From positions 62,001 to 126,000 of the forward strand of contig JASJAN010000005.1 in assembly GCA_030066985.1 (NCBI GenBank): a stretch of DNA of 64,000 nt, written 5' to 3'. Made by a program: the position numbers and the translations under genes. The notes below the pieces were generated by a model. The model did no database searches and was not told the origin of the DNA. It saw only the letters and a program-made list of their open reading frames with translations. The first letter of the stretch is position 1. Each line of letters begins with the position of its first letter. Shown piece after piece: positions 1 through 64,000 of this stretch. The stretch is from Desulfobacterales bacterium (GTDB lineage Bacteria > Desulfobacterota > Desulfobacteria > Desulfobacterales > JAHEIW01).

Positions 1-883
1 CGGCAATCCCGATGCCAATAATGCACACGATTATCGATAAAATAGGCAGCGCAAAACGAGCATGCAGGTCGACCCTAAACGTTGTGGCATCATATCCTTC
101 AGATTCGACTTCACGAATATAGGAAAATAGCTCGGCAACATTCATCTCTTCGGACTTTGTAAACACACGCTTAAGATCCTCTGGTAGAATTTCGATATCT
201 GCTTCCTGCTCAGGATAAAACTGCACGGCATAAGTCTCGGTTTCTTTATTCAGCGTTTGTACCATAACTTCGGAAAATACCCACGTGTCATTTTTATACA
301 CACCGCTGGTAGCATCGATTCTTTTTGAAAGTCTAAATTTGTCATCAAAATAATTCAATGTAACTCCGGAAATTCTATTATGGCGAGGGTTAAAAAATTT
401 AATAAAGTATATGGCCCGGTTTCCTTTAATCCAAATATTTTTTTGGCGCGTTGCCAAAACCGGCTTTTTTTTAACTTCACTCAGCCAAATTCTGTTGGCC
501 TTGCTAATGGTTATCGGCACAACGATTTCGGATAATAAAAAAAGGCCCGTACTGATAAATATGGCGATGACCATAACTGCTCTCAATAAAAAATAGATAC
601 TGACACCACCGCTTTTGAGAGCAATGATTTCATTGTGCTTGTTCATCAAGCCAAATGCAACTAAAACCGCCAAAAGAATGCCAATGGGAGTTATTTGAAC
701 AATAATCTGGGGTAGCTTTAACTGCAGGTAACGGATTAATCGCGAAATCGATAATCCGGCTTCCATGAAGTTATCGGCCTTGTTGAAAAATTCGACAATG
801 ATATACAATCCCAAAACGACAGCCAACACAATGACAAAGCACTTGAGAATCTCTTTTAGTAAATAACGGTCTAATATCGTCAT
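1..883 (-). CDS. lptG: LPS export permease LptG, partial (C-terminus off the left edge)
   Basis: Inner-membrane permease of the LptB2FG ABC transporter that extracts lipopolysaccharide and passes it to the periplasmic bridge. 294 codons are visible, starting MTILDRYLLKEIL at 883; the gene runs off position 1 in a hydrophobic stretch (LPILSIIVCIIGIGIA), as expected near the last membrane segments of a roughly 360-residue family. Membrane segments near residues 12-30 and 58-80 are followed by the family signature NEIIALKSGGVS. An in-frame ATG at 895 (MSHP) is an alternative start, but the AAAGGG element abuts it and is better placed for 883. It follows lptF by about 27 bp on the same strand, so the two are co-transcribed. 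Confidence 0.9.
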   Translation of the reverse strand, partial: MTILDRYLLKEILKCFVIVLAVVLGLYIIVEFFNKADNFMEAGLSISRLIRYLQLKLPQIIVQITPIGILLAVLVAFGLMNKHNEIIALKSGGVSIYFLLRAVMVIAIFISTGLFLLSEIVVPITISKANRIWLSEVKKKPVLATRQKNIWIKGNRAIYFIKFFNPRHNRISGVTLNYFDDKFRLSKRIDATSGVYKNDTWVFSEVMVQTLNKETETYAVQFYPEQEADIEILPEDLKRVFTKSEEMNVAELFSYIREVESEGYDATTFRVDLHARFALPILSIIVCIIGIGIA

Positions 884-910
884 GGGATGAGACATTCCCT
901 TTGGTGAAGA

Positions 911-2083
911 CTACGGTTTCCACCTTGATATCAAATTTTGCAGCCAGCGATAGATAATGTCGAGCTTAAGCGAGCGTTCATTTGCTGTTCGAATGAGAAA
1001 ATACACGCCCAATCCACCGATGATAACATTGGGAAGCCACATGCCGATCTGAGGTGGAAAAGCGCCTGTTTCCCCATAAACTTTGCCCATAGACATCAGC
1101 AAGTTATAAACCAAAAAAATGAGAAGGCCCAAAACAAGGCCAAATGACCGTTTGGCCGACCTGGCCTGTACACCCAGTGAAACGGCAATAAGTCCCAGTG
1201 CAAAGCAACCGAACGGAAGGGAAAGTCGCCGGTGCAGTTCCAGCAGCAAACTAAAATATCGTTCGTCCTTTCTGTCTGCGTCACGGACAGATCGACGCAA
1301 TTCACCAAACCCCATTTCCTTTGGCCGTTTTGGTTTTGCCTTTTTTTTGCCCTCGGACCTCTGGGTATCCAGGCTGATTTCATAAGTGTCAAACTGAATG
1401 GCATGCGCGGTCTTCTCATTGAGGTTGGTTTGATGAATGGTGCCGTTGAAAAGCCGTAAATGGGCAGAAGCATTATCGGGGTCGTTAAAAATGATGCCTC
1501 TGGGGGCAATGACCGTATTGACATTATCAGGTTGACGGTTGTCTTCAATAAAAACGTCAACCAAAGATTTGTTTCTTAGATCGATTTCATTTACGTAAAG
1601 GGTAACGCCATTGAAGCTGTCATCAAATGTACGCTCTTTTAGGCCGATATCAACGCTCTCAGAGACCACTTGGACCGTCAACGCTCTGAGCGCAGACCGT
1701 CCCCACGCCTGTCCATAAAGCGTCATAAAAAGCGTTAAGACAAATCCAATTAGACAAACCGCGCCCACCGGTACCAACAGGCCATACAGACCGATACCAC
1801 CGGATTTAATGGCCAAAATTTCATTTTCACTGGATAATTTTAAAAAGGTCAGCAAAACGGTAATCATAATGGACAGGGGAATGACAAAGATAAGAAAATA
1901 GGGCGTCTGGTAGAAAATCATTCGCAAAATGGTTGACAAATTAATACCGTAATTGACGATCCAATTGGTAATTTGAATCAGTTCGGCCATCAGGAATATA
2001 AATGTAAACAACAGCACATTTACCACAAAAGGTGGAACAAATTCTCTAAATATATATCTGTTTATGAGTGAAAAGGCTTTCAT
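911..2083 (-). CDS. lptF: LPS export permease LptF
   Basis: Second permease of the LPS exporter, partner of LptG. Starting at MKAFSLINRYIFREF it is 390 residues, typical of the family. It shows the YjgP/YjgQ layout: three N-terminal membrane segments (about residues 12-110), including the signature ENEILAIKSGGIG, a periplasmic beta-rich domain, and three C-terminal segments. The frame is open 26 codons further up (to 2161), but that stretch (MRPDHPNGWYG) does not resemble an LptF N-terminus. Ribosome binding site is weak (AAAGCAG). LptF and LptG both carry the EI(I/L)A(L/I)KSGG loop, supporting the pair. Confidence 0.9.
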   Translation of the reverse strand: MKAFSLINRYIFREFVPPFVVNVLLFTFIFLMAELIQITNWIVNYGINLSTILRMIFYQTPYFLIFVIPLSIMITVLLTFLKLSSENEILAIKSGGIGLYGLLVPVGAVCLIGFVLTLFMTLYGQAWGRSALRALTVQVVSESVDIGLKERTFDDSFNGVTLYVNEIDLRNKSLVDVFIEDNRQPDNVNTVIAPRGIIFNDPDNASAHLRLFNGTIHQTNLNEKTAHAIQFDTYEISLDTQRSEGKKKAKPKRPKEMGFGELRRSVRDADRKDERYFSLLLELHRRLSLPFGCFALGLIAVSLGVQARSAKRSFGLVLGLLIFLVYNLLMSMGKVYGETGAFPPQIGMWLPNVIIGGLGVYFLIRTANERSLKLDIIYRWLQNLISRWKP

Positions 2084-2212
2084 TTCTGCTTTAAAAACCG
2101 ATGCTAATTGGTGGGAACGCCATACCTGACCATACCACCCATTCGGGTGGTCCGGTCGCAATTAGATACCACATTATAATGGAGACAAATTTGAAATGAC
2201 CGCTAAGGATAT

Positions 2213-2650
2213 TTACCCGAGTGTGGCCATAATTTCGGCCTCAGCCACTGTTGTGTCATCAACAGTCGCTTTTGCGGATGCCTTCACGATATTTGATCGG
2301 GATTTTAATATTTGAATGTTTAATAACAACTGGTCACCGGGTACCACCGGCTTTCTGAATTTAACTTTATCCATTCCCATAAAAAAAACCGGCTGACCTT
2401 GTTTTTCGGCAGGCATCGACTCAAGAGCAAGAACCCCTGCAGCCTGTGCCATGGCTTCCACAATCAAGACGCCCGGCATAATTGGATGGGTAGGAAAATG
2501 CCCTTGAAAGAAAGGCTCATTAATGGTGACATTTTTCAGAGCAGTAATCCGTTCACCCGGCACGATATCCAAAACCCGGTCAACCAAAATAAACGGATAC
2601 CGATGGGGTAAAAGTTTCAGTATGGCCTGTATATCATAAGTTTTGTCCAT
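2213..2650 (-). CDS. fabZ: 3-hydroxyacyl-ACP dehydratase FabZ
   Basis: Dehydrates (3R)-hydroxyacyl-ACP to trans-2-enoyl-ACP in fatty acid elongation; it competes with lipid A synthesis for hydroxymyristoyl-ACP. 145 residues, normal length, single hot-dog fold. Catalytic His51 sits in [11 protein letters not shown] and catalytic Glu65 in [13 protein letters not shown] clear AGGAG precedes ATG at 2650. In many proteobacteria the order is bamA-skp-lpxD-fabZ-lpxA; here no lpxD separates skp from fabZ and no lpxA follows. Confidence 0.96.
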
Positions 2651-2668
2651 AATATCTCCTAATGGGCT

Positions 2669-2710
2669 GCGCCAGTCATAAATGCCATAAAAGTGGTTTT
2701 AGACTGGCGC
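2669..2710 (-). promoter_or_regulatory. Hairpin between skp and fabZ
   Basis: Perfect 9-bp arms GCGCCAGTC (2669-2677) and GACTGGCGC (2702-2710) around a 24-nt loop, in the 73-bp spacer of two co-oriented genes. There is no U-run on the minus strand, so it is not an obvious terminator. It could shape mRNA processing or differential expression; function is inferred only. Confidence 0.5.
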
Positions 2711-2723
2711 GCGAAGAGTCATC

Positions 2724-3251
2724 TTATTTTTTGTAATTAGCATTCAGCTGTTTAATTACTTGATCGGTAATATCAATTGAACCCGGCGAATACATAACGT
2801 CAAAATTATTGATAATCAGTAGATATCCCTCTTTTTTGCCGATTTCTGTGACCAGCTCAAATACCGCCTTACGCATTTCACCCGCCAGTTTTTTTTCGAT
2901 GGCCTGCAATTGCCCGCGGTAGCGCTTCTCGAGAGTTTTGAGATCATTGAGTTTGATTCGGAATTCTCTTTCTTTTTCCTCACGTTTCTCTTTGCTCATC
3001 ACCATCGATTCACGTTCAAGCTGTTTTTTAAGCTCTTCAATCTCAGCGCCTTTTTCTTTCAAGGCCGTCGTCATTTTATCACTTTGCTCTTTTATCTGCG
3101 CCTTGGCAGCTTTCCCTTGCTCAGATGTGCTCATAATTCGCTGGATATCAATGACGCCAATTTTGGCCACATCTGCTGCCATCGCCGGCCCGAGCCACAT
3201 AAGACAAATAAAGCCAATGGATATCGCTTTTGATTTATAAGATCTTAACAT
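2724..3251 (-). CDS. skp: OmpH/Skp periplasmic chaperone
   Basis: Periplasmic trimeric holdase for unfolded outer-membrane proteins on their way to BamA. 175 residues. An N-terminal Sec signal peptide (hydrophobic core ISIGFICLMWL, cleavage after AMA around residue 25) is followed by the family opening KIGVIDIQRIM. Then comes a long charged helical arm (about residues 50-140, rich in K, E, Q), the tentacle coiled coil of Skp. It lies immediately downstream of bamA on the same strand, the classical arrangement. Confidence 0.92.
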   Translation of the reverse strand: MLRSYKSKAISIGFICLMWLGPAMAADVAKIGVIDIQRIMSTSEQGKAAKAQIKEQSDKMTTALKEKGAEIEELKKQLERESMVMSKEKREEKEREFRIKLNDLKTLEKRYRGQLQAIEKKLAGEMRKAVFELVTEIGKKEGYLLIINNFDVMYSPGSIDITDQVIKQLNANYKK

Positions 3252-3310
3252 TCTTTTCCCCCTGATGGTTATCGAAGTAATTTATGTTTTTGCTTTAAAC
3301 ATTTGCAGTT

Positions 3311-6004
3311 TTAAAAAGCCGATGCCATGGAAAATTCCCAGTTACCTGGGCCGTCATCTGTTTCTTTTTGATCAAGAATAAACCCATATTCCAGGCGCAC
3401 GGGCCCCATGGGCGACATCCAGCGGATACCCAACCCCGCGCTTTGGCGCAAATCACCCGGATCGAGTTCGATGCTTTCATTATCCCCATAGACTCTACCG
3501 GTGTCAAAAAACAGTCCGCCAAATACGCCCTGATCCTTTAACAACGGAAACGTCAGATCCAAATTAAACTGCACGTATTTGTCACCCCCAATGGAATTGT
3601 TATCGTTGTCGCGTGGGGCCAAATCGTCACGCTTAAATCCCCTTAACGAACCAATGCCGCCTAAATAAAACTTCTCATAGTCGGGCAGTTTCTTTGTCCG
3701 GGTTTTATTAACATAGCCGGCTTCAGCATGAGGTGCAAGCACTAATCCCCAAAACAAAGGCAAGTAATAAGTGGTTTCGCCGATGTATTTCATAAACCCA
3801 ATATCGCCACCCAGGCCGGCAAATTCAAATGAGAATCCATGATTGGATCCTTCCGAGGGCACAAAGGTACTGTCGCGAGAATCATAGCGCAGCGATGACT
3901 TGATACTGCTTTTTGTATTTTTGCCATTGAGCTCTTTGATGGAACCGGGCGCATCGCTGCTGATATTGCTGATGTCCGCTATATCATAGACATAGCCCAA
4001 ACGCGCTCGGGTATAATTAAAAATAGGATAGCTAAAGGAAAGTCCAAAACCAAAACTGTCCTTATCATATTCTTCAAAGTCGTATTTCCAGTTGTAAAAC
4101 GTAAGGGTTCCGCTTAAGGGAATATCCCAGACATAGGGCTCGGTGAAAGTGAGATCAATATCTTGGGTTTTACTGCCCATAGTGCCTTTGAGTTCCAGCT
4201 TTTGGCCCCTGCCAAAAAGGTTGCGCTCGGAAATGGAAATGGTTCCATATAACTTATCGGCATTTCCGTAGCCAGCCCCAAAACTGAAAGCGCCGGTTGA
4301 TTTTTCGACAACATCAATTTTAAGAACCATCTTATCATCGGCACTTCCTTTGCTGGTATCCACATTGACTTGTTCGAAATAATCGAGGCGATAGAGGTTG
4401 CGAATACTGCGTTTAAGCCGCGTCGAGCTAAACTGCTCCTGCTCGTAAACACGCAGTTGCCGGCGGATGACCTTATCCCGCGTTTTGGTGTTACCGGAAA
4501 TAATAATTTTCTCAAAGTAAACTTGCTGGCCTTTTTTGATATCAAAGACGATATCAACCACCCGTTTTTCAGAATCCTGCTTAACCTGCGGCGCGACATC
4601 GGCATAGGCAAAACCCTGGTTGGAATATAAGTCTGTAAGGTTTAAGACGTCGCCGCGCAGTATCTCCCGATTGTAGAACTCCTCTTGCCTGATTTTTAAG
4701 CTTTCGATCAATTCTGCTTGTTCTAAAATCAAATCCCCAGTCAAGCTGACTTCACCCACCCTAAAACGCGGCCCTTCATTAATTTCTATTGTGATCTCGA
4801 TCTCTTGACCAACAAAATTGACTTCTGGCTCACCTACCCGCGCCTGCATATATCCGTTATTTTTATAAAAAGAAGTAAGCCTGGCGACGTCCTGTTCCAG
4901 CTTATTTTCATCTAGGTCACCGGCGGAGGTAAACCATGAAAGGATGTTTTCTTCCGCAGTGGCCATCTGGCGTTTAAGCTCTTTATCTGAAAAGGCCTCA
5001 TTGCCCTCAAACATAATTCTTTCAATTTGAAACTTCTCCCCCTCTTCAATAATATACTCGATATCAGCTTGATTGTCTTTGCGCTCATAAATTTTGTAGT
5101 CAACATTTACGTTGTGGTAATTTTCTTCTTTATACAGCTCTGTAATGCGATCAATATCGTTTTGGATAACATTGATGTTTAAAATAGAGCCCCTTTTGGC
5201 GGTAATGACCTCTGCGACCTCTTCCTCTTCAAAAGCCCAGCGTATGCCGCTGAAACGCACAGCGCGCAGGGTCGGTTTTTCCTTGATCTTAAAGGTGACC
5301 ATCACTCCATCCGGCCGTGGTTCAGAAAGAATTTGGATATCATCAAAATATCCCATGGCAAAAATTGCCTTCAGATCATCGGACAGGTTTTTAGGGTTAT
5401 ATATGTCGCCGGGTTGTGTCTTAACCACCCTTTTGATGGCTTCAGCCTCAATCCGCAGATTGCCATCTATACTTATTTCCAGAATTCTTTGGCGCTTAAA
5501 TATCCTCAATACCAGTTCCTGAGCAAGCTTGTCGACTGAAGTTGGTAAGTTTTCGATCCCTTTGCCCTCAACTGTATACAGCTGCGGTCTTGCGGCAGAC
5601 GCTTCAAATAATTTTAAGTCCAAACTGAACTGCTGCCCGAGCCAGGTTAGGCTGCCCCAGATTATAAAGTCGCCTCCGGTCTGAACACTCAGCCCCTTTA
5701 TTTCTTCAATACTGCTCACCCGCTTTTTCCAATTCGGTTCTGAAACCGGATCAAGCAACAAGACTCTTGCGCCGGCCTGCTCTAAAGATTTCATTAAGGC
5801 CGAGGGAATTTCAGTTTGCAAATAGGTCAGATCTTGTTCGGCAAATATATCAAACGGCAATATGACAGCACTCGGTGCTTGCTGTGCGATGGCTGTTTGC
5901 TGGCAGATACCCATTACGACCATAATGATCAAACATAACTTATTGATCACCTGCGTCTTAAAAGAGCGCCGTACCTTTAAAAAGGTTGAATCGTGTTTGA
6001 TCAT
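3311..6004 (-). CDS. bamA: Outer-membrane assembly factor BamA with N-terminal TolB-like extension
   Basis: Central beta-barrel of the BAM complex that folds outer-membrane proteins. 897 residues, longer than the roughly 810 of E. coli. Signal peptide to about residue 40 (QQTAIA). Residues about 44-165 form an extra domain that resembles the TolB N-terminal/FlgO fold (AVILPFDIF; GGDFIIWGSLTWLG). POTRA repeats start near residue 170 (EISIDGNLRIEAEAIKRVV), and the 16-strand barrel runs from about residue 590 (GAFSFGAGYGNADKLYG) to a C-terminal Phe (FSMASAF), the BAM recognition signal. The GSLRGF motif expected in barrel loop 6 reads GIGSLRGFKRDD. It is followed by skp. Confidence 0.95.
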   Translation of the reverse strand: MIKHDSTFLKVRRSFKTQVINKLCLIIMVVMGICQQTAIAQQAPSAVILPFDIFAEQDLTYLQTEIPSALMKSLEQAGARVLLLDPVSEPNWKKRVSSIEEIKGLSVQTGGDFIIWGSLTWLGQQFSLDLKLFEASAARPQLYTVEGKGIENLPTSVDKLAQELVLRIFKRQRILEISIDGNLRIEAEAIKRVVKTQPGDIYNPKNLSDDLKAIFAMGYFDDIQILSEPRPDGVMVTFKIKEKPTLRAVRFSGIRWAFEEEEVAEVITAKRGSILNINVIQNDIDRITELYKEENYHNVNVDYKIYERKDNQADIEYIIEEGEKFQIERIMFEGNEAFSDKELKRQMATAEENILSWFTSAGDLDENKLEQDVARLTSFYKNNGYMQARVGEPEVNFVGQEIEITIEINEGPRFRVGEVSLTGDLILEQAELIESLKIRQEEFYNREILRGDVLNLTDLYSNQGFAYADVAPQVKQDSEKRVVDIVFDIKKGQQVYFEKIIISGNTKTRDKVIRRQLRVYEQEQFSSTRLKRSIRNLYRLDYFEQVNVDTSKGSADDKMVLKIDVVEKSTGAFSFGAGYGNADKLYGTISISERNLFGRGQKLELKGTMGSKTQDIDLTFTEPYVWDIPLSGTLTFYNWKYDFEEYDKDSFGFGLSFSYPIFNYTRARLGYVYDIADISNISSDAPGSIKELNGKNTKSSIKSSLRYDSRDSTFVPSEGSNHGFSFEFAGLGGDIGFMKYIGETTYYLPLFWGLVLAPHAEAGYVNKTRTKKLPDYEKFYLGGIGSLRGFKRDDLAPRDNDNNSIGGDKYVQFNLDLTFPLLKDQGVFGGLFFDTGRVYGDNESIELDPGDLRQSAGLGIRWMSPMGPVRLEYGFILDQKETDDGPGNWEFSMASAF

Positions 6005-6099
6005 CTATTGATATCTGCAAAGAAGGCAATTTGTTTTGAACTGATTTCGGCTATTTTAAAGGCAGTAAAGATCTTGTTCTCAATCATCGCATTGGCAAT

Positions 6100-6846
6100 T
6101 TAGGTGACGAGCTCTAGTTGCCCAGCGGTTATGGTAACACGGCGAGACATAAAGGACGCCAACTCCATATTGTGAGTCACCACCACCAGGGTCATGGATA
6201 GTTCTTGGTTCAATTCCATTATCAATTGATGCACCTGATCACTGTTGCGATTATCCAGGTTGCCGGTGGGTTCATCTGCCAGCAAAATAGCTGGTTTCAA
6301 AATCAGGGCTCTGGCCAAAGCTACACGCTGCTGCTCTCCTCCTGAAAGCTTGCCGACACGATGGTTCAACCGATCCTGCAGACCGACTCGAACCAATATT
6401 TTCTCGGCAGCTGCAAAAGCTTCTGATTTGCTTAAGCCGCTGATCATTGCCGGCATCATTGCATTTTCAAGGGCGCTGAATTCAGGAAGCAAGTGATGAA
6501 ACTGAAAAACAAAACCGATGGTTTTGTTGCGGAAGTGTGCCAGCTTAATATCATCATATTGAAAAACATCCTCACCTTGAAATTTCAAAATGCCGCTATC
6601 AGGTCGGTCAAGAGTGCCAAGAATGTGTAGCAGTGTCGACTTACCGATTCCTGAGGCACCAACAATAGCAACCGACTCCCCTGACGCAAGATCCAGCTGA
6701 ACGCCTTTTAAAACATCAATGCTGACTCCGCCGTTTTGAAAGCTCTTGACTAGATTATTGGCGCTGATCCAGCCACCTGCGTGGGTTTGCGGACGGCTGT
6801 TCAATTTGGGTCGACTCGATTTTTCAAAAGATCCTGAACTATCCAT
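6100..6846 (-). CDS. lolD: Lipoprotein-releasing ABC transporter ATPase LolD
   Basis: ATPase of LolCDE, which extracts outer-membrane lipoproteins from the inner membrane. 248 residues with Walker [10 protein letters not shown] (residues 63-71), signature [15 protein letters not shown], Walker [13 protein letters not shown] and the H-loop VVVTHN. The start ATG at 6846 overlaps the lolC stop by 8 bp (ATGGATAG), implying translational coupling. This start gives a polar N-terminal extension of about 25 residues before the ABC fold; the next in-frame Met codons lie too deep in the fold. Confidence 0.93.
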
Positions 6847-8077
6847 AACGAATGGCCTCCACCGGGTCCAGTTTGGACGCCTGCCTCGCAGGATAAAGGG
6901 TTGCCAGAAAGCAGATGACCATGGCAGCCGAAACGATACCCAGAACCCATAAAGGTTCCACTTTTACTGGAAGGGTGGTCGTAAAATAATAAATATCACC
7001 GGTTAACTCATAAATATCGTAATGTTTGAGCAACGTGCACAGTAAAAGACCCAGACATAACCCTAAAAACGTGCCGATGGCGCCAATGACCATCCCGTTA
7101 AAAACAAAAATTTTGCGGATGCTTTGGTTTGTGGCGCCCATGGCCTTTAAGATGGCAATATCGCGTGTTTTTCCCATAACCAGCATAATCAAACTGCTGG
7201 CAATATTAAATGCAGCCACCAATACGATTAAAATCAAAATAATGGCCATCACCCAGCGTTCCATTTTAAGCGCTCGAAATAAATTTTGATTCATTTGCAT
7301 CCAATCGCGTGCCCAGTATGGAAAGCCAAGCTCGGAAATGATGCTATCCGCAATCGCGCGAGCCGCGTATATATCGTTAACACGAATATCGATACCGGTT
7401 ACCGAATCACCCATTCGCAACATTTTTTGCGCATCATAAATATGGATAAAAGCGAAGGTCTGATCATACTCATACATGCCCGATTGGAAAAAGCCGGTCA
7501 CCTTAAACTGTTTCATAGCCGGCAGGTGTCCGATTGGAGACAGCATACCATGCGCCGATATCAGATAAATCCGGTCACCTTCAATTACACCCAGATTGCG
7601 GGCCAACTCTTTCCCCAGGACAATACCGGGTTCCTGGAGCGAAGATTGCTGGTTGGATTCATTCGAAGACAAATCCGGCAAAGACACCTGGGCCAAAGTT
7701 GCCATCACCTGCCCGGCGGTGGCAGGATCGATTCCACGGATCACGACACCGGCTGCACCGGATTTGGAGCGTAGCATCGCCTGGGTGACAATAAAAGGAG
7801 TGGCGGCTTCAACGCCTTTGGCTTTTCCCACCTGGGTTAAGACCGAACGGTAATCTTTAAATTGACCACCGTGGCGCATGAGCATCACCTGAGATTGTCC
7901 CCCCAGAATCCGGGCTTTGAGATCGGCATCAAAACCGGTCATTACAGCAATCACAACGATCAGAGCCATCACACCGACCGTTACCCCGGCAATCGAAAGA
8001 ATGGTAATCAGCGAGACAAATGCTTGTTTTTGTTTGGCCCTTAGATAACGACGGCCGATGTATAATTCAAAAGACAT
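6839..8077 (-). CDS. lolC: Lipoprotein-releasing system permease LolC/LolE family
   Basis: Membrane subunit of the lipoprotein-releasing transporter. 412 residues with the four-segment topology of the FtsX/MacB/LolC superfamily: one segment at about residues 22-46, a large periplasmic domain, then three segments at about 275-300, 318-345 and 375-400. Hallmarks: FELYIGRRYLRAKQKQAFVS at the start, the Mel motif region KTRDIAILKAMGAT, and the terminal [18 protein letters not shown]. Only one permease gene is present beside lolD; many bacteria outside the gammaproteobacteria use a single LolF-like permease as a homodimer, so whether it is C, E or F is not resolved. Confidence 0.92.
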   Translation of the reverse strand: MSFELYIGRRYLRAKQKQAFVSLITILSIAGVTVGVMALIVVIAVMTGFDADLKARILGGQSQVMLMRHGGQFKDYRSVLTQVGKAKGVEAATPFIVTQAMLRSKSGAAGVVIRGIDPATAGQVMATLAQVSLPDLSSNESNQQSSLQEPGIVLGKELARNLGVIEGDRIYLISAHGMLSPIGHLPAMKQFKVTGFFQSGMYEYDQTFAFIHIYDAQKMLRMGDSVTGIDIRVNDIYAARAIADSIISELGFPYWARDWMQMNQNLFRALKMERWVMAIILILIVLVAAFNIASSLIMLVMGKTRDIAILKAMGATNQSIRKIFVFNGMVIGAIGTFLGLCLGLLLCTLLKHYDIYELTGDIYYFTTTLPVKVEPLWVLGIVSAAMVICFLATLYPARQASKLDPVEAIRYG

Positions 8078-8256
8078 GGGTTTAGAATGGATATATTGAG
8101 TTTGCGTTATTGGTTAACGGCATCCCATTATGGGGTTTTGCATTGCAATTGATATAGGCGCCGCTTTGGCAGTTAAAGTTTACAAGGCAATTTTACCAAA
8201 TACCATATTTCTGATTATCTTTTTTGAATTAGGATATACGCCCCCAATTCCGCCAC

Positions 8257-9735
8257 TTAGCCCCTGGGTTTCATATGCGGAAAAAGAATGACTTCGCGGA
8301 TTGAATCCGCATCGGTGAGCAACATCACCAGGCGATCAATACCAATGCCCTCACCGGCCGTTGGCGGAAGACCATATTCTAGTGCTTCAATATAATCGTC
8401 GTCCATCTGGTGCGCATCTTTTTCTCCGGCTGCCCGATTTTCAACCTGTTGGCTAAAACGTTCCTGCTGGTCCACGGGGTCGTTTAGCTCTGAAAATCCG
8501 TTGGCGATCTCACGACCGGCTATAAAGAGTTCAAAACGGTCGGTGATGTCAGGTTCATGATCACTGCGACGTGACAGCGGCGAAACTTCTACCGGATAGC
8601 CGGTGATAAAAGTGGGCTGAACTAATTTGGGCTCAACCAAAGCATCAAACAGTTTTGTAATCACTTTGCCTAACCGACCGGTCTTGGTAATTTGGATTCC
8701 GCTCTGGGAGGCAACACTCAACAAAGCGTCCTTATCTTTTAACAACTTGGCCTCAATACCGCCGATATCCACCAATGCTTCAGACAGTGTCATGCGACGC
8801 CAGGGACCGGCCAATTCAATGGTATCGTTTTGATAAACAATGGTTGTGGAACCGTTGACTACCTGCGCTACGAAGGAAAATAGCTGCTCGGTTAAGTCCA
8901 TCAGATCGGTATAGGTAGCATAGGCCTGATAAAATTCTAGCATCGTAAATTCGGGATTATGCTGGGTGGAAATACCTTCGTTTCTAAAACTTCGATTGAT
9001 TTCAAAAACCCGCTCAAATCCACCGACCACCAGGCGCTTTAAATACAATTCTGGGGCAATCCGCAAATAAAGATCCATTCCCAGTGCATTGTGATGCGTA
9101 ATAAATGGCTCCGCTTCAGCGCCGCCTGCAATGGGCTGCATCATTGGGGTTTCGACCTCGAGGAAATCATGCTTCAGAAAAAAATTTCTAACCTCCTGAA
9201 TAATTTGACTGCGCCGCACGAAAAGCTTTCTGACATCAGCGTTCATGATCAGGTCCAGGTAACGCTGACGATAGCGCTTTTCCGGGTCTTTAAGCCCATG
9301 AAATTTTTCAGGCAGCGGCCGAATCGTTTTGCAGAGCAGCTTTAACTCTTTGGCCAGTATTGTCCATTCACCGGTTTTGGTTTGAAACATCTCTCCAGCA
9401 AGACCGACAAAATCACCGACATCCAGCTGTTTAAAAAGCTGATAGGTCTCATCACCGATTTGATCTTTGCGGATGTAGGCCTGCAATTGCCCGGTCCGAT
9501 CCCGAAAACGGATGAACGTTGTTTTGCCGAATCGATTGATGGCCACCATGCGCCCGGCGACAGCAAAAAGGGGCGATTTGGATTTTAGCGTCTCCGGTGA
9601 TTTTTCTGTTAGCGACTTAATTTCCGAGATGTTGTGAGATACTTTGAAATCATTCGGAAAAAGCTGCAAATCACTTTTTTTGAGGGTGTTAAATTTATTT
9701 CTTCTTTTTTGAATGAGCTCGCTGGTTTTTTCCAT
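8257..9735 (-). CDS. lysS: Lysyl-tRNA synthetase, class II
   Basis: Charges tRNA-Lys. About 492 residues from the ATG at 9735 ([13 protein letters not shown]); an in-frame GTG at 9750 adds five residues and has its own AGGA, so the start is uncertain. N-terminal OB-fold anticodon-binding domain (about residues 55-145, [19 protein letters not shown]), then the class II core with motif 2 ([20 protein letters not shown]) and motif 3 ([13 protein letters not shown]). Full family length. It heads the leftward lol-bam cluster, with 179 bp separating it from lolC. Confidence 0.96.
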
Positions 9736-9884
9736 ATTCAATCCCGTCACCGATCCTGCCCCCGGGCTTTAAACATCGCTCAACGGCGGATTGGGGTTTG
9801 AAAGAGCTTAGCGACAGTTTAAAATGGGTGAATTGATGTCCTTTGGCTAAAAATCCGTATAACTTACCGGTATAAACTGATTTT

Positions 9885-9912
9885 GGTATCCCATTTTACC
9901 GTTGACTGTCAA
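9885..9912 (-). promoter_or_regulatory. Candidate sigma70 promoter for lysS
   Basis: On the minus strand TTGACA (9912-9907), 16-nt spacer, GATACC (9890-9885), about 150 nt upstream of the lysS start. The -35 is perfect and the -10 moderate. Confidence 0.45.
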
Positions 9913-9939
9913 GTCCGAGTTCGGTTGTTGTCCGGTAGG

Positions 9940-11223
9940 TTAGTCCGGTGGGGACATTTGCTTGAAATGTAAAGTAATGGTGGTGCCTTTGTTGAGCTGA
10001 CTTTCGACGTTTAACCAAGCGTCATTGGCCTCAACTATCCGATGGACAATCGATAAACCAAGTCCGGTGCCGTTTGGTTTGGTCGTGAAAAACGGATCAA
10101 AAATCGTCTTCAATGTCTCTGGAGAAATGCCGCTGCCATTATCGCTGATTTTGACACAGGCGTATTTGTTTTTGGCGGGAAACATCTCAATCCCGATTTG
10201 GCCTTCACCATCAATTGCCTCGGCTGCATTCAGCAGCAGATTCCACAGAATTTGGTGCAGATGACCCGGATCCATCGTAATCCATACATTAGAGGACACA
10301 TTTTTGGTTGTTTTGACGCGCCCGTTATTGGACCCGTCGATTTCAAAAAGCTCCGCAATTTCAAGCAAGGCCAGGCTGAGATCGATGGGTTCGACCTTGC
10401 CGGCTGGCGGGCGGGCGTAAAACAAAAAATTGCTGGCCAGAGAACTCAAGCGGTCGGCTTCGCGCAGTATAATTTGCATCAACCGTGCATGGTCAGGGTC
10501 ATAGCGCATATCTTCTTTGAGCAGCTGTATTGAACCGGTTAAAGCCGCCAGCGGATTTTTAATCTCGTGGGCCAAACCGGCAGCCATCTCGCCGACAGCT
10601 GCCATCTTTTCAACTCGCTTCACGTGACCTTCCATGGTGCGCAATTCTTCCTTAGTTTTGCGGGTCTGTTCAGACAACAAACTGCTTAAAAAGGCGACTG
10701 CAAAACAAGCTGTCATGGTGATCATCAATTTAAAGAAGATCTGGCTCCAGTCATAAGCGCTGGCAAGGGGATTACCGTTGATACCGATTGGATTGAGAAT
10801 GCCGAAATATTCCAGCTCGACCAGTGCGCAAAACTGCAAACTACAGAATGCCGCAATAACCATCGTCCCACGCATGGGAAGCAACATACTAGAATAAATA
10901 ATGACGACCAAATAAAGAAAGGAAAATACGCTCACAAAACCGCCGGTTAAGAAGACGATCAGGGTTACAATTAAGGTATCGATGCCGGTTTGGATAAAGG
11001 CGAAACGGGTGAGGTTTTTGACACGTTTGAGCAACACACTGTAAACAACGGATAAAACGAATATCGCGGTGATAAGGCCGTAAAGAACCACCAGCGATCG
11101 ATCCATCGGCGGGGTGTTTTCACCCATATGCTGGAGAACGGCAGAAACCAACAGCAGCAATGAAAAAAGAACACGTATAAATATCAACCACTTGAGTTTT
11201 GTTTTGTCATCAATTTCAAGCAT
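9940..11223 (-). CDS. pilS: PilS-like membrane sensor histidine kinase
   Basis: Two-component kinase of the NtrB/PilS type. 427 residues. Six to seven N-terminal membrane segments (between residues about 12 and 185) with short loops match the PilS sensor module, which in Pseudomonas senses pilin in the membrane. Then HisKA with the phosphoacceptor His219 in GLAHEIKNPLAAL, N box HQILWNLLLNAAEAI, G1 KISDNGSGI and G2 GTGLGLSIVHRI. It is followed downstream by lysS after 200 bp. No pilR response regulator is adjacent, which is unusual. Position next to pilC supports a role in type IV pilus control, by inference. Confidence 0.82.
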   Translation of the reverse strand: MLEIDDKTKLKWLIFIRVLFSLLLLVSAVLQHMGENTPPMDRSLVVLYGLITAIFVLSVVYSVLLKRVKNLTRFAFIQTGIDTLIVTLIVFLTGGFVSVFSFLYLVVIIYSSMLLPMRGTMVIAAFCSLQFCALVELEYFGILNPIGINGNPLASAYDWSQIFFKLMITMTACFAVAFLSSLLSEQTRKTKEELRTMEGHVKRVEKMAAVGEMAAGLAHEIKNPLAALTGSIQLLKEDMRYDPDHARLMQIILREADRLSSLASNFLFYARPPAGKVEPIDLSLALLEIAELFEIDGSNNGRVKTTKNVSSNVWITMDPGHLHQILWNLLLNAAEAIDGEGQIGIEMFPAKNKYACVKISDNGSGISPETLKTIFDPFFTTKPNGTGLGLSIVHRIVEANDAWLNVESQLNKGTTITLHFKQMSPPD

Positions 11224-11282
11224 GGCTTGTCAAACGGGACTGTTGAAAAGTGGCATCAGAAATCAGCACCCCAGCGAAAAGG

Positions 11283-11299
11283 GCCGTAATTCGATTACG
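11283..11299. repeat. Short palindrome between pilC and pilS
   Basis: CCGTAAT-tcg-ATTACGG, perfect 7-bp arms, in the 178-bp spacer between two co-oriented genes. Possible operator or mRNA hairpin; no U-run follows on the minus strand. Confidence 0.35.
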
Positions 11300-11401
11300 G
11301 TACGACAGATATCTATATCATACACAAAGGGTATGCGCTAAACAAGCGGTATCAGAAATGAGAGATGTCTTTTATGTATAGGCTTCGACGGCTCAGCGAT
11401 A

Positions 11402-12610
11402 TTATTGAATGGCTCCGGCCATCTTAAATATGGGCAGATACATGGCAACCACCAACCCGCCGATGGTGGCCCCTAAAAACACGAGCATAAACGGTTCAAT
11501 CAAGGCGGTCATATTTTCAACTGCCTGATCAACTTCTTCGTCATAAAAATCGGCGATTTTTTCCAGCATGGCGTCCAACGCCCCGGTGGATTCACCGACC
11601 CCGATCATCTGACACACCATGGCCGGAAAAACGCCGCTTTCCTGCAAGGGGTCAGCCATCGTACGACCTTCAGCTATACCAGAACGCACATCATAAACAG
11701 CCTTTTCGATCGTTCGGTTTCCGGCTGTTTTAGCCACAATATCAAGTGCTTCAAGAATAGCGACCCCGCTGGCCAGCATGGTGCCCATGGTACGGGTAAA
11801 TTTGGCAACTGCCACTTTGCGCAGCAATTCACCAAAAACGGGTATTTTGAGCACAAGATCATCAACCATGTCCTGCCCTTTTTCAGTGGCGTATGCTTTT
11901 TTGAAGGCAATTGAGAAAATGATCAGCCCGATGATGATATAGACAATCTTGCTCTTGGCAATCTCACTGGCCGTCACGACAATCTGGGTTGGCAGGGGCA
12001 ACTCACCGCCAAAATCAGCAAACATTTCTTCAAAAACCGGTATGACAAAAACCAAAATAACCGCCAGCACGATAATGGCGATGATCAGCGTTACGATCGG
12101 ATACGTCATTGCGCCTTTAACTTGAGATTTGAGTTTGGCGGCCTTTTCCATGTAAGCGGCCAGACGTCTTAAGATAGCATCCAAGATACCGCCGGCTTCG
12201 CCAGCTGCGATCATGTTCACAAAAAGATCATCAAAATGTTTCGGAAATTGCTTGAGTGCCTCGGCAAGCGTCGCACCGCTTTCAACCTTTTCTTTGATTT
12301 CTTTGATCATTCGTTTAAAGGTTTTATTATTCTGCTGAGTGTGAAGTATTTCCAGGCACTGGATGATGGGCAGCCCTGCATCGATCATTGTAGAGAACTG
12401 ACGGGCAAATAAAATTATGTCCTTTTCTTTGACTTTGGGTTGCAGCCAGGATACGTTTTCAAATAAATCTTTGGGCTTTTTCTTTATTTTGGTTGGCGTA
12501 ATGCGGAGTCGAACCAGATTTGATCGAACCATGGCTTCATTGGTAGCCTCCATTTCGCCTTTGCGAGTTTCATTATTTTTGTTCGTGCCTACCCATTGAT
12601 AAACTGGCAT
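11402..12610 (-). CDS. pilC: Type IV pilus inner-membrane platform protein PilC (GspF family)
   Basis: Platform protein that couples the PilB/PilT motors to the growing pilus. 402 residues with two T2SSF repeats: the first begins near residue 68 (FARQFSTMIDAGLPIIQCLEIL), the second near residue 271 (FTRTMGTMLASGVAILEALDI). Three hydrophobic helices: about 168-190, 220-240 and the C-terminal FMLVFLGATIGGLVVAMYLP. ATG at 12610 is chosen because GGAGG lies 7 nt upstream; the frame opens at a TTG two codons earlier. No pilB or pilT is adjacent on the left; a GspE-type ATPase lies 36 kb away at 48.4-50.8 kb. Confidence 0.92.
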   Translation of the reverse strand: MPVYQWVGTNKNNETRKGEMEATNEAMVRSNLVRLRITPTKIKKKPKDLFENVSWLQPKVKEKDIILFARQFSTMIDAGLPIIQCLEILHTQQNNKTFKRMIKEIKEKVESGATLAEALKQFPKHFDDLFVNMIAAGEAGGILDAILRRLAAYMEKAAKLKSQVKGAMTYPIVTLIIAIIVLAVILVFVIPVFEEMFADFGGELPLPTQIVVTASEIAKSKIVYIIIGLIIFSIAFKKAYATEKGQDMVDDLVLKIPVFGELLRKVAVAKFTRTMGTMLASGVAILEALDIVAKTAGNRTIEKAVYDVRSGIAEGRTMADPLQESGVFPAMVCQMIGVGESTGALDAMLEKIADFYDEEVDQAVENMTALIEPFMLVFLGATIGGLVVAMYLPIFKMAGAIQ

Positions 12611-13243
12611 GATCAAGCCTCCATATTCATTAAAACAATCCAGGCCACAAATGGCATTGCGAACCCGATAGCAACCACAGTTCGCTTATGTATTAATTTA
12701 TCATATTTGACAGCTCAGAACCAACAAATTGATACCTGATTTTTGAGAACCCTTAGATTCGCCGATGCGCAGCCCATCAAATCGGCAGAAAGTGAAAGCT
12801 GGACACGAAATTCAGGCTACCTGAGCTACAGAAAGTATATCGGTCCATCCTGGCGGAAACTTAAGATTTTTATTCGGTGCAGCTAGGGCAGCTTTCTGTG
12901 TGTTCGCATGGGGGCCGCAGGTAAACCGCACTCCCCTTTTGGCCTTTGTCTTGCAAATGTTGGCAAATATTATTAATATTACAACGATTTCAGATAGTTG
13001 TCAATAAACGTGCCACCCGATCGAGAAATCTGGTTGGCAATTTGGGGCCATTTGTGATACGGTCGGACAGGCTTAAATTATAATTATTTTCAATATCTTA
13101 AATATATTCAAACCGTCTAGGGTCGAATTTTATCCGGTATTTCGTGTTTTGCGTTTTGTGTTTTGTTCATAAACAAAAAAACATGGTCATTTTGATAAAT
13201 ACCTGTTGCTAAATATGAGACACCAGCATCAAACACCTGACAG
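12611..13243. other. Divergent intergenic region pilC / tRNA nucleotidyltransferase
   Basis: 633 bp without a convincing gene. It holds a FliA-like promoter toward pilC (12837-12863), a stem GCCGAT/ATCGGC around 12761-12786 and a G/C-rich hairpin near 12910-12943 (GGGG...CCCC followed by TTTT on the plus strand). The right half (12960-13240) is strongly A/T-rich and should contain the promoter of the rightward gene, but I cannot single one out. Confidence 0.5.
12837..12863 (-). promoter_or_regulatory. Candidate FliA (sigma28) promoter upstream of pilC
   Basis: On the minus strand TAAG (12863-12860), exactly 15 nt, then ACCGATAT (12844-12837). The flagellar sigma28 consensus is TAAAGTTT-N11-GCCGATAA, equivalent to TAAG-N15-GCCGATAA; the -35 region here reads TTAAGTTT. 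The promoter points at pilC, 227 bp downstream, with a stem GCCGAT/ATCGGC in the leader. Confidence 0.5.
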
Positions 13244-15916
13244 ATGACGCCAAAAACAGAAAAACAGTCAGCCGATGGCCTGACCATCATTACCACCCAT
13301 GTGAATGCGGATTTTGATGCACTGGCATCCATGCTGGCAGCCCAGAAGCTCTATCCGGATGCATTGGTCGTATTTCCGGGTTCTCAGGAAAAGAATTTAA
13401 AAAATTTTTTTATCAACTCAATGGCCTATCTGTTTAACATGGCCGACATCGGTCGCATCGACTTCAGCAGCGTCAAACGACTGGTTCTGGTGGACACCCG
13501 CCAACCGAAACGCATCGGTAAACTGGCCAAGCTTTTAAAGCGCAAGGACCTGGACATTCATATCTACGATCACCATCCGGCTACGGATAATGATATTCAG
13601 GGCAATATCGAGGTTAAGCGCTTGAGCGGCGCCAATGTAACCTTGCTGACCGAGATTATAGCTGATAAGGGCATCGAGATCAGTGCCGATGAAGCCACGA
13701 TCATGTGCCTGGGGATCTATGAAGATACGGGCTCATTTACCTTTCCGTCCACCACTGAGCAGGATTTTAAAGCAGCCGCATTTTTGTTATCCAAAGGGGC
13801 TAATTTGAATGTGGTTTCGGATTTAATTGCCAGAGAGCTGAGCCCCGCGCAGGTGGGTTTGCTAAATGATATGATTCAATCTGCAACGCGGTACAATGTC
13901 AATGGAATCGATGTGGTAGTCACGACAGTAACCACTGAAAAGTATATGCCGGATTTCGCGTTTCTGGTCCAAAAAATGGTAAAAATGGAAAATCTCGATG
14001 CCCTTTTTGCCATTGGACGTATGGAAGATAAAATTTATGTGGTGGCCCGCAGCCGCATCAATGATGTTGATGTGGGCAGCATTATTACCCCTCTGGGCGG
14101 CGGCGGACACGCCTATGCCGCCTCGGCATCCATCAAAGGCGATACGCTGGCACAGGTTGAAAACAAGCTTGTCGATATTCTATATCGCAAGGTGCAGGCC
14201 CAGCGACAGGCCAAAAACCTGATGTCATCGCCGGCTATCACCGTAGGATATGATGTCTCGTGCAAGGATGCCAACAATTTATTGACCCGCTACAACATCA
14301 ATGCCCTGCTGGTCACTGAAAACCGTAACGGACAGGATCGGCTTTGCGGCTATATCACACGACAGGTGATCGAAAAAGCCCTGTACCATAAACTTGAATC
14401 GGCCCAGGTAAAAGAATACATGACCACCGAATTTGCCACTGTGGCACCCGAAGCTGACCTGAGTGAAGTTCAGGAAAAAATTATTGAAAACAAGCAGCGT
14501 GTTTTACCGGTCATCGATAATAGCACCATTGCCGGTGTGATCACCCGCACCGATTTGTTGAACATTTTGGTTCGCCAGGCGAAAAAAGATTCTACAGGAT
14601 TGCCGGATCCTTTGCGGGAGCCGACGCATGCCCAAACGCGAAATGTTGTTAAATTTATGAAAGAAAGACTGAGTGGGCGCTTATTGAGAATTCTCAAAAC
14701 CATTGGTGAAGTTGCCGATGAATGCGGGTATGGTGCTTATGTGGTGGGTGGGTTCGTTCGTGATCTGTTTCTGTATCGCTCGGATGAAGACGTCGATATT
14801 GTCATTGAAGGCGATGGAATCGCCTTTGCCAAAAAATATGCTAAGTTGCAGCATGCGCGCATCCATACCTATGAAAAATTTGGCACGGCGGTCATTATTT
14901 TTGAGGATAGCTTTAAAATCGATGTGGCGTCGGCCCGATTGGAGTATTATAAATTTCCAGCGGCCTTGCCGATTGTCGAAATGAGCTCGATAAAATTGGA
15001 CCTCTTCCGCAGGGACTTCACCATCAATACGCTGGCGATTCAGCTGAACAGTGAAAAATTCGGCACCCTGATTGATTTCTTTTCTGCGCGCAAGGATTTG
15101 AAAGAAAAAATTATTCGTGTTTTGCACAACTTGAGTTTCGTGGAGGATCCCACCCGGGTATTTCGGGCAATTCGATTTGAGCAGCGATTTGGATTTACCA
15201 TCGGCAAGTTAACCAAGAGGTTGATCAAAAACGCAGTCAACATGGACTTCTTTCGGGGTCTCAGCGGACGGCGGGTGCTCACAGAACTGAAACAAATCCT
15301 ACAGGAAGACAATCCCGTGCCTGCCATTATCCGACTCAATGACCTGGATCTACTCAAATTTATCTACCCGTCGATTGAAGTCGACAAACGTCTGATATCT
15401 TTATTAAATTCAGCTAAACAGGCTATTGCCTGGCATGATTTGCTTTTTTTAGATGAATCCTATATGAAGTGGGTCGTTTATTTTTTGGTCTTGATCCATT
15501 CCTGTGACCCAAAGCGATCAGAAGAAATATGCAATCGTTTTGAATTGGCACCGCATTTTCACAAAATATTCTGCAGGGAACGGTTTGCGGCCGAAAAAGG
15601 CGTGTTGGCTTTAGCGCGCAGTTTGCCGGTTCCCAATAGCGCCCTGTATCGCATGCTCTCTGAATTCCGGACTGAATTGATCTTGTTCATGATGGCGATC
15701 AGCCGACAAAAAAAGGTAAAAAAGGCCATTTCACATTACTTTACCGGACTGCGAAAAGTGACGGTATCCATCAAAGGTAGAGATCTCATCCAGATGGGTG
15801 TGAAACCCGGACCGATTTACCGGGATATTTTTCGGGCGACCCTGGATGCCAAGTTAAACGACAAACTCAAAACAAAAAAAGACGAACTGGAATTTGCCAG
15901 AAATTATGTTGCGTAA
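13244..15916 (+). CDS. DHH-CBS-CBS-tRNA nucleotidyltransferase fusion (A-adding/CCA-adding type)
   Basis: Large multidomain enzyme of 890 residues like the A-adding enzyme of Aquifex. Residues about 12-310 are a DHH/DHHA1 phosphoesterase module (THVNADFDAL, VDTRQP, IYDHHPATDN, GGGGHAYAA near residue 284). Then two CBS domains (about 325-440; MSSPAITV and YMTTEFATV), then a class II poly(A)/CCA nucleotidyltransferase head (GGFVRDLF near 501, metal-binding DVDIV near 517, RRDFTINTLAI, RAIRFEQRFGF). It matures tRNA 3' ends; whether it adds only C, only A or all of CCA cannot be told. The DHH module may degrade small RNAs or nucleotides. First gene of a rightward run ending in tRNA-Val. Confidence 0.9.
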   Translation: MTPKTEKQSADGLTIITTHVNADFDALASMLAAQKLYPDALVVFPGSQEKNLKNFFINSMAYLFNMADIGRIDFSSVKRLVLVDTRQPKRIGKLAKLLKRKDLDIHIYDHHPATDNDIQGNIEVKRLSGANVTLLTEIIADKGIEISADEATIMCLGIYEDTGSFTFPSTTEQDFKAAAFLLSKGANLNVVSDLIARELSPAQVGLLNDMIQSATRYNVNGIDVVVTTVTTEKYMPDFAFLVQKMVKMENLDALFAIGRMEDKIYVVARSRINDVDVGSIITPLGGGGHAYAASASIKGDTLAQVENKLVDILYRKVQAQRQAKNLMSSPAITVGYDVSCKDANNLLTRYNINALLVTENRNGQDRLCGYITRQVIEKALYHKLESAQVKEYMTTEFATVAPEADLSEVQEKIIENKQRVLPVIDNSTIAGVITRTDLLNILVRQAKKDSTGLPDPLREPTHAQTRNVVKFMKERLSGRLLRILKTIGEVADECGYGAYVVGGFVRDLFLYRSDEDVDIVIEGDGIAFAKKYAKLQHARIHTYEKFGTAVIIFEDSFKIDVASARLEYYKFPAALPIVEMSSIKLDLFRRDFTINTLAIQLNSEKFGTLIDFFSARKDLKEKIIRVLHNLSFVEDPTRVFRAIRFEQRFGFTIGKLTKRLIKNAVNMDFFRGLSGRRVLTELKQILQEDNPVPAIIRLNDLDLLKFIYPSIEVDKRLISLLNSAKQAIAWHDLLFLDESYMKWVVYFLVLIHSCDPKRSEEICNRFELAPHFHKIFCRERFAAEKGVLALARSLPVPNSALYRMLSEFRTELILFMMAISRQKKVKKAISHYFTGLRKVTVSIKGRDLIQMGVKPGPIYRDIFRATLDAKLNDKLKTKKDELEFARNYVA

Positions 15917-16568
15917 TTTTGATGTTCTTCAATTCATTTTGATGATATTGCCGTTGGTTGTCGCTGTCGTATTGCACGAATTGGCGCACGGATATGTTGC
16001 CGATAAACTGGGCGACCCGACTGCCCGTCTGGCCGGTCGTTTGACCTTAAATCCAATTAAGCATCTTGACGCTTTTGGCTCATTTCTTTTACCGATCCTC
16101 TTAAAGTTAAGCGGATCACCGGTTATCTTTGGCTATGCCAAACCAGTACCGGTAAATTTCGCCAATTTACGACAGTTTCGCAAAGCAACGATATGGGTTG
16201 CATCAGCCGGTGTCCTGACCAATATGATCCTGGCAATTATCTCGGCAGCGCTTTTTCAGCTGATCGCAGCAGGATATCCTGACTGGGCGCAGACACATTT
16301 TGAACAGCCGGCTGTCCTCTTGCTGCAGTTGCTAAAATACAGTGTGGTCATCAACTGTGTGCTGGCGCTGTTTAATTTGATTCCGATACCGCCGTTGGAC
16401 GGCAGCCGTATCGTTGCCATGCTGCTGCCCGCAGCGCTGCGACGGCCGTATACGCGTCTGGAGCGCTTTGGTATGATCATCATATTTGCGCTGCTGATCA
16501 TCGGACCACTGGCGCAACTGATGACTTTTGTGATGAGACCGGTACTGGACTTTTTACTAAGAATATAG
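15906..16568 (+). CDS. Site-2 protease family membrane metallopeptidase (M50)
   Basis: Intramembrane zinc protease of the compact M50 subfamily without a PDZ domain. About 220 residues from ATG 15906 (MLRNFDVLQF); a TTG four codons earlier is the only other start. The active-site motif HELAHG lies in the first membrane helix and the third zinc ligand in LFNLIPIPPLDGSRI (NPDG-type loop). Five to six membrane segments. The start overlaps the nucleotidyltransferase stop by 11 bp, indicating translational coupling, and trpS follows 42 bp later. Substrate unknown. Confidence 0.9.
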   Translation: MLRNFDVLQFILMILPLVVAVVLHELAHGYVADKLGDPTARLAGRLTLNPIKHLDAFGSFLLPILLKLSGSPVIFGYAKPVPVNFANLRQFRKATIWVASAGVLTNMILAIISAALFQLIAAGYPDWAQTHFEQPAVLLLQLLKYSVVINCVLALFNLIPIPPLDGSRIVAMLLPAALRRPYTRLERFGMIIIFALLIIGPLAQLMTFVMRPVLDFLLRI

Positions 16569-16610
16569 CAAAGACCTCAGAGTTAGGTGAATCGAATCGC
16601 AAGGACGTAA

Positions 16611-17600
16611 ATGATGAGTGATAAGAAACGAATTTTAAGCGGTATGCGACCCACCGGCCCTTTGCACTTAGGCAATTTGCTGGGCGCGCTGGCAAATTGG
16701 GTAGCGTTACAGGAAGAATACGAATGTTTCTATTTTATCGCCGATTGGCACGCGCTAACCAGCGATTATGAGGATACGGCGGCAATCGATCGTTTCCGCA
16801 AAGAAATCATGATCGATTGGCTCAGTGCGGGATTGACACCGGAAAAGAGCACCCTCTTTGTACAATCAGAAATCAAAGAGCACGCGGAACTGTTTCTCAT
16901 TCTGGGGATGATCACTCCGGTGCCCTGGCTCGAGCGCAACCCAACCTATAAGGAGCAAATCACTCAGATCAGCAACAAGGACCTGTCCAACTTCGGTTTT
17001 TTGGGATATCCAATTTTGCAGGCAGCTGATATTATCATGTATAAACCCTATGGCGTGCCGGTGGGCGTCGACCAGGCGCCGCATGTTGAAATCACCCGTG
17101 AAATCGCCAGACGATTTAACCACTTTTACGGTGATGTCTTCCCGGAGCCCAAAGTAATATTGACCGAAACCCCGAAAATATTGGGTGCCGATCGACGCAA
17201 AATGAGCAAAAGTTATGACAATGCCATTTTCTTATCCGATACGCCTGATCAGATCAGTAAAAGGGTTTCTGGCATGATCACCGATCCACAGCGCGCCCGG
17301 CGCAGTGACCCCGGTGACCCAGATGTGTGCAATGTTTTTGACTTTCACAAATTATACACGCCGGCCGCCGAGGTTATAGAGATTGACCAGGACTGCCGCG
17401 CAGCAAAGATCGGTTGCGTAGAATGCAAAAAGAAAATGGCGCTTAACCTGAGCCAAGCGCTGGCGCCTATACGTGAAAAGCGCGCCTATTATGAAGCCCA
17501 CCCGCAACAGGTCGATGAAATCATGGCCGATGGATGTAACCGGGCCAGAAAATCAGCCCGGGCTACCATGGAGGCTGTCAGGGCCGCTATCAAAATATAG
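16611..17600 (+). CDS. trpS: Tryptophanyl-tRNA synthetase
   Basis: Charges tRNA-Trp; class I synthetase of 329 residues, normal length. HIGH motif variant GPLHLGNLLGAL (about residues 17-28) and KMSKS-type loop RRKMSKSYDNAIF (about residues 197-209) are intact. ATG ATG gives two adjacent starts at 16611 and 16614; AAGGA lies upstream of both. Placed between the site-2 protease and scpA with short gaps, suggesting one transcript. Confidence 0.96.
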   Translation: MMSDKKRILSGMRPTGPLHLGNLLGALANWVALQEEYECFYFIADWHALTSDYEDTAAIDRFRKEIMIDWLSAGLTPEKSTLFVQSEIKEHAELFLILGMITPVPWLERNPTYKEQITQISNKDLSNFGFLGYPILQAADIIMYKPYGVPVGVDQAPHVEITREIARRFNHFYGDVFPEPKVILTETPKILGADRRKMSKSYDNAIFLSDTPDQISKRVSGMITDPQRARRSDPGDPDVCNVFDFHKLYTPAAEVIEIDQDCRAAKIGCVECKKKMALNLSQALAPIREKRAYYEAHPQQVDEIMADGCNRARKSARATMEAVRAAIKI

Positions 17601-17612
17601 AAGCGTGTCTTA

Positions 17613-18326
17613 ATGCAAAAAGAAATTTACCAAGTTCAGTTGGAAAATATATTTGAAGGGCCAATGGATCTTCTGGTTCATCTGATCAAAAAGAATGAAC
17701 TGGATATCTATGATATCCCCATCGCATTGGTCACTGAGCAATACCTGCAATACGTGGAGTGGATGAAGATCATGAACATTGATTTTGCCGGTGAGTTCAT
17801 TGTGATGGCGTCGACCCTAGCCCAGATAAAATCGCGCATGCTGCTGCCAGCCTCCGCTGATGAAGAAGACGAGGACGATCCTCGCCAGGAAATTGTCAAA
17901 CCTCTGATGGAATACCTTCAAATGAAATCTGCCGCCGAGCAGTTATCTGAAAGACATCTTTTGGGTGAGGAAACATTTGTCCGCAGTGCCGATAGTCAGG
18001 AGTTTTTGGCCGATCAGAATGAGCCCTATATCAAAGTGGGTCTTTTTGAGCTGATTGATGCTTTTCAGAAAATTCTGGCAAAAATTCCCGACGATTTGCA
18101 GATGGAATTTACGCCCGATAAAATTTCTGTTAAAGAAAGGATAACCCAGATTACCGATATTCTGGAAGCCAAGAGTTCGGTCACTTTTGATCAGTTATTT
18201 TCGGAACAGCCCGATAAAAGCGAGGTTGTTGTAACCTTTCTGGCCATTTTGGAAATGGTCAAACTGGCATTGATTCGCATTGCACAGCATGCACAAACCG
18301 GCCTTCTGCGCCTTTTCTATGTCTAA
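17613..18326 (+). CDS. scpA: Segregation and condensation protein A
   Basis: Kleisin subunit of the SMC-ScpAB condensin that organises and segregates the chromosome. 237 residues. N-terminal kleisin segment FEGPMDLLVHLIKKNELDIYDIPI binds the SMC neck, a central acidic linker (ADEEDEDD, about residues 83-90) follows, and a C-terminal winged helix ends in LLRLFYV. 12 bp after trpS; its TAA overlaps the scpB ATG (TAATG). Confidence 0.95.
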   Translation: MQKEIYQVQLENIFEGPMDLLVHLIKKNELDIYDIPIALVTEQYLQYVEWMKIMNIDFAGEFIVMASTLAQIKSRMLLPASADEEDEDDPRQEIVKPLMEYLQMKSAAEQLSERHLLGEETFVRSADSQEFLADQNEPYIKVGLFELIDAFQKILAKIPDDLQMEFTPDKISVKERITQITDILEAKSSVTFDQLFSEQPDKSEVVVTFLAILEMVKLALIRIAQHAQTGLLRLFYV

Positions 18327-19024
18327 TGGAAGATTTAAAAAATATTATTGAAAGTTTGCTGTTTGTTGCCGATGAGCCACTGACAATTGAGCGTTTAAAG
18401 CAAATCATCACCGGCGCAGAGTCCAAAGCGCTGCGGGAAGCGCTGGATGAATTGACTGTTGATTACGAAACGCGCCAAGGCGGTTTTTACCTGAATCCGG
18501 TTGCCGGGGGGTATCAGATTCGCACCCGTCCGCAATATAGGGAATGGATTAAACGCTTGTTGCAGCCCAAGCCACAGCGTTTGAGCAAAGCTGCTTTGGA
18601 GACTTTGGCCATTGTTGCATATAAGCAACCGGTCATCCGCAGCGATATTGAGCACCTGCGGGGGGTTGATTGCGGAGGTGTTTTACGCGTGCTTTTAGAA
18701 CGAAAATTCATACGGGTCCTGGGCCGCAAAGAAATTCCCGGGCGCCCGTTAATTTATGCCACCACCAAACGCTTTTTAGAGGTATTTGGGCTTCAAAATC
18801 TCAAAGACCTGCCGACACCCAGGGAGATCGAAGAATTCGGCAGCACACTATCTGAGGAAATAGATGAACCAGCCGATGAAGATCAGTTCGAAACCGAGGT
18901 TACACCCGAAGCTCAGATAGAAGAAGAGGACACGCCAGATGAAGCGGTGGAGACGGAAATCCCGGCTGAAAACCTGCGAACCTCAGCGGAACCGGATGAA
19001 GCCAAACCGGATAAAGATGTGTAA
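18326..19024 (+). CDS. scpB: Segregation and condensation protein B
   Basis: Dimeric winged-helix partner of ScpA in condensin. 232 residues. Two winged-helix domains (about residues 5-80 and 90-165) with the signature LSKAALETLAIVAYKQPV and GRPLIYATTKRFLEVFGL. The C-terminus beyond about residue 175 is a low-complexity acidic tail rich in E, D, P and T, common in this family. Translation is coupled to scpA through a one-base stop-start overlap. Confidence 0.94.
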   Translation: MEDLKNIIESLLFVADEPLTIERLKQIITGAESKALREALDELTVDYETRQGGFYLNPVAGGYQIRTRPQYREWIKRLLQPKPQRLSKAALETLAIVAYKQPVIRSDIEHLRGVDCGGVLRVLLERKFIRVLGRKEIPGRPLIYATTKRFLEVFGLQNLKDLPTPREIEEFGSTLSEEIDEPADEDQFETEVTPEAQIEEEDTPDEAVETEIPAENLRTSAEPDEAKPDKDV

Positions 19025-19030
19025 AAAGGC

Positions 19031-19060
19031 TTGACTCGGACACCAACATTTTTCTATCTA
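19031..19060 (+). promoter_or_regulatory. Candidate promoter for tRNA-Val
   Basis: TTGACT (19031-19036), 18-nt spacer, TATCTA (19055-19060), immediately after scpB and about 65 nt upstream of the tRNA. Confidence 0.5.
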
Positions 19061-19126
19061 ATAAAATGCCTGGATCTTGTGCGAGGCGGAGGATTGCTTA
19101 TTCGCATTAAATTTCACGCAAAATAT

Positions 19127-19201
19127 GGGCGGTTAACTCAGTGGGAGAGTGCTACCTTCACACGGTAGAAGTCACTGGTTCAAATCCAGTACCGCCTACC
19201 A
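19127..19201 (+). tRNA. tRNA-Val (anticodon CAC), CCA encoded
   Basis: 75 nt cloverleaf. Acceptor GGGCGGT with ACCGCCT (first pair G-U), D stem ACTC/GAGT, anticodon stem CTACC/GGTAG around the loop TTCACAC, giving anticodon CAC (reads GUG). T arm ACTGG-TTCAAAT-CCAGT. Discriminator A and genome-encoded CCA end at 19201. A strong terminator follows within 10 nt. Confidence 0.95.
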
Positions 19202-19210
19202 GACTAAACA

Positions 19211-19242
19211 AGGGGCTGCGGAAGGTTTCCGCAACCCCTTTT
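19211..19242 (+). terminator. Rho-independent terminator of tRNA-Val
   Basis: GGGG-C-TGCGGAA, 3-nt loop, TTCCGCA-A-CCCC, then TTTT: an 11-pair stem with one mismatch and a U-run, 10 nt downstream of the tRNA. Confidence 0.9.
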
Positions 19243-19297
19243 GATTTTATACGCCAATCGGTATCGTCATACAAACCGACACAATTGTTTGTAATAT

Positions 19298-19585
19298 TTA
19301 GCCAGCCGATTTTACCAGTTCATCAAAGGCTTCAACCGTTACCGCCGGGCAGGTGGTAAATGCAATACCGGTCAGATCGCTCAGCGCGACAGAGGCTTTT
19401 ATGGCATCATCAATACCGGGCAACGTCACACAAAACAACAGATCGTAGGGCCCTAGAAGCGCATGCATGGCATTGACCTCACCGCCCATTTTCTTAATTG
19501 TGCTGATGGCCTGCTGTGTTCTGGCCGCACTCATTTCCTTGCGTGCTTCTGCGGTATAATTGCCGAACATAAAAAAAATCGCCAT
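19298..19585 (-). CDS. GYD-domain protein
   Basis: 95-residue ferredoxin-like-fold protein of the GYD family. It starts MAIFFMFGNYTAEARKEMS at ATG 19585, preceded by a textbook AGGAGG 6 nt away; the frame stays open 30 codons upstream without a plausible start. The region ALLGPYDLLFCVTLPGIDDAI is the GYD-like core (G-P-Y-D), and the C-terminus TTCPAVTVEAFDELVKSAG is typical. No enzymatic activity is established for the family; a regulatory or ligand-binding role is inferred from similarity to AsnC/Lrp effector domains. Convergent with tRNA-Val. Confidence 0.85.
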   Translation of the reverse strand: MAIFFMFGNYTAEARKEMSAARTQQAISTIKKMGGEVNAMHALLGPYDLLFCVTLPGIDDAIKASVALSDLTGIAFTTCPAVTVEAFDELVKSAG

Positions 19586-19729
19586 ACCAAACCTCCTTTC
19601 ATCGCCGTTGTTTATGATCGTCACATTTAGTGATATGCCATTACGCGCTGTAAAGCAATCCCGAAATTTATCCAAAACACCCCTATTTCAAGTTACACCA
19701 AAAAGGTTTGGATCACTATCCTAAGCCGT

Positions 19730-20569
19730 TCACCTTAGATTATTTAGAAGGTAAGACCGGCTCAAACGGCCCCGGATCTCCGGGACAGAATCCATCGCCG
19801 GTGGCTCAAAATCAAAGACCCGTTTTAAAAATCGGATCGTAATTCGGTAAGTCGCACCCCATAATATTTCGGCTTCGCCTGCTTTTTCATATCGAAAGCA
19901 AGGAAAGGTATTCAGAATATCGCCTGCTGAGGGATTTTCGATTTGCAGGCAATAGCGTGCGTATTGGGCCGCATTAAAAAAATCTCGTAGCGGAATATAA
20001 ACGATTTTTTCAACTTCCCAGTTTGGGTGAAATCGCTTTTGGCCCGAAATCCAGACAGCCATCGGATAAATCACGCGATTAAACATGACCAGAGATTGCG
20101 CCGAGAGTGGGCCTAAAAATGTAAGGCCAAAGGGATTAAGGCGCATCTCTTCGACACTTTCGCGCAGGCCGGTGGCCAAAAGCAGCCGCAACCATCCCGC
20201 CTGCTGGGGCCGCTCCCGTCGCCAGCGCTGCCAATAGGGCCAGCGTGTCAACGGCGACATCGGTATCCGCAACAGCGCTGCCAGGCCGGCGTCTAGTCGC
20301 GGCATAATACGACCGCCGGGGCAGCAGAGATCACCCGGCTGGCGGACTTTGGCAGATCGTTTGTTGAGTATTAGACAGGGTTGACCTGCAATTCGGCCCT
20401 GGCCTGGATAACGCCCCAGCAGAAACAGGACCGCTGAAACCGACTGCCAGTCAACCTTGGCTAGATTAAATATCATCTGATGACTGCTTTGAGAATTCAG
20501 ACGGTCGATGATATGTTGCCTGAGAAGTCCAGGCTGTCGCAAGAGTTGGTCAACGTCTTTTAAATCCAT
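19730..20569 (-). CDS. Nudix hydrolase, CoA pyrophosphatase-like, with split Nudix box
   Basis: About 279 residues from ATG 20569 (MDLKDVDQLLRQPGLL; a GTG three codons earlier also possible). N-terminal SAVLFLLGR and CLILNKRSAKVRQPGDLCCPGGR match the CoA pyrophosphatase/NUDT7-8 arrangement. The Nudix helix RESVEEMRLNPFG (residues 136-148) keeps the catalytic R-E-x-x-E-E. Between the GG (85-86) and the RE there are about 36 extra residues, basic and Trp/Arg-rich (RWPYWQRWRRERPQQ), where canonical boxes have 12-13. Likely hydrolyses a nucleoside diphosphate derivative such as CoA; substrate uncertain. Confidence 0.75.
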   Translation of the reverse strand: MDLKDVDQLLRQPGLLRQHIIDRLNSQSSHQMIFNLAKVDWQSVSAVLFLLGRYPGQGRIAGQPCLILNKRSAKVRQPGDLCCPGGRIMPRLDAGLAALLRIPMSPLTRWPYWQRWRRERPQQAGWLRLLLATGLRESVEEMRLNPFGLTFLGPLSAQSLVMFNRVIYPMAVWISGQKRFHPNWEVEKIVYIPLRDFFNAAQYARYCLQIENPSAGDILNTFPCFRYEKAGEAEILWGATYRITIRFLKRVFDFEPPAMDSVPEIRGRLSRSYLLNNLR

Positions 20570-20927
20570 AACCACCACTGAGAATCGTAAACGGCTGTTA
20601 TCGGTCAGAGCTGTCTAAAATAACCCATCTTTAACATTTTGCCGAAAATCATTCAATTGCTCGAACCGGGCTCATCCTAAAAACAGAACAACCGTCAAAA
20701 TGGTAAATGGATATCCGAGTTAAATGGACAGATACGCTGGCAAGGCTAAATGTGGCAGATTAGAAATTAAAAGAAAAAAAGTAAAAACATACCATGACTT
20801 GTCGTTTTGGGGCCTGACGTGCATGTTAGAGACGCTGAACTGTTGTTTTCCGGCTTCACGTGACAGTGAATATTTCCGCTCTATTAGCGAGCAATAGATA
20901 TGTTAAACGGGTTTCAAAATAAATAGA
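20570..20927. other. Intergenic region without recognised feature
   Basis: About 360 bp upstream of the Nudix gene. A/T-rich, with only short unconvincing open frames. I see no clear promoter, RNA or repeat here; the long inverted repeat begins at 20928. Confidence 0.5.
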
Positions 20928-21076
20928 TTATTTCCGTTTTGAAAGCGAGGAATTTTTTGCAAGGTCAAGGAAAAAAGTGGGATTGAGCGGTGGCGTACTA
21001 TGAGTACGTCGCACAATTCAATCCCGCTGTTTGACGCAGAGATTGCGGAAAAGGGCCGCTTACAAAACGGAAATTA
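20928..21076 (-). repeat. Long near-palindrome at the gdhA stop codon (copy A)
   Basis: 149 bp. Outer arms 20928-20941 and 21063-21076 match at 13 of 14 positions (core TTTCCGTTTTG / CAAAACGGAAA); the right arm includes the gdhA stop TAA (21074-21076). Inner arms GGGATTGA / TCAATCCC flank a centre GCGTACT-atg-AGTACG. Size and layout match the copies at 36870 and 61507, although the outer sequence differs. Confidence 0.8.
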
Positions 21077-22423
21077 GATGAGGCCTTGATCCAGCATGGC
21101 CTCCACAACCTTCACAAAACCTGCAATATTGGCACCGTCGACGTAATTGCCCGGCGTTCCGTATTGTTCGGCGGCTGCCAGACAGGTGTTGTGGATATTT
21201 TTCATGATGATTTGGAGACGCTGGTCCACCTCTTCAGCCTGCCAGTTGAGCCGCATGCTGTTTTGAACCAATTCCAGACCGGATACTGCCACGCCACCGG
21301 CATTAGCTGCTTTTCCGGAAGCAAAAAGGACGTTGCGGTCCTGGAATATAGTGACGGCTTCAGGTGTGCAGGGCATGCTGGCCCCCTCACAGATGAGCTT
21401 AATGTTGTTGTTGATCAGGTTATAGGCATCCTTGTCGCTAATTTCATTTTGAGTGGCACATGGAAATGCGCAAACGGCCCGGTGACTCCAGAGCGGATTA
21501 TAATCTAAGGTGTAATCGGTATCCGTGTAAACGGCGGAAGGATATTTTTCGACGTAATCCTTAATCCGGCCCCGTCGGATATTTTTAAGATACTTGACAT
21601 AATTGAGTTTATTGCGATCAATGCCTTCAGCATCATAAATATAGCCGGTGGAATCCGATAGCGTGACCACCTTAGCGCCCAATTCCAAGAGCTTTTCAGC
21701 CGTGTGTTGCGCGACGTTGCCTGACCCGGATACCAGACAGGTCTGATCTTCCACTCCAATGTTGCGGGTGGCCAGCATTTCAGCGGCAAAATAAACACAC
21801 CCATAGCCGGCTGCCTGGGGGCGTATCAGACTGCCGCCCCAGCTGACGCCCTTGCCGGTCAAGGCGCCGGCAAATTCGTTGCTGAGTTTTTTAAACATCC
21901 CGAAAAGATAACCGATTTCTCTGGCACCGACACCGATGTCAGGCGCAGGTATATCAGTATTGGCTCCGATATGGTGAAATAGCTCTGTCATAAAGCTTTG
22001 GCAAAACCGCATGACCTCATTATCGGATTTGCCCTTAGGGTCAAAATCAGATCCACTAGCCGCACCACCTAACGGCAAGGTGGTTAACGCATTTTTAAAC
22101 GTCTGCTCAAAGGCCAGGAATTTCAAAATACTCTGGTTGACTGACGGATGAAATCGCAGTGCCCCTTTGTAAGGACCAATGGCGCTGCTCATCTCAATGT
22201 TAAAACCGCGGTTTACATTCACATTGCCCCGATCATCCAGCCAGGGAATTCGAAAGGTTGTGATACGCTCAGGCTCAACAATTCTTTCCAAAACAGCTTC
22301 CTGCCGATATTGAGAGTTCTGATCCAAAACCGGTTTGACGCTTTCAATGACTTCCTGCACAGCCTGAAGAAATTCGTTTTCATGTAGATCCCTGGTTTTG
22401 ATGATTCTAATGATGTCTGTCAT
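21074..22423 (-). CDS. gdhA: NADP-type glutamate dehydrogenase
   Basis: Interconverts glutamate and 2-oxoglutarate plus ammonium; main route of ammonium assimilation when ammonium is plentiful. 449 residues, the length of the hexameric E. coli-type enzyme. Substrate-binding region GPYKGALRFHPSVNQSILKF, catalytic Lys in GGAASGSDFDPKGKSD, and NAD(P) Rossmann motif SGSGNVAQHTAEKL. GGAGG lies 4 nt before ATG 22423. Its stop codon is the first base triplet of the long palindrome at 20928-21076. Confidence 0.96.
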   Translation of the reverse strand: MTDIIRIIKTRDLHENEFLQAVQEVIESVKPVLDQNSQYRQEAVLERIVEPERITTFRIPWLDDRGNVNVNRGFNIEMSSAIGPYKGALRFHPSVNQSILKFLAFEQTFKNALTTLPLGGAASGSDFDPKGKSDNEVMRFCQSFMTELFHHIGANTDIPAPDIGVGAREIGYLFGMFKKLSNEFAGALTGKGVSWGGSLIRPQAAGYGCVYFAAEMLATRNIGVEDQTCLVSGSGNVAQHTAEKLLELGAKVVTLSDSTGYIYDAEGIDRNKLNYVKYLKNIRRGRIKDYVEKYPSAVYTDTDYTLDYNPLWSHRAVCAFPCATQNEISDKDAYNLINNNIKLICEGASMPCTPEAVTIFQDRNVLFASGKAANAGGVAVSGLELVQNSMRLNWQAEEVDQRLQIIMKNIHNTCLAAAEQYGTPGNYVDGANIAGFVKVVEAMLDQGLI

Positions 22424-22467
22424 CGATCCTCCAGATGAGATGTTGGATGGGTGGATTTACAGATCCG

Positions 22468-22497
22468 TAAATAGTCGGCATTGATAAAAAATGTCAA
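22468..22497 (-). promoter_or_regulatory. Candidate promoter for gdhA
   Basis: Minus strand TTGACA (22497-22492), 18-nt spacer, TATTTA (22473-22468); predicted leader of about 38 nt before ATG 22423. Confidence 0.5.
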
Positions 22498-22683
22498 TAC
22501 CATATTGAATTTGCGTTAAAATCCCGTTTGGCATGCACCATTTCGCCGCCGATGCTGCCGACATGCCTACGCAGCGCAGAAAATTATCAGGCATTTCACA
22601 TGAAACCAAAATGCGCACGAACAGCAGATAGGCGACAGCGACAAACACCGACAGCTAAATTAACGCTTTCAGCCGCTTGTTGT

Positions 22684-22716
22684 GGGTAATTACCCCCACG
22701 GAAGTGGGAATTTTCC
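22684..22716. promoter_or_regulatory. Two adjacent palindromes upstream of a sigma54-like promoter
   Basis: A perfect 12-bp palindrome GGGTAATTACCC (22684-22695) is followed by an imperfect one, GTGGGAATTTTCCAC (from 22704). They lie about 105-135 bp upstream of the promoter at 22820, the usual distance for an enhancer-binding protein. No regulator can be named. Confidence 0.45.
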
Positions 22717-22819
22717 ACCCCATTTTGAGTGTTGCTTGTCGGCAGATAAATATCTCACTTTTAATTTTATACATTGATTCTAAATAGTTAAACACAAAAT
22801 TTTGACCAAATTCATATAT

Positions 22820-22835
22820 TGGCAGAATTTTTGCT
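22820..22835 (+). promoter_or_regulatory. Candidate sigma54 promoter
   Basis: TGGCAG-AATTT-TTGCT against the consensus TGGCAC-N5-TTGCW; both the -24 GG and the -12 GC are present at correct spacing. It lies 79 bp upstream of the ATP-binding protein gene at 22914. Confidence 0.6.
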
Positions 22836-22913
22836 TGTCCATAGGGGCAAATCGAATAAAATCCGAATGTTTACGCCTGCATAATTGAAAACCCCGATTG
22901 GAAAATTCAAAAA

Positions 22914-23405
22914 ATGGTTCATTCTGAAATCTCTGATGAAAACTTGAGCGCCAAAGACTGCCCAATACCACAAGCTTATTCATTTGGGCTCAAAAATGAT
23001 CTGTCTGAGCTTCCGGTCCTGCGCCATCATGTGGAAAATTTTGGCAAGATGACTGGGCTGCCGAAAGATTGTCTGTTCGAAATCAACCTTTGTTTGGACG
23101 AATTGTTTACCAATATTGTTTCGTATGGATTTGATGACGATCGACATCATTTAATCCAATTTACCCTTCAATTGGATGAGGATGTATTGATTCTAGATAT
23201 TGAAGACGGTGGTATTCCGTTTAATCCGCTTACCAAAAATGAATCCCACAACCCGATTGATCCCAAAAACATAAAGATCGGCGGACTAGGCATTCATATT
23301 GTAAAAAAACTAACCACCGATATTTGCTATCAAAGAGATTGCGGCAAAAATCATCTGACGCTGAGAAAAACCATCGATTCCGATGATTCACCGTTGGCCG
23401 TTTAA
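22914..23405 (+). CDS. RsbW-like ATP-binding protein (anti-sigma/serine kinase type)
   Basis: 163 residues with a single GHKL ATPase fold of the HATPase_c_2 class. N box EINLCLDELFTNIVSYGF (about residues 57-74), G1 LDIEDGGIPFNP and G2 IGGLGIHIVKKL. There is no dimerisation-histidine domain, so it should act as a protein serine kinase or anti-sigma factor in a partner-switching pathway rather than as a histidine kinase. No STAS antagonist or sigma gene is adjacent; the SpoIIE-type phosphatase at 29453 is a conceivable partner, by inference only. Preceded by a sigma54-like promoter and followed by a strong terminator. Confidence 0.85.
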   Translation: MVHSEISDENLSAKDCPIPQAYSFGLKNDLSELPVLRHHVENFGKMTGLPKDCLFEINLCLDELFTNIVSYGFDDDRHHLIQFTLQLDEDVLILDIEDGGIPFNPLTKNESHNPIDPKNIKIGGLGIHIVKKLTTDICYQRDCGKNHLTLRKTIDSDDSPLAV

Positions 23406-23420
23406 GCAATACTATTCAAA

Positions 23421-23463
23421 GCAAAAAAAGGATATGATCTGGTGATCATATCCTTTTTTTTCG
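23421..23463. terminator. Bidirectional rho-independent terminator
   Basis: AAAAAAAGGATATGATC, loop TGGT, GATCATATCC followed by eight T; 10-bp perfect stem with A/T runs on both sides, between two convergent genes. The GGATATG core recurs in the terminators at 28877 and 31063. Confidence 0.92.
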
Positions 23464-23497
23464 GGTGTTATGTCGATGGAAGACAGCCGCTCGCCAT

Positions 23498-24469
23498 CTA
23501 AGCAGCGATAAGCCCTTGGATAAGACGCGCTAATTTTTTGCTGTCGTGTCGGACGATGCTGCCGGACGTATCGAGCAAATCGGCCAGAATGAGTTTCCGA
23601 TCCTGCCAAAAATGCTGATCATTGATGATTTCAACAAATTCGGCTTCCTGTTTGCGATATTGCTTTAATATCGACTCCTCCGGTTTGGTGCGGTTACAAA
23701 TAACGATTTGTACCTTACGACCGATACCTTCTTCAAGCTTTTGAACAAAATCGAGGCCGGAATAGTTGTGGGTTTCACCATACTTGGTCATAACGTTTAG
23801 AACATACAGAATAGTGGCCTTTGTCTCCTTGATCGCTTTTTTAACGCCTGGGACGACAATGTTTGAGAGTATACTGGTAAATAGATCACCCGGACCAATC
23901 ACGATGTAGTCCGCATCACTGATCGCATCGATAACGGGGGGGAAAGCCTTTATATCACCGGTATGGTGGGGCACAAGATAGACGTCTTTAATCTTGGACG
24001 GCTGCCCACCGCGGGGCACGTCAATGGCGCTTTCGCCAAATATTCGCTGACCATCGGTTAGTTCTGCAACCAGGGTCGCCCTGTCGGTGGTGACCGGCAG
24101 AATGACACCTTGAACGTTTAATATTTCACCTAAAGCCTGGATCCCGGTCGGAAAGCTGCCGGTATAACGTGACAGCATGGTCAGGAGCATATTGCCGGCA
24201 TTGTGGCCTTTGAGGCGTTTATCCCGTTCGAAACGTCTTAACAGAAGCGTTCGCGCTATTTCGCGCTGGGGTGAGAGCGCCAACAGGCATTTTAAGACAT
24301 CTCCAGGTGGTAAGATGCCGAGCTCATCTCTTAATCTGCCGGTGCTTCCGCCACTGTCCACCATAGAGACAATAGAGGTAATCTCAATTTCAGCTACATC
24401 TCTCAGACCGGACAAAAGGGCATATTGACCGCTTCCGCCCCCGATGGTTGTCACTTTTAGTTTGGTCAT
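23498..24469 (-). CDS. YvcK/CofD family protein
   Basis: 323 residues of the YvcK (gluconeogenesis factor) branch of the CofD fold. N-terminal glycine-rich Rossmann motif TTIGGGSGQYALLSGLRD, then SMVDSGGSTGRLRDELGILPPGD, GHNAGNMLL and VIGPGDLFTSILSNIVVPG, all family signatures. In Bacillus and mycobacteria the protein binds UDP-sugars and affects cell wall synthesis and growth on gluconeogenic carbon. The CofD phospholactyl-transferase role is unlikely without F420 genes nearby. Convergent with the ATPase gene across the terminator. Confidence 0.88.
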   Translation of the reverse strand: MTKLKVTTIGGGSGQYALLSGLRDVAEIEITSIVSMVDSGGSTGRLRDELGILPPGDVLKCLLALSPQREIARTLLLRRFERDKRLKGHNAGNMLLTMLSRYTGSFPTGIQALGEILNVQGVILPVTTDRATLVAELTDGQRIFGESAIDVPRGGQPSKIKDVYLVPHHTGDIKAFPPVIDAISDADYIVIGPGDLFTSILSNIVVPGVKKAIKETKATILYVLNVMTKYGETHNYSGLDFVQKLEEGIGRKVQIVICNRTKPEESILKQYRKQEAEFVEIINDQHFWQDRKLILADLLDTSGSIVRHDSKKLARLIQGLIAA

Positions 24470-24713
24470 GGAATTTAAAATGATCGGTTAACGGCATCAA
24501 CAACTGTTAGGCATAGAGTGTGTTATTAGAAATGTATTATAGTTGATCGTTAAAATCAAAATTTTTACATTTTACCGTGTAAGTTATTCAGCATTATAAA
24601 AAACGACAAATGGAATTGTGCCGCAACATTTTCAGTCTTATGGTATAACTGTCAAAGTGCCTCGATAGACAGTGCGAACTTGTCAAAAAGACCATATAAG
24701 AGGAAATCAAACA

Positions 24714-25310
24714 ATGCAGATACGATTATGGCTCGGGTTAACGCTATTGCTGCCTGGGCTTTGGGCCCCGAATGCCATAGCAGATGGCTCTTCAAAGGGC
24801 GCTGCAATGATTGCCGACTTGAAAGCCGGTGGTCACGTTCTGATGATCCGGCATGCGCTGGCACCGGGCACGGGTGATCCGGCCAATTTTAAGATTGGAG
24901 ACTGCTCTACCCAGCGCAACCTGGATGATCGCGGTCGCCAGCAGGCCAGCGCCATCGGCAATTGGCTGCGCAAAAAGGGAATCACCTCAGCCCGGGTATA
25001 TTCGAGCCAATGGTGTCGTTGTCTTGAAACGGCCAAGCTGCTCCGGATGGGGCCAGTAACTGAGCTGCCGGCTTTGAATTCATTTTATGAGCTGACCCAA
25101 AACCGCGAGCCCAATCTGAGAGCTTTGAACGAGTTTATAGCCGAGCAAGACCCGTACGGCGATCTGATTATTCTGGTAACCCATTTGGTAACCGTCTCAG
25201 CCATTGCCGATGTGATGGTCTCATCTGGTGAAGGGGTCCTTCTGAAACTCAATCAGCAAGGCTCTTATGAGATGGTCGGTCGATTGAATTTTGACGTACA
25301 GCCAAAATAA
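24714..25310 (+). CDS. Secreted histidine phosphatase family protein
   Basis: 198 residues from ATG 24714 with AGAGGAAA upstream; a longer frame from GTG 24672 is rejected because a signal peptide starts at the ATG (IRLWLGLTLLLPGLWAPNAIA, cleavage after AIA). Mature protein has the branch-2-like core: VLMIRHALAPGT carries the nucleophile His of the RHG motif (here RHA), YSSQWCRCLETAKLL the second Arg, and LVTHLVTVSAIAD the second catalytic His. Periplasmic phosphatase of unknown substrate. It stands alone between a YvcK gene and small unknown genes. Confidence 0.85.
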   Translation: MQIRLWLGLTLLLPGLWAPNAIADGSSKGAAMIADLKAGGHVLMIRHALAPGTGDPANFKIGDCSTQRNLDDRGRQQASAIGNWLRKKGITSARVYSSQWCRCLETAKLLRMGPVTELPALNSFYELTQNREPNLRALNEFIAEQDPYGDLIILVTHLVTVSAIADVMVSSGEGVLLKLNQQGSYEMVGRLNFDVQPK

Positions 25311-25523
25311 GCACCGAAGTGGCTGATGCTGCGCTTTGTAACCATAATCATTGGCAAACCGCTTTAATAGGTTTAACCCCTCATTTTTCTACCAAATTGC
25401 TCGTATTGCCATTTCTGCTTTTCGTATCCATTCTATGTTAGCATAAATAAATACTTTCAGATACTCATATTGGTGCGGTATTAAAGCACAAACCATCAAT
25501 TTAATGATCAGGGAGCAAACAAC

Positions 25524-25709
25524 ATGAACGCAAACGATGAGCTCTTTCAAATGTACGAAGACGAAACTGGAGAAGCGTATTATTGTCCGATTTCCGCAGT
25601 TGCAGATGATCGCATGGTCTCCGAATGGGAACTGGATGACTGCGTGGAAGCATCAACCGCAGGTCGCTATTCAGGACATCTAAATGTAATCGACCACAGC
25701 ACGTCTTAA
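25524..25709 (+). CDS. Small acidic protein of unknown function
   Basis: 61 residues, starting MNANDELFQMYEDE. GGGAG lies 8 nt before the ATG, which is the best argument that it is real. Strongly acidic, two cysteines (YYCPISAV and DDCVEAS), no membrane segment or signal peptide. I recognise no family. Its 3' neighbour on the same strand is another small unknown gene 80 bp away. Confidence 0.55.
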   Translation: MNANDELFQMYEDETGEAYYCPISAVADDRMVSEWELDDCVEASTAGRYSGHLNVIDHSTS

Positions 25710-25789
25710 GGTACTTATGACCCTTGGCCAAAAGAGCGCAATGGTGCCACATCAGGTTGAAGACCAATTAGCGTATGAGAGGTTATGTT

Positions 25790-26125
25790 ATGAACCGCAA
25801 AATAAACAAGGTTTTGGATACAATCGGGGAATCATATAGGGGTAAAATTCTAAAGGGTTCGCGTCATTATCTGGAGGTCAGTATCGCCCAGCACGCCGAA
25901 AGACTTGGTCATACCGACTTGAAGCAAAAATATATAAATACCTATGCGATTGTGCCCTTAAAAACACCCCAAAAAGGAATGAAAGTCAGAATAGACGGCC
26001 GGACGTTTGTCGACTATGCCGAGCATGCCTCCGGTATTGCCGTTCCCGGATATCTTGCCAGGGAAGCCGGCCGATCGTTTAAGGCCTTTGCCCCTCAGGA
26101 CAGTATGATCTGCAACTTTACTTAA
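25790..26125 (+). CDS. Small basic protein of unknown function
   Basis: 111 residues from ATG 25790, with AGAGG 7 nt upstream; the frame opens five codons earlier at 25775. Starts MNRKINKVLDTIGESYRGK, rich in K, R and H, with a middle segment VPLKTPQKGMKVRIDGRTFVD suggesting a small beta-barrel and a C-terminal Cys (MICNFT). No signal peptide or membrane segment. Family not recognised. Convergent with the radical SAM gene, 17 bp apart. Confidence 0.65.
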   Translation: MNRKINKVLDTIGESYRGKILKGSRHYLEVSIAQHAERLGHTDLKQKYINTYAIVPLKTPQKGMKVRIDGRTFVDYAEHASGIAVPGYLAREAGRSFKAFAPQDSMICNFT

Positions 26126-26142
26126 ATCGGCGGTCATCCGAC

Positions 26143-26955
26143 TTAGGTCAGGGCATCACCCGATGGCGATTGGTGATATTTTCGATATGCGGTATCCCAG
26201 CTGGGTGACGTTTTTTGCTGCCGCGTCGGCCACAGAAAACCAAAGTGCCCGCAATACCGGCAGGCGATGACAAGCTGGTCCCGCATATCATCCGATGGCG
26301 AGGGCAGCTGCTGGCGTGCAATCTGAAATCCGAATACGCGGTCGATGCCCCCGGCGATAGCGCAGGCATAATATCCTGACGGCGTCAACCCAATACCACA
26401 ATCCTTTAATATTCGGCAGCCGGCAGCAAAATCAGCGAAGCGGTAAAAAACACTGTCAATGGGCGCTAAATTGAATGGTCGGAACAAACGCTGCCGCTTT
26501 CCCTTGGCGGTGCTTTTAATCACAATATCTCCGGGCAGGCGGGACAGTACCTCCCCCACCCGCTGTCCAGCCCCATTGGTACATAAAACAATGCGCATCT
26601 TAGGATTGTGATCTACCTTGTATGCCATAAGCTTATCAATAATTATTGTGATTTTTGGATGAAGGGTTGGCTCACCCCCCAGCAAACGAATACGTTTCCA
26701 TCTGATGCCACTATAAATACTTTGCTCCAAAAATGCGGTAATGCGGTCAAATGAAATATCAGTGGTGCTGGGTGCCTGGGTGCAGGATCGATTGCAGTTA
26801 TGACACCTTATGTTACAGCGGTAGGTCATATCGATTTCCACATACTCATGGCTTCTGCTAAATTGCGGGCCCAGCAAACCTGTGGCCGCTTTCTGAGCGC
26901 GGAAAAACTGAAAGATATCAAGGGCCATACGCTTGAATGTGATGTTTCGATGCAT
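26143..26955 (-). CDS. Radical SAM protein
   Basis: 270 residues from ATG 26955 (AAGGA upstream; a GTG seven codons earlier also fits). The [4Fe-4S]-SAM motif CNIRCHNC has Cys47, Cys51 and Cys54 in the core EIDMTYRCNIRCHNCNRSC; LLGGEPTLHP is the GGE motif and VLCTNGAG follows. Later cysteines (CRILKDCGI, YYACAIAGGI, ACRYCGHF) could bind an auxiliary cluster as in SPASM-type enzymes, though the spacing is not canonical. A substrate cannot be named. It lies 81 bp downstream of the DUF89-like gene on the same strand, likely one transcript. Confidence 0.85.
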   Translation of the reverse strand: MHRNITFKRMALDIFQFFRAQKAATGLLGPQFSRSHEYVEIDMTYRCNIRCHNCNRSCTQAPSTTDISFDRITAFLEQSIYSGIRWKRIRLLGGEPTLHPKITIIIDKLMAYKVDHNPKMRIVLCTNGAGQRVGEVLSRLPGDIVIKSTAKGKRQRLFRPFNLAPIDSVFYRFADFAAGCRILKDCGIGLTPSGYYACAIAGGIDRVFGFQIARQQLPSPSDDMRDQLVIACRYCGHFGFLWPTRQQKTSPSWDTAYRKYHQSPSGDALT

Positions 26956-27036
26956 GCAAACCTGTTCCTTATCCACTCGCCCCCTGACCTGGATTGACGG
27001 AAGCCCAACGCCGGTCTCCTGTGAGAAAAGAAATCA

Positions 27037-28647
27037 TTATCCTATATAATCCGATTGAAAACAGCTGCCCGGCACCTCAACTGTCTCATCCCGGGTTGAG
27101 TTTAAGCCGCCCTCCTCTTTCGTTGTTTTTTGGAGGGTCACCCGTCTGTTGATCAACTCGGTTAGGGTCAGCCGTTGCTGACGGCATTCGGCCATTAGTT
27201 TCTTATTCAGCTGATATTCACCAGCGTTTTTTTTGAGCGTATCCCGATAAAAGCGTCCCGCCAAGACAGTATAAAGATCTCGGGTTGTTTGTCGGGCAAA
27301 TCGGACCCCGGTGCTCGGATATGAAGGGCTGGGACCGATCCGGGGACGGGTAAATCCATCATAGGCATTAAGTCCCGGTGGTATGCGCAGAAACACCGGG
27401 GGGCCGTCCACCCCCACCGTACGAATACTCAATGCACGGTTGCAGTTAAAAGACGCATACCAGGGCATGGGCAATTCACCGCGAAGCATCTCAAAATTGC
27501 GGCACCCTTTGGTCTCGAAAATGATGCGGCGGCCTTGTCCCAATAAATCCATCTCATGGATGAGTTTTGCGCTCACATCCCGGGGATCAATACACCCGGA
27601 CCTGGGGCCATGTGCGCTTACCTGAAAGCGCTTGGTTTGCTGGAGTTCCTGAAGGCCATTAAACTCAAAATCCTTAAAAATAATTTTCACGTCTTCATAT
27701 GCCAGATCATTGCCGTAGCGTCCAGCCCGCGGGATGAAAAGAACCCGCAGATCGGGATTGCGTGTCAACAAGATTTCGAAGCGCTTCATGTCGATCAGTG
27801 ATTCCAGATAATCATCGCAGAAAAAAACCAGCAGAGTCGGCACATTCGTATCCACCACCTCGGTATAATAATCGTTGAGAGATTCCAATCCAAATTGTCC
27901 TTGGGGTCGTATGGCAATATTCAGTAAGCGTTTGGCAACAGAGCAAAGGTCGAATGTGCTTATTTTGGCCATGGCCGCCGGCGAACTTATCCAGTGTTCA
28001 GGAAGTGGCAACAAGTCGCGATTTAACAAACGAGAAGCGGCTGAGGCGGAGCTCTTTAGATTGATACCAATATGCCCGGACAATATCGATAGTTGAATTA
28101 TTTGGGTGATGTCACAGCCATTGTTGCGCAAAACCCCGTCATCTTCAAGCACCTGAAGCATGGCCATCCCGATGCGATGGCAGATGGCGTTGAAATTTCG
28201 GTACATGTGCGGTTCTTGGTGACGGCCATCAGAGTTGCGAATATAGGATAGTATCCGTACAAATGTGTCCTCGTATACCTGCTGGGGTATTGCGTCAGCG
28301 AGTGTGATCCCGTCGATGGTTTTAAATGCCAGCATTTTCACGGCTTGTTCGACCATCTGCTCGATCGATTCCTTTTTTGCCCTATTACGATACCCTGCCT
28401 CGGTTTCGATCATCGCGCGCGCGATCCCGGTTACATTGCGCGCCAGCCAGCTGTCATACATTTCAAGTCGGGCGTCTAGTGTGTCCTGGAATACTTCCGG
28501 ATGTTCCTTTCGATAGCCGATGGAAGTGGTTCCCGGAAAAGAGGGGGGGCCGAAATACCGTGAAAGGTCATCGGGTAAAGCGGGGCTGGGGTCGCGGTAA
28601 AGTATACGCTGGGTCAGTGCATACTGCTGCTGCAACGAAATCTTCAT
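27037..28647 (-). CDS. Divergent DUF89/ARMT1-like protein
   Basis: 536 residues; not recognised at first sight. Residues about 270-420 carry the ordered landmarks of the DUF89 (ARMT1-like, damage-control phosphatase) fold: VFFCDDYLESLID aligns with the family DNxGExxxD (Asp278, Asp279, Glu282, Asp286), then IPRAGRYGNDLAYEDV matches the ND loop (Asn313, Asp314), and ETKGCRNFEML matches KGxxNFExL (Lys380, Asn384, Glu386). The usual Asn of DN is Asp here. The N-terminal half is helical. DUF89 proteins are metal-dependent phosphatases acting on damaged phosphometabolites; here the substrate is unknown. Partnered with the downstream radical SAM gene. Confidence 0.6.
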   Translation of the reverse strand: MKISLQQQYALTQRILYRDPSPALPDDLSRYFGPPSFPGTTSIGYRKEHPEVFQDTLDARLEMYDSWLARNVTGIARAMIETEAGYRNRAKKESIEQMVEQAVKMLAFKTIDGITLADAIPQQVYEDTFVRILSYIRNSDGRHQEPHMYRNFNAICHRIGMAMLQVLEDDGVLRNNGCDITQIIQLSILSGHIGINLKSSASAASRLLNRDLLPLPEHWISSPAAMAKISTFDLCSVAKRLLNIAIRPQGQFGLESLNDYYTEVVDTNVPTLLVFFCDDYLESLIDMKRFEILLTRNPDLRVLFIPRAGRYGNDLAYEDVKIIFKDFEFNGLQELQQTKRFQVSAHGPRSGCIDPRDVSAKLIHEMDLLGQGRRIIFETKGCRNFEMLRGELPMPWYASFNCNRALSIRTVGVDGPPVFLRIPPGLNAYDGFTRPRIGPSPSYPSTGVRFARQTTRDLYTVLAGRFYRDTLKKNAGEYQLNKKLMAECRQQRLTLTELINRRVTLQKTTKEEGGLNSTRDETVEVPGSCFQSDYIG

Positions 28648-28876
28648 CGAATAAGTTTGAACCAGAAAAAATTATTGTCAAATTTAAAGTTAGCACACCC
28701 GTCCAATAACGGCGCCAATAAGATCATTAAACGTTGTGACAGTCAAGAATATTGAACCCATCTTTCCTGCAAAAATCGCATATGAACTATAAACAATTCG
28801 CACAGTAAAAGACTGCGTCATAATTACAGGGACGTCCATGAAATTATAACTTTCTAGCCAAGCCGAATTTCTGCGC
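28648..28876. other. Intergenic region 5' of the DUF89-like gene
   Basis: Left part of an 805-bp divergent gap. No open frame with a ribosome binding site; the 69-codon minus frame at 28690-28899 is not gene-like. The promoter of the leftward gene should lie here but none stands out. Confidence 0.4.
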
Positions 28877-28971
28877 AAAAAAGGGATATGGTCTAGCAAC
28901 CTTATCCTTTCTTTTTATGATGGTACGCCCGTTGAAACCTTAATATTTTAAAATCCGATGCGAAATCCCGC
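28877..28971. repeat. Left copy of an approximately 95-bp direct repeat flanking the SpoIIE gene
   Basis: Begins AAAAAAGGGATATGGTC, contains an imperfect terminator-like hairpin (GGATAtGG/CCtTATCC), then TGGTACGCCC (28921-28930), which equals the last 10 nt of the tRNA-Arg gene (read on the minus strand GGGCGTACCA), then TTAATATTTTA-AATCCGATGCG. A matching block is at 31063-31156. Identity by eye is roughly 75-80%. Confidence 0.7.
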
Positions 28972-29452
28972 TTTGTGACTATGCGGAGGGCAGGATTCTT
29001 AAAATTCATAAACCAAGTGATTTAAATTGATTGGCTATATTCAACGTTTTATCGAATTTTTGGTTCCCTTAAAACCCGTTTGGAAATATTTGATTGCGAC
29101 GGGCACATTCAGGCTCAGTTTCCTCCAAATCCACACCAACCACCTATTTTCTGATTTCCGAATAGCGCCTCTACCGAAAGACGCTGGTTAGCTAGACTGG
29201 CTGCTGACCATGGTAAAATACCGTAAAAAAAATCTAAATTGACTATAAATTTAAATTTTGGGAATATCTATTCTCAGCTTCACATCTCTTTTGTACCCGG
29301 CCGCTTTACTCCGGATTAGTTGGCCGACTTCAAGTGGAACGAGTGACCGGCTTCCTCCGGTTTAAGCGACCGAGAACGCCTGAAGGGGCAAGAAAAGCCG
29401 TCCACGTTGTTTATTCCTCAGGTATCGCTAAAGCACGATCGGACACAAATGA
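28972..29452. other. Intergenic region upstream of the SpoIIE gene
   Basis: About 480 A/T-rich bp without a credible gene. No consensus promoter or RNA recognised; it must contain the promoter of the phosphatase gene at 29453. Confidence 0.4.
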
Positions 29453-31015
29453 ATGGGATTATTCTCCATGAAAAATGTTTCAATTCACATTAAAATCACG
29501 CTTTTCATCGTCTTATTTTTATTGTTCACCATTTTAATCGTCCTTTTTCTCTCAATGTCGTACAGCAGGAAAAGCCTGTCGACTGCCACGGACCGCACTT
29601 TGCGCACCAATGCGCAAACAATTGATCGCGCAATCCGATCAATCATGCTTAGTGGCGAAGCGCCGCTCGCAGTTCGAACCATCAGCAGTCTCCAAGAGAT
29701 TCAGGGTTTAGAGCAGATTGGTCTTTATCGCACCAATGGTTTAACGGCATTTCATGATTATGAAACTCTGAATTTAGTAAATGCCCAGCAGAAGGCATTT
29801 CAATTTAAAAAAACACCTCGAATTGCCAAAAAAGAACTCTTTACCCCACTACTTGGAAATTTAATTAATGAAAAAAGGCCGATTAAATTTGAAGATAAGA
29901 AAAACCAACATTTTGAATATTACTATCCCCTTCAAAATGAACCTACATGCCAATTGTGTCACGGTAAAAACAACGATGTCCTGGGCGTATTACATCTGAA
30001 GATCTCAACCGCCGACCTAAATATGGAAATAAAAAAGGCCGGTATCATATTAAGCTCTATTCTTATAATGGCGGGTGTCCTAATAGCCTTCTGCCTTATC
30101 ATATTTCTAAATCGTCTGATTGTTGATCCTTTGGTAAAAATTGGAAGTATCGTTGACCAAGTGGGACAGGGGCATTTTGATGTGAAGGTTGAGATTTCAC
30201 GTGGAGATGAAATTGGTATCATTTCTGATCAAATTAACAGTATGGTTCAAGATTTGAAAGAACAAGACAAATTGAAGCAATCTCTTTATCTGGCACAAGA
30301 GGTCCAGCAAAATCTTCTGCCGCATGAGTTTCCTCGCTCAGATAACTTGGAAATTGCAGGCAAAAGTATTTACTGCGATGAAACCGGTGGTGATTATTAT
30401 GATTTTATCTTCAACGATAATGAAGAGAAGGAACGAATTGCGATAGCCGTAGGAGATGTATCAGGACACGGCATTTCTTCTGCTTTGCTTATGGCTGCAG
30501 TGCGCTCGTCTTTGCGACAGCGCTCATCTTTACCTGGAAGTATCGGTAGTATAATCTCGGATGTAAATCATCAAATGGTAAAAGATGTAGACAATTCGGG
30601 GCAGTTTATTACCATGTTTTATATGACCATTGACCCGACTCAAAAGTCGCTCCAATGGGTTCGGGCTGGCCATGACCCCGGCATTTTTTATGATCCTCAT
30701 TCTGATACCTTTGAAGAATTGCATGGATTGGGCGTATCACTTGGTGTAACGGAAGATTGGCATTATGAGGAATATACAAAAACAGCTCTTAAAAAGGGGC
30801 AAATAATTATTCTTAGCACCGATGGTCTCTGGGAAGCGCGCAACATTAAAGGAGAGATGTTTGGTAAAGAGCCTATCTACGATATCATTCGTAAGAATGC
30901 ATCTTCAAGTGCAAATGAAATCCTTAATGAACTTTTTGAGTCTTTGAATGGTTTTATAGAAGGCACTAAAATAGAAGACGATATTACAGTGGTGGTCATT
31001 AAAATAAGTAAATAA
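29453..31015 (+). CDS. Membrane SpoIIE-type PP2C phosphatase with periplasmic haem-c sensor domain
   Basis: 520 residues. Membrane segments at about 11-33 and 196-220 bracket a periplasmic sensor of about 160 residues that holds one c-type haem motif, CQLCHG (Cys166, Cys169, His170), as in Tll0287/DUF3365-like sensors. Then a HAMP linker (about 221-275, VDPLVKIGSIVDQVGQGHFD) and a SpoIIE/RsbU phosphatase (about 285-520) with metal residues in DETGGDYYDF, AVGDVSGHG, LSTDGLWEARN and DDITVVV. It should dephosphorylate a STAS-type antagonist in response to redox state or a haem ligand, by inference. ATG 29468 is an alternative start. A/T-rich compared with neighbours and flanked by repeats, suggesting acquisition. 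Confidence 0.85.
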   Translation: MGLFSMKNVSIHIKITLFIVLFLLFTILIVLFLSMSYSRKSLSTATDRTLRTNAQTIDRAIRSIMLSGEAPLAVRTISSLQEIQGLEQIGLYRTNGLTAFHDYETLNLVNAQQKAFQFKKTPRIAKKELFTPLLGNLINEKRPIKFEDKKNQHFEYYYPLQNEPTCQLCHGKNNDVLGVLHLKISTADLNMEIKKAGIILSSILIMAGVLIAFCLIIFLNRLIVDPLVKIGSIVDQVGQGHFDVKVEISRGDEIGIISDQINSMVQDLKEQDKLKQSLYLAQEVQQNLLPHEFPRSDNLEIAGKSIYCDETGGDYYDFIFNDNEEKERIAIAVGDVSGHGISSALLMAAVRSSLRQRSSLPGSIGSIISDVNHQMVKDVDNSGQFITMFYMTIDPTQKSLQWVRAGHDPGIFYDPHSDTFEELHGLGVSLGVTEDWHYEEYTKTALKKGQIIILSTDGLWEARNIKGEMFGKEPIYDIIRKNASSSANEILNELFESLNGFIEGTKIEDDITVVVIKISK

Positions 31016-31062
31016 TCGACTGATGATCTTTTGACGACCTGCCGAACTGTCAACGCTCATAT

Positions 31063-31100
31063 AAAAAAAGGATATGGTCTTAACACCATATCTTTTTTTG
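31063..31100 (+). terminator. Rho-independent terminator of the SpoIIE gene
   Basis: AAAAAAAG-GATATGGT, 6-nt loop, ACCATATC-TTTTTTT; 8-bp perfect stem and U-run, 48 nt after the stop. It is also the left end of the right-hand copy of the flanking direct repeat. Confidence 0.88.
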
Positions 31101-31156
31101 TTTTCTGGTACGCCCTTGATCCCCCTAATATTTTAAGATCCGATGCGTAATCCCGC
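31063..31156. repeat. Right copy of the approximately 95-bp direct repeat flanking the SpoIIE gene
   Basis: Same order as at 28877-28971: GGATATGGT hairpin, CTGGTACGCCC (tRNA-Arg 3' end), TAATATTTTA-GATCCGATGCG and AATCCCGC. Together the two copies bracket about 2.1 kb that contain only the phosphatase gene. Confidence 0.7.
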
Positions 31157-31205
31157 AATTTCACATTGCGGGAGCAGGATGAGAAGAATCCTGCCGAATG
31201 CACAA

Positions 31206-31276
31206 AAAAAGCAGGTAATGGTTGTCAATTAACCACCACCTGCCTGACTTTCTTGGTACGCCCGGCAGGATTCGAA
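31206..31276 (-). repeat. Duplicate of the tRNA-Arg 3' end plus its terminator (copy 1)
   Basis: 71 bp identical to 31344-31414. It holds the terminator hairpin GCAGGT..TGGTT / AACCA..ACCTGC and the last 22 nt of tRNA-Arg from the T loop to CCA. The copy ends abruptly in the T loop; beyond it the sequence is CCGCCTAAGGCGG and unrelated. This is the form of an attachment-site duplication left by tRNA-targeting integration, or of a tandem duplication. Confidence 0.85.
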
Positions 31277-31343
31277 TCCGCCTAAGGCGGATTTCGCAGG
31301 CGCTCAACCTGCTTCTTGGTCCGAATCCTTTCGGGAAGCATAT

Positions 31344-31391
31344 AAAAAGCAGGTAATGGTTGTCAATTAACCACCACCTGCCTGACTTTCT

Positions 31392-31414
<23 letters not shown>
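31344..31414 (-). repeat. Terminator and 3' end of the intact tRNA-Arg (copy 2 of the 71-bp repeat)
   Basis: Second, presumably original, copy. Read on the minus strand, the tRNA CCA is followed by a hairpin GCAGGTGGTGGTT..AACCATTACCTGC and a U-run, a good rho-independent terminator. Confidence 0.85.
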
Positions 31415-31468
<54 letters not shown>

Positions 31469-31472
31469 GCAA

Positions 31473-31572
31473 GCAGAATTGAGCAATGCTCAATTCTGCG
31501 TTATTCGTTATTGGTTATCCGTTATTGGTAAAGAACGAATATGGCCTCAATTGAGCGAAGCTCAATTGAGGC
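31473..31572. repeat. Two perfect hairpins and a GTTATT array between tRNA-Arg and tRNA-His
   Basis: GCAGAATTGAGCA-a-TGCTCAATTCTGC (31473-31499), then GTTATTCGTTATTGG-type repeats (31500-31529), then GCCTCAATTGAGC-gaa-GCTCAATTGAGGC (31544-31572). Both hairpins share the AATTGAGC core. The hairpin-plus-GTTATT arrangement recurs at 63153-63207. Confidence 0.85.
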
Positions 31573-31579
31573 TTTGAAA

Positions 31580-31656
31580 TGGGGTGAGTGATGGGATTTG
31601 AACCCACGACCGCCGAGGCCACAACCCGGTGCTCTACCAACTGAGCTACACCCACC
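31580..31656 (-). tRNA. tRNA-His (anticodon GTG), CCA encoded
   Basis: Acceptor GTGGGTG with CACTCAC, D stem GCTC/GAGC, anticodon stem CCGGG/CTCGG with loop TTGTGGC (anticodon GUG), T arm GTGGG-TTCAAAT-CCCAT, C73 and encoded CCA. The base before the 7-bp acceptor stem is G (31656), giving the His-specific G-1 opposite C73. Confidence 0.94.
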
Positions 31657-31718
31657 ATAAGATCGAATTCGGAAGTCGGAATTTGGAAACTACAAGACCG
31701 CACGATTCAGAGCCATTT

Positions 31719-31747
31719 TAGTTAACAAATTCAATGTTTCTTTTCAA
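31719..31747 (-). promoter_or_regulatory. Candidate promoter for the tRNA-His/tRNA-Arg pair
   Basis: Minus strand TTGAAA (31747-31742), 17-nt spacer, TAACTA (31724-31719), 63 nt upstream of tRNA-His. Confidence 0.35.
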
Positions 31748-31847
31748 GAACAAAAAAATGCTTATGGTTGATTTTGCATGATATTTCTGTGTTTAGGCAA
31801 CAATCAATAGATCATTCTTCAACAACTGTAATACCAAAAACTTAGGG

Positions 31848-31876
31848 TTGACGGGTATACCCTTCTCGGTTACACA
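31848..31876 (+). promoter_or_regulatory. Candidate promoter for the small membrane protein gene
   Basis: TTGACG (31848-31853), 17-nt spacer, TACACA (31871-31876), 34 nt upstream of ATG 31910. Confidence 0.45.
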
Positions 31877-31909
31877 TCATGTGAATAATTTCTTTAGAAA
31901 GTTTAAACA

Positions 31910-32083
31910 ATGAACCAACTAACTATTTTTATCGTCAGAGCGATCGTCGGGCTGGCAATAGCTGCCATCATCAGCCGTGGCTTTTTCGGTACCCTAAATC
32001 CTGTATACGTGGTGGGGTTGGCCATTATATTGGTGGGTTTGGCCTATTTTGCGGAATATTTACGCAAAAGAAAACAACCCTGA
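31910..32083 (+). CDS. Small two-helix membrane protein, unknown function
   Basis: 57 residues, starting MNQLTIFIVRAIVGLAIAAI and ending EYLRKRKQP. Two hydrophobic helices (about 5-22 and 32-48) joined by a short RGFFGTLNP turn, with a positively charged C-terminus expected inside the cell. Codon pattern is gene-like, and the frame fills the space between a promoter-like sequence and selB. No clear Shine-Dalgarno (TTTAGAAAG is weak). Similar small hairpin membrane proteins are common in Desulfobacterota; I cannot assign a function. Confidence 0.6.
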   Translation: MNQLTIFIVRAIVGLAIAAIISRGFFGTLNPVYVVGLAIILVGLAYFAEYLRKRKQP

Positions 32084-32174
32084 AGCCTCACGCGAAGGTG
32101 CAAAGAAAAAATCGTTGTAAGCGTCTATAAAAGCAATGCATCTTTATATGATTGCTCAAAAAGGAGTCTTCCCA

Positions 32175-34085
32175 TTGAAGCAGATAATTCTGGGAACAGC
32201 CGGTCACATTGATCACGGCAAGACCAGCTTGATTAAGGCCATCAGCGGTACAGATACGGACCGTCTCAAGGAAGAAAAAGAGCGCGGTATCACCATTGAA
32301 CTGGGTTTTGCCGCCTTGGATTTGCCCGGTGGTCAGCATCTGGGAATTGTGGACGTACCGGGTCATGAAAAATTTGTCAAAAATATGGTGGCCGGGGCCA
32401 CTGGAATTGACATCGTCGTTATGGTGATTGCAGCCGATGAAGGCGTTATGCCCCAAACGCGCGAACACATGGAAATCTGCACCTTGCTGGGTGTCAAATA
32501 CGGTCTGGTGGCGGTCACCAAAATCGATATGGTGGATGAAGAGTGGCTCGAGCTGGCCCTTGAGGATATTCGGGATTTTGTCAAGGGAACCTTTTTGGAA
32601 GAGGCCCCGGTCGCCGCTGTTTCCTCCACCACCGGTAAAGGCATACCCGAATTCATTGAAACCCTGGATGATATGGCAGCTAAAATCCCCGATCGCCCGC
32701 ACTCTGACCTGTTCCGCCTGCCAATTGATCGTGTCTTTACCATGAAAGGTTTTGGAACTGTGATTACCGGCACCCTGATTTCCGGTCAGGTCAAAGTAGG
32801 TGAACCGATCATGATTTATCCCTCAGGCATCACATCCAAAGTCCGCGGAATCCAGGTGCACAATCAAAGTGCAGAACAGGCTGCCGCCGGTATGCGCACC
32901 GCTATCAATTTTCAGGGCCTCGAAAAAGAAGCCATCCGCCGTGGTGAGGTATTGTCCAAACCTGGTAACCTGGTGGCCAGTTATATGGTGGATGTATCGT
33001 TACATTATTTGACCAGCAACAAAAAACCGCTGAAAAATCGCACCCGGGTCCGATTTCACACCGGCACCAGTGAAGTGCTCGGCAACGTCATTTTACTCGA
33101 TCGCAAGGAACTTTTACCCGACGAAGGCACCGTCGTCCAGTTGAGGTTAGACACCCCGGTAGCACTGGTCAAGGATGATCGTTTTGTCATCCGCAGCTAT
33201 TCTCCGGTATATACGATTGGCGGCGGCAAGGTCATCAACCCGATCCCCTTGAAACACAAACGCTTTAAACCCGAGACCGTTGACAATTTAAAGGCCCTGG
33301 ACGATCAGGCCCCGGACGCCATCATCGCGGTTCAGGTAGCCGCTGCCGGTTATCAGGGAATTTCATTTTCTCATCTGAAAATGATGACCAATTTGCCCGA
33401 TAAGCAGTTAGATAAAATTCTTCAGACGTTGTTGTCCCATAAAACACTCATTCAGGTTGAAAAGGAAAACAGGCTCTACATTCACCAGAATGGTTTTGAT
33501 AAGCTTAAAAAGGACATTCAGCATCAACTGGCCGCTTATCATAAGGCCAATCCTCTTAGAACAGGCATGCCCAAGGAGGAACTAAAAACCAAATTCTCTC
33601 CCCTGCTAACATCTAAACTATTTAACCTGACGCTGAATCAGGTGATCAAAGAAAAAGACGTCGCCCAGGAAGAAAATATGATCCGGCTGGCATCGCATGC
33701 GGTATCTCTGGGCGGCAAACAGGCGGATGTCAGAGATAAAATACTAAAAACCTATCTGAAAGCCGGACTTCAGCCCCCTTATTTTAAAGAGCTGGTTAAA
33801 TCGCTGGATTCGGATACCAAGCGCGCCAACGACGTACTTCAGCATTTGGTTGCAGAAGGCACCATCATCAAGGTAAAAGAAGACCTTTACTTTCACAGTC
33901 AAGCGATCAAGGGTCTCAAAAATAAGTTGATTGAATATTTAACGGCACAAGGGGAAATTACCACGCCACAATTTAAAGAAATGACCGGCGTATCGCGCAA
34001 ATATGTCATCCCGCTGGCCGAATATTTTGACGCCACCCAGGTGACGCTCAGGGTGGGCGATGTTCGCAAACGCCGTAAAGGATGA
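32175..34085 (+). CDS. selB: Selenocysteine-specific elongation factor SelB
   Basis: GTPase that delivers Sec-tRNA to UGA codons marked by a SECIS hairpin. About 636 residues. The start is taken as TTG 32175 because AGGAG lies 8 nt before it and the product then begins [19 protein letters not shown], the standard SelB N-terminus; ATG 32136 would add 13 atypical residues. G1 [10 protein letters not shown]3 DVPGHEKF, G4 VTKIDMVD, then beta-barrel domains 2-3, and from about residue 390 the SelB-specific winged helices that bind SECIS RNA ([11 protein letters not shown] at the end). It implies selenoproteins in this genome; selA, selC and selD are not in the window. Confidence 0.94.
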
Positions 34086-34132
34086 GAAATTATCCTAATC
34101 AGTTTTAGCCAGTTAGTGAAGCCGATTGCCAA

Positions 34133-35551
34133 ATGAGATATCTGAAAGCATCTAAGCTTCTGTTGTTGAACATCTTTGCTGCCTTGATGGCTGCCTGCAC
34201 TGCGCATTATACGGTCAACAACAACATTACAAACGTTGAGCCCGTTAAACGCTATTCGCTTCAATTCCAGGCAGGATCCGAAAAGTCTGATGAGCTTTTG
34301 CTGATTTTGACCTTTTCAGGAGGAGGAACTCGGGCGGCGGCGTTATCATATGGTGTTCTGCAGGTGCTGGCAGATACCCAGATTTCCATCGGCGGCCGAC
34401 CGCGGCGTCTTTTAGACGAGGTTGACGTCATAAGTTCGGTATCAGGCGGCAGCTTCACTTCAGCATACTATGGTCTTTTTGGCGACCGTATTTTCGAGGA
34501 TTTTGAGACCCGGTTTCTCAAACGCAACGTCGAGGGAGACCTGGCCCTGGGATTGATCGCTCCGAAAAACTGGCCTAAATTGATGTCCTCGTATTATGCC
34601 CGCTCAGATTTTGCCGCTGATTTTTTCGATGACATTCTATTTGAGAAAAAAACCTTCGGTGATTTTAAGCTTCCCCAACTACCGCTAATAGCCATCAATG
34701 CCACCGATATCGCTCTGGGAACACAGTTTACATTTCTCGGTTTTCAGTTTGCCCCCATCTGTACGGATCTTTCTTCTTACCCGGTATCAAGGGCAGTTAC
34801 CGCATCAGCAGCCGTGCCTGGCCCCTTTTCCAGCATCGTTCTTAAAAATTACGCCGGCACATGTGATTATCAGCTGCCGTACTGGGCGGCCAATGCACTG
34901 CATGAAGGCCTGGCCACCACACGCCGATATCAAGACGCTAAAACGCTCAGCAGCTATATGGATGTTGAAAAATTTGCTTTCATACATTTATTCGACGGCG
35001 GCTTGTCGGATAATCTGGGTGTGCGTTTCATTCTCAATTACACCGCGCGGACAGAAAATATTCAGCAGCAAATGGCGGCACTAAATCTGCAAAACACCCA
35101 AAAACTGGCCATCATCGTCGTCAATGCCCGCAATCGAATGGCAATCGATTTTGCAAAAGAACGCCAATCAGCCCCGATTATTGATACAATTGGACTGATT
35201 TCATCCATCCCGCTGGATCGTTATTCATTTGATACGATGGACTTGCTGCGCGGCAATATCAGAGGCTGGGAAGATACCCTGACAAGGATTCGTTGTAAAA
35301 ATCTAAGGATTGCTGACAGCAATAAAAGGAGCGGGACCGATTCACCGGATCCGTATTGCGCTTTTAAAAGCTACTTAATTGAGGTGAGTCTGGATCAGAC
35401 GCCTAACGAATCTGAACGCCAAAAACTGTTAAGCCTGCCCACTTCATTTTATCTTGAACCCAAAGACATCGATCGGTTAAAAGCGGCAGCACGCCATCTG
35501 CTGTCATCCTCAGTTGAGTATCAAAACCTCGTTTTCGATCTACAGCACTGA
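34133..35551 (+). CDS. Patatin-like phospholipase lipoprotein
   Basis: 472 residues. Signal peptide with lipobox LMAAC (Cys22) implies a lipid-anchored envelope protein. Patatin fold: oxyanion loop FSGGGTRAAALSYGVL (about residues 61-76), nucleophile Ser104 in SSVSGGS (the first Gly of GxSxG is Ser, as in many bacterial patatins), and the catalytic Asp in FDGGLSDNLG (near residue 289). Predicted lipid acyl hydrolase facing the periplasm or outer membrane. Starts 48 bp after selB on the same strand; convergent with hemW. Confidence 0.9.
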   Translation: MRYLKASKLLLLNIFAALMAACTAHYTVNNNITNVEPVKRYSLQFQAGSEKSDELLLILTFSGGGTRAAALSYGVLQVLADTQISIGGRPRRLLDEVDVISSVSGGSFTSAYYGLFGDRIFEDFETRFLKRNVEGDLALGLIAPKNWPKLMSSYYARSDFAADFFDDILFEKKTFGDFKLPQLPLIAINATDIALGTQFTFLGFQFAPICTDLSSYPVSRAVTASAAVPGPFSSIVLKNYAGTCDYQLPYWAANALHEGLATTRRYQDAKTLSSYMDVEKFAFIHLFDGGLSDNLGVRFILNYTARTENIQQQMAALNLQNTQKLAIIVVNARNRMAIDFAKERQSAPIIDTIGLISSIPLDRYSFDTMDLLRGNIRGWEDTLTRIRCKNLRIADSNKRSGTDSPDPYCAFKSYLIEVSLDQTPNESERQKLLSLPTSFYLEPKDIDRLKAAARHLLSSSVEYQNLVFDLQH

Positions 35552-35612
35552 GACCAAACGCGATACCCATTTCAGCATCGTCAGTGCGTCAGCCTATAGA
35601 TCCCTTGCAGGG

Positions 35613-36803
35613 TTACATTTTAGCGATGGTATGGGGAACATCGGTATTGACCAGCGTTGAGGCGATACTATCCAAGAAGGCCCTCCCCCGCCGCGTTAAG
35701 GCGACGTGTGTCGCGCCCGCTTTCAGATACTTTTTGTTGACCAAATCAGCGATGACGTCTTTAAAGGTCTGTAAGAAATTATATCCAAATTTTTCTTCAA
35801 ACCGGATGAGATCTATTCCCTGCGTCATTCGCAGACCCAGGTAGATGGCCTCAATCAATACTTGCTCTGAAGTGAGCCCCTCTGTTTCGGCGACCGGTGT
35901 TTGACCGGATTCAACAGCTGCAAGATAACGGTCAATGCCTGATAGATTCCAGTAACGCTGAGAGCCGCGAAACGAATGTGCTGAAGGCCCCAATCCGATA
36001 TAGGGCGACCGGGTCCAGTATTTTATATTGTGCCTCGATACGTTGGTTTCCAGACCCTCCTGCTGCCTGGCAAAATTGGATATCTCATATTGAACAAAGG
36101 CGTTGTCTTCCAAAAATTCAACCGTCGTCTCAAATAATCCGCGCCCCTGATCATCAGAAAGCGGTTGCAATCGGCCGCATATTAAATCCCGCTGCAGGGG
36201 GGTCCCTTTTTCATAGGTGAGCATGTAACAGGATAGATGAGTTGGTTCGTATGCAATGGCCTGCTCCAGGTCTGCGAGCCAATCCGCTCTGCTCTGCTCC
36301 GGCAGGCCGTAAATCAAGTCAAGTCCGGTATTTGCAAATCCCGCCTGTTTCGCCTCGTTTATGGCTTTGCGCGCCTCGCTGGCGGTGTGGATGCGACCTA
36401 AAAATTCCAGGTTGTTTTGATTAAACGATTGTACCCCAATATGGATACGGTTTATGCCTGCCTGTTGATAACCCCTCAGTTTTTCAACGGTTGCAGTTCC
36501 GGGATTGACTTCAATAGTGATTTCGGAATCAGCCTGAAATGGATATTTCTGGAAACTGGCAGTTACAATCCTGTCGATATCTTGATACGCAAAGACGGAT
36601 GGGGTCCCACCGCCGATATAAAGCGTATCAAAGCAAAGCCCCTCAGCTGCAACCATTTCCATCTCAGTCAGCAGCGCTTCCAGAAACCGCGGCGTTATCG
36701 ACAGGTCGGTCTGTGAATAAAAATCACAATAGGGGCATTTGCGCTCACAAAACGGGATGTGAACGTACAATCCCGCATTGCTACTCTGTGTTGTTATGTC
36801 CAT
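35613..36803 (-). CDS. hemW: HemW-type radical SAM haem chaperone
   Basis: Radical SAM family protein related to HemN; HemW binds and transfers haem rather than decarboxylating coproporphyrinogen. 396 residues from ATG 36803 (MDITTQSSNAGLYVHIPFCE). Cys19, Cys23 and Cys26 form CERKCPYC, followed by Phe as in HemW (HemN has an extra Cys at CXXXCXXCXC). GGGTPS, GVQSFN and the C-terminal HemN-C domain are present. The frame extends 58 codons further up, but that part is the long palindrome at 36870 and is not coding. Possible link to the haem-containing phosphatase at 29453 is speculative. Confidence 0.88.
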   Translation of the reverse strand: MDITTQSSNAGLYVHIPFCERKCPYCDFYSQTDLSITPRFLEALLTEMEMVAAEGLCFDTLYIGGGTPSVFAYQDIDRIVTASFQKYPFQADSEITIEVNPGTATVEKLRGYQQAGINRIHIGVQSFNQNNLEFLGRIHTASEARKAINEAKQAGFANTGLDLIYGLPEQSRADWLADLEQAIAYEPTHLSCYMLTYEKGTPLQRDLICGRLQPLSDDQGRGLFETTVEFLEDNAFVQYEISNFARQQEGLETNVSRHNIKYWTRSPYIGLGPSAHSFRGSQRYWNLSGIDRYLAAVESGQTPVAETEGLTSEQVLIEAIYLGLRMTQGIDLIRFEEKFGYNFLQTFKDVIADLVNKKYLKAGATHVALTRRGRAFLDSIASTLVNTDVPHTIAKM

Positions 36804-36869
36804 CAGAATTAACAGATTAGAATAATGATGTATTTTCTTTTTTGAGATGAGGTGTTTGTAATAATTAAG

Positions 36870-37016
36870 TAGAATTGACTTTAAAATGTTAGATCTTGTT
36901 CGATAGCGCGACAAAATTCGATTCAAAAGTGGAGCGTACACGGTAGTACGTGAGCATTTTGAATCGAATTTTAACAAAGCTATCGGGCAAGAGATGACGG
37001 TTTAAAGCCAATTCTA
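36870..37016 (-). repeat. Long near-palindrome at the HIT-gene stop codon (copy B)
   Basis: 147 bp. Outer arms 36870-36885 and 37001-37016 match at 15 of 16 positions (TAGAATTG.CTTTAAA); the right arm includes the stop TAG (37014-37016). Middle arms CGATAGC/GCTATCG, inner perfect 16-bp arms AAAATTCGATTCAAAA/TTTTGAATCGAATTTT, and a centre GCGTACACGGTAGTACGTGAGC. The centre is shared almost base for base with copy C at 61507. Confidence 0.88.
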
Positions 37017-37343
37017 ACGCCAGCCGCCTATGAGGTGTAGGTGAAGGTGAAAAATCACCTGCCCCCCTCCCTTTTCAACATTGTACAATAGCTTGTATCC
37101 GGACTTTGAAACACCGTGTTCCTTGGCCATATCCCGAGCCACCATTATCAGCTCTGAGAGAATTTCATGATTGTCGCCGGTCAGATCATTAATGCTTCTA
37201 ATATGCTTTTTGGGCACAAACAGCAGATGCACCGGCGCATGGGGATTAATGTCTTTGAACACCACCAATGTGTCGGTTTCGTGTAATATTTCCGTATCGG
37301 TCTGACCGTGGGCGATGCGGCAAAAAATACAGTCCTTTTCCAT
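37014..37343 (-). CDS. HIT family protein (HinT-like)
   Basis: 109-residue nucleotide-binding hydrolase of the histidine-triad superfamily, HinT branch (nucleoside phosphoramidate hydrolysis). N-terminal CIFCRIAHGQTDTEILHET, substrate loop NPHAPVHLLFVPKKHI, and the active triad HLHLHLIGG near the C-terminus. AGGAGG precedes ATG 37343. Its stop codon is the end of the long palindrome, and it lies between hemW and aat, all on the minus strand. Confidence 0.95.
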   Translation of the reverse strand: MEKDCIFCRIAHGQTDTEILHETDTLVVFKDINPHAPVHLLFVPKKHIRSINDLTGDNHEILSELIMVARDMAKEHGVSKSGYKLLYNVEKGGGQVIFHLHLHLIGGWR

Positions 37344-37496
37344 TCTGAAAGTGCCTCCTTTTTTTGGCGTTCAGCATTTCAAGGGATATTTGCAAACCAA
37401 TGTTCGAAATTGCCATCTAAATGGAATATCAGGTTCCTGTCAAGAGATTCTGATTGCAAGGTAGCATATATAGATCATCACAACCCTGAGGCGGGT

Positions 37497-38210
37497 TTAA
37501 TGTATACGGATATCAGCCGTCGCCGGATCGGAAAATGACCAGCGACCCTTTTGGGTGGGAGATTTTAAGGATATCGCCAGTTCTTCAAGAAACCGAGCAC
37601 GCGGGATTTCAAACGCGCCAAAGCTTAGCAAATGGGAGGTGGTAACTTGGCAATCTATCAACGCAAAGTTTAATTTTTGCAAGTATTTTACCAGACTAAC
37701 AAAGGCCACCTTGGATGCATTGCTGATACGCGTGAACATGGATTCTCCAAAAAAACACCTGCCGATTGAAACCCCGTAGAGACCGCCGGCCAATTCATCG
37801 CCTAACCATGCTTCAACCGAATGCGCCAGCCCCGATTTATGCAGTTGGCAGTAAGCTTCAATCATTTCATCAAGAATCCAGGTGCCTTCATGGGTTTCAG
37901 TCCGGCTGCGGGCGCAGGCGGTGATCACATCTTTAAACGCCTGATCCATCGTCAATTCAAAATCGCCTTTGTTAATCGTCTTTTTCAAAGATTTTGAAAT
38001 CTTGAGCTGATCCGGATACAAGATGAGGCGCGGATCGGGTGACCACCACATGATGGGTTCGTTTTCAGAGTACCACGGGAATATGCCCATGCGATAGGCC
38101 AACAGCAAACGCTCCTGGCTTAGATCGCCGCCAACGGCCAACAGACCGCCCCGGGCAGCCAGTGTGGGGGAAGGGAAAATAAGTTCATCTGATAGAAGGT
38201 AAACAGGCAT
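37497..38210 (-). CDS. aat: Leucyl/phenylalanyl-tRNA--protein transferase
   Basis: Adds Leu or Phe from aminoacyl-tRNA to N-terminal Arg or Lys, creating N-degrons. 237 residues, the GNAT-like family length. Signatures: PSPTLAARGGLLAVGGDLS, LAYRMGIFPWYSENEPIMWWSPDPR, THEGTWI, and GESMFTRISNASKVAF. Located 90 bp downstream of clpA on the same strand; with clpS next to clpA this forms a complete N-degron module (transferase, adaptor, unfoldase). Confidence 0.95.
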   Translation of the reverse strand: MPVYLLSDELIFPSPTLAARGGLLAVGGDLSQERLLLAYRMGIFPWYSENEPIMWWSPDPRLILYPDQLKISKSLKKTINKGDFELTMDQAFKDVITACARSRTETHEGTWILDEMIEAYCQLHKSGLAHSVEAWLGDELAGGLYGVSIGRCFFGESMFTRISNASKVAFVSLVKYLQKLNFALIDCQVTTSHLLSFGAFEIPRARFLEELAISLKSPTQKGRWSFSDPATADIRIH

Positions 38211-38300
38211 TCAATTGAGTCAATTGGTTAAATAGTCATTGCACAACAAATCATGAGGTTTGCGTGCAGATGACAAATGGTAGTGTTACCAATTAACAAA

Positions 38301-40544
38301 TTAACCATAATTGAAGGTTAGCTGGTCGTCTGCCAGATCAAGAGACACCAGACCACCGTTTTGAAGGTCTCCAAACAAAATAGCATCGGAGAGCTTATCT
38401 TTGATTTCCATCTGGATGACCCGACCGAGGGGTCTGGCACCATAGGTCGGATCATGGCCTTTTTCAGCCAGCCAGGTGCGTACCGCAGGAGAAATGGTCA
38501 AGGCCACCTTTTTGATGGCCAGTTGCTGGTTGAGCTCGGCGACAAATTTATCGACGATCATTTCCATGATTTCTAAATCCAATGCATTGAAGGTAATCGT
38601 TTCATCTAACCGATTCCTGAATTCAGGGCTGAAGAGTTTTTCAATGGCCTTTTTGCCCTTGGACTGTGCATCTTTGTGGGTCTGACCGAAACCAATATTG
38701 GCCGCACTCATCTCTCTTGAACCGGCATTGGAGGTCATCATTAAAATCACGTTTCGAAAATCCGCCTTGCGACCGTTGTTGTCGGTTAAAGTAGCATGGT
38801 CCATGACCTGAAGTAAGATGTTAAACAGATCCGGGTGCGCCTTTTCAATCTCATCCAATAACAGCACACTATGGGGGTGTTTGCGAATACCGTCGGTTAA
38901 CAACCCGCCCTGGTCAAATCCGATATAACCGGGTGGTGCCCCGATCAGGCGTGCGACGGCATGTTTTTCCATGTACTCGCTCATGTCAAATCGCATAAAC
39001 TCGACGCCCAGAATGCGCGCTACCTGCAGGGACACTTCGGTTTTACCGACACCTGTGGGACCGGTGAACAGAAAACAGCCTACAGGGCGTTCGGGTGATC
39101 CGAGGCCTGCCCGCGAGCGCTTAATGGAGGTCACCAGCGCCCTGATGGCATCTTCCTGGCCAAACACCACCTTTTTTAATCCATCTTCCAGGTTTTCAAG
39201 CTTGGTGCGATCCGATGTGGAAACACTTTGGGTTGGCACGCGCGCCATTTTGGCGATAATTTTCTCGATATCAGCCGGATTAATCTTTTTGCGCCGCGTT
39301 GACCCGGAAAGCCGAATAAACGCGCCGGCTTCGTCAATCACGTCGATGGCTTTGTCCGGCAAAAAACGATCTCGCAGGTATTTGGTGGACAATTCAGCAG
39401 CGGTCTTCAACGCCGCATCGGTGTAAGCAATTCCGTGATGCTCCTCATAGCGGGATCGCAGCCCCTTGAGTATTTGAACCGTCTCTGAGACGGGTGGTTC
39501 CATGATTTCAATTTTTTCGAATCGTCGTGAAAGGGCGCGATCTTTTTCAAAATGGTTTTTGAACTCTTCAAAGGTCGATGAACCGATGCAACGGATTTCA
39601 CCGCTGGCCAGAACCGGTTTCAGAATATTGGAAGCATCCATTGAACCGCTGCTGGTGGCCCCAGCACCGACAATGGTATGAATCTCGTCAATAAACAGAA
39701 TGGCTTTAGATTTCTTCTGCAACTCAGCGATAACGCCTTTAAGACGCTGCTCAAAATCGCCCCGGAATTTGGTGCCGGCTAACAGCCCCCCCAGATCCAG
39801 GGAAAAAATTTCCATATCCTTGAGCAGGTCTGGGACCTCCCCTTTCTGAATTTTCTGAGCAAGACCTTCGGCCATTGCCGTTTTGCCCACACCGGGGTCA
39901 CCGACAAAGACAGGATTGTTTTTCCGCCTGCGGCAGAGCACCTGCATGGTGCGCTCTAATTCGGTTTTTCGGCCGATCAGGGGGTCCAGTTTGTTGGCAG
40001 CAGCCAGCTCGATGAGATTGAGAGTAAATTGTTCCAAAGGATTGGCTTGTCGCCGGCGATCCTTTTCTTCTTTGCCGGGTCTGACCAATCCACCGGGGCT
40101 GTCGCCAAATGAATCTTTGGAAATATTGTGCGAGATATAATTGAGCACATCCAGGCGCGTGATGCCTTCGGAGCTTAAAAAATACTCGGCGTGCGAATCT
40201 TTTTCGAGAAAAATGGAGGCCAAAACATCCGCAACGGCCACTTCCTGCTTCTCGGCTGATCGCGCATGGTTGACGGCCCGCTGGATAACTCGCTGAAACC
40301 CGATGGTCTGCTGCAGCACATAGTCATTGCCTTCCGGGATACGCTCAATTTTTTCTTGAAAAAAGTTTTCAAGCGCATCCAGAAGATTTTCAACATCGCC
40401 GCCGCAGTTTTCGACGATTTCAACCCCGTTGGGATCGTTGAGAATGGCAAATAAAATATGTTCGATACTGACGTATTCGTGGCGTCTTTTTTTGGCTTCC
40501 TTGACGGCAAATCCGAGTGTTGCGCTGAGTTCCTTGCTGATCAT
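38301..40544 (-). CDS. clpA: ATP-dependent Clp unfoldase ClpA
   Basis: AAA+ unfoldase that feeds substrates to ClpP. 747 residues. N-domain with double Clp repeat (1-145), first AAA module with Walker [11 protein letters not shown] and Walker [11 protein letters not shown], second with [11 protein letters not shown] and [11 protein letters not shown], and C-terminal D2-small. The IGL/IGF loop for ClpP docking is visible as NIGFGQ. The ClpB middle coiled coil is absent, which separates ClpA from ClpB. ATG is 3 bp past the clpS stop, so translation is probably coupled. Confidence 0.95.
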
Positions 40545-40547
40545 GAT

Positions 40548-40862
40548 TTACTCTCTTTCAATGGTGCATTTCAACGGAAAGCCTCTTTCACGCGCGAGCG
40601 CTTCAACCGTATTGACTTTGGTTTCCGCTACTTCAAATGGATATATTCCACACAGTCCGAACCCGTTACGGTGTACGTTTAACATAATCTGGGTTGCGTC
40701 AGTGACCGATTTATTAAACACAAACCTGAGCACTTCAACGACAAAATCCATGGTGGTGTAGTCATCGTTCAAAAGCAGAACCTTATACATGGGTGGTTCC
40801 TTAACCTTCTGCTCTTTCTTTGAACGAACACTTTCTTCCAACTCAGTATTAAAGTCACCCAT
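40548..40862 (-). CDS. clpS: ClpS adaptor protein
   Basis: N-degron adaptor that hands substrates with bulky hydrophobic N-termini to ClpA. 104 residues from ATG 40862 ([10 protein letters not shown]); the frame opens ten codons earlier at a TTG. Core [23 protein letters not shown] holds the substrate-pocket residues (Asn-Asp-Asp, Met), with [20 protein letters not shown] after it. First gene of clpS-clpA. Confidence 0.95.
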
Positions 40863-40934
40863 AGAAACACTCTCTGAAGAATTACGCCCCAATGCCCTGC
40901 AGAGTGCAATTCAAGGTGCCATAATCGTCGGATT

Positions 40935-40983
40935 CAGACTATAGTCTGCAAGTATAATAATCATCTGAATCATTGCTTGTAAA
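40935..40983 (-). promoter_or_regulatory. clpS promoter with a palindrome over the start site
   Basis: Minus strand TTTACA (40983-40978), 18-nt spacer, TATTAT (40959-40954). A perfect 14-bp palindrome CAGACTATAGTCTG (40935-40948) falls at the predicted transcription start, an operator position. Regulator unknown. Confidence 0.5.
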
Positions 40984-41013
40984 GGGTCACAAAAAATTTT
41001 GTTTTGAAAGTGC

Positions 41014-43539
41014 TTAGCGACCGCAACATTTTTTGTATTTCTTACCACTGCCACAAGGACAGGGCGCATTCCGACCGACCTTTTTGGCTTTTCGCTGGGC
41101 TGGTTTTGGCTTAGCGGGCCCCTCTCCCCCTGAAAAGGACAGTTTCTGTTCTTTGGGTGCCCGGAGGTCATCAATCTTTTTAGGCTCTTCGATCTGGATG
41201 CGAAACAATATCCCCAGGGTTTCTTCTTTTACCCGGGCAATCATCTCATTAAACATCTCAAAGCCTTCCTTTTTATAAACCAGCAACGGATTCTGCTGGG
41301 CGTAGCCTCTCAGGCCGATACCTTCTTTCAGATGGTCCATAGACAGCAGATGATCCTTCCAAAGATTGTCAACGGTCTGCAGCATCACCACGCGCTCCAA
41401 TTGCCGAAAATCCTCTGATCCGATGGCTGCTTCACGTTCGTTGTAAAGCGATTGGGCACCTTCAAAAATCAAACCCGCCAGTCCCTCTTGTCCGAGGTCC
41501 TCCAGCGCGTCCTCGCCATCAACATTCAGATAAAAATTGAACTGTTTAAAGGCGGCGCTCCGAATCGCCTTTAAATCCCATTCTCCAGATACGACTTCTT
41601 CGCCAAACATTTCAGCAGCGATATCTTCGGCTTTTTCTCGAATCATCTCAATGATAACGGGTTTTAAGCTTTTTCCGTCTAAGGCTTCGCGGCGTTGCCG
41701 ATAGATAACTTCCCGCTGCTGATTCATAACATCATCATATTCAAGCAGCTGTTTGCGAATTTCAAAATTGTGCCCCTCAACACGGCCCTGCGCATTTTCA
41801 ATCGCGCGGCTGATCATATTGTGCTCGATCGGTTCGCCATCGGGCATACCCAGCTTTTCCATAATTCCGGTGATGCGCTCACCGCCGAAAATCCGCAGCA
41901 AGTCATCTTCTAGAGCCAAGTAAAATCGTGAAGACCCGGGATCGCCCTGTCTGCCGGAACGTCCCCGCAGCTGGTTGTCGATTCGGCGACTTTCATGGCG
42001 CTCAGTGCCGATAATATGCAACCCGCCAACATCGGTTACACCATCGCCCAGAACAATATCCGTGCCGCGTCCGGCCATGTTCGTTGAAATGGTGACAGAG
42101 CCTGGTTGCCCGGCCATAGCGATGATCTCGGCTTCTTTTTCATGATTTTTGGCATTCAGCACCGAATGATTGATGCCTTTTTTCTTTAGCTTCTTGCTCA
42201 GGTTTTCGGAAACATCTATCGATATCGTGCCGACCAGAACCGGTTGGCCCTTGGCGTTCAATTCCTTAATTTCATCTAAGACTGCATCAAACTTTTCTTT
42301 ACGCGTTTTGTAAATCGCATCTGGAAAATCATCCCGAATCATCGGCATGTTGGTAGGAATCACCATTACATCCAGATCATAAATCTTTTTGAACTCGGCC
42401 GCCTCGGTATCGGCGGTGCCGGTCATGCCGGCGAGCTTGTCGTACATGCGGAAATAATTTTGAAAGGTGATTGTGGCCAACGTCTGGTTTTCATTTTCAA
42501 TTTTTACGCCCTCTTTGGCCTCCAGGGCCTGGTGCAGCCCTTCGCTGTAACGACGGCCCGGCATCAGGCGACCGGTAAATTCGTCAACGATGATCACTTC
42601 GCCATCTTTGACGATGTAATCCACGTCACGCTTGAACAAGGTATGCGCTTTCAATGCCTGGTTGATATGGTGCAGCAATTCGATGTAGCGCGGATCGTAG
42701 AGGTTATCCACTTTCAGCAACTGCTCACATCGGGCAACACCATCTTCGCTAAGAGTTGCCGAGCGCGCTTTTTCGTCGATCCTGTAATGCTGATCGGCGG
42801 AAAGCCTCGGAATCAGACCGTTTACCTGATAATAAAGATCGGTAGACTTTTCAGCCGGACCAGAAATAATCAATGGCGTTCGCGCTTCATCGATCAGAAT
42901 GCTGTCAACCTCATCAACAATGGCAAAATTATGATGCGGCTGGACCAGTGATTTGTGGTCAAATTTCATGTTGTCCCTGAGGTAATCAAAACCAAACTCG
43001 TTGTTGGTCCCATAGGTGATGTCAGCAGCGTAAGCCGCCAGGCGCTCGGCATCATCCAATCCATGGACGATGGTGCCCATTGATAAACCCAGAAACTGAT
43101 AGATGTGACCCATCCATTCGGTATCCCGTCGGGCCAAATAATCGTTGACTGTAACAATATGCACGCCTTTTCCGGTCAGCGCATTTAGATACGCCGGTAA
43201 CGTCGCCACCAGTGTCTTGCCCTCACCGGTTTTCATTTCTGCGATCTTGCCTTCATGCAGCACGATGCCCCCGATCAACTGGACATCAAAGTGTCGCATG
43301 TTCAAAGTCCTTAAGGATGCTTCTCTGACAGCCGCAAAGGCCTCCGGCAACAGGTCGTTAAGGGATTCGCCCTGATCAATGCGCTCTTTGAATTTGGCTG
43401 TCTGCGCTTTGAGTTCATCGTCACTCATGGCCTGAACAGCCGGTTCAAGGGCATTGATCCGTTCAACCTGAGGCTGAATCCGCTTTATTTCCCGTTCGTT
43501 TTTACTGCCGAAAACTTTTGTTAATGCGTTAAGTATCAT
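41014..43539 (-). CDS. secA: Preprotein translocase ATPase SecA
   Basis: Motor ATPase of Sec export. 841 residues. Walker [20 protein letters not shown]-type box [17 protein letters not shown], preprotein cross-linking domain (about residues 220-370), helicase motif [23 protein letters not shown], and a C-terminal zinc-binding tail [13 protein letters not shown] (SecB/phospholipid interaction). All expected motors and the SEC-C tail are intact. Transcribed leftward, the M23 peptidase being upstream on the same strand 275 bp away. Confidence 0.97.
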
Positions 43540-43814
43540 TTCGTAAATGACTTTCTGATTCCATTGATTTAAAGAAAATGATCTCTTGGAGTGAATTATA
43601 CCAAATCTGAGGTATGTCTCAATAACAAAATCAGCTCAGGATGATTATCAGGATTGCTTCAAATATAATGGCGGTAAGCATCAGATGCAAGGGCAGCAGG
43701 TACATTCAATGTCGTGTTGGCGTATGCTATAGGCGGCCAGCAGGTAAAGCCGAGGGTGTACGGATAGTAGCGCCAACCGAATCAAAGATAGGGATAGAGG
43801 CCGCTGCGTGCGTA

Positions 43815-44753
43815 TCAGTTTAAGATGTACTTTGTTGGATTGACGGGAATACCGTTCAGACGCACTTCATAGTGCACATGGGGGCCAGTGCTGCGGCCGG
43901 TATTGCCAACCAGCGCAATGGGTTCCCAGCGTTTGACTTTTTCGCCGCGCTTTTTGAGAAACTTTTGGCAATGTCCGTAGCGGGTCACCATTCCGTGGCC
44001 ATGATCGACAACAATTGTTTGGCCCAGCAATCCCTTGCGTCCCACAAAAATGACCACACCATCAGCCGTCGCCATGATAGGAGTGCCTTCCCGCGCAGAG
44101 ATGTCGTGTCCTTGGTGAAATTCCCGCTGTCCGGTGAAAGGCGATCGCCGGAATCCGAATTTTGAGGTTACCCAGGACTTTTCGGCGCTTGAAATGGGAC
44201 GAATTGCAGGTGTAGAAGCCAAAAGGTTTTGCTGATCTTCAAGGGATTTGAGCAGGGATTCAAATTCATATTGCTGCTGAATTGAGGCCCGGTTGAGCTC
44301 ATCAATCTGCTCGTGCATATCACGTATTAAACCGGTGTGTTTTTCCATGAGGGGCAAACGCGCATCCAGGTCTTCAGGCACAGAGCCGCCGACACCGAAT
44401 ATATTGTTCGACTCGTTGGTTTTTTCGATATTGGCGATGATGCGAATTTTGGTTTCAAAATTGTTGAGCGCCACCAGTTTGCTTTTTAACGAATTGATCT
44501 CATTGGCAAACTCTTGAATCTGCTTGCGCTGGCTTTGAATTTCGCCCAGTTCACTGGTCAGATACACCTCACGTGACTCTAAGTGCTGGGTGGTATGTTT
44601 AAGCTGAAAATAATCGTAGACGACATAACCAAAAAGCGCAAAGCAGGCGAGTAGCAATACACCCGCCAATCGGATGACGGTTTTTGAGGCGCAGAATTGC
44701 TTAGCTGGCGCCCCGCTGTTGCTGAGAACAACAAAAGAAATTTTCTTTCGCAT
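43815..44753 (-). CDS. M23 family metallopeptidase (LytM domain), membrane-anchored
   Basis: 312 residues. One membrane helix near residues 27-47 (LAGVLLLACFALFGYVVYDY), then a coiled coil (about 55-105) and a second helical stretch, then a LytM domain (about 195-312). Zinc and catalytic motifs are complete: EFHQGHDISA (HxxxD) and GPHVHYEVRLNG (HxH). This predicts a periplasmic peptidoglycan endopeptidase rather than an EnvC-type degenerate activator. Upstream by 238 bp is a promoter-GEMM aptamer-terminator leader pointing at it, so cyclic dinucleotide control is likely, although a second promoter may lie closer (44892-44920). Confidence 0.92.
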   Translation of the reverse strand: MRKKISFVVLSNSGAPAKQFCASKTVIRLAGVLLLACFALFGYVVYDYFQLKHTTQHLESREVYLTSELGEIQSQRKQIQEFANEINSLKSKLVALNNFETKIRIIANIEKTNESNNIFGVGGSVPEDLDARLPLMEKHTGLIRDMHEQIDELNRASIQQQYEFESLLKSLEDQQNLLASTPAIRPISSAEKSWVTSKFGFRRSPFTGQREFHQGHDISAREGTPIMATADGVVIFVGRKGLLGQTIVVDHGHGMVTRYGHCQKFLKKRGEKVKRWEPIALVGNTGRSTGPHVHYEVRLNGIPVNPTKYILN

Positions 44754-44891
44754 AGCGGTATACCTTAAAACAGATTTTTAATTTGCCCTGGTTTTTTAAT
44801 ATTCCCCATTCAACCCCGTATACAACCCGGGAGCGATTGGAGCCAATGGGTATGAGTGAGACGGCTGGGCGACAGGCATTTTGGGATTGTT

Positions 44892-44920
44892 TGGTATCAT
44901 ATCCTCAGCAGGCCTGTCAA
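44892..44920 (-). promoter_or_regulatory. Weak candidate internal promoter for the M23 gene
   Basis: Minus strand TTGACA (44920-44915) followed after 16 nt by GATACC (44898-44893), the same -35/-10 pair as the lysS candidate. If real, it would drive the peptidase independently of the riboswitch. Confidence 0.3.
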
Positions 44921-44990
44921 GGCTGTTGGCGCCTATTGGTTTTGCGTTCAGTCAACCGTATCTTTTTTTCATACCCCAAAAGATCAAACG

Positions 44991-45032
44991 AAAAAAGAAC
45001 GCCTTTAGGCCTGATCACCCAAAAGCGTTCTC
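44991..45032 (-). terminator. Terminator of the GEMM riboswitch leader
   Basis: Minus strand GAACGC (45030-45025), 22-nt loop with extra pairing CTTT/AAAG, GCGTTC (45002-44997), then TTTTTT. It sits 9 nt after the aptamer P1 helix, the usual place for an expression platform. Confidence 0.8.
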
Positions 45033-45041
45033 GTTAAGCAA

Positions 45042-45126
45042 TATTGGCAACCTGGCAGTCTTAGCCGCTTGGCTTTAGACCCATGGTTTTGCGCCGCCAT
45101 CTTTCGGTGACTTTGCCCTTTCAATA
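45042..45126 (-). ncRNA. GEMM (cyclic di-GMP-I class) riboswitch aptamer
   Basis: Minus-strand RNA with the conserved GEMM landmarks in order: AGGGCAAA, a hairpin capped by GAAA (CACC-GAAA-GATGG), GGCGCAAAACCATGGGTCT, a second hairpin GCC-AAGC-GGC, then CTGCCAGGTTGCC. P1 is TATTG/CAATA (ends 45122-45126 and 45042-45046). Known GEMM RNAs bind c-di-GMP or, with altered specificity residue, 3',3'-cGAMP; which ligand applies here is not decided. Promoter directly upstream, terminator directly downstream. Confidence 0.88.
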
Positions 45127-45146
45127 AACAAAATTGTCCTAAAAAC

Positions 45147-45175
45147 AATATATTAGGGTGCAATTTATTTGTCAA
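45147..45175 (-). promoter_or_regulatory. Strong promoter of the GEMM riboswitch transcript
   Basis: Minus strand TTGACA (45175-45170), 17-nt spacer, TATATT (45152-45147); the predicted start near 45140 is about 14 nt before the aptamer. Confidence 0.8.
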
Positions 45176-45249
45176 TATATAAATAATCGTGTCTGGATTG
45201 TATATCGGCTTGTAGTCGGCAAACTTTAGCTTTTTTTACCGGTTGCCAA

Positions 45250-46158
45250 TTATGCCAAACCCAGCTTAAACCGGAGAGACTTCAGCGTGTTTTTCATCAA
45301 CATGGTTACGGTCATGGGGCCCACGCCGCCGGGCACCGGGGTTATCGAACCCGCAATCTCTTTGGCTTCATCAAAATCGACATCGCCCTTTAGGATGGCA
45401 ATTTTCTTGCCCGTTTTTTCACTAATCTTTTCACCCACCCGGTTTACACCCACATCAATTACGCATGCCCCCGGCTTGATCCATTCGGGTTTGACCAGAC
45501 CCGGTACACCAGCGGCAACAATCAGAATATCGGCCCGTTTACAATGAGCAGCCAAATCCTGGGTTCGGGTGTGTACGACGGTTACCGTTGAGTTGGCGCC
45601 ATCGCCTTTTTGCAGCATCATATTGGCAATCGGTTTGCCGACGATATTTGAGCGCCCGACGACGACCACCTCGGCGCCGCTGGTCTCCACACCGGCGCGC
45701 ACGATCATTTCTTGAATTCCGGCGGGGGTGCAGGGTGGAAATTTGACCTCTTTGCCGCCAATCATTAAACGACCCACATTGACCGGATGAAATCCGTCTA
45801 CATCCTTGTCCGGATCGATGGCATTGAGCACTTTTTTTTCATCCAAGTGTTTGGGAAGCGGGAGTTGTACCAGAATTCCGTTAATCGAATCATCGTTGTT
45901 GTACTTGTCGATCAGGGCCAGTAGATCTTCCTCGGAAATATCATCGGACTGGCTATCTTGGATTTCCTTAAAGCCCAGCTGATTGGCGGTCTTGATTTTT
46001 AATGTGACGTAAGAAATGGAGGCCGGATTCTCCCCGACCAAAATGGTGACCAGGCCGGGAACAACGCCGTGCTCTTCTTTAATTTTTTTCACTTCATCCG
46101 AAATTTCATTTAAAATTTCTTCGCGGATCTCTGTTCCCTTAATCAACTTTGCTGTCAT
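45250..46158 (-). CDS. folD: Bifunctional methylene-THF dehydrogenase/cyclohydrolase FolD
   Basis: Interconverts 5,10-methylene-, methenyl- and 10-formyl-tetrahydrofolate; in acetogenic or autotrophic anaerobes it is part of the methyl branch of the Wood-Ljungdahl pathway. 302 residues. Catalytic region with ASISYVTLKIKTANQLG (catalytic Lys), GILVQLPLPKHLDEKKVLNAI, DKDVDGFHPVNVG, and Rossmann motif VVVGRSNIVGKP; C-terminal PVPGGVGPMTVTMLM. AAAGGAGG precedes ATG 46158. Confidence 0.97.
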   Translation of the reverse strand: MTAKLIKGTEIREEILNEISDEVKKIKEEHGVVPGLVTILVGENPASISYVTLKIKTANQLGFKEIQDSQSDDISEEDLLALIDKYNNDDSINGILVQLPLPKHLDEKKVLNAIDPDKDVDGFHPVNVGRLMIGGKEVKFPPCTPAGIQEMIVRAGVETSGAEVVVVGRSNIVGKPIANMMLQKGDGANSTVTVVHTRTQDLAAHCKRADILIVAAGVPGLVKPEWIKPGACVIDVGVNRVGEKISEKTGKKIAILKGDVDFDEAKEIAGSITPVPGGVGPMTVTMLMKNTLKSLRFKLGLA

Positions 46159-46180
46159 CTTTGTCCTCCTTTATGGGATA

Positions 46181-46317
46181 GTTATTAGTTATTCATTATC
46201 GGTTATTGATAAAGAAAATACTTGTTACATACAATTCATTCCAGGCAAAAAGTCAATAACTAATCACTGTATTTTGCACGATTCAGCTCATCACAGATAA
46301 CCAATAACAAATAACTG
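46181..46317. repeat. GTTATT-type inverted element between argC and folD
   Basis: 137 bp. Left end GTTATTAGTTATTCATTATC, right end its inverted form (AACCAATAACAAATAAC). The interior (about 85 bp) is A/T-rich without a frame. A related element is at 63179-63282; single arrays occur at 31500. Confidence 0.75.
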
Positions 46318-46321
46318 AAAA

Positions 46322-47359
46322 TCAGAGTGGATAGGGAATTGCACTTAAACCGGTGGTTTCATCGAATCCTAGCATGATATTCATATTTTGAACCGCCTGC
46401 CCGGCAGCGCCTTTCACCAAATTATCAATGGCAGATATCAGGATCAATCGATGACCGCGATTATCCAGCTGAAATCCGATATCACAAAAATTGGTGCCCT
46501 TGACATGCAGGGTATCCGGCCCATGCCCATCTGGGCATAGCCGCACAAATGCATGATCTGAATATGCCTTTTGCAAACAGCTGCGAATATCAGCCTTTTG
46601 CAAGTTGCCATTCGGTGAAGCATAAATGGTGGTCAACATTCCCCGGCTCATGGGGATCAGGTGAGGTACGAATGTTATATTGACCGGCCGGCCGGCTACA
46701 CGGCTTAAAATGGCATTCATTTCCGGATTGTGGCGATGATTGGCAACCTTATAAGCTTTAAGGGATTCATTGACTTCGCAAAAATGGCTGGTTATCGCTA
46801 AAGACCTGCCGGCTCCGCTGACCCCTGATTTGGCATCAACAACGATGCTATCAATATCCAAAAAATTTTCACGTACCAATGGTATCAGTGGCAACAGGGT
46901 GCTGGTGGGGTAACAACCTGGATTACCGATCAAATCAGCAGATTGGATGTCTTCAAAATAGATCTCGCTCAGACCGTAAACGGCCTGTTTGAGCAAATCC
47001 TTAGCGGTATGCTGCTGGTAGGCAGATTCATATACGGCAACATCACTAAAGCGAAAGTCAGCAGATAAATCCACCACGCGAACACCGCGCTCGAGAAATT
47101 GCGGAACAAGGGCCATGGGCAATTGGTGAGGCAGCGCCAAAAATACAATGTCGGCCTTTTGACACACCGTTTCGAGATCCAGCTCATCGCAGGTCAGATC
47201 GACGTATCCAGCCATTGCCGGGTAAACCCGGTCGAATTGCACCCCGGCAAATTGACGCGAAGTCAAAACAGTCAGTTTTACCTGGGGGTGATTACTAAGA
47301 ATTCTGACCAGTTCTGCACCGGCATAACCGGTTGCCCCCACAATACCCACCCGTACCAT
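46322..47359 (-). CDS. argC: N-acetyl-gamma-glutamyl-phosphate reductase ArgC
   Basis: NADPH-dependent reduction of N-acetylglutamyl phosphate in arginine biosynthesis. 345 residues. N-terminal GIVGATGYAGAELVRIL (NADP Rossmann), VDLSADFRF, catalytic Cys in LIGNPGCYPTSTLLPLIPL, and AKSGVSGAGR with VANHRHNPEM downstream. No other arg genes are adjacent in the window; the next gene upstream on the same strand is the REC-PAS protein. Confidence 0.97.
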   Translation of the reverse strand: MVRVGIVGATGYAGAELVRILSNHPQVKLTVLTSRQFAGVQFDRVYPAMAGYVDLTCDELDLETVCQKADIVFLALPHQLPMALVPQFLERGVRVVDLSADFRFSDVAVYESAYQQHTAKDLLKQAVYGLSEIYFEDIQSADLIGNPGCYPTSTLLPLIPLVRENFLDIDSIVVDAKSGVSGAGRSLAITSHFCEVNESLKAYKVANHRHNPEMNAILSRVAGRPVNITFVPHLIPMSRGMLTTIYASPNGNLQKADIRSCLQKAYSDHAFVRLCPDGHGPDTLHVKGTNFCDIGFQLDNRGHRLILISAIDNLVKGAAGQAVQNMNIMLGFDETTGLSAIPYPL

Positions 47360-47564
47360 AAAACCCCCTTGATCTGATAAGGCTGTCAGAAACGCGTATC
47401 AGCTCGAACGGAATTGTGTTTAAATTTGACTTCTTACCAGATAAAACCGTTTGCTTCAAGTGGATTCAACGCAGGAGTTCAAAAGGTGATAAACAATTCT
47501 GGAGGGCTAAGATACACCTATCAAGTGGGTTGGATGAAAAGGGCATACAACCTTTGTTGGGTAT

Positions 47565-48359
47565 TCAGCTTACAGAAGAATCTTCCAGAGAAAGAACCCA
47601 ACCGACATCGCCGGCCGGTTGCGCTATTGTTGATACACTCGTGCGGATCATGCGCTGATCAAACTCTGAAAGAAAGCTTATTTTGGATTTTTCAGACAGT
47701 TGCGCCGCCTGCTTTAGGGCGTTACCCAGTTTGGACTTTGCCTCAGCCGGGAAAATTTCACCCACCGGATGATTAAGAACTTCTGTCGGGGATTTGCCAA
47801 TAATCTCAAATGCTGCGGGATTTACATTTACGATACGGCCATCAATGTCAACCACCACAACCCCCACGGCCAGACTTTCAATAACCGCTTGATGAAATTT
47901 TAAGGCGTCGAGCAAGCCAACAGCGTCGCGTCTGGGATAAACACCGCCGGTTTGTCTTATTTGAGTCCGGTCAGATGAGGGTTGAGGTTGCGTCTCAATT
48001 TCAGCCATGAGTCCATTCAATTGGACAGCCAGTTTGTCAATCGGCCCTTTGGCCATATAATAGTTGGCCCCTATTTCATTGAGCCTGCCAAGTTGCTCAA
48101 CCATGACGCCCGACAGCGCTACAATTGGAAAATGGTTGGGACCATACTTAAGCCGCACATAATCAATAAACTGACTACCATCGACTTTGGGCATCACCAG
48201 ATCCACAAACATCACATCATGCGGCAAGTCCTCTAGCTTAGAGATACCATCTTTGCCATCATAGGCCTTGGTGACGTCATAGCCCCGCTTTGTGAGCAGT
48301 TCGCTGACAAATTCGACAAAAAAATAATCCGCATCCACCACCAATGCTGTTTTTGACAT
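47565..48359 (-). CDS. Response regulator with REC and PAS domains, no output domain
   Basis: 264 residues. REC domain 1-120 with acidic pocket (ALVVDADYFF), phosphoacceptor Asp in MFVDLVMPKVDG near residue 53, switch Ser in ALSG and Lys in MAKGP. A linker (about 120-150) leads to a PAS domain (about 155-262; VGVVVVDIDGRIVNVNPAAFEIIG). No DNA-binding, GGDEF or kinase module, so it should act through protein contacts. 18 bp downstream of the GspE-family gene, hence probably an operon-mate controlling that ATPase. Confidence 0.87.
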   Translation of the reverse strand: MSKTALVVDADYFFVEFVSELLTKRGYDVTKAYDGKDGISKLEDLPHDVMFVDLVMPKVDGSQFIDYVRLKYGPNHFPIVALSGVMVEQLGRLNEIGANYYMAKGPIDKLAVQLNGLMAEIETQPQPSSDRTQIRQTGGVYPRRDAVGLLDALKFHQAVIESLAVGVVVVDIDGRIVNVNPAAFEIIGKSPTEVLNHPVGEIFPAEAKSKLGNALKQAAQLSEKSKISFLSEFDQRMIRTSVSTIAQPAGDVGWVLSLEDSSVS

Positions 48360-48377
48360 TTCGATCCCCTTTAACGT

Positions 48378-50786
48378 TTATTCGATACAGACCCGGCGCA
48401 CTTCACGCATATCAGAGGTGCCCTCAAAAACTTTGTGAACACCATCCTGTTTCAATGTCGTCATCCCATCTTTGATGGCCTGTTTCGCCAGGTCTTGAGA
48501 TGTTGCCTGTCTTTTGATCAGTATTTTTATTTCCGGAGTGCCCTCAATTAATTCATGTATGCCCATCCGCCCTTTATAACCGGACCCATTGCATGTTTCA
48601 CAACCAATTGATCGATGCAATTTGAAGTTGGTATTGTAATCGACCCCCAGCTCCTGGAAAGGCTTTTCCCCATAGTCCTGAATAATGTAGTTAAACTCTT
48701 CTTGTTTTGGGTGATACGTCTCGATGCATTCAGTGCACAATCTTCTGACCAGACGTTGCGCCAACACCGCCAGGAATGAGTCGGCAATGTTCAGCGGATT
48801 GATCCCCATATCCAGCAGCCGCGTCAAGGTCTCGGGGGCATTGTTGGTATGCAGCGTAGATAGCACCAAGTGACCGGTTAGAGAGGCCTCTATGGCGGTA
48901 GCGGCTGTTTCGCGATCCCGCATTTCTCCGATCATGATAATATCCGGGTCAAGGCGCAAAAAGCCGCGCATGATCCTGGCAAAATCCAAACCAATTTTGG
49001 GTTTCACCTGCACCTGACGCAATCCGGCCTGGGTAATTTCAACCGGGTCCTCAGCTGTCCAAATTTTGACACCCGGCTCGTTGATGCTCGCCAGCGCGGA
49101 ATGCAGGGTCGTTGTTTTTCCTGAACCTGTCGGACCCACGCACAAAATGAGACCATAAGGCCGTAGGATGCACCGTTGCAGGACCTCTAGATTGCGCTCA
49201 CTCAGCCCAAGTTCATCCAATTTTAGCATCCCGGATTTTGTCAAAATACGCAAAACCGCATCTTCAAATCTTCCGGCGGTGGGCATGGTCGAAACCCGCA
49301 GTTCAAATTCCTGGATGCCTTTGCGCTTGAAGCGTATTTTCCCGTCCTGGGGCAGACGGCGTTCGGCGATGTCAAGATCTGCCATGATCTTGAGCCGCGA
49401 TACAATGGCCGGTGCCATGGCATTGGGCACCTGGATATACTCATGACAGACCCCGTCGGTGCGAAAGCGTATGGTCGTCTTGCGCGTGATCAACGATGGC
49501 TCAATGTGGATATCGGATGCTTTGTTTCGAAAGGCGGTCACCAATACCTGATCGACAAATTTGACCACCTGGCTGGAAGACTCATCCAAGCCCGTTAAGT
49601 CCTCCTCAATCTCCTCTTCTTCTTCAAATGAAATATCCGGTATAATTTCATCCAGATCTTCATATGCATTTTCGGTTAATTTCTCAACTTTTGGATCAAA
49701 GAAGTGATTGATATAGCTTTCAATGTCCTCTTTATACCCCACTGCGAAATTAATCTTCTGATTCGGCATCAAGGCCTTAATGTGGTCTGTTTTCCGCAGA
49801 TCCTTGGGATCGTCGACCAAAATCTCGACACCTTTTTTCGTCCATTTTAGCGGGACCCATATATAATACAGCAAAAATGACTTTTTCAAATTATTGGTGA
49901 GTTCCACCGGAACGATGATATCCGGATCAAAACTGCGAAACGGTAACCCATAAAACAGGGACAGGGATTTGCCCACTTCTTCCTTTTTAACTTTAAAGCG
50001 ATCGGTTAAAACAAATTCAACGCTTTTGCCCGCTTTCTTGGAGATCGCCAGTGCATCTTGGAGCTGATTGGTTGTAACCATTTTGTTTCGCAGCAAATAA
50101 TCATATCTTGAACTGGTTGACATACTCGATTTCAAAGCATCGATTTTAGCTGAAATTTCTTGATTCTTCGGATCAATTTTAGCTGCGGTTTCATACAGCT
50201 CAAGGGCCTGGTCGCGCTGCTCCCTACTTTCCATCTCATTGCCCAGCCAGAATTGAATCTTGGCGGTTTCTTTATCATTCAAGTTGTGCTGATAAATAAC
50301 CTTCATCGCTTTTTTGACAACTGCTTGCGCCTGTTGGGTTTGCAGCAAACAAGTTAAATAGTCAACCACGATCTGGGCGGGGGAATAATCCAGTTTTGAG
50401 TAATCGGATTTTCCAAAATCAAATTCAAGCAGCTTCTCATATTCGACAATCGCCTCCTCAAGCAGCCCGAGTTCTTTCAGCGCCCGTGCTCCGTCTAGTA
50501 TCGTCGGCACATCATCGTGTAATGACAGGTTTTTTCTAAACAGCGATATATCTTCGGCCGAAAGCCCCTGATTTTCGGCCATCTCTCTCAGCTCTAATTC
50601 TTTGCGCAAGTTACCGATTTTATTTTTTAAACTACCATTGGCCGCATCTTCCCCATCGGATGATAGAGATAGCACTTCTTCATAAATGGTGAGCGCCTCT
50701 TGAATCATCCCCATGGAATGACAGGTTTCAGCTTCTTTGATCTTCAGTTTGATGTCCGGTTGTTCAATCGGCTGTGCGTTACTCAT
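48378..50786 (-). CDS. GspE/PilB-family secretion ATPase with N-terminal TPRs and MshEN-like domain
   Basis: 802 residues, longer than PilB (about 570). Residues 1-220 are TPR-like helices (AETCHSMGMIQEALTIYEEV; GLLEEAIVEYEKLLEF). About 225-340 resembles MshEN (RYDYLLRNKMVTTNQLQDAL; SLSLFYGLPF), a c-di-GMP-binding fold in relatives, but the Arg-Leu-Gly motif is changed. ATPase core: Walker A GPTGSGKTTTLHS, Asp box and Walker B PDIIMIGEMRDRETA, His box LVLSTLHTN, and a zinc site CTEC..CETC. Powers a type IV pilus or type II secretion machine; which is unclear, as no pilin or secretin gene is adjacent. Confidence 0.9.
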   Translation of the reverse strand: MSNAQPIEQPDIKLKIKEAETCHSMGMIQEALTIYEEVLSLSSDGEDAANGSLKNKIGNLRKELELREMAENQGLSAEDISLFRKNLSLHDDVPTILDGARALKELGLLEEAIVEYEKLLEFDFGKSDYSKLDYSPAQIVVDYLTCLLQTQQAQAVVKKAMKVIYQHNLNDKETAKIQFWLGNEMESREQRDQALELYETAAKIDPKNQEISAKIDALKSSMSTSSRYDYLLRNKMVTTNQLQDALAISKKAGKSVEFVLTDRFKVKKEEVGKSLSLFYGLPFRSFDPDIIVPVELTNNLKKSFLLYYIWVPLKWTKKGVEILVDDPKDLRKTDHIKALMPNQKINFAVGYKEDIESYINHFFDPKVEKLTENAYEDLDEIIPDISFEEEEEIEEDLTGLDESSSQVVKFVDQVLVTAFRNKASDIHIEPSLITRKTTIRFRTDGVCHEYIQVPNAMAPAIVSRLKIMADLDIAERRLPQDGKIRFKRKGIQEFELRVSTMPTAGRFEDAVLRILTKSGMLKLDELGLSERNLEVLQRCILRPYGLILCVGPTGSGKTTTLHSALASINEPGVKIWTAEDPVEITQAGLRQVQVKPKIGLDFARIMRGFLRLDPDIIMIGEMRDRETAATAIEASLTGHLVLSTLHTNNAPETLTRLLDMGINPLNIADSFLAVLAQRLVRRLCTECIETYHPKQEEFNYIIQDYGEKPFQELGVDYNTNFKLHRSIGCETCNGSGYKGRMGIHELIEGTPEIKILIKRQATSQDLAKQAIKDGMTTLKQDGVHKVFEGTSDMREVRRVCIE

Positions 50787-51019
50787 AATTGTTTACCCTG
50801 ACCTTATTCATCAGCATGCGAATTTTGGAGACCTTGTTGTACAGGCATTTATGACGCTAATTTAACAGCAGTTCGTAACATGACCACGGTTATGAAGCTC
50901 ATGTATGCGCAGATGCGCACTCAAGCCCATTACCGCTATCGGCTGCTTTTGAAAAAACTTTAGGGGGTTAAGATGAACTTGCGAGCAGGTCAGTCGAGTG
51001 GAGAACGGGCATCAAATGC
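50787..51019. other. Divergent intergenic region
   Basis: Left part of a 353-bp gap between the GspE-type ATPase and the FmdB-like gene. It should hold the leftward promoter, but none is clear. No gene-like frame with ribosome binding site. Confidence 0.4.
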
Positions 51020-51047
51020 TTGACAGAATTTCAATTCCATTTATAAT
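51020..51047 (+). promoter_or_regulatory. Consensus sigma70 promoter for the FmdB-like gene
   Basis: TTGACA (51020-51025), 16-nt spacer, TATAAT (51042-51047). Both hexamers are perfect, and the leader is about 87 nt to ATG 51140. Confidence 0.75.
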
Positions 51048-51139
51048 TTTATTATCAGGTTTGCGTGTTTGTGATGGGGCGCCTGAACGAGAAGTCCAGC
51101 CCTATCCAGAATGACATCGGACGGTAACCGGAGAAAAAT

Positions 51140-51454
51140 ATGCCAACATATGAGTATGAACATGTTCAGCAAGAGTGCAAATTGGGGAAGGTGTTTGATG
51201 TTCAACAAACCTTAAAGGATGATCAATTAACGCAATGTCCCCAATGTGGCGAAGCGGTGCGAAAAATAATATCGAAAATCAATATCAGCTGCCCAAAAAC
51301 CAACAGCGAACTGCGCGACATGGGCTTTACCAAGCTGGTTAGAAGAGACGACGGTGTCTATGAAAATGTCACCGCTCGCGGCAACGATAGTCGCTATATG
51401 GAACGCGGCAAACCAAAGACCATCCCGGATTTGAGTAAGACGATTAGTGATTAG
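51140..51454 (+). CDS. FmdB-like zinc-ribbon protein
   Basis: 104 residues. The start MPTYEYEHVQQECKLGKVFD has the family opening M-P-x-Y-E-Y, but the first Cys-x-x-Cys knuckle is reduced to a single Cys (QQEC). The second knuckle, CPQCGEAVRKIIS, is intact. The second half (about 55-104) is polar and charged. Family members are putative regulators or small zinc proteins of unknown action. It has an unusually perfect promoter and is followed by the CAGGTGTCAG inverted repeat; degP lies convergent. Confidence 0.8.
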   Translation: MPTYEYEHVQQECKLGKVFDVQQTLKDDQLTQCPQCGEAVRKIISKINISCPKTNSELRDMGFTKLVRRDDGVYENVTARGNDSRYMERGKPKTIPDLSKTISD

Positions 51455-51460
51455 TCTGCA

Positions 51461-51616
51461 GGTTTCAGGTGTCAGTGTTCAGGTGTCAGAAGACAGAAGC
51501 AAGACAACAAAAGTCAGACGATAAATACGAATGATGGATGGATCAACATATCTGTCTTCTGTTTTCTGCCTTCAGTCCTCTTTTTGCTGACACCTGACAC
51601 CTGAACACTGACACCT
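51461..51616. repeat. CAGGTGTCAG inverted repeat between fmdB-like gene and degP
   Basis: Left end GGTTTCAGGTGTCAGTGTTC AGGTGTCAG (51461-51489), right end its inverse (CTGACACC TGACACCTGAAC ACTGACACC, to 51616). Inner arms AAGACAGAAG / TCTTCTGT. About 155 bp between convergent genes. A shorter relative is at 57441-57502. Confidence 0.8.
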
Positions 51617-51678
51617 AAAAATTTGACCCCTCCAAGCCCGCCAACAGATACTTGGTTTAAAATTCCCGATTCCCCCGA

Positions 51679-53142
51679 TTACTTGGTCATCTTGGCCACT
51701 AAAAATCCGGCATTTCGCCGTAGAATAAACAAATTAACCGATTCACCAGATTCAATTTGGCGCAATAGAGATTTATAGCCTGCAACATTTTTGACCGGTT
51801 TACGATTGATCTCTTTGATAATATCACCAACTCGCACATCCGCGCCATCGCCTTTACTACCGGTTGCCACCTGGGTGACGATAACACCGACGCTTTCATC
51901 AATGTTAAAACGTTGGGCGATTTCAGGTGTCAGGTCTGATACCCGAATGCCAAATTCTTCGGTCTGCTCGGGGGTAGGCCCCCGCCTGGCCAATCTTTCC
52001 TCAGGACGCTTGGCAATTTTGACGCTGACCGTTTTTTGTTTGCCGTTGCGCAGTAACTTTATCTTAGCCCTGTCATTGACCGGAATTTTTGCGATGATGC
52101 TGGTCAACTGACGGCTAGTAGTAATATTTTCACCATTTACGGTCAGAATAATATCTTTAGGCTTAATCCCTGCTTTATCTGCCGGATCACCATCAAAAAC
52201 ATCGGCTACAAATACGCCCTTCTTGCTCTCGACATTATAGTATTCGGCCATCTCAGCACTTAAATCCTGGATGGCGACCCCGAGCCATCCCCGGGTAACC
52301 TCACCTTCCTCTTTAAGCGCTACGATAATATCCCTGGCCAGATTTATAGGAATGGCAAAACCAATTCCCTGGCCGGTGGCGACAATGGCTGTGTTAATGC
52401 CGACCACTTCACCCTGCATATTCAGCAGCGGCCCCCCACTGTTGCCTGGATTGATGGAGGCATCGGTTTGAATGAAGTCATCATAAGGGCCTGACCCGAT
52501 CACACGTCCCTTGGCACTGACGATTCCAGCTGTGACTGTTTGCTCAAGTCCGAATGGGCTGCCGATGGCCACGACCCATTGTCCCACTTGAAGTTGGTCG
52601 GAATTGCCGAGTTTTACCGTGGCAAATTTCTCATCAGACTCGATCTTAAGCAGGGCAATATCGGTATTGGGGTCTCGGCCGACAATTGTGGCATTAAATT
52701 CACGTTCGTCTTTGAGCTTTACTTTTATCTGGTCCGCATCTTCAATGACATGATTATTGGTGACGACAAACCCGGCTTTGTCGATGATAAATCCAGACCC
52801 AAGGCTGGGCTGTTTAAATTCTCTTTGGTTTTCATCACCAAAAAACCGCTCAAAAAAATCTTTGAAGGGGCCCTCTTTACCCCAGGGGTCGCGCTGAAAT
52901 TGGCGAAAAACCGGCCCGCCGCCTTTAATGGTTTTCACCGTTCGGATGTTGACCACTGCTGGGCTGACCATCACTGCCAATCGATTGAAACTGGCAGGTG
53001 CGTTAAAATACTGTGTTTCTTTGGCATATGCGCTATTTGCCCCAAAATCAAAGGCGACGCTGATTAATCCGATCATGATGGCAACAATGATCAAAACAGA
53101 GGCGAAGGTTAACCATTTATTGGCACCGTTGCGGCGAGTCAT
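51679..53142 (-). CDS. DegP/HtrA (Do) family periplasmic serine protease
   Basis: 487 residues. N-terminal membrane or signal segment (about 8-38, ASVLIIVAIMIGLISVAFDF). Trypsin-like domain with catalytic His in VVTNNHVIEDAD, Asp in NTDIALLKI and Ser in NPGNSGGPLLNM. LA-loop region GGGPVFRQF. Two PDZ domains follow (about 275-370 and 385-480; RGWLGVAIQDLS). Handles misfolded periplasmic and outer-membrane proteins, linking functionally to the bamA-skp cluster. The N-terminus could be an uncleaved anchor as in DegS, but two PDZ domains favour the DegP/DegQ class. Confidence 0.93.
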   Translation of the reverse strand: MTRRNGANKWLTFASVLIIVAIMIGLISVAFDFGANSAYAKETQYFNAPASFNRLAVMVSPAVVNIRTVKTIKGGGPVFRQFQRDPWGKEGPFKDFFERFFGDENQREFKQPSLGSGFIIDKAGFVVTNNHVIEDADQIKVKLKDEREFNATIVGRDPNTDIALLKIESDEKFATVKLGNSDQLQVGQWVVAIGSPFGLEQTVTAGIVSAKGRVIGSGPYDDFIQTDASINPGNSGGPLLNMQGEVVGINTAIVATGQGIGFAIPINLARDIIVALKEEGEVTRGWLGVAIQDLSAEMAEYYNVESKKGVFVADVFDGDPADKAGIKPKDIILTVNGENITTSRQLTSIIAKIPVNDRAKIKLLRNGKQKTVSVKIAKRPEERLARRGPTPEQTEEFGIRVSDLTPEIAQRFNIDESVGVIVTQVATGSKGDGADVRVGDIIKEINRKPVKNVAGYKSLLRQIESGESVNLFILRRNAGFLVAKMTK

Positions 53143-53508
53143 TTAGATAACTCCTTTCAAAACGCTGTGACATGGCAATTGTCGTTTGTTTTTACCCAGC
53201 GCTACGGTAAGAACAGGAGCCGTTTAATGATAGCGCTTTTATTTGGTAAGCATAAGGCGCTGCTTCATTCGTTGGACGACTTGCAAAAATGGCATTATTG
53301 TAATAGAATTTCTGCTAAACCATATAGCGGGATACAGATTTCCAGTAAACCTAAGATAAATCTATTTCTCATCTTTTCTATGTTTTAGCAAATAAATTTT
53401 CCAGGTTTTATTGGTTGTGTACGATGGATCGGTTTAATCCACCTGCCTGCGCCACCATCCCATTAAATTTTTGGAGTTGAAGCGGCCGACTGAATATTTG
53501 CACCGGTC
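53143..53508. other. Divergent intergenic region degP / ABC cluster
   Basis: 437-bp gap in total. Apart from the rightward promoter at 53509, nothing is recognised. A 73-codon plus-strand frame (53167-53388) lacks a ribosome binding site and gene-like composition. Confidence 0.45.
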
Positions 53509-53537
53509 TTGACAATGATGCTTTGTTTTTTTATAGC
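53509..53537 (+). promoter_or_regulatory. Promoter of the Gld-type ABC cluster
   Basis: TTGACA (53509-53514), 17-nt spacer, TATAGC (53532-53537), 43 nt upstream of ATG 53580. Confidence 0.6.
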
Positions 53538-53579
53538 CACTTGCTCTGGCAATGAATGCAATCCAAATGGGAGATATCC

Positions 53580-54515
53580 ATGATTCAAGTCGAAAACCTT
53601 ACCAAGTATTATCACACGCTTTGCGCTGTGGATCAGATTAATTTCGAGATTCAAAAAGGTGAAATCCTTGGGTTATTGGGCCCTAATGGGGCAGGGAAAA
53701 CCACCACACTGCGAATGCTCACCGGATACTTGCACCCCAGCTCGGGAGATATCCATGTCAAAGGATACCGTATTGATAAACACACTTTAGAAATAAAAAA
53801 AATATTGGGCTATCTGCCGGAATCTGCCCCGTTATATCATGATATGTTGGTCTTCGATTATCTGAATTACGTGGCAGCGATCCGGCAAATTGATGGTTCC
53901 AAAAAATCTGAGCGCATCCGTCACTTGGCGGACCTGTGCGGTATCAATGAGGTTATGCACCAGCCGATCGGTGAGCTTTCCAAAGGATACAAACAACGCG
54001 TGGGGTTGGCTCATGCCATGATGAATGACCCGGAAGTTTTGGTCCTGGATGAACCGACCTCAGGCCTTGATCCCAACCAGATTGTTGAAATTCGAAAAAT
54101 CATCAAGGCAATCGGCAAAGAAAAAACGATCATCCTGTCAACACACATTCTCAGTGAGGCAGAAGCTACCTGCGACCGTATTGTCATCATCAGCCAGGGC
54201 AAAATTGTAGCAGATGGCAGTGCTGAAAACCTGAAACAATCCACACGAGGCAAAAACATTATGAATCTGAGTGTTCAAAACACAGATTTCAAAACCGTGC
54301 AGCAAAAACTTGCAAGTATCAAAGGGCTGGATGAGATCACGTGGTTATCTGAAACCGACGGCATCCTGAACGTCAGCCTCAGTTACCCCTCCACAAAGGA
54401 TTTGCGGCCACAGGTCTATGGCCGGATAAAAGAAACCGATTGGATTCTCTTGGCGTTTCATCAGGAAACCCAGTCATTGGAAAACATTTTTCGCGAACTC
54501 ACCAAGGAGAACTAA
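53580..54515 (+). CDS. ABC transporter ATPase, GldA-like
   Basis: 311 residues from ATG 53580 (GGGAG upstream; frame open to 53556). Walker A GPNGAGKTTTLRML (about residues 36-49), signature LSKGYKQRVGLAHAM, Walker B VLVLDEPTSGLDPNQ and H-loop LSTHILSE. A C-terminal 80-residue extension as in the ABC-2 exporter ATPases. The gene order ATPase, permease, GldG-like, DUF4340 matches the gliding-motility ABC family in Bacteroidetes and many other bacteria; outside gliders its substrate is unknown. Confidence 0.92.
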   Translation: MIQVENLTKYYHTLCAVDQINFEIQKGEILGLLGPNGAGKTTTLRMLTGYLHPSSGDIHVKGYRIDKHTLEIKKILGYLPESAPLYHDMLVFDYLNYVAAIRQIDGSKKSERIRHLADLCGINEVMHQPIGELSKGYKQRVGLAHAMMNDPEVLVLDEPTSGLDPNQIVEIRKIIKAIGKEKTIILSTHILSEAEATCDRIVIISQGKIVADGSAENLKQSTRGKNIMNLSVQNTDFKTVQQKLASIKGLDEITWLSETDGILNVSLSYPSTKDLRPQVYGRIKETDWILLAFHQETQSLENIFRELTKEN

Positions 54516-54516
54516 C

Positions 54517-55221
54517 ATGCATCAGGTGGTTCATATTTTTCGCAGGGAGTTTAACGCTTATTTTATCTCCCCGATTGCCTATATCGTTATTTCAATTTTT
54601 CTGCTGGTAACCGGTTGGTTCTTTTTTGCGACCTTTTTCCTGTTCAACCAGGCGAATTTAAGAACATTTTATGCGCTATTACCGGTTATTTTTGCTTTTG
54701 TCATTCCGGCCATTACCATGCGCCTCATATCTGAAGAATTAAATGTGGGATCTGATGAAATTTTATTGACGATGCCGGTGACCGCTCGGGATGTCATCCT
54801 CGGCAAATTCTTTGCCAGTGTAGCGATGATCATTGCGATGTTGGTGCCCACCTTTGCCTATCCGCTGACCGTCTCTTTGATGGGCCCGTTGGACTGGGGA
54901 CCTGTGATCGGTGGATATATGGGTGCTATTTTATTGGGCGCTGCATTCTCAGCCGTCGGGTTGTTTGCATCGGCACTGACGCGCAATCAGATCATTGCCT
55001 TCATTATTGGTTTGGCCATCTGCTTTGCATTGACGTTGATTGACAAATTACTCCACTTCATTCCCCAGTCATTATTAGGTTTTTTTGCCTATCTGGGGGC
55101 TGATTTCCATTTTCAAAATATCGCCAAAGGCATCATCGATAGCCGTGACATTCTCTATTTTGTTAGCGTTTGCTTTATCGGCCTATATGCGGCCTATCTG
55201 GCTTTACGTGCAAAGCAGTAA
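54517..55221 (+). CDS. ABC-2 type permease, GldF-like
   Basis: 234 residues with six membrane segments (for example YIVISIFLLVTGWFFFATFF, LPVIFAFVIPAITMRLI, FIIGLAICFALTLID). Family motif ISEELNVGSDEILLTMPVTARDVILGKF, the ABC-2 coupling region. Starts 1 bp after the ATPase stop. Pairs with that ATPase as the export channel. Confidence 0.92.
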   Translation: MHQVVHIFRREFNAYFISPIAYIVISIFLLVTGWFFFATFFLFNQANLRTFYALLPVIFAFVIPAITMRLISEELNVGSDEILLTMPVTARDVILGKFFASVAMIIAMLVPTFAYPLTVSLMGPLDWGPVIGGYMGAILLGAAFSAVGLFASALTRNQIIAFIIGLAICFALTLIDKLLHFIPQSLLGFFAYLGADFHFQNIAKGIIDSRDILYFVSVCFIGLYAAYLALRAKQ

Positions 55222-55231
55222 GGAGATCATT

Positions 55232-57424
55232 ATGCCGTTAAAAAAAGGTTCGGAAACATACATTAAGTTTTTAATCTATTTGATTGTCATCGTATTGGTT
55301 AACATCGCCGGTACTACCCTATTTTTCAGACTCGACCTGAGTGCCAATAAAATGTACTCGATCTCCGATGCCAGCAAGAAGGTGGTATCAACTCTGAGCG
55401 AACCGCTGACCGTAAAAGTCTTTTTTACAAAAAACCTGCCTGCTCCGCATAACAATACCGAACGCTATTTGCACGATCTGCTCGAAGAATATGCCATTAA
55501 TGCCAATCACTACTTTAACTACAGCTTTCATGACGTCAGCGCCGAGGAAGGTGAATTGTCCGAGGAAAGCCAGGAAAACCAGAAGCTGGCAAACAATTAT
55601 GGCATTCATCCTGTTCAGATTCAGGCCATTGAAAAAGATGAGGTTAAATTTCAACGCGCCTATATGGGGCTAGTGGTCATCCACGGCGATCTCATTGAGC
55701 GCATTCCGACAATAGCGACAACAGAAGGTCTCGAATACAATCTGACAACCGCCATCCAAAAGTTGAATAATAAGATCAGTGCGCTGTTGAGGATAGAAGA
55801 CAATATTCAGATTAAACTGTTTTTATCTTCCTCGCTGAATCAAATCGCATCTTATATCGGCCTGAAAAACCTTGCGAAGTTTCCTGAAGATATCAAGGAG
55901 ATGGTCGCCCAGTTAAATCAAAAAAACTACAATAAACTTGATTTCGAATTTTTCGATCCCAGCGCTGATGAAAGCCTAGCCGCAGCAGTTAAACAACACA
56001 ATATCATGACCGTTAAATGGCCAGCTCTGGACGACGGGCGCATTCTGCCCGGCAACGGCGCCATCGGTATGGTAATGGATTATATTGGACGGACCACAGT
56101 GGTGCCCTTACTGCAAGTGATCAAAATTCCCATTATCGGCACCCAATATAAACTCATGACCATCGCGGAAGTCGAAGAGCTCATTGGCCGCAATATCGAA
56201 GCCCTGATTGATATCAATCAGGACCTGGGGTTTGTCGCCGGCAATGGGACACTGGACATTGGTGGTGTATCACCACTGGGCCCCAACATCCGTCAGAATC
56301 CGGATGCCGTCCTGAATTTTCGAACCCTGATCTCCCAAAATTACACTTTAAAGCCAGTTAATGTAGAAACAGAATCCATACCCGACGATCTCCATTCGAT
56401 TGTTATCGCGCGCCCGACAGAGCCTTTTTCAGATTATGGCCTGTTTCAAATTGACCAATTTTTAATGAAGGGTAAGAATTTGATCCTGTTCCTGGATCGC
56501 TTCCAGGAAGTTCAGCCTGGCAATCAACAGGCCAGAAGTCTGGGAGGGCAGCAGACGGTCTTTGTTCCATTGGACACCGGGCTTGAGAAACTCCTGAGCC
56601 ATTACGGGATTCGCGTTAAACAGTCTTATGTTCTGGACGAAAATTGCTTTCATCAGGAAGTGCCGGCCCAACTTGGCGGTGGGGAACGGGCCATATATTA
56701 TGCGCCGATCATTAAAAACCGGTTCATCAATAAAGAACTGAGCTTTATGAAAAACATCAAAGGGATGGTGACCTTAAAAATCTCTCCTCTGGAGATTGAT
56801 ACAGAGCGTCTGACAGCCAGTAACATCGAAGCCACCCGTCTGATATCCTCCTCAGAAAAATCTTGGGAAATGAGTGGTCGGATTACCTTGAACCCGATGT
56901 TTCTGCAGCCACCCAAATCCGATGAGGAAATGCAGAGCAAAGCGCTGGCGTATTTTCTGTCCGGAGAATTTCCGAGTTACTTTGCCGACAAACCCATACC
57001 GGAAAAGAATATGGATGAGCAGCAGGAAAATAATCAGACATCCGATCAGGCGTCTGCGATTGATCTTTCCAAAATCACCGCCGAGGGTCAATTTTTGGCC
57101 AAAGGCAAACCCGGAAAAATCTTTCTGATGGCTTCAAGTGATATGCTCAGAGACAATATACTGGATGCCGGCGGCAGGGGGCCGAATGCAACTTATATCC
57201 TGAATGTCATCGATTATTTGAACGGCCGCGAGGACATCGCCGTTATGCGCGGCAAACAGCAGCGGTTTAATCCCCTGGATGATGCAGCGGCCTCAACCCG
57301 AACATTCGTTAAAACGTTGAATATTGTCGGTCTGCCAGCGCTCGTTGTGGTTTTTGGCATCGCGGTATGGTTTCGCCGGCATGCCCGTAAGAAGAATATT
57401 CAGGTGATGTTCCAAAAGTCATAA
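55232..57424 (+). CDS. GldG-like ABC-associated auxiliary protein
   Basis: 730 residues from ATG 55232 (AAGGAG upstream; longer frame inside the permease gene rejected). N-terminal membrane anchor (about 12-32, FLIYLIVIVLVNIAGTTLFF), then a large extracytoplasmic region with the GldG opening LDLSANKMYSISDASKKVVSTLSEPLTVKVFFT, and a C-terminal membrane helix (about 700-720, VGLPALVVVFGIAVWFRRHARKK). Part of the exporter complex, role unproven. Located 10 bp after the permease. Confidence 0.88.
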   Translation: MPLKKGSETYIKFLIYLIVIVLVNIAGTTLFFRLDLSANKMYSISDASKKVVSTLSEPLTVKVFFTKNLPAPHNNTERYLHDLLEEYAINANHYFNYSFHDVSAEEGELSEESQENQKLANNYGIHPVQIQAIEKDEVKFQRAYMGLVVIHGDLIERIPTIATTEGLEYNLTTAIQKLNNKISALLRIEDNIQIKLFLSSSLNQIASYIGLKNLAKFPEDIKEMVAQLNQKNYNKLDFEFFDPSADESLAAAVKQHNIMTVKWPALDDGRILPGNGAIGMVMDYIGRTTVVPLLQVIKIPIIGTQYKLMTIAEVEELIGRNIEALIDINQDLGFVAGNGTLDIGGVSPLGPNIRQNPDAVLNFRTLISQNYTLKPVNVETESIPDDLHSIVIARPTEPFSDYGLFQIDQFLMKGKNLILFLDRFQEVQPGNQQARSLGGQQTVFVPLDTGLEKLLSHYGIRVKQSYVLDENCFHQEVPAQLGGGERAIYYAPIIKNRFINKELSFMKNIKGMVTLKISPLEIDTERLTASNIEATRLISSSEKSWEMSGRITLNPMFLQPPKSDEEMQSKALAYFLSGEFPSYFADKPIPEKNMDEQQENNQTSDQASAIDLSKITAEGQFLAKGKPGKIFLMASSDMLRDNILDAGGRGPNATYILNVIDYLNGREDIAVMRGKQQRFNPLDDAAASTRTFVKTLNIVGLPALVVVFGIAVWFRRHARKKNIQVMFQKS

Positions 57425-57427
57425 GTT

Positions 57428-57502
57428 CCGCCTGAGGCGGTTCAGGTGTCAGGTGTCAGGTTTCAGATATTTCAATTTCACTGACACCCGAAACCTGACA
57501 CT
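57428..57502. repeat. CCGCCTGAGGCGG palindrome and CAGGTGTCAG inverted repeat
   Basis: 13-bp palindrome CCGCCTGAGGCGG (57428-57440) abuts TTCAGGTGTCAGGTGTCAGG (57441-57460), and the inverse (CTGACACCCGAAACCTGACAC) ends at 57501. The same two sequence families occur separately at 51461 and 59549-59593. Inserted inside the operon between GldG-like and DUF4340 genes. Confidence 0.8.
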
Positions 57503-57552
57503 TTGGTAATAGAATCCAAAATGATGAAACTTAGAGTACAGAAAGCTAAAAT

Positions 57553-58542
57553 ATGAAAGTCAAGAAAGAGTATATCATTCTTATCCTGATCATCATCGCA
57601 TTATGCGTCTATCTTTTTACGCGCAGCGGCGATCGCACCCATTATCAGCTACCGACACTCGCTAAACTCGACCCCGGCAATATTACCAAAATTGAAATAT
57701 CAAAAGAAAACGATACGATTATTTTAAAAAAGAAAGACAATCAATGGCACCTTGAGCCTAAAGGATATTTGGCTGACATCAACAAGGTCAATAGCATTTT
57801 AGCAGTTTTTGAAACCCTTTCCCTGGCTGCCTTGGTGTCGGAATCAAAGGATTACCAGCGCTATGACTTGAATCCGGAAAGACGCCTCATTGCTAAAGCC
57901 TGGCAGGACGATGCGCTTGTACGAAATTTGGATATCGGCAAAGCCGCCCCTTCATTTCGGCATACCTTTGTCAAACTCGCTGATGACACTCGCGTTTTTC
58001 ATGCCAACGACAATTTTCGCAGCAAATTTGATCAGACACTGGACAACCTGCGCGACCGCAGTGTTTTGTCTTTTAAACCCACTGATATTCAGCTGGTTCA
58101 CATTACAAAAGAGCAGACAGCGGTCGAATTGGTTCGCAATGAGGTGCCGGTGCAACCGGCGGCATCCCAGCTCGAAAAAACAGACGCATCCTCACCGGTT
58201 GCCGTCAAATTTGAATGGCAGGACCGCAACGGAAAAAGCATCAACGAGCAGAACCTCAGTCGCCTGCTAACCACACTGAGCAGCCTTAATTGCACCGGGT
58301 ATATCGATGATCGCAAAAAGGATTCATTTTCAGAGCCAATCTATATGGTGAGGCTAAATGGAATACAGGAACACCAGCTGGATATTTTTGCCAAGCTTGA
58401 AAATGATGCTGATAACTATCCGGCAGTCTCTTCCGGCAGCGACTACCCGTTTCTGCTTTCCGACAGTCAGATAAAGCAAATTATGAAAGACCCTGCAGAG
58501 ATGCTCAAAAAGGCAGAAGAGGATAAGAAAACATCAGAATAA
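57553..58542 (+). CDS. DUF4340 domain protein
   Basis: 329 residues. One N-terminal membrane helix (about 6-22, IILILIIIALCVYLFTRSG), then the DUF4340 beta-rich repeats (ITKIEISKENDTIILKKKDNQW; FVKLADDTRVFHAND). Almost always encoded at the end of Gld-type ABC clusters, as here. Function unknown; probably the periplasmic component. It has 128 bp of repeat-bearing spacer upstream instead of the tight spacing of the first three genes. Confidence 0.88.
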   Translation: MKVKKEYIILILIIIALCVYLFTRSGDRTHYQLPTLAKLDPGNITKIEISKENDTIILKKKDNQWHLEPKGYLADINKVNSILAVFETLSLAALVSESKDYQRYDLNPERRLIAKAWQDDALVRNLDIGKAAPSFRHTFVKLADDTRVFHANDNFRSKFDQTLDNLRDRSVLSFKPTDIQLVHITKEQTAVELVRNEVPVQPAASQLEKTDASSPVAVKFEWQDRNGKSINEQNLSRLLTTLSSLNCTGYIDDRKKDSFSEPIYMVRLNGIQEHQLDIFAKLENDADNYPAVSSGSDYPFLLSDSQIKQIMKDPAEMLKKAEEDKKTSE

Positions 58543-58553
58543 GCAAAACGACC

Positions 58554-59426
58554 TTAGTCGCCGTCACCTTGTAGCCTGAATGCAACCTTTAGAGGATTGT
58601 GATCCGAGGAAGTGACTTCGACCACCACCGCCTCTTCAAGCGTCAATCCACGATAGTATATACGATCCACCGTGTAGCCGAATACCTTACGGGCCGCATC
58701 GGTTTTGAAGTTTGCAGGCACAAGCGCCAGACGTCCGGCTTCTGTTTCAATAATCGATATGCGTTCTTCACTCCAGGTGTTAAAATCACCCGCTACAATC
58801 ATGGGGCCCTCATGATCGCTCAAAACTTCTGTCATCTGGCGCACCTGTTTACGAAATGCGGTAAGATCCGGCGCAAAATTGATCATATGAACATTGGCGA
58901 TCATCAGAGAGTGATGGCTATGTGCCAGCGGATAGCGCGTGATCAATATGGTTTTAGGAAAACGGATCAGAGGCTCCGCCGCCCTTTGGGGGCAGATAAA
59001 ATCAGGTTCACTGTTCGCAGCCGTCAAGACCCCTGTCTTTATATCATGGTATTCAAAGGCCGTCACCAAATGCCAATAATAGGGCTTGCGATTCAACCAG
59101 GTTTTGAGTTCATCAGTTAGATGAGCCTCTTGAATTAAGAGGATATCTGCATTTTGCGAAAGGCGCTCAAGATCCTTTTCCCAGCCTGCTCGGTTTTCTT
59201 TTTGGATATTCCAGCTCAACAAACGGAAAATAGAGGCCTTGGTGCCCATGCTCCTTACCGGCGTTGACAGCTGAGGAAAGTAGGCAGATTCAGGCTGACA
59301 CAGGTCTTCAGCGGGTATCAGATCGAATTTGTGCGGCTGGTTTTCCACCGTCAGGTTATCCGGTATACTCACGCAGCCGGAAACGGATAGGTAAAGAGCA
59401 AAAAAAAGAACAACCAAGTGTTTCAT
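58554..59426 (-). CDS. EEP-family hydrolase lipoprotein (endonuclease/exonuclease/phosphatase)
   Basis: 290 residues. Lipobox LSVSGC (Cys18) gives a lipid-anchored envelope protein. Motifs of the EEP (DNase I-like) fold: LSWNIQKEN, LLIQEAH (metal Glu), VAGDFNTWS (Asp, Asn) and SSDHNPL at the C-terminus (catalytic His). Whether it cleaves nucleic acid or a phospholipid headgroup is not visible; location in the envelope favours extracellular nucleic acid or sphingomyelinase-like activity. Convergent with the DUF4340 gene, 11 bp apart. Confidence 0.88.
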   Translation of the reverse strand: MKHLVVLFFALYLSVSGCVSIPDNLTVENQPHKFDLIPAEDLCQPESAYFPQLSTPVRSMGTKASIFRLLSWNIQKENRAGWEKDLERLSQNADILLIQEAHLTDELKTWLNRKPYYWHLVTAFEYHDIKTGVLTAANSEPDFICPQRAAEPLIRFPKTILITRYPLAHSHHSLMIANVHMINFAPDLTAFRKQVRQMTEVLSDHEGPMIVAGDFNTWSEERISIIETEAGRLALVPANFKTDAARKVFGYTVDRIYYRGLTLEEAVVVEVTSSDHNPLKVAFRLQGDGD

Positions 59427-59534
59427 TCACTAGCATTCCACTTAAGATTTTTGGGTCGGATCAATGATTTTCATGCAAAAACCAGGTAGACGCAAATTTT
59501 GCACGAGTCGGAAACTTTCATATGCAAGGCATTT

Positions 59535-59593
59535 AAGGACGAGGCTAGCCGCCTCAGGCGGATGCCTCGTCCTTAATAATCCGCCTGAGGCGG
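59535..59593. repeat. Nested hairpin with CCGCCTGAGGCGG palindromes
   Basis: AAGGACGAGGC (59535-59545) and GCCTCGTCCTT (59564-59574) enclose CCGCCTCAGGCGG (59549-59561); a second CCGCCTGAGGCGG follows at 59581-59593. Together an extended stem, downstream of the phospholipase-D-like gene on its minus-strand transcript. Confidence 0.8.
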
Positions 59594-59625
59594 ACCGATG
59601 GAAGCCTGCGACGCGCCCACCGGGT

Positions 59626-59694
59626 GAAAATAGATGAGAAATAAAAAAGATACCAATCAATTTTAGCATAATGAAAAATTCTCATCTATTTTCA
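59626..59694. repeat. Inverted repeat downstream of the PLD-family gene
   Basis: GAAAATAGATGAGAA (59626-59640) is repeated inverted as TTCTCATCTATTTTC (59680-59694). It ends 14 bp from the PLD gene stop and may act as a 3' mRNA structure. The flanking words CATGCAAAAACCAGGT and CATGCAAATCCCAGGT form a direct repeat near 59473 and 59693. Confidence 0.7.
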
Positions 59695-59707
59695 TGCAAA
59701 TCCCAGG

Positions 59708-61258
59708 TTATAGCTGGTCATCAAGATCAAATAACCCAAAAAACCAGGCCTGAATACGCTGCCAAGAATTACGTGCCGGCTCCCTGCGAAGGATCGTGTC
59801 CCCCGCTTTCCAGTACAGACGGCCTTTCTCATCGAGCAGAACCTGCCAGGAATTTTCCGGCTTCAATTCTTCTTCGAATTCCAAAGCAATGGCTTCGGCC
59901 AGCTTTGTGCTATCGATGATAATACCCATTTCGGTATTAATATAAATGGAACGCGGGTCCAGATTCAGTGACCCCACAAAAGAGACCTGGCGATCGATGA
60001 CCATGTATTTGGCATGCAGACCGAATGCTCTTGATTTCACCGGAGGCGTGTCAAACTTTCCTCTGGCAGAGGCATCATGCCGCATTTCAAAAAGCTCAAC
60101 GCCCATTTCGATCACATTTTTGCGGTGTTTTTTGTACCCGCTGTGAACGATGGGATGATTGGTCGAACCCAGTGAATTGGTGAGCACTACAACGCGAACA
60201 CCTTTTGATATCAAAATCGGCACATCATTATAAAAATCTTCATGGGGAATAAAATAAGGCGTTGAGATCAACAACTCATGTTTGGCGTTGACCGTCAGCT
60301 CTCCTAAGGTTTCGATCAACTGCATCGGTGGTATTTTTTCACCGACCAATGGTTCGTCATATATAACGCTGGCCGTGCCGCCTTTCATTCTCTGTTCCAG
60401 CCTGGCCAGCAGCGTTTTTGTGTCAGGATTATTTTGCTGAAATTCAACCAGCTTCCACTCCTTTTTATCCAGCTCCTCCTGCAATTCTTCGCGCAGTTGC
60501 GGTAAAAGTTCTCGGTTCTTATAATTCTGTAGCAGAGCCTCACCCGGATAGGCCCACTGGTTGTTCCAGTAAATATCGAAAGAGTGGGATACTTTTTGGG
60601 CAACCGCTCCAAAGGCCACAACATCGAAATCCGTAAAATTTTGTTTTGGGTTTAGACCAAAATATTCGTTGCCAATATTGCGGCCGCCCACTAAGGCAAA
60701 GCGATTGTCGGCCACAATCAGTTTGTTGTGCATGCGATGATTCAGTTGCTGGATATTTCCCAGGTATTCCAACACAAACAGCAGCATTGAGGAGGTGCGC
60801 TGTTGCATTGGATTAAAAAGGCGGATTTCAATATTGGGATGTTGACTGAGCGCGGCCACAGACTTGTCGGCGCCGATGATATAAATATCGTCCACCAGTA
60901 TGCGCACCCGCACGCCGCGGTCTGCCGCTTTGACCACCCGATCCAGAAGCAGGTCGCCGCTGGCATCGGCTTTCCAGATAAAATACTGCATATCCAGGGT
61001 TTCTTCGGCCATATCCGCCAACAACAATCGCCAGTGCATGGCATCATCATTGCGGAACAATTTAAAAAATCCCGAGCGACCCTGATCCACATCCTCTACC
61101 CATTCACGGGTCATAACCGCCAGACGATTATCGGGAGGCGGGTCATACGCGTATGAGGGTGTTTTGCCTTCAGGTGTTGGCAAAGTAGCACAGGCCGCCA
61201 AGATCAATAGGGTCAGAACCAGCCAGATAGGTTTAAAAGACTTAACGAAGCCTACCAT
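59708..61258 (-). CDS. Phospholipase D/cardiolipin synthase-family lipoprotein
   Basis: 516 residues from ATG 61258; lipobox LILAAC (Cys near residue 23). Two HKD motifs: HNKLIVADNRFALVGGRNIG and HAKYMVIDRQVSFVGSLNLD, the catalytic pair of PLD and cardiolipin synthases. No N-terminal two-helix anchor as in ClsA, and the lipoprotein signal indicates a periplasmic or outer-membrane site. Probable phosphatidyltransferase or phospholipase. Longer frame to 61312 is possible but would displace the signal peptide. Same strand as the EEP lipoprotein, 281 bp apart. Confidence 0.88.
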   Translation of the reverse strand: MVGFVKSFKPIWLVLTLLILAACATLPTPEGKTPSYAYDPPPDNRLAVMTREWVEDVDQGRSGFFKLFRNDDAMHWRLLLADMAEETLDMQYFIWKADASGDLLLDRVVKAADRGVRVRILVDDIYIIGADKSVAALSQHPNIEIRLFNPMQQRTSSMLLFVLEYLGNIQQLNHRMHNKLIVADNRFALVGGRNIGNEYFGLNPKQNFTDFDVVAFGAVAQKVSHSFDIYWNNQWAYPGEALLQNYKNRELLPQLREELQEELDKKEWKLVEFQQNNPDTKTLLARLEQRMKGGTASVIYDEPLVGEKIPPMQLIETLGELTVNAKHELLISTPYFIPHEDFYNDVPILISKGVRVVVLTNSLGSTNHPIVHSGYKKHRKNVIEMGVELFEMRHDASARGKFDTPPVKSRAFGLHAKYMVIDRQVSFVGSLNLDPRSIYINTEMGIIIDSTKLAEAIALEFEEELKPENSWQVLLDEKGRLYWKAGDTILRREPARNSWQRIQAWFFGLFDLDDQL

Positions 61259-61506
61259 TATTCGATGACCTGCTAAATCATATGCGGTTAAATAAGATTT
61301 AGATCTAACCATTTAAAATGATCTCCTAATGCAGTTTAGGATTGTTTAGCCGAATCGGTCAGTGGAATGAAATGAAAAGGTAACTGGCTTATAAACACTC
61401 AGATGTTGTCTGAGGGCTTCCGCAAATTGCGGGATGTCGCATCTCATCCTATTACACTAAGGTGCTCAAAAGGCCGACGAAAAAACACCACAATTATAAT
61501 AAAAAG
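61259..61506. other. Intergenic region upstream of the PLD gene
   Basis: About 250 bp with no recognised gene; the long palindrome (copy C) starts at 61507. No clear promoter. Confidence 0.4.
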
Positions 61507-61654
61507 TAAACTGAGTTCGAAATTCTCAGCTTTTGTTCGAGACCAAGGCGCAAGCCGGCTCAAAAGTGGAGCGTACACGATAGTACGTGAGCATTTTGAG
61601 CCGGCTTGTAACACAGGTATCGGGCAAAAGATGGGGATTTGGGACTCAGTTTTA
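61507..61654 (-). repeat. Long near-palindrome at the livF stop codon (copy C)
   Basis: 148 bp. Outer arms TAAACTGAGT (61507-61516) and ACTCAGTTTTA (61644-61654), which contains the livF stop TAA. Middle arms CTTTTG/CAAAAG, inner arms AAGCCGGCTCAAAA/TTTTGAGCCGGCTT (perfect), centre GCGTACACGATAGTACGTGAGC. The centre is the same as copy B save one base, while the arm sequences differ (GGCTC instead of GATTC). Confidence 0.88.
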
Positions 61655-62365
61655 GCCGCCGAGATAGGCCTTTTTTACCTCCGGATCCTCCAGCAACTGC
61701 TCTGAAGAGCCCTCCAAAACCAGATTGCCGTTTTCCAGCACGTAGCCGCGCTGCGCAAATTGCAGGGCCAGACGAGCATTTTGCTCGACCAGCAATATGG
61801 TGGTGCCCTCCTTATTAATCTCCTTGAGGGCATCAAACATGCTCATCATCAACAGCGGTGCCAAACCCATGGAGGGCTCATCCAGCAGCATGACCTTGCG
61901 ACCGCTCATATAGGCTCGACCGACCGCCAGCATTTGCTGCTCACCACCACTAAGCGTGCCGGCTTTTTGTACCTGCCGTTCATCCAGACGCGGAAAAATG
62001 GAAAAGACCCGCTCAATGTCTTTGTTGATCTGGTCATTGTCTCTGCGGGCAAAGCAGGCCAGTTTTAAATTTTCCATCACCGTTAAATTATCGAACAGAC
62101 GCCGCCCCTCGGGGACATGCGAAATACCCAGTTGGCTGACCACTTTATCGGCAGCGTAATCAAGCAAGTCCTTTCCCTGAAAGGTCATACGGGAACCCTC
62201 ATCAGCAGGAACCATGCGCGAAATGGCTTTAAGTGTGGTGCTTTTACCGGCACCATTGGCGCCAATAATACAAACAATTTCGCCTTCTTCAATTTCAAAA
62301 TTCAGCCCGTGCAGGGCTTTAATATTGCCATAGGAAACGCGCAACCCTTCAATGGATAACAACAT
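61652..62365 (-). CDS. livF: Branched-chain amino acid ABC transporter ATPase LivF
   Basis: 237 residues. Walker A GANGAGKSTTLKAI, signature LSGGEQQMLAVGRAYM, Walker B VMLLDEPSMGLAP and the H-loop LVEQNARLAL, the last two characteristic of LivF. Start overlaps the livG stop by one base (TAATG). Energises uptake of Leu, Ile, Val or related substrates together with LivG, LivM and the missing LivH/LivJ. Confidence 0.95.
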   Translation of the reverse strand: MLLSIEGLRVSYGNIKALHGLNFEIEEGEIVCIIGANGAGKSTTLKAISRMVPADEGSRMTFQGKDLLDYAADKVVSQLGISHVPEGRRLFDNLTVMENLKLACFARRDNDQINKDIERVFSIFPRLDERQVQKAGTLSGGEQQMLAVGRAYMSGRKVMLLDEPSMGLAPLLMMSMFDALKEINKEGTTILLVEQNARLALQFAQRGYVLENGNLVLEGSSEQLLEDPEVKKAYLGG

Positions 62366-63135
62366 TACTCTACGATCTCCTTGCCCAGATAAGCTTCGAT
62401 AACCTTGGGATTGTTTTGAATTTCCTCCGGTGTGCCCTCCGCTATCACTTCCCCAAAAACCAGGGTCTGGATCCGTTCACACAGTTCCATAACCACCTTC
62501 ATGCGATGTTCAATCAGAAAAATGGCTGGTTTGAATTTTTCTTTGATCTGGCGAATGATGTCCATCATTTGAACCAGTTCTTCCGGGTTCATACCGGCGG
62601 TGGGCTCATCCAGAAACAGCACTTTGGGCTCCGTGGCCATTGCCCGGGCCATCTCGACCCGCCGCTGCGCACCATAGGGCAGATTCGGTACCCACTGGTC
62701 GGCAAATTGATCGACACCAAACAGCTTTAAGAGGCTATAGGCCTTTTCTTCGCTTTCGGCTTCTTCACGGTTGCGACGGGGCGTTCCGAAAAATGCGCCG
62801 ATGAGACCGTAGCTAAGTTTGGAATAGCGGGCCATTTTGACATGCTCTAAAACGGTCATATGCCGCCATAGCAGCATGTTTTGAAAGGTGCGGCCGATGC
62901 CCAGCGCTGCAATGTCGTGAGGCGTGCGACCGTTTAATTTGTGATCTTCCAGAAAAACATTGCCTTCAGTGGGATTGTAGATACCGGTAATCAGGTTGAA
63001 AATCGTTGTTTTACCCGCTCCGTTAGGTCCAATGAGCCCCCGAACCTCACCAGGTTTGATCTCCAAATCATAATTGTGTACTGCCCGCAGGCCACCGAAA
63101 AAATGGGTCATATTTTCAACCCTTAACATAGACAT
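62365..63135 (-). CDS. livG: Branched-chain amino acid ABC transporter ATPase LivG
   Basis: 256 residues. Walker A GPNGAGKTTIFNLI, signature LPYGAQRRVEMARAM (the LivG variant of LSGGQ), Walker B VLFLDEPTAGMNPEE and H-loop LIEHRMKVVMEL. The first Met at 63135 (MSMLRVENM) is chosen; the second, two codons in, is also possible. Follows livM after 169 bp of repeat-bearing spacer, which could separate the transcripts. Confidence 0.95.
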   Translation of the reverse strand: MSMLRVENMTHFFGGLRAVHNYDLEIKPGEVRGLIGPNGAGKTTIFNLITGIYNPTEGNVFLEDHKLNGRTPHDIAALGIGRTFQNMLLWRHMTVLEHVKMARYSKLSYGLIGAFFGTPRRNREEAESEEKAYSLLKLFGVDQFADQWVPNLPYGAQRRVEMARAMATEPKVLFLDEPTAGMNPEELVQMMDIIRQIKEKFKPAIFLIEHRMKVVMELCERIQTLVFGEVIAEGTPEEIQNNPKVIEAYLGKEIVE

Positions 63136-63152
63136 GCGCTACCTCTTCTTTT

Positions 63153-63309
63153 CCCCATTGGTTAAAACCCAATGGGGAGTTATTCGTTATTTGTTATTCG
63201 TTAATCGTCTGTGAGGAATAAAACCAAAAATCCATTCCATCAATATCAAGACCCAATAACAAATAACCAATGACAAATAACGCCTGATTGAGTGTTTGGC
63301 TCAATTAGG
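63153..63309. repeat. Hairpin-GTTATT inverted element between livM and livG
   Basis: Hairpin CCCCATTGG..CCAATGGGG (63153-63177), array GTTATTCGTTATTTGTTATTCG (from 63179), spacer, inverted array CAATAACAAATAACCAATGA (to about 63282), then a hairpin TTGAGT..CTCAA (63284-63309) ending at the livM stop. Equivalent parts occur at 31473-31572 and 46181-46317. Confidence 0.75.
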
Positions 63310-64000
63310 ATTTTCTGTCTTTTGGTTGTACCAACTTGCGGGCATCGAATTCCTTGAAGGCAATCAGTCCCGTCGGTCGGAAGATCATCACCAGTATCAG
63401 CAGCAAGGGGATAATGATCCATTTGAAAATTTCCAGCGGCCGCAGGGCCTCGCCCAATAAGCTGATGCTGGTGGCGCCCACAATGGCACCGTATACCGAG
63501 TTTAAACCCCCAAAATAAACCATGGCCAATACTTCGGCCAGCTTTTGAATACCAAACGTGCTGGGATTGACATAGCGCAGCACATGCGCAAACAAGCCGC
63601 CGGCAACACCCGCCCAGAAAGCGGCAAATAAAAAAGCGACAAATTTGGTGCGCCGCGTATTTACTGTCATGGCATCAGCCGCCATCTCGTTATCGCGTAC
63701 GGCGTTAAGCGCTTTTCCCAGCGTAGAGCGCACAAAGTTATTGATCACCCAGATGCAAATCACGGTGGTCAAAAATACCACTGGCAAATTGGCCCAGTCC
63801 GGCTGACTGCCCAAACCGCGGGGCCCGCCAACCACCTCCAGGTTTTCAATCAAGCTCTTTACGATAAACAAAAAGGCCAGTGAAATAATCGCCAGATAAT
63901 CACCCCGGGTACGAAATGACGGTATGGCCACAACCATAGCACCAATAGATGCCGCCACCCCGCCCAAAAACAGCGCAACCGGGAAAAAGAAAGGTCCGAT
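63305..64000 (-). CDS. livM: Branched-chain amino acid ABC transporter permease LivM, partial (N-terminus off the right edge)
   Basis: About 232 C-terminal codons are visible and the frame is open to 64000 (IGPFFFPVALFLGGVAAS at the edge). Motifs: FRTRGDYLAIISLAFLFIVK, GPRGL, GKALNAVRDNEMAADAMTVN (the EAA-like coupling loop), FGIQKLAEVLAMVYFGGLNSVYGAIVGA and a C-terminal IPLLLILVMIFRPTGLI. Six or more membrane segments. A full LivM is about 320-420 residues, so its start and LivH lie beyond the window. Confidence 0.95.
   Translation of the reverse strand: MGPFFFPVALFLGGVAASIGAMVVAIPSFRTRGDYLAIISLAFLFIVKSLIENLEVVGGPRGLGSQPDWANLPVVFLTTVICIWVINNFVRSTLGKALNAVRDNEMAADAMTVNTRRTKFVAFLFAAFWAGVAGGLFAHVLRYVNPSTFGIQKLAEVLAMVYFGGLNSVYGAIVGATSISLLGEALRPLEIFKWIIIPLLLILVMIFRPTGLIAFKEFDARKLVQPKDRKS

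Follow-up and report, generated by a model that had tools for sequence, protein, structure and literature searches.

Three long palindromes of nearly equal size lie in a 64,000-nucleotide stretch of a Desulfobacterales genome (the window), at 20928-21076, 36870-37016 and 61507-61654, and they raise the question of whether such hairpins serve the genes beside them or are copies of something that moves. A preliminary description, drawn up from the letters alone, had placed palindromes at these positions, where we found them, had credited the second and third with a common centre and with covarying paired arms, and had considered both a mobile hairpin and an mRNA 3' stabiliser. Its interpretation is partly supported by our analysis; the exact contact with stop codons in one orientation, the targeting of TA and the way arms are decoupled from the core escaped it because they needed comparison. 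We call the three copies elements A, B and C. For elements, plus denotes the strand with the preserved fold (the gene abutting B lies on the minus strand), arm limits were set by TA and the abutting stop codon, and scores are those of the covariance model R1 described below.

20902..20922, plus strand: probable left-arm relic of a B-type element, left of A (by eye)
20930..21074, plus strand: element A, second subtype with apex GGCGTACTATGAGTACGTC; 84.6 bits, E 2.3e-17
21075..21076, no strand: TA at the right edge of A, within the TAA stop (21074-21076) of the ORF at 21074-22423 (minus)
36830..36853, plus strand: probable left-arm relic of an A-type element, left of B (by eye)
36870-36871: TA at the left edge of B, read from the sequence
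36872..37014, plus strand: element B, subtype with apex GCGTACACGGTAGTACGTGAGC; 146.8 bits, E 1.8e-32
37015..37016, no strand: TA at the right edge of B, within the TAG stop (37014-37016) of the ORF at 37014-37343 (minus)
61508..61652, plus strand: element C, subtype as B; 157.9 bits, E 3.7e-35
61653..61654, no strand: TA at the right edge of C, within the TAA stop (61652-61654) of the ORF at 61652-62365 (minus)

The product of the ORF that abuts A (21074-22423) we take to be glutamate-dehydrogenase-like. The lower R1 score of A reflects its different subtype, the apex of which is related to that of B and C, and A was also recovered by a general model, R2 (G000:C5:82946-83062; G000 is the genome of the window). 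The apex common to B and C, GCGTACACGNTAGTACGTGAGC, matched the window twice, compared with a mean of 0.03 matches in 100 shuffles, which bears out their common centre. A known RNA family was rejected for the elements tested, as A, B and C had no Rfam match at gathering score and two further copies (L103 and L130) had none at E≤0.5. An intrinsic terminator, with a short GC-rich stem and then a U-run, was rejected on direct reading: the outer stem is long and AT-rich and no T-run follows, in agreement with the earlier remark that the hairpin is too long and too free of U-runs for an ordinary terminator. Other structured sequences in the window include a c-di-GMP-I riboswitch at 45043-45127 (minus; 76.2 bits), a large imperfect inverted repeat of CAGGTGTCAG units at 51459-51620 (72-79% complementary), which stands outside the palindrome family, and an inverted repeat of GTTATTCGTTATTTGTTATT at 63179-63282; similar TTATTCGTTATTGG strings flank the element in L141.

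A, B and C are members of one family of ~145-bp imperfect palindromes. An apex pattern allowing up to three mismatches matched 47 times in the whole of G000, compared with 10 matches for its reversed control, and R1 was built from 36 of the 47 distinct copies available at that stage (46 and A); the other 11 carried inserts, had odd left ends or lay in L035. The covariance-model search proposed in the preliminary description, where a lack of further copies was to count against a family, returned 136 matches at E≤1 in G000 (at least three of them are already listed places read on the other strand), and that objection does not apply. At E≤0.001, R1 had matches in 29 of 40 genomes, with G000 included. 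Hairpin shape alone scores with this model, up to 69 bits for wrong-strand readings of true copies; the best R1 match lay above 69 bits in 21 of the 28 relatives, and among the rest at least one is no member. Doubtful weak relatives are L074 (G036), a direct-repeat array, and L072, which is uncertain; the tandem array in L074, with a AAACGATTT..GTCGTTTT unit, was weakly picked up by the model. For the analyses below we kept 91 copies, 67 from G000 (of the 136 matches) and 24 from G001, out of 111 matches, having dropped one duplicate and 19 lower-scoring rows (read on the opposite strand, incomplete, or carrying inserts), among which are some genuine variants. The element is thus a short non-coding repeat with terminal inverted repeats and many copies, as MITEs are.

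Several copies carried additional sequence. Within 60 bases either side of the apex, L007, L012, L020 and L035 of the own genome had a small hairpin, TCCGCC..GGCGGA, in place of the AACACAG loop, which looks like the insertion of a second repeat into this internal loop. Another repeat, CCCGC..GCGGGATTTCAC..GTGTTCAA, occupied the left part of L004, L008, L019 and L043 and of L115 in G003 (near gene end B), a further insert of ~45 nt was present in L027 and L036, and a CGAGGACGAGG-rich inverted repeat lay inside a seemingly broken element at a gene end in L191 and L206 (G003).

The consensus hairpin, ~145 nt long, has an outer stem of ~16 bp whose sequence varies, followed by a middle stem and an asymmetric internal loop in which AAGGCG faces AACRCAG. 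Beyond this loop come an inner stem, another internal loop with GCGGA facing GAGYA, and an apex stem of six pairs; both internal loops are conserved and unpaired. Fifty of 58 stem pairs showed changes on both sides, 92.6% of cells were paired compared with 73.6% in shuffled alignments and at most 44.3% when the alignment was slid, and a covariation score as high as the observed one was reached in 0 of 500 shuffles, confirming that the arms covary. Pairing was preserved unevenly between the strands. On the strand with apex GCGTACACG, stem cells of the 36 copies comprised 200 G-U and 30 A-C, and in the 91 copies, with columns of common wobbles left out, the counts were 178 and 33. This strand is antisense to the abutting gene, which argues against the suggestion that the hairpin stabilises mRNA 3' ends on the gene strand. 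When copies were split by gene calls, those with a neighbouring gene transcribing the folding strand had 37 G-U and 7 A-C cells (14 copies) and those without had 54 and 9 (20 copies). Since the asymmetry is the same with or without a gene transcribing that strand, the fold is preserved on one strand and host mRNA is no explanation; a single-stranded DNA or RNA intermediate of mobility would fit.

In the genus, the element mostly occupies the TA of a stop codon, TAA or TAG, and does so in one orientation. Taking for each copy the first ORF listed with 60 codons or more, the right arm end was straddled by the stop codon of a minus-strand ORF (offset -1 or 0) in 58 of 91 copies, 57 of these stops being TAA or TAG and one TGA, and three further contacts were made through the second-listed ORF. 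The mirror contact on the left was found in 5 copies versus the 58 on the right, four of the five with ORFs of 69-110 codons. With ORFs of at least 90 codons, 68 copies had a stop near the right edge, and 65 of them had good arms; the right dinucleotide was TA in 63 of the 65, and TA stood on the left in strict register in 16, many others having a T before the first A, one base off. As a null, stop codons account for 41 of 694 usable TA sites in the window (6%), giving a binomial probability of 5e-48 with copies treated as independent. TGA ends 7 of 48 window genes but is nearly absent at the contacts, which fits a TA target, and the stop codon survives insertion because the element begins with A or G. 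By gene calls, 21 of 46 copies had a minus gene on either side and 15 stood in the gap of a convergent gene pair; some copies were found before start codons or away from stops. Stop contact was much weaker in other genomes (3/20 in G239, 0/10 in G054, 1/5 in G042 and 0/5 in G041, where the boundary search misplaces some ends) and is therefore a habit of this lineage. In G040, copies L385-L400, read by eye, had the same base outside TA on both sides (T..T or A..A), which suggests that the target there is longer than TA.

Orthologous gene ends within the genus were empty, filled, or filled with the other subtype. The gene right of B has a B-type orthologue of the element in G001 and A-type elements in G002 and G003, and the gene right of A has a B-type element in G001, so that A-type and B-type elements replaced each other at two orthologous gene ends. 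We looked up 15 young copies in G001-G003 and obtained usable orthologous loci for 13; L138 had no usable locus and L132 only repeat fragments. One clean pair of empty and filled sites was found in the genus: L195 (G002) reads ATTTAAC-TA-ATTCTG and L130 (G000) ATTTAAC-TA-[element]-TA-ATTCTG, the empty L130 site in G002 being AACTAATTC. A second comparison came from the related E. coli palindrome discussed below: at the stop codon of hemE, K-12 is empty (CACCGC-TA-AGGAG) and strain 7/2 is filled (CACCGC-TA-[element]-TA-AGGAG). At these two cleanly comparable sites insertion took place at TA and left TA on both sides, which, together with the many copies, upholds the earlier proposal of a dispersed MITE-like hairpin. 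Neither empty site held prior arm sequence, on which grounds we rejected both arms derived from the target site and insertion into the loop of a pre-existing terminator. Some sites were filled in relatives too (L141/L190, and L146/L196 with agreeing right arms), and several young copies stood at gene ends that carry no copy in relatives; in most relatives the site has diverged too far to give a clean empty comparison, and loss in relatives is possible there. Carriage by viruses was rejected: the apex pattern had 0 matches in the viral_contigs collection, and the few matching records, four from a plasmid collection and one from a phage collection, were all enterobacterial.

Arms and core differed in how they were kept. 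In 57 non-orthologous pairs (16 copies) with cores at least 93% identical, arm identity was 0.66 by a shift-tolerant measure, falling to 0.65, 0.60 and 0.56 at core identities of 0.85-0.93, 0.75-0.85 and 0.60-0.75; these pairs are not independent of one another. Among orthologous pairs, arm identity was 0.88-0.92 in the four whose cores reached 0.93 or more and 0.62-1.00 in the six others (core 0.74-0.88). By strict columns, arms in the 57 pairs were 0.48 identical and those in the whole set of non-orthologous pairs 0.46, compared with 0.91 in the four orthologous pairs; one further orthologous pair was down to 0.42. The ten orthologous pairs were chosen by right flanks matching at the same offset, setting aside cross-genome pairs that share a left-flank repeat only and L113 with A (different subtype); L025/L160, probably orthologous, was counted as non-orthologous for want of flank. 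Orthologous copies thus mostly keep their arms, whereas similar cores elsewhere carry different, complementary arms, and the outer arms of the 16 young copies comprised 181 Watson-Crick and 5 G-U of 191 pairs. In 19 copies the edge between variable arm and uniform core was sharp, at about position 16. Slow vertical divergence of old copies of the young type was rejected, since orthologues keep arms about as well as cores and age alone accordingly has difficulty in explaining arms 0.66 identical between copies with cores of 0.93 or more.

Considering these data together, we think it probable that the element is a non-autonomous mobile palindrome (MITE) of ~145 bp with TA insertion, stop-codon siting and a fold on one strand. 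During mobilisation, its antisense strand would fold as single-stranded DNA or RNA, and an enzyme presumably encoded elsewhere than in the element would read the hairpin and its two conserved internal loops, not the arm sequence, with the arms free to drift so long as pairing holds; insertion at a stop codon would be harmless to the host, and a later insertion at the same gene end may overwrite an older copy. The observations can be explained in this way, and a host function is not needed. The ends of the element are its most variable part, unlike those of plain MITEs, which keep their terminal repeats, and this counts against the reading. We consider it unlikely that the hairpin is instead a host-selected 3' element of the abutting gene (mRNA stabiliser, terminator or decay site), since the G-U wobbles are kept on the antisense strand, some copies lie before starts or away from stops, different subtypes take each other's place, and no copy is present at certain orthologous gene ends or at hemE of E. 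coli K-12; exact stop-codon contact, strong covariation and the orthologous copies kept between G000 and G001 speak for it, as does the reported orientation-dependent effect of ERIC on mRNA stability in Yersinia (PMC2229807). Nor does it seem likely that arm complementarity is kept by a DNA process such as template switching or cruciform correction rather than by selection or mobility. Arm-to-arm copying would give nearly perfect Watson-Crick pairing of young arms, as observed, but it predicts no strand preference, whereas G-U exceeds A-C by about 5 to 1, and the internal loops stay unpaired and conserved.

As to the mobilising enzyme, the preliminary description had pointed to a REP-type (TnpA-REP) transposase. 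A REP/RAYT system in which a Y1 transposase moves the hairpins gains something from Y1 (PF01797) matches in 36 of 40 relatives and three in G000, one of the latter on a contig shared with listed elements (nearest element ~19 kb away). Y1 presence does not follow copy number, however, G013 (96% complete) having 74 element matches and no Y1 match, and the element has ~145 bp rather than 20-40 bp and duplicates TA, which makes this mover very improbable. An IS630/Tc1-type transposase, suggested by the TA target, was rejected as well: DDE_3 (PF13358) occurred in only 2 of 15 genomes examined and was absent from G000, G001 and G002. In the two families searched, PF01797 and PF13358, no transposase could be linked to the element. 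Two readings of the arms remain within the mobile-palindrome explanation: the core is overwritten by conversion while the arms stay, or the arms are rewritten at insertion. For the former, in which gene conversion between dispersed copies homogenises cores and leaves locus-specific arms that merely look re-made, we see about an even chance. It accounts for L101 (G000) and L207 (G002), which share a gene end and similar arms and have different cores (by eye), for L037/L168 (arms 1.00, core 0.87) and L015/L157 (arms 0.83, core 0.75), and for the gammaproteobacterial genome G040, in which one and the same left arm, along with a nearly uniform core, recurs in 10 of the 16 copies read, so that arms are not always re-made; it is at odds with the sharp edge at about position 16 in 19 copies and with several young copies at ends where relatives show none, by which at least some arms came with recent insertions. 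The latter we put forward tentatively and with some doubt: a mobile hairpin that homes in on the TA of TAA/TAG stop codons in a fixed orientation, has both arms rewritten together at each insertion and passes on its core, each copy thereby carrying a self-complementary tag of its own. The shared arms in G040, and in G239, where arms are mostly alike (by eye), indicate that arm rewriting is not general. Should it be true, the enzyme would read structure, and targeting may be tied to translation termination or to the state of the DNA at gene ends.

Outside the genus, the apex pattern matched, among the matches listed, many Desulfobacterota assemblies and others named Gammaproteobacteria, Verrucomicrobia, Nitrospinota and Ammonifex; matches outside Desulfobacterota had different yet self-complementary arms. 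R2 gave 30, 34, 9, 4, 40 and 6 matches in six such genomes (E≤1e-4), and the reversed control of the apex pattern gave 0 in the seven genomes searched. The R2 matches were shown on several contigs in five of the six (one in G043), so that a single contaminant contig is unlikely there. In a scan of the phylum, with at most 18 candidates scored per genome, 46 of 198 genomes matched at E≤1e-8. R2 also recognised an enterobacterial palindrome, with 52.9 bits (E 4e-14) in E. coli and, in part only, 42.1 bits in Klebsiella and 28.8 bits in Salmonella. The E. coli ~150-bp intergenic palindrome (hemE, qseE, pyrH-frr, pheM-pheS), which we assume is perhaps the 'RSA' repeat of older literature, likewise has outer arms that differ between copies and still pair (by eye). 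A 151-base query matched 5,375 of 5,426 E. coli genomes at a median of 5 places, and its best match reached 99% identity or more in 287 records. When the query was taken from the qseE end, 80% or more of its length was matched in 5,375 of 5,426 genomes, and five of the six matches listed lay at qseE. The E. coli palindrome differs in its few copies and in its sites: of four places read, hemE was exact, the qseE stop lay about three bases outside the edge and two were not at a stop. A dense Desulfobacterota repeat linked with an E. coli palindrome that is polymorphic at hemE makes target choice, moving strand and enzyme testable in laboratory strains. If stop-codon targeting is real, it would be an unusually precise safe-haven strategy of a transposable element in need of a molecular explanation. 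More generally, strong covariation in bacterial intergenic hairpins can stem from a mobile element and is by itself no proof of a regulatory RNA.

Among known repeat systems, integron attC sites also keep their structure while the stem varies, fold on one strand and lie just after stop codons; the element is unlike them in that its target is a duplicated TA, and no cassette array was noticed. REP/BIME repeats with RAYT are dispersed intergenic hairpins too, described as 20-40 bp palindromes with a GTAG or CGTC tag (PMC3733652), from which the element differs in size (~145 bp), in its target, with TA at the right flank, and in lacking a transposase link. YPAL/RU-2 of Yersinia (168 bp) is likewise a long mobile palindrome for which both filled and empty sites are described; it is said to lack a terminal TA and to have duplications of 3-26 bp (PMC2229807), in contrast to the right-edge TA of the element. 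Among the papers listed by searches of the open-licence literature, we recognised none as describing this Desulfobacterota family or ERIC-like elements inserted exactly at stop codons. The closest known kind are the ERIC/IRU-type MITEs, alike in layout and motifs. ERIC (IRU, RU-1; enterobacteria and Vibrio; 127 bp) is likewise a long imperfect intergenic palindrome, described with TA at its termini and TA duplication (PMC2229807; PMC2759123), as in the Desulfobacterales element. The two share the motif order AAGGC - GGAGCNTAC - loop - GTANGTGA - AACGC with the same spacing; this composite motif, written after seeing ERIC, was present in 3 of 3 ERIC loci (two genomic places), in 0 of 60,000 shuffles of one ERIC and in 37 of 91 family members. 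With R2, ERIC scored only 7.1 bits (E 0.14), and the ERIC loci matched Rfam V_AS5 below cut-off. ERIC further differs in length (~127 bp versus ~145 bp), and the ERIC copies read have ends that are alike and a nearby stop that falls three or eight bases beyond the terminal TA instead of on it. On these grounds we class the element as a MITE that resembles ERIC in its layout and in the way it works, and not as ERIC.
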